In this document: positions 1 to 10,881 of the stretch, piece after piece
How positions within the stretch are numbered: position 1 is the first letter of the stretch
Layout of the letters: every line of letters starts with the position of its first letter
NCBI GenBank assembly: GCA_014378155.1
Contig: JACMOF010000195.1
Location: forward strand, 1-10,881
Source: Caulobacter sp.
Lineage (GTDB): Bacteria; Pseudomonadota; Alphaproteobacteria; Caulobacterales; Caulobacteraceae
DNA length: 10,881 bases
Direction: 5' to 3'
Notes under the pieces: generated by a model
What the model was told of the DNA's origin: nothing
Database searches by the model: none
What the model saw: the letters and a program-made list of their open reading frames with translations, nothing else
Translations under genes and position numbers: made by a program

Positions 1-1127
1 CCGGTGGTGTAGCCCTTCTCGATGCTGGCCGGTACGGGCCGCACGCCATAGGTCAGGCGCGGCAAGGTTCCGAAGTGGGCGGGCAGCTGGTCGTCCGAGC
101 GCTTGGCGATCTCGCTGGCCTTTTCCAGCAGCTGCTGGCGGCTGGTGGCGTAGAAGCGCGGGTCCTTGCGCAGAAAGGCGATGAAGGCCGGCAGGTCGCC
201 CGTGAAGCCCGCCTGCCGCATCACCGTCTGCATCCGGCCCCGGATGCGCGCCACCTCCGACAGGCCCAGGGCGTGGACCGCGTCGGGCGTCATGGTCGTG
301 GTGGTATGGCGGCGCACCAGGAAGGCATAGTAGCGTTGGCCATCGGGCAGGTCGGTCGCGGCCAGGCTCTTGGCGGCATGCGGCAGGTATTCCTGTTCCA
401 GGAAGGTCACGAAGCCGGCGCGGGCGGGCGACACCTTGTCGGCCAGCACCTCGGACCCCTCGGCCAGCAGGGCGGCGCGGCGATCGGCGGGGATGGACGC
501 GGGCAGGTCGCGCAGCGGGGCCAGCAGCGGCTCGTCGACCACCGGCGTGGCGGCCGTTCGGCGGGCGCGGTCCAGCACGGCCCGCGCGGTCGGGACGGCT
601 TGGACAAAGCCCGTGCTGATCCCGCGCCGGGCGTTGGCGATATTGGCGGCGTACCAGTCGGGCGTGGCGGCCAGCAGGCCGATCCACTGGCGCGCCTCGG
701 CCTCGCTCTTCGGGTGCATGCCGTTGGCGCGGTACAGCAGGGTCACGTCGAAGCCGCCGTCGGTGTTGAACGGCATCCGCGCCTCGTCGAACGACAGGCC
801 CTCCAGCCGCTCGTCGAGACTCCATTTGAGGATGGCGTGGGTCAGGCGCTGGTCGGGGGTCAGGCCGGCCAGGTCGACGCCGTCCAGGGCCTGGCGGGCG
901 GCCGTCAGCTGAGCCTTACGCGTGGCGTCGGCGGCCGGTCCTACTGGCGGAAACTTGAAGCGCGAAGCCTCGTCGGCCCCGCCCTCCCCGTCGTCCTCGC
1001 CCGCCCCGGAGGCCTCATAGGCCTTGACGGCCTGATCCAGCCGGTCGGCGGCGCCGGGCGTCGCGGCGGCCGCCGCGCCATTCAGGGCGAGGGTCAAGGC
1101 CAGGCCTACAAGGACGCGCTTGAACAT
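1..1127 (-). CDS. DUF885 family secreted peptidase-like protein, N-terminal part (cut by window edge)
   Basis: This gene reads leftward and leaves the window at base 1, so 375 codons plus two bases are visible of a family that usually has about 580-600 residues. Residues 1-21 (Met-Phe-Lys-Arg, a hydrophobic core, then Ala-Ala-Ala) form a signal peptide, so the protein should be exported. The mature part carries features I know from DUF885 proteins: MPFNTDGGF near 118-126, EYLPHA near 246-251, RYYAFLVRRHTTTTMTP near 265-281 followed by the ALGLSEV helix, and FLRKDPRFYA near 318-327. The zinc-peptidase-like HExxH region expected further on is outside the window, so catalytic competence cannot be judged. 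The ATG is preceded by GGGGAA about six bases upstream, which supports this start. It lies 59 bp downstream of the small secreted-protein gene on the same strand and may share its transcript. A peptidase role is inferred from the family only. Confidence 0.85.
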   Translation of the reverse strand, partial: MFKRVLVGLALTLALNGAAAAATPGAADRLDQAVKAYEASGAGEDDGEGGADEASRFKFPPVGPAADATRKAQLTAARQALDGVDLAGLTPDQRLTHAILKWSLDERLEGLSFDEARMPFNTDGGFDVTLLYRANGMHPKSEAEARQWIGLLAATPDWYAANIANARRGISTGFVQAVPTARAVLDRARRTAATPVVDEPLLAPLRDLPASIPADRRAALLAEGSEVLADKVSPARAGFVTFLEQEYLPHAAKSLAATDLPDGQRYYAFLVRRHTTTTMTPDAVHALGLSEVARIRGRMQTVMRQAGFTGDLPAFIAFLRKDPRFYATSRQQLLEKASEIAKRSDDQLPAHFGTLPRLTYGVRPVPASIEKGYTT

Positions 1128-1186
1128 TGGAAGTTCCCCGCTAAAGCCTCGCGGTTAGAGCAGGAATCGCGGCGCCGCCCAAACGG

Positions 1187-1819
1187 CTAGAACGTCGTCT
1201 TGCAGCCTTGCTTGGCGTGGACGCCGCGCAGGAAGCCGCGACGGGCGAAGCCGGCGTCGAGGGCGGCGTTCATGCGGCGCTCGGCGGGGGCGGCGCCGGA
1301 CACTTCGCGCACTAGCCCGCGGAACGGGATGATGGCGTTGACCACGGTCTTGCCGCCCGCCTCGGCCAGACGGCCGACGCGGTTTTCCTTGTACTCGTTG
1401 CCGACGTTGTAGTCGGGGCCGAGTTCGCCGTTGAGGCTGGCGATCTCGGCGGCCAGCGCCTTGCAGGTTTTCAGGCCCTTGATGTTGTAAGGGTCGCTGG
1501 CGGCCTTGGCCAGGATCGGCGGTACGTCGCGCTTCATCACGCCGACGTCGCGAGCCGGCTGGGTGCCGATCTCCAGGGTCTTCTTGCGCGCGCCGTCTTT
1601 CCAGCTTTCGTTGGTCTCGTCGGCGGGTTTCTTCTGCACCACCTTGGCGGGGACCTTGCCCGGATCCCTGCTCGGATCCTCCGGCTGGATCTGGCGCTCG
1701 GCTGCGGTCTCCTGGATCTTGGCTCTTGCCTGGGCGTGCGCCTGGCCAGCCAGCATAAGCGCCGCCGCAGCGACCGTCATAGAGGCCAGGCGAGCGCGTC
1801 CAAGGTTCATTCGAGTCAT
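1187..1819 (-). CDS. Conserved hypothetical secreted protein, 210 aa
   Basis: I do not recognise a named function. Residues 1-29 form a clear Sec signal peptide: basic start, an alanine-rich hydrophobic core around 14-25, and a QAHA-QA cleavage site after residue 29. The next 75 residues are charged and rich in Lys, Asp, Glu and Pro, probably disordered. The C-terminal half (about 108-210) looks like the conserved domain: YNIKGLKTCKALAAEIASL, GPDYN, IIPFRGLVREVSGA (163-176), then an Arg-rich stretch ending in GFLRGV and a terminal Cys. C119 and C206 are the only cysteines and could form a disulphide in the periplasm. The start at 1819 has AGGA about eight bases upstream; a second ATG at 1810 has no such site. 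My impression is that similar short proteins occur in other Caulobacterales and sphingomonads, but I could not test this. A 16-bp palindrome lies 40 bp upstream. Confidence 0.75.
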   Translation of the reverse strand: MTRMNLGRARLASMTVAAAALMLAGQAHAQARAKIQETAAERQIQPEDPSRDPGKVPAKVVQKKPADETNESWKDGARKKTLEIGTQPARDVGVMKRDVPPILAKAASDPYNIKGLKTCKALAAEIASLNGELGPDYNVGNEYKENRVGRLAEAGGKTVVNAIIPFRGLVREVSGAAPAERRMNAALDAGFARRGFLRGVHAKQGCKTTF

Positions 1820-1859
1820 GTGCCGTTCCTACACCTTCACCGGCCCGACGCAGGTGAAC

Positions 1860-1875
1860 GCCGTTTATAAACGGC
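1860..1875. promoter_or_regulatory. Perfect 16-bp palindrome upstream of the small secreted-protein gene (candidate operator)
   Basis: GCCGTTTATAAACGGC is its own reverse complement over all 16 bases and is AT-rich in its centre, in otherwise GC-rich DNA. It sits 40 bp before the ATG of the minus-strand gene starting at 1819 and 74 bp beyond the 3' end of the nearer tRNA. It contains TATAAA, which could serve as a -10 element reading left, but no good -35 is found at 17 or 18 bp. A dimeric repressor site overlapping the promoter is one reading; chance is another. Confidence 0.35.
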
Positions 1876-1949
1876 TAGCTTCACAGTGGGTTCCGCAGCG
1901 CACCCAAGGCCCACCGGATGCGTCACGCTTCAAATTCTGAGGAGGAAAT

Positions 1950-2024
1950 TGGAGCGGGCGAAGAGATTCGAACTCTCGACCCCAACCTTGGCAAGGTTGT
2001 GCTCTACCACTGAGCTACGCCCGC
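1950..2024 (-). tRNA. tRNA-Gly (anticodon GCC), copy 2 in transcription order
   Basis: The reverse strand folds as a complete 75-nt tRNA: acceptor GCGGGCG paired with CGCCCGC, D arm GCTC-AGTGGTA-GAGC, anticodon arm CAACC-TTGCCAA-GGTTG with anticodon GCC at 1990-1992, T arm GAGAG-TTCGAAT-CTCTT with one G-U pair, discriminator T, and an encoded CCA. It reads glycine codons GGC and GGU. It is identical to the copy at 2071-2145; the two are 46 bp apart (121-bp period) and are probably processed from one precursor. No clear terminator is seen downstream. Confidence 0.97.
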
Positions 2025-2070
2025 ATCCGGGATCTTCTGGGTCTCGTTCCACGCTCCGAAATCCGGAGAA

Positions 2071-2145
2071 TGGAGCGGGCGAAGAGATTCGAACTCTCGA
2101 CCCCAACCTTGGCAAGGTTGTGCTCTACCACTGAGCTACGCCCGC
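2071..2145 (-). tRNA. tRNA-Gly (anticodon GCC), copy 1 in transcription order
   Basis: This has the same 75-nt cloverleaf as its neighbour, base for base, with the anticodon at 2111-2113 and an encoded CCA. It is the promoter-proximal copy. The 46-bp spacer between the two genes contains a small hairpin (CTCCG at 2054-2058 with CGGAG at 2064-2068) that could assist processing. Both genes are immediately preceded on the coding strand by GAT, so the duplication may include a few flanking bases. Confidence 0.97.
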
Positions 2146-2186
2146 ATCGGCGAGGGCTGAAACAGCGCCCCGCGACGAGGAGGCGG

Positions 2187-2215
2187 CTTATGGCAGAGCG
2201 CCCCGCGGTTGGCAA
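2187..2215 (-). promoter_or_regulatory. Probable housekeeping-sigma promoter for the tRNA-Gly pair
   Basis: On the minus strand, TTGCCA (2215-2210, five of six matches to TTGACA) is followed after exactly 17 bp by CATAAG (2192-2187, four of six to TATAAT). The predicted start near 2180 would give a leader of about 35 nt before the first tRNA at 2145. Position, strand and spacing all fit a stable-RNA promoter. Confidence 0.55.
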
Positions 2216-2260
2216 GCGGTCTGAGGGAGGGTTGCAGCGCATGATGGTGGACATTGCAAA

Positions 2261-2402
2261 CTCCTCCCCCTTTGGGGCAGGCGGCCGAAGGCCGGTGGGG
2301 GGAGTATTGGGGTCGTCGATCTTGTTCGTGGCCCGCGTCCAATCACTCCCCGCTCCGTCGGCTGCGCCGACACCTCCCCCACAGGGGCCCCACAGGGGGA
2401 GC
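2261..2402. repeat. BIME-like pair of inverted GC-rich hairpin elements in a gene-free stretch
   Basis: The stretch 2146-2468 (323 bp) contains no gene that I can support. Its main content is two related elements in opposite orientation. Element A (2261-2305) has CTCCCCC, CTTTGGGG, an inner hairpin GCGGCCGAAGGCCG, then GGGGGGAGT. Element B (2345-2402) begins ACTCCCC, has an inner hairpin GTCGGCTGCGCCGAC, then CTCCCCCACAGGGG and ends GGGGGAG. B therefore resembles the reverse complement of A with a different inner stem. B also holds a tandem duplication of the 11-mer CCCCACAGGGG (2377-2387 and 2388-2398). The layout matches interspersed mosaic elements built from two REPs, and I recall similar sequences between genes in Caulobacter, though copy number was not checked. 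Confidence 0.6.
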
Positions 2403-2468
2403 AACTGGGGTTGCGCCGAGGCTCGTTTTGCCCGTTCATTCGCCCCCTCATTTTCAGGAACTTAGCGT

Positions 2469-3329
2469 TTGCGTCTGTTCGTGTTCGGATTGGGTTATGT
2501 CGGCCTGGCCTTCTGCAAGGCCCTGGTCGCGAAGGGCTGGAGCGTCGTCGGGACGACGCGGGGCGCTGACCGCGCCGTGTCGCTGCGCGCCCTTGGGATC
2601 GAGACCATCGACGCCAACGACCGCGCCGCGATGACCGCCGCCCTGACCGGCGTCAACGCCGTGCTGATTACCGCCCCGCCCACCGCCGAGGGTTGCCCCG
2701 GCCTGCAGGCGGTGATCCCCGCCCTGGCCGCAGCCCAGGCCTTTCCCGACTGGATCGGCTATCTGTCGACCACCGGGGTCTATGGCGACTTCGAGGGCCG
2801 CTGGGTGTTCGAAAGCTCGCCGCTGAAGGCCCAGTCGGTCGAGGGCGCCCGCCGGGTCGGCGCCGAGCGCGACTGGCAGGAGGTGGGGCGCGGCATGGGC
2901 CTGACCGTGACCACCTTCCGGCTGCCCGGCATCTACGGCCCTGGCCGCAGCGCGCTGGACCGCCTGCGGGCCGGCGAGGGCCGGCGTATAGTCAAGGCTG
3001 GCCAGGTGTTCAGCCGCATCCATCTGGACGACATCGTCACCGGCCTGCTGGCCTCGCTGGACCGGCCCAGGGCGGGCGGCGTCTATAATCTGTGCGACGA
3101 CGAACCGGCCCCGCCGCAGGATGTCATGGAACACGCCGCCGGCCTGCTGGGCGTGGCCGTGCCGCCGGACCTGCCGTTCAACGAACTGGGCCTGTCGCCC
3201 GCCACCCGCCGCTTCTACGCCGAGAACAAGCGCGTCTCGAACGCCCTGGCCAAGGCCGAGCTGGGCTGGCGGCCGAGATATCCGACCTATCGAGAGGGGC
3301 TGGCGGCGATTTTGGCGGGCGGGGGCTAG
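2469..3329 (+). CDS. Atypical SDR / NAD-dependent epimerase-dehydratase family protein (YeeZ-like), 286 aa
   Basis: This is an extended short-chain dehydrogenase/reductase fold. The N-terminal strand is followed by the dinucleotide-binding motif GLGYVG (residues 7-12), and residues 96-116 carry IGYLSTTGVYGDFEGRWVFE, typical of the YeeZ-like branch of the NAD(P)-binding epimerase family. FRLPGIYGPGR (150-160), SRIHLDDIV (182-190) and a late GWRPRYPTYREGL (266-278) complete the family pattern. The usual Tyr-x-x-x-Lys catalytic pair is missing: the equivalent helix reads ARRVGAERDW (127-136). Classical epimerase chemistry is therefore unlikely, and the substrate is unknown. The start is a TTG with AGGAA eight bases upstream and an in-frame TAG at 2463-2465, so no earlier start is possible. 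The gene ends 7 bp from the stop of the convergent hydrolase gene, with no visible terminator between them. Confidence 0.85.
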   Translation: MRLFVFGLGYVGLAFCKALVAKGWSVVGTTRGADRAVSLRALGIETIDANDRAAMTAALTGVNAVLITAPPTAEGCPGLQAVIPALAAAQAFPDWIGYLSTTGVYGDFEGRWVFESSPLKAQSVEGARRVGAERDWQEVGRGMGLTVTTFRLPGIYGPGRSALDRLRAGEGRRIVKAGQVFSRIHLDDIVTGLLASLDRPRAGGVYNLCDDEPAPPQDVMEHAAGLLGVAVPPDLPFNELGLSPATRRFYAENKRVSNALAKAELGWRPRYPTYREGLAAILAGGG

Positions 3330-3336
3330 GGTCGCC

Positions 3337-4209
3337 CTACTCCTCCTCGGCGCTCGCCCACGGCGCCGGCGCCAGGGCTTCCAGGTTCGGCGCACCGCGG
3401 ATGCGGGCGGCTCGGGCGAGGCGGCGGGAGACCAGGTCGCCTTCGCCTTCCGTCGCGACCCGTGACCGCGCCTCGGCCACGGCCGCCACCAGCCGCTCCA
3501 GGTCCTGGGGCCGCGACAGCCGATGATCGCCGTCCTTGATCAGGGTGAAGACCACGTCGCTTGAGGTCAGGCTGTTGGCCAGTTCCAGGGCGTGGGTCCA
3601 GGGCACATCCGGATCGGCGCCGCCTTGCAAAACGCGCACGGGAACGTCGATCGGCACGGCGCCTTGCAGGATCGACCAGCGCGCGCCGTCTTCCAGGAGT
3701 TCGCGGGTGATCGGATAGCCGCCGTCCTCGTAGTCGGAAGGCCGGGTCCAGAAGCCGTCGCGGGCGATGGCCGTCTTGGCCTCGGCGGAAAGTTCGGGTT
3801 CCATCAGCTTTTCGGTGAAGTCCGGAGCTGGGGCGATCAGCACCATGGCCTTGACACGCTCGGGCCGGGCGATGGCCGCCAGACACGCGATCCAGCCGCC
3901 CATCGACGAGCCCACCAGCACCAGCGGGCCCTTCGTCAGGTCGTCGATCACTGACAGGGCGTCCTCGCGCCAGCGGCTGATGGTGCCCTCGGCGAAATCG
4001 CCGTCCGATGCGCCGTGGCCGAAATAGTCGAAGCGTACGAAGCCGCCGCCGGTGGCCTGGGCCTGGTCAGCCAGAACCTGCGCCTTGGTCCCCGTCATGT
4101 CCGAGTGGAAGCCGCCCAACCAGACCACGGTCGGGCCATTGCCGATAACCTTGTGATAGGCCAACCTGAAATTGTCGTCTCGGGCGTGGTATTCAACGGA
4201 ATCGGTCAT
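3337..4209 (-). CDS. ABHD10-like alpha/beta hydrolase (serine hydrolase), 290 aa
   Basis: This is a compact alpha/beta hydrolase with a full catalytic triad: nucleophile S102 in VLVGSSMGGW (97-106), acid D199 in LQGGADPDVPW (194-204), and H229 in KDGDHRLSR (225-233). The oxyanion-side strand WLGGFHSDMTGTKA and the FDYFGHGASDGDFAEGTISRWREDALSVIDDL block (60-91) closely resemble mammalian mitochondrial ABHD10, a depalmitoylating or esterase-type enzyme. A (thio)esterase activity on acylated or small ester substrates is therefore likely; the true substrate is unknown. There is no signal peptide, so it should act in the cytoplasm. Residues from about 240 to 290 are an extra Arg/Ala/Pro-rich tail beyond the fold. 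The ATG at 4209 has AAGG eight bases upstream; the reading frame stays open further back over the glycosyltransferase gene, but that is antisense. The gene is divergent from that gene across 57 bp. Confidence 0.88.
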   Translation of the reverse strand: MTDSVEYHARDDNFRLAYHKVIGNGPTVVWLGGFHSDMTGTKAQVLADQAQATGGGFVRFDYFGHGASDGDFAEGTISRWREDALSVIDDLTKGPLVLVGSSMGGWIACLAAIARPERVKAMVLIAPAPDFTEKLMEPELSAEAKTAIARDGFWTRPSDYEDGGYPITRELLEDGARWSILQGAVPIDVPVRVLQGGADPDVPWTHALELANSLTSSDVVFTLIKDGDHRLSRPQDLERLVAAVAEARSRVATEGEGDLVSRRLARAARIRGAPNLEALAPAPWASAEEE

Positions 4210-4266
4210 GGCGCGGCCTTGTTCATTTCGATAACTACGACCCCGTAACCCTCGCCAGAGCAACGC

Positions 4267-5433
4267 GTGTCCATTCTCCCCGATGATTTCACGCTTCTGC
4301 AAGTGACCCCCGAGCTTGAAACGGGCGGCGCCGAGCAGACGACGATCGACGTGGCCCACGGCGTGATCGCCCAGGGCGGCAAGGCGTTGGTCGCCACCAA
4401 GGGCGGACGGATGGCCGCGCGCCTTGAGGCCGATGGTGGTCGCCTGGCCCAGATGCCGGCCCAGACCAAGAACCCGCTGATCATGCTGGGCAACGCCGCC
4501 CGCCTGGTCGACCTGATCCGCCGTGAAAAGGTCAGCCTGGTCCACGCCCGCTCGCGCGCTCCGGCCTTCAGCGCCCTGTGGGCGGCCCACGCGACGAAGG
4601 TGCCGTTCATCGCGACCTATCACGGAGTCTACAACGCCAAGTCCAGCCTCAAGCGCTGGTACAACGCGGTGATGACCAAGGGCGACCTGGTGATCGCCAA
4701 TTCCGAATATACCCGCGCCCACGTCATCGCCGAGCACGGCATTTTGCCCGACAAGGTGGTGGCGATCCCGCGCGGCGTCGACCTGACCCGGTTTGAGCCC
4801 GGCCTGGTCTCGGCCGAGCGGGTCGACGCGCTGCGCAAGGCCTGGGGCGTATCGTCCGAGGACCGCCGCCTGAAGGTGGTGCTGGCCGGCCGGCTGACCC
4901 GCTGGAAGGGCCAGGCCCTGGCCATCGAAGCCCTGGCCAAGCTCAAGGCCGTCGGCGAGCTGCGCATCCTGCTGCTGCTGGTCGGCGACGACCAGGGCCG
5001 CAAGGCCTATCGGGCCGAGCTGGAACACATGATCGCGCAGGCGGGCCTGCAGGACAGCGTCAAGCTGTGCGGCCATTGCGACGACATGCCCGCCGCCTAT
5101 CTGGTTGCCGACCTAGCCATCGCGCCCTCGCTGGAGCCCGAGGCCTTCGGCCGCACGGCGGTCGAGCCGCAGGTGATGGGCAAGCCGGTGATGGCCGCCG
5201 ATCATGGGGCGGCGCGCGAGACCGTGCTGAACGGCGACACCGGCTGGCTGGTCAAGCCGGGCGACCCGGAAGCCTGGGCCGAGGCCCTGTCCAACGCTTG
5301 CGAGGCGGGCGCGGCGCGACGTCAGATCATGGGCATGGCGGCCCGGGCCCGCGCCCGTAAATTGTATTCTGTTGACGCGATGGTCGAAGCAACGCTCAAG
5401 GTCTACGCGCGCGTTCTGGAGACGAAGAGTTGA
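4267..5433 (+). CDS. GT4-family glycosyltransferase, 388 aa
   Basis: A GT-B fold retaining glycosyltransferase. The N-terminal acceptor domain begins with the family signature LETGGAEQTTIDVA (17-30) and includes HARSRAPAFSALWAA (93-107) and TYHGVYN (117-123). The C-terminal donor domain has VVLAGRLTRWKGQ (204-216), with R209 and K214 positioned to hold the nucleotide-sugar diphosphate, GDD near 240, and the E-x7-E motif E292 to E300 in EAFGRTAVE. It probably moves a sugar from a nucleotide donor onto an LPS core or another envelope glycan; the sugar cannot be read from sequence. It is cytoplasmic or membrane-associated, with no transmembrane segment. The start is GTG at 4267: an in-frame TAA at 4246 limits the choice and the Shine-Dalgarno is weak. 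Its stop overlaps the start of the GT9 gene by four bases, so the two are co-translated. Confidence 0.9.
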   Translation: MSILPDDFTLLQVTPELETGGAEQTTIDVAHGVIAQGGKALVATKGGRMAARLEADGGRLAQMPAQTKNPLIMLGNAARLVDLIRREKVSLVHARSRAPAFSALWAAHATKVPFIATYHGVYNAKSSLKRWYNAVMTKGDLVIANSEYTRAHVIAEHGILPDKVVAIPRGVDLTRFEPGLVSAERVDALRKAWGVSSEDRRLKVVLAGRLTRWKGQALAIEALAKLKAVGELRILLLLVGDDQGRKAYRAELEHMIAQAGLQDSVKLCGHCDDMPAAYLVADLAIAPSLEPEAFGRTAVEPQVMGKPVMAADHGAARETVLNGDTGWLVKPGDPEAWAEALSNACEAGAARRQIMGMAARARARKLYSVDAMVEATLKVYARVLETKS

Positions 5434-6404
5434 GCAAGGAAGTCAAGAAGGTCCTGGTCATCAAGCTGGGCGCCCTCGGCGATTTCGTACTGGCCCTGGC
5501 GGCGATGAAGAAGATTCGCGAGGCCCATCCGCGCGCCAAGATCACCTTGCTCACCACCCCGCCCTTCGAAGCCCTGGCCAGGCTGTCGCCCTATTTCAAC
5601 ACCATCGAGACCGACGGGCGGCCCGGCGATTTCGGCGACCTGACAGCCATGCTCGGCCGGATGCGCAAGGCGCGCTACGACAGGGTCTATGACCTGCAGA
5701 CCAACAGCCGCAGCAACTGGTACTTCCAGGCCCTGCGGCCTTTTCCGCCACAGTGGTCGGGCATCGCCACGGGCTGCGCCCTGCCCCAGCGCGGCAAGGC
5801 CCGCGACCACATGCACACCCTGGAGCGGCAGGCCGACCAGCTGAAGCAAGCTGGCATCTGGCCCGACGCCCCCACCGAGCCCGGCAGCGCCCCGCCGCCG
5901 GACCTGACCTGGATTCTGCGCCGCACCAAGGAGCCCCGCGGCCCCGTGGCTGGCGCGACGGCGGCCAAGCCCTATGTGCTGCTGGTGCCGGGCGGCTCGG
6001 CCCATCGGCCCGAGAAGCGCTGGCCGGTCGAGAGCTATGCGCAGCTCGCGGCGCTGCTGAAGGCGCGGGGGCTGGATATCGTCATCATCGGCGGCCCGCA
6101 GGAAAGCGCCATGGCCCGCCAGATCCAAAAGGCCGTCGGCCAGGCCCGCGACCTGACCGGCCGCACCGACTTCGCCCAACTGGCCGTGCTGGGCGCCAAG
6201 GCGGCCCTGGCGATCGGCAACGACACCGGCCCCACCCACCTGCTGGCCGCCGCCGGCGCCCCGACCATCGCCCTGTTCTCCGACGCCTCCGATCCCGAAC
6301 TGTGCGGCCCGCGCGGCCATGTGGCGGTGATCCGCTCGCCGGACCTCAAGGCCCTGCCCGTCAGCACGGTGGCCAGCGCCGCGATCTCGCTGCTGCCGCA
6401 CTAA
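5430..6404 (+). CDS. GT9-family (heptosyltransferase-like) glycosyltransferase, 324 aa
   Basis: This belongs to the ADP-heptose:LPS heptosyltransferase family. Residues 8-22 (VLVIKLGALGDFVLA) hold the conserved LGxxGD segment with D18, equivalent to the catalytic aspartate in WaaC/WaaF. LVPGGSAHRPEKRWP (185-199) opens the donor domain with K196, and GNDTGPTHLLAAAGAP (263-278) is the classical GT9 nucleotide-sugar motif. The length fits the family. Activity on LPS inner core is likely, but I cannot say which of the heptosyltransferase or related roles it has. The start is TTG in a TTGA overlap with the upstream stop, and GGAG at 5418-5421 stands eight bases before it. With the GT4 gene it forms a two-gene unit. 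Nothing follows for 101 bp except an inverted repeat that may end transcription. Confidence 0.9.
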   Translation: MSKEVKKVLVIKLGALGDFVLALAAMKKIREAHPRAKITLLTTPPFEALARLSPYFNTIETDGRPGDFGDLTAMLGRMRKARYDRVYDLQTNSRSNWYFQALRPFPPQWSGIATGCALPQRGKARDHMHTLERQADQLKQAGIWPDAPTEPGSAPPPDLTWILRRTKEPRGPVAGATAAKPYVLLVPGGSAHRPEKRWPVESYAQLAALLKARGLDIVIIGGPQESAMARQIQKAVGQARDLTGRTDFAQLAVLGAKAALAIGNDTGPTHLLAAAGAPTIALFSDASDPELCGPRGHVAVIRSPDLKALPVSTVASAAISLLPH

Positions 6405-6413
6405 GGACCGGGC

Positions 6414-6490
6414 GGGGACATGCACTTGTGTGTGTCCCCGGGTCTTGGCGTCGTGCCTCCGAGTGGGGACACGCACAAGTGCATGTCCCC
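6414..6490. repeat. 26-bp near-perfect inverted repeat (REP-type pair) between convergent genes
   Basis: The left arm is 6414-6439 and the right arm 6465-6490, with a 25-nt loop. Of 26 positions, 25 pair perfectly and the other would be a G-U pair in RNA. Each arm is itself bounded by GGGGACA and TGTCCCC, so each can form a small hairpin, and the two together one long one. It fills most of the 101 bp between the GT9 stop and the stop of the minus-strand YitT gene. It could stop or protect transcripts from both sides, although there is no T-tract. The GGGACA/TGTCCC core recurs in the palindrome near 10319. Confidence 0.75.
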
Positions 6491-6505
6491 AGCTCAGTTC
6501 CGATC

Positions 6506-7153
6506 TCAATACCCCTCGTACCGCCCAGGCTTGTGATTGGCGATGATCACCACGCTGAGCGCGACAGCCGACAGGATGGACAGCAGCAGCCTGTCCCACG
6601 AGATCACCGCGAAGGCCGCGACCACGATCACGCAGTCCGACGCCATCTGCACCTTGCCGGGGCTGATCCCGCGTTTCTCGTAGAGCCACAGGGCCAGCAC
6701 GCCGATGCCGCCGACGCTGGACTTGTGCCGCGCCAGGGCCAGGATCCCCATGCCGATGATCGTGCCGCCGAAGATCGCGGCGAACACCGGGTCGACGCCG
6801 GTGATCTTCAGCCAGTGCGGCATGGCCCAGGCCAGGCCCATCAGCAGCAGGTTGGTGACCAGGGTCTTGCCCGTGAACACCCAGCCCAGGGTGCGCTGGG
6901 CCAGAACATAGAACGGAATGTTGATCAGGAAGAACAGCACCCCGACCGGCCAGTGGGTCAGGTACGAGATGATCAGCGCCACCCCCGCCACCCCGCCGGT
7001 CGACAGGCCCGCGGCCTTCAGCAGGGTCAGGCCCACGGCAATGAAACTGGAGCCGATCAGCAGGGCGTGGACGTCCTCGATCGGCGTATGGCGCGCGGCT
7101 GAAGCGGGCGCGGAGGCGGAGGCGACGGGGGCCGCCACGGGGGAGATGGTCAT
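6506..7153 (-). CDS. YitT family (DUF161) integral membrane protein, 215 aa
   Basis: A polytopic inner-membrane protein of the YitT/DUF161 family, function unknown. Hydrophobic segments lie near residues 28-47, 52-65, 69-87, 97-113, 122-140, 147-157 and 171-205. Conserved family parts are AAGLSTGGVAGVALIISYLT (47-66), WPVGVLFFLINIPFYVLA (68-85), GKTLVTNLLL (95-104), FGGTIIGMGILAL (128-140) and SSVGGIGVLALWLYEKRGI (145-163). The C-terminal DUF2179 ligand-binding domain found in many Bacillus YitT proteins is absent, as is usual for short proteobacterial members. The first 20 residues are Ala/Ser/Pro-rich. The frame stays open back to an ATG at 7294, but the extra 47 codons do not resemble the family and would span a hairpin at 7232-7255, so I prefer the ATG at 7153; no Shine-Dalgarno settles it. 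Confidence 0.82.
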   Translation of the reverse strand: MTISPVAAPVASASAPASAARHTPIEDVHALLIGSSFIAVGLTLLKAAGLSTGGVAGVALIISYLTHWPVGVLFFLINIPFYVLAQRTLGWVFTGKTLVTNLLLMGLAWAMPHWLKITGVDPVFAAIFGGTIIGMGILALARHKSSVGGIGVLALWLYEKRGISPGKVQMASDCVIVVAAFAVISWDRLLLSILSAVALSVVIIANHKPGRYEGY

Positions 7154-7231
7154 CGGGACTGAACGGATCACGGCTGGAAATGAAGGCCAGCCCGACCGAA
7201 CGCCTCGCTCCCCTACCCGTTCCTGACACGA

Positions 7232-7255
7232 CAAGGCCCAAAAAGCGGGGCCTTG
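7232..7255. other. 8-bp-stem hairpin in the YitT-infC divergent region
   Basis: CAAGGCCC (7232-7239) and GGGCCTTG (7248-7255) pair perfectly around an eight-base loop. It lies 79-102 bp upstream of the preferred YitT start and would be in the untranslated leader of that transcript. No T-tract follows on either strand, so a terminator is unlikely. The rest of 7154-7409 carries the promoters expected for YitT (leftward) and infC (rightward). A weak extended -10 TGC-TATCGT at 7365-7373 is the only candidate I see for infC, without a matching -35. Confidence 0.4.
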
Positions 7256-7398
7256 GACGCGCGGCGCCTTGATAGCGCGGGACTCCTTCGTCATATATCA
7301 CTAGGCGAACGCGGCGTCCCCAGGGCGCCGCGCGAACCTATTCAACGCCATAGCGCTACGTTCATGCTATCGTGGTGCAAACGCCCTTAAACAACACC

Positions 7399-7412
7399 GG
7401 AGCCGCCCTATT
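7399..7412 (+). promoter_or_regulatory. Ribosome binding site and ATT start codon of infC
   Basis: GGAG at 7399-7402 stands seven bases before ATT at 7410-7412, an ideal spacing. The in-frame ATG at 7422 would lie 19 bases from the same site and has none of its own. IF3 genes are known in enterobacteria for an AUU start that lets IF3 repress its own translation by rejecting non-standard initiation codons; the arrangement here suggests the same control. Confidence 0.75.
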
Positions 7413-7943
7413 CGCCGTCCTATGCAAACGCCGCCCGTCAAGGATGGTCCGCGTATCAACGAAGACATTCGGGTTCCCCGCGTCCTGCTGATCGACCATA
7501 ACGGCGAGAAGCAAGGCGAGATGCCGATTTCCGCCGCGCTCGAAGCGGCCGAGGAAGCTGGCCTGGACCTGGTCGAGATCGTTCCCAACGCGAACCCTCC
7601 CGTCTGCAAGATCCTGGACTATGGCAAGTTCAAGTTCCAGGAGCAGAAGAAGAAGAACGAGGCCCGCAAGCGGCAGAAGATCGTCGAGCTCAAGGAAATC
7701 AAGCTTCGCCCCAACATCGACATTCACGACTATGACGTGAAGGCCAAGTCGATGAGCCGGTTCTTCGAGGAAGGCGACAAGGTCAAGGTGACCCTGCGTT
7801 TCCGCGGCCGTGAAATGGCCCACCCCGAGCTGGGCATGAAGCTGCTGCTGAAGGTCAAGGCCGACTTCGACGAGATCGCCAAGGTCGAGTACGAGCCGCG
7901 CATGGAAGGCCGCCAGATGATCATGATCCTGGCCCCGCGCTAG
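7410..7943 (+). CDS. infC: Translation initiation factor IF-3, 177 aa
   Basis: IF3 binds the 30S subunit, keeps it apart from 50S and checks initiator tRNA and start codon. From the ATT start the protein reads [20 protein letters not shown]; alphaproteobacterial IF3 proteins commonly begin Met-Arg-Arg-Pro, which supports this start over the ATG at 7422. Numbering from the ATG (add four for the ATT start), the N-domain holds [24 protein letters not shown] (47-70), then a Lys-rich linker helix near 71-85. The C-domain has [16 protein letters not shown] (92-107), [26 protein letters not shown] (113-138) and the terminal [12 protein letters not shown]. Length is normal. Divergent from YitT, it is followed by its own strong terminator; no rpmI or rplT follows, unlike the enterobacterial infC-rpmI-rplT operon. 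Identification is secure; the start is inferred. Confidence 0.97.
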
Positions 7944-7968
7944 GACCAGGCTTTCAGGCCCATTCTGC

Positions 7969-8001
7969 AAAACGCCCCGGCCCATCGGCCGGGGCGTTTT
8001 T
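7969..8001 (+). terminator. Intrinsic terminator after infC
   Basis: A 14-bp perfect stem pairs 7969-7982 (AAAACGCCCCGGCC) with 7987-8000 around the tetraloop CATC, and five T residues run through 7997-8001. It lies 25 bp after the infC stop. The A-tract on the left also makes it a possible terminator for leftward transcription. Confidence 0.9.
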
Positions 8002-8084
8002 CCTTGCCCAGCCGCCCGCAACCGCACCTTGCAAACAAGCGCGACAATGGGCAGGTTGCCCCCGGTATCGGGGAGTCCTAAGTT

Positions 8085-10031
8085 TTGAAACGCTTTCTGG
8101 CCGTCGTTTCGGCCTGCGTCGCCACGGCGAGCACCTTGGCGGGCGTCGCCCAGGCCGAGGTGACGCCTCTGTCGGTCTATGGCGGCCTGCCCAACCTGGA
8201 ACAGGTGGAAATCTCGCCTGACGGCAAGCTCCTGGCGATCGCGGTGACCGATGGCGAGAAGCGGATGCTGGTCGTCCGTGAGGCGGCCGAGGGCGGCAAA
8301 CTGCTCAGCGCCATGAACTTCGGAAACACCAAGTTGCGCGCCGTGCAGTGGGCGGGGCAAGAGCACGTGCTGATCACCACCTCAAGCACCGCCGAGGTCT
8401 TTGGTCTGAGCGGGCCCAAGCGCGAATATCTGATGGGCTTCGACTTCAACCTGGTCACCAAGAAGCAGACCCTGCTGCTGAAAAACCAGGAAGGCGCGAT
8501 GAACGTCATTCTGGAAACGCCCGACGTGCGGTTCGTCGACGGCGTACCCCAAGCCTTCGTCGAGGGCGTGCATTTCAACGACAATCGCGGTTGGAACACC
8601 CTCTACCGGGTTAATCTGAAGACCGGCGTCACCAAGATGCTGGACAGCGGCGGCAGCGAAAACACCGACAACTGGCTGGTTTCCCCCGCGGGTCAGCCGC
8701 TGGCCCAGTCGATCTATGACGAAAAACAGGGCGCCTGGAGCCTGAAGGTCAAGGGCGACGGCGGCTGGACCACGGTCGAGAAGACCGTCTCGAAGATGGG
8801 CTCCTTTGGCGTTAAAGGCATGGGGCGCGACGGGCGCAGCGTGCTGGTCTGGGCCTATGACGAGGACACCGACAAGACCCTGCTGCGCGAATACGCCTCA
8901 GACGGCGGCCACGTCGACGTGCCGGGCAGCGGCGACTACGACAGCCCGATCCCCGCGCCCGACGGCTCGCGCCTGCTGGGTGGCTACAGCCTGGTCGGCG
9001 ACGAGCGCCGCTATACCTTCTTCGACACCAAGACCCAGGCCAACTGGAGCGCCGTGCGCAAGGCCTTTCCCGGCGACCAGGTCTCGCTGGAATCCTGGTC
9101 GGATGACCGGCGCAAGGTGGTGGTCAAGGTCGACTCGCCTACCCTGGGCCCGGCCTACGCGCTGGTGGATCTGGGCGCCAAGAGCGCCCGCTGGCTGGGC
9201 GACATCTACAGCAAGCTGACGCCCGACGGCGTCTCCGAGGTTCGCCCGGTCAAGTACAAGGCCGCCGATGGCCTGGAGATCACCGGCTATCTGACCCTGC
9301 CGCGCGGCAAGGAGCCCAAGAACCTGCCGCTGTTGGTGCTGCCGCACGGCGGCCCCGCGTGGCGCGATATGCCGGGCTTCGACTGGTGGTCCCAGGCCCT
9401 GGCCTCGCGCGGCTATGCGGTGCTGCAGCCCAATTTCCGCGGTTCGGACGGCTTTGGCCAGGCCTTCCTCGAAAAGGGCTACGGCCAGTGGGGCAAGACC
9501 ATGCAGACCGACCTGTCGGACGGCGTACGCTATCTGGCCACGCAGGGGACAATCGACCCCAAGCGCGTCTGCATCGTCGGCGCCAGCTATGGCGGCTACG
9601 CGGCCCTGGCCGGCGCAACGCTGGATCGCGGCGTCTATCGCTGCGCGTCGTCGGTCGCCGGCCTCTCGGACCTCAAGCGGTTCGTGCTCGACGGCAGCAA
9701 GCGTTTCGAGACGGGCAATAACTCGGCCCAGCGCTACTGGCTGCGGTTCATGGGCGCCGATGGCCTCAAGGACCCCGACCTGGCCCTGATCTCGCCGGCC
9801 AAGATGGCCGACAAGATCGAGATCCCGCTGCAGCTGATCCACGGCAGGGACGACACCACCGTTCCCTATGTCCAGAGCACCCTGATGGTCGACGCCCTGA
9901 AGAAGGCGGGCAAGCCGGTCGAACTGGTCACGCTCGACGGCGAGGATCACTTTCTATCCAGAGGCGCGACGCGACTGCAGATGCTGACCGCGATGGTGGC
10001 CTTCCTGGAGAAGAACAACCCGCCGAACTGA
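8085..10031 (+). CDS. Exported S9-family (prolyl oligopeptidase-like) serine peptidase, 648 aa
   Basis: A two-domain S9 peptidase. Residues 1-24 are a signal peptide ending AQA before EVTP, so the enzyme acts in the periplasm or outside. Residues from about 27 to 380 form the beta-propeller (repeated strands such as VEISPDGKLLAIAV and SPIPAPDGSRLLGG). The hydrolase domain, about 385-648, has the oxyanion segment LPHGGPAWRD (419-428), FRGSDGFG (451-458), nucleophile S501 in GASYGGYAALAG (499-510), acid D590 in HGRDDTTVP (586-594) and H622 in GEDHFLSR (619-626). It probably cleaves oligopeptides or dipeptides as a dipeptidyl- or acylaminoacyl-peptidase-like enzyme; specificity is not readable. 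The TTG start has GGGAG at 8071-8075, nine bases upstream. It lies 83 bp after the infC terminator and needs its own promoter, which I could not identify. The gene is complete. Confidence 0.93.
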   Translation: MKRFLAVVSACVATASTLAGVAQAEVTPLSVYGGLPNLEQVEISPDGKLLAIAVTDGEKRMLVVREAAEGGKLLSAMNFGNTKLRAVQWAGQEHVLITTSSTAEVFGLSGPKREYLMGFDFNLVTKKQTLLLKNQEGAMNVILETPDVRFVDGVPQAFVEGVHFNDNRGWNTLYRVNLKTGVTKMLDSGGSENTDNWLVSPAGQPLAQSIYDEKQGAWSLKVKGDGGWTTVEKTVSKMGSFGVKGMGRDGRSVLVWAYDEDTDKTLLREYASDGGHVDVPGSGDYDSPIPAPDGSRLLGGYSLVGDERRYTFFDTKTQANWSAVRKAFPGDQVSLESWSDDRRKVVVKVDSPTLGPAYALVDLGAKSARWLGDIYSKLTPDGVSEVRPVKYKAADGLEITGYLTLPRGKEPKNLPLLVLPHGGPAWRDMPGFDWWSQALASRGYAVLQPNFRGSDGFGQAFLEKGYGQWGKTMQTDLSDGVRYLATQGTIDPKRVCIVGASYGGYAALAGATLDRGVYRCASSVAGLSDLKRFVLDGSKRFETGNNSAQRYWLRFMGADGLKDPDLALISPAKMADKIEIPLQLIHGRDDTTVPYVQSTLMVDALKKAGKPVELVTLDGEDHFLSRGATRLQMLTAMVAFLEKNNPPN

Positions 10032-10106
10032 CCGGCCAAAGACGCCCGGTGAAATTTCGGACAGCGGTCGCCAGGGCGCGTGATCTGGCGTAAACCGCGC
10101 GGCCCG

Positions 10107-10286
10107 ATGTCCACGCTCTCAACCCCCGCGCCCTCGGCCGCAGAGGGCCCCGACGCCAGCCCCCGCGCGCTCTATGTCCTGCTGCTGGTTGTGTTCATCA
10201 ACTTGGTGAGCTTTGGCCTGGTCATTCCGCTGCTGCCCTTCTACGCCAAGTCGCGGAGCGCCAGCCCGTGGCAGGTGACGGCGCTG
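10107..10286 (+). pseudogene. MFS transporter (DHA1/TetA-like), first 60 codons only
   Basis: The 60 residues read as the start of a major facilitator drug:H+ antiporter: an Ala/Ser/Pro-rich cytoplasmic tail (1-19), then transmembrane helix 1 with VVFINLVSFGLVIPLLPFYA (28-47) and the loop SASPWQVTAL (51-60) that leads into helix 2. After L60, at 10286, similarity to any transporter stops. The frame runs into a REP-like palindrome and then, out of frame, through HlyD-type sequence; I found no stop codon in it to the parts I translated. About 330-350 residues of a normal MFS protein are missing, so no working transporter can be made here. The ATG at 10107 has no clear Shine-Dalgarno; a GTG at 10080 is in frame but poorly spaced from AGGG. 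The cut has left the remaining codons undamaged, so it is recent or it is an assembly join. Confidence 0.8.
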
Positions 10287-10330
10287 CAAAAGAGGGACGG
10301 CGCTCAAAAGAGGGACACGTGTCCCTCTTT
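10280..10330. repeat. REP-like palindrome with short tandem duplication at a gene-gene junction
   Basis: 10307-10330 is a perfect 24-bp palindrome centred on ACACGTGT, with arms AAAGAGGGACAC and GTGTCCCTCTTT. Just before it, GGCGCTG-CAAAAGAGGGAC (10280-10298) is followed at once by GGCGCT-CAAAAGAGGGAC (10299-10316), an imperfect tandem duplication differing by one base. The first GGCGCT belongs to the MFS reading frame, while CAAAAGAGGGAC is the left edge of the palindrome. TAA at 10330-10332 closes the HlyD frame on the left. The GGGACA/TGTCCC core matches the inverted repeat at 6414-6490. There is no transposase gene, so this is a non-autonomous element at most. Confidence 0.7.
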
Positions 10331-10332
10331 AA

Positions 10333-10881
10333 GTCCGCTCGGCCCAGGCCGAGATCGTCAAGCTGGAGCGCACCCTGCCGATCCTGCAGCGCCAACTGGA
10401 CGACCAGAAGATGCTGGAGGCCAAGGGCTATGGCGCCCGCCAAAAGCTCTTGCAGCAGGAACAGGCCATGGTCACCGCCGAGCAGGACCTGATCGCCCAG
10501 CGCGGCCGGCTGGACGAGGCCCGCGCCCAGGTCAGCTCCTTGTCACGCGACGGCGCGGAGCTGACCCAGCAGTTCGTCGGCCAGGCCGCCCAGGAACGCG
10601 CCGAGGCCGAGGGCCTTGCCGCCACGCGCGGCGACGCCCTGCGCAAGGCCCAGCAGAAGCGCGGTTTGCAGACCCTGACCGCCCCGGTCGGCGGCATCGT
10701 CCAGGCGGTGTCTGTGACAACACTTGGCGAGGTGGCCGAGACCGGCAAGCCGATCGTCACCCTGGTGGCCGACGGGGAGGCCCTGGTGGTCGAGGCCCTG
10801 GTCCTGGGCCGCGACATCGGCTTCGTGCACACGGGCGATCGGGCGGTCGTCAAGCTGGAGGCCTATCCGTTCACCCGCTAC
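10333..10881 (+). pseudogene. HlyD-family type I secretion membrane fusion protein, 5'-truncated and cut by window edge
   Basis: These 183 codons encode the middle of a periplasmic adaptor that links an ABC exporter to a TolC-type outer-membrane channel. KLERTLPILQRQLDDQKMLEAKG (from 10360) and the following Gln/Glu/Ala-rich stretch form the long coiled coil. ERAEAEGLAATRGDALRKAQQKRG is the returning helix, and LTAPVGGIVQAVSVTTLGEV (from 10675) with ETGKPIVTLVADGEALVVEALVLGRDIGFV is the lipoyl and beta-barrel part typical of HlyD. The sequence leaves the window at EAYPFTRY. The N-terminal membrane anchor, first lipoyl half and start are absent: an in-frame TAA at 10330 lies three bases before the first codon. 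The first ATG, at 10411, falls inside the coil and would give a useless fragment. No stop interrupts the frame, so the truncation is recent or artificial. No ABC exporter gene is in the window. Confidence 0.82.

Follow-up and report, generated by a model that had tools for sequence, protein, structure and literature searches.

A possible orphan type I secretion cassette with its left border in an MFS transporter gene of Caulobacter

Why does a gene for an MFS transporter run, after its first 60 codons, into the middle of a gene for a type I secretion adaptor (hlyD)? The join lies near the end of the window, i.e., the whole stretch of DNA that was analysed, which is a complete contig of 10,881 b (C548) from a Caulobacter draft assembly (G000; 3.83 Mb in 598 contigs, completeness 85.45%, contamination 3.37%). 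The first-pass annotation of this DNA had described two unrelated loci joined at a palindromic box and had named recombination or assembly as the candidate causes; our analysis leads to the same description and the same candidates. In our tentatively preferred reading, which we consider quite possible, an orphan type I secretion cassette has entered the MFS gene and the junction marks its left border. Misassembly is the main rival to such a real border of a captured weapon remnant. The features of the window are listed in Table 1.

Table 1. Positions of the features discussed, in the numbering of the window.
Feature	Position	Strand	Remark
tRNA-Gly (gcc) pair in tandem	1950-2024 and 2071-2145	-	about 98% identical over 84 b
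S9 peptidase gene, intact left neighbour	8085-10031	+	Peptidase_S9, 148.8 bits
MFS transporter gene, first 60 codons	10107-10286	+	no stop; homologue comparison
Imperfect tandem repeat across the border	10277-10313	+	GACGGCGCTGCAAAAGAGG at 10277-10295, GACGGCGCTCAAAAGAGG at 10296-10313
Perfect 24-bp palindrome AAAGAGGGACAC/GTGTCCCTCTTT	10307-10330	.	two AAAGAGGGACAC boxes back to back
hlyD piece (type I secretion adaptor), right side truncated where the contig stops	10335-10881	+	DNA homology, no stop

Two truncated genes and the bases that join them

On the left side of the join the contig is collinear with three relatives (G049, G020, G002) up to 10286, and the order S9 peptidase-MFS is conserved in relatives, in which the tandem tRNA-Gly pair of the window is likewise found. 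The MFS piece corresponds to the start of longer homologues (85% match) in G020, G002 and G051. The homologue of G020 (416 aa) belongs to family MFS_1 (PF07690, 228 bits); the 60-residue piece alone matched no Pfam or NCBIfam family in the profile search. In a search of 74 other genomes of the genus, the listed matches to the MFS gene end at or before 10286.

From 10335 on, the DNA is 90-92% identical to hlyD of G070, G022 and G049, and the piece covers codons 203-384 of the 464-codon gene of G049. It scored 43.2 bits with HlyD_3 (PF13437; Pfam cut-off 22.2) and 131.9 bits with TIGR01843, which is below the whole-protein cut-off of 208.65 because the piece is truncated. In the database comparison its closest named relatives were from Caulobacter, and among the matches listed 5 of the 74 other genomes of the genus (G070, G022, G049, G088, G005) have an hlyD at least 84% identical over the whole piece. 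Since the homologue matches stop at 10286 and the hlyD homology starts at 10335, our data confirm the limits given in the first-pass annotation (end of the MFS codons at 10286, adaptor sequence from 10333-10345 at the latest), and both pieces are free of stop codons. This clean homology on both sides supports the cassette reading.

The two genes are separated by 48 bases (10287-10334) in which CAAAAGAGGGAC is followed by CAAAAGAGGGACAC and this by the inverted copy GTGTCCCTCTTT. CAAAAGAGGGACAC and the inverted copy form a perfect palindrome, as had been noted before. It comes after an imperfect tandem repeat across the border, the first half of which is native MFS sequence. At equal base frequencies the expected number of perfect palindromes with arms of 12 bases is about 0.0006 in 10.9 kb. 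As background we used 40 other contigs of G000 (251,713 unmasked bases; masked stretches in six of them, 12,001 bases, were left out of this base count, and N runs did not affect motif counts), which contain one palindrome with arms of at least 12 bases. The single-strand DNA fold of the region was somewhat better than that of shuffled sequences (z -2.49), as would be the case for any palindrome.

The exact palindrome has a single site in the assembly and was found neither in 40 relatives (20-mer, 1 mismatch allowed) nor among 384 further genomes of the class (22-mer, 2 mismatches allowed). These counts contradict its earlier designation as a dispersed, REP-like element and led us to reject a high-copy REP. 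According to the available parts of the sources (PMC2817692, PMC3733652), REPs of the GTAG type have a GT(A/G)G head and many copies per genome; no GTAG or GTGG stands next to 10307-10330 on either side, and this assignment was rejected too. It had further been proposed that the missing gene parts were lost through a recombination or deletion between dispersed palindromes. Both genes are indeed clean up to the box, but the palindrome has one site in G000 and none in the other genomes searched, and a comparison with related strains, as had been suggested, placed the two genes at separate loci: G049 and G022 carry them on different contigs, and in the single-contig genome G005 about 614 kb lie between them. 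We therefore regard such a deletion as highly improbable.

Other origins of the joining region were also considered and rejected. For a plasmid origin there were 34 records with short matches, of which the best 20 had E values of 3-9 and at most 31% query cover. For a viral origin the 20-base core gave no exact match in viral contigs, the 16-base core being present in five. As to an RNA element at the join, only the two tRNAs reached the gathering score in the window.

The missing halves of both genes, for which the first-pass annotation had proposed a search of the same genome, were, short paralogous matches aside, not found in G000 at the DNA level. The query for the MFS 3' part was a 3.6 kb stretch of G020 that spans this gene and the next one downstream (40 of 325 first-look candidates scored); that for the hlyD 5' part, the ABC partner and the effector was the intact 10.4 kb operon of G049 (40 of 542 scored). 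Given the incomplete assembly and the small share of candidates scored, this absence is weak evidence. We left out a match of 42 b inside hlyD (C566:1500-1541, 86%), taken as chance, and ABC and RTX-repeat matches of up to 528 b (66-70%). A 460-codon frame on C526 with 22% identity was taken as a different adaptor. As expected of an orphan immunity cassette, the truncated delivery gene sits in an MFS gene, with no ABC partner or effector of its operon among the candidates scored in G000.

hlyD tails and boxes elsewhere in the assembly

With the operon query, further 3' pieces of hlyD were detected on four contigs of G000 (C391, C176, C161, C490); C176 and C161 were counted as one locus, so that the four tails represent three loci. 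C391 starts inside hlyD at its contig start, and C490 retains only about 86 b of the gene. We rejected C391 as the continuation of the window contig, as the overlap of 168 b is 93% identical and not exact. In the hlyD tail of C391 (L053, 219-245) an extra A in a run of A shifts the frame near the 3' end, which reflects either a pseudogene or a sequencing error.

Small genes lie behind each tail. In C391 these are short ORFs, whereas C176, C161 and C490 have ORFs of 208, 270 and 390 residues, respectively. The ORF of C161 was assigned to Imm11 (30.1 bits, cut-off 22.1). No Pfam family was found for the ORFs of C176 and C490 and for two ORFs of C391 (a small lipoprotein-like ORF of C391 was left out), so that a recognised immunity family is present in one of the four cassettes. 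A database search for relatives of the small C176 protein returned only the protein itself, and tblastn against the intact operons revealed no convincing effector start behind the small genes. The small-gene stretches of C391, C176 and C161 have a GC content of 49-52%, compared to 67-68% in their flanks; that of C490 has 65%.

In all four cases a AGGGACAC box lies on the same strand 3' of the hlyD end, near ordinary chromosome, at distances of about 967 (C391), 892 (C176), 1006 (C161) and 1220 b (C490). The 40 background contigs contain AGGGACAC once, ANAGGGACAC never and no hlyD pieces. Among 200,000 random same-strand windows of 1300 b from this background 248 contained AGGGACAC, a rate that rests on one occurrence and was computed after the boxes had been seen. 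A second, similar box adjoins the first in the window, in C391 and in C161. Two contigs (C381, C553) that hold AAAGAGGGAC without AC after it were left out. Because hlyD tails near related boxes recur in G000, the join in the window may belong to a pattern, and we find this recurrence more interesting than the palindrome as such.

Two further observations concern the boxes. On C490 (L105, 3220-3403) the box is flanked by the direct repeat GGCGGTCTCAACCG and abuts what we take, by eye, to be the end of an IS30-type transposase gene. On C199 (L106, 4390-4476) a AAAAGAGGGACAC box, found through the box pattern and outside the above count of four, lies about 80 b before the contig stops. From the box to this end the GC content is 35.5%, versus 67% in the rest of the contig; C199 gave no hlyD match. 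This box is possibly another cassette border.

On C176 a gene for methylmalonyl-CoA mutase leads into a tail of a second hlyD type, whose protein sequence is about 48% identical to that of the first, and C161 begins in the same mutase-hlyD join. The first 95 shared bases of the two contigs are identical, and over the 576 b that comprise the flank and the hlyD tail the identity is 89%. Unrelated genes follow, after which the contigs rejoin at GAAACAGGGACACACAC with 98% identity over 201 b. By their sequences, the two contigs appear to represent a single locus in two versions that have the same borders. Such a pattern would result if a cassette had been replaced through recombination at its borders; it points to either two strains or two copies in one genome.

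The double locus also bears on the most serious alternative, namely that assembly or binning erroneously linked two loci, perhaps of different strains, at the palindrome or close to it. The fragmented, incomplete and partly contaminated draft would favour such an error, as would the failure to find the missing halves among the candidates scored. The hlyD versions that are 93% identical, together with C176/C161, suggest mixed strains, and the 24-mer at which the contig breaks is present in C176 as well. On the other hand, apart from short matches the 48 joining bases are unique in the assembly, and hence no stretch longer than the palindrome is seen at which a join could have occurred. Moreover, box sequence cuts each gene, so that even a wrong join would probably leave two interrupted genes. 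Taken together, we consider an artefact doubtful.

A database search for short HlyD proteins gave 221 matches, which we count as weak support; among the best 120 of these some lie on contigs of 118-748 kb. By design the search is restricted to lengths between 0.55 and 1.75 times that of the query, which accounts for the short proteins; many of the proteins listed are on contigs of a few kb, whose ends may explain the cuts.

Intact operons, a remnant in a relative, and the proposed cassette

In five relatives (G049, G022, G005, G088, G070) the gene order is ABC, hlyD, large effector, with the effector of G070 running off the contig. Peptidase_C39 and ABC domains were identified in the ABC protein of G049. 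Three of the five operons (G022, G005, G070) have one or two small genes between hlyD and the effector, the other two (G049, G088) none. The effectors comprise 2006-2196 aa, and RTX repeats were detected in the three that were scanned. Pairwise comparison of four effectors (six pairs; alignments of more than 150 residues only, G005 effector to the end of the fetched stretch, G070 left out) gave alignments with 38-72% identity that start at residue 244 or later. Because no pair aligns before residue 244, the N-terminal parts differ, a divergence as in polymorphic weapon systems. For the small genes we infer an immunity role, the one further basis being the family name Imm11.

G005 also contains a remnant of hlyD near C1:3,261,400-3,262,170, in which residues 1-85 run into residues 283-464 in another frame. 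ORFs of 162 and 115 residues follow, and a gene for a phage-type integrase lies 1 kb before it. As this genome is a single contig, cut hlyD remnants with small neighbours exist free of assembly doubt. No AGGGACAC box was found within 18 kb around the remnant, which speaks against the box as a general feature.

Considering the hlyD leftovers beside small genes, one of which is a likely immunity gene, our data suggest that remains of former weapon systems are retained by the cell. In the mechanism that we propose, pieces of ABC-HlyD-(immunity)-effector operons would enter by recombination, often at boxes; the genes for export and effector would then erode or be displaced, the immunity gene would be kept by selection, and the adjoining hlyD tail would be a passenger. 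Beyond the contig end we would expect the 3' end of hlyD, an immunity-like gene and a closing box. The cassette reading is supported by the recurring hlyD tails with AGGGACAC boxes, Imm11 and small genes of low GC content, by the common borders of C176 and C161, by the G005 remnant and by the divergent N-termini of the effectors. Several findings argue against it. The window holds no immunity gene and the contig ends inside hlyD, and its box lies on the left and is inverted, while the other loci have their box on the right. C490 deviates in the GC content of its small-gene stretch and in a box at a presumed IS end, and one recognised immunity family in four cassettes, two of five operons without an intervening small gene, a remnant without a box, post hoc box statistics on one background occurrence, and four tails that are three loci also weigh against the cassette.

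Orphan immunity has been described for T6SS, CDI and Rhs systems. If our proposal is true, the idea would extend to type I secretion, with the N-terminal part of the effector as the variable one, and hlyD tails with immunity-like genes would be a readable record of past weapon systems of Caulobacter. In Vibrio cholerae, according to the accessible text, displaced T6SS leave orphan immunity genes and recombination swaps modules via conserved flanks (PMC5361080). Weapon leftovers and module swapping through flanks would be common to both cases. However, as far as that text describes, the orphan genes of V. cholerae have remained within the 3' part of their cluster (PMC5361080), whereas the pieces in G000 are found at several places of the chromosome, carry an hlyD tail, end at short boxes and have a putative immunity role. 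The Cdz system of Caulobacter crescentus, a contact-dependent bacteriocin of two small glycine-zipper proteins, shares with our loci the genus, a type I ABC and adaptor pair and, if the inferred role is right, a separate immunity protein, as outlined in the part of the report available (PMC5380434). By that description it is set apart by its secreted proteins of 86 and 84 aa (PMC5380434), compared to 2006-2196 aa for the effectors of the intact operons. No account of such units was found in literature on type I secretion, RTX, orphan immunity and Caulobacter, as judged by titles and the openings of abstracts.

Boxes and a Y1 transposase

The boxes, if causal, would name a testable route for the capture and exchange of cassettes. 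Y1_Tnp has one match in G000, on C537 (L102, 2670-3488), and this gene has inverted GGGGACACACACTCA pairs on both sides. The sections of PMC3733652 at hand describe TIRYT and TIRtron as Y1 transposases flanked by TIRs, some ends of which have the motif GGGGWSAS in common. The gene of C537 with its flanking inverted repeats resembles these elements, and its GGGGACAC repeats fit GGGGWSAS. Measured against the same description (PMC3733652), the window box AGGGACAC is unlike them: it differs in the first base of GGGGWSAS, is unique and has no adjacent transposase. The boxes of C176 and C161 have the 15-mer GGGACACACACTCAT in common with the C537 repeats, the window box only GGGACAC. In the 40 background contigs GGGACACACACTCA was not found, and none of the repeats of the C537 type.

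One further explanation of the join involves a small transposable element with AAAGAGGGACAC ends that inserted in or next to the MFS gene, after which a deletion or rearrangement brought in a complete or incomplete T1SS locus, the presence of hlyD being coincidental. The inverted boxes back to back look like two abutting element ends, and the single Y1_Tnp gene is flanked by inverted repeats. However, no transposase is found near the join, and the occurrence of hlyD tails together with boxes at three further loci stays unexplained, so that we consider this course of events unlikely.

The cassette reading can be combined with the transposase: T1SS immunity cassettes would be captured at, or moved in trans via, Y1 (TIRYT-type) boxes by a host-kept system that shuttles or swaps units of hlyD tail and immunity gene. 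We regard this extension as improbable; the link of the boxes to the single Y1 transposase is a lead only.

Outside these loci, an inverted pair (GGGGACACGTCC...GGGCGTGTCCCC) in a style like that of the window palindrome was seen on C140 (L128, 8011-8036).
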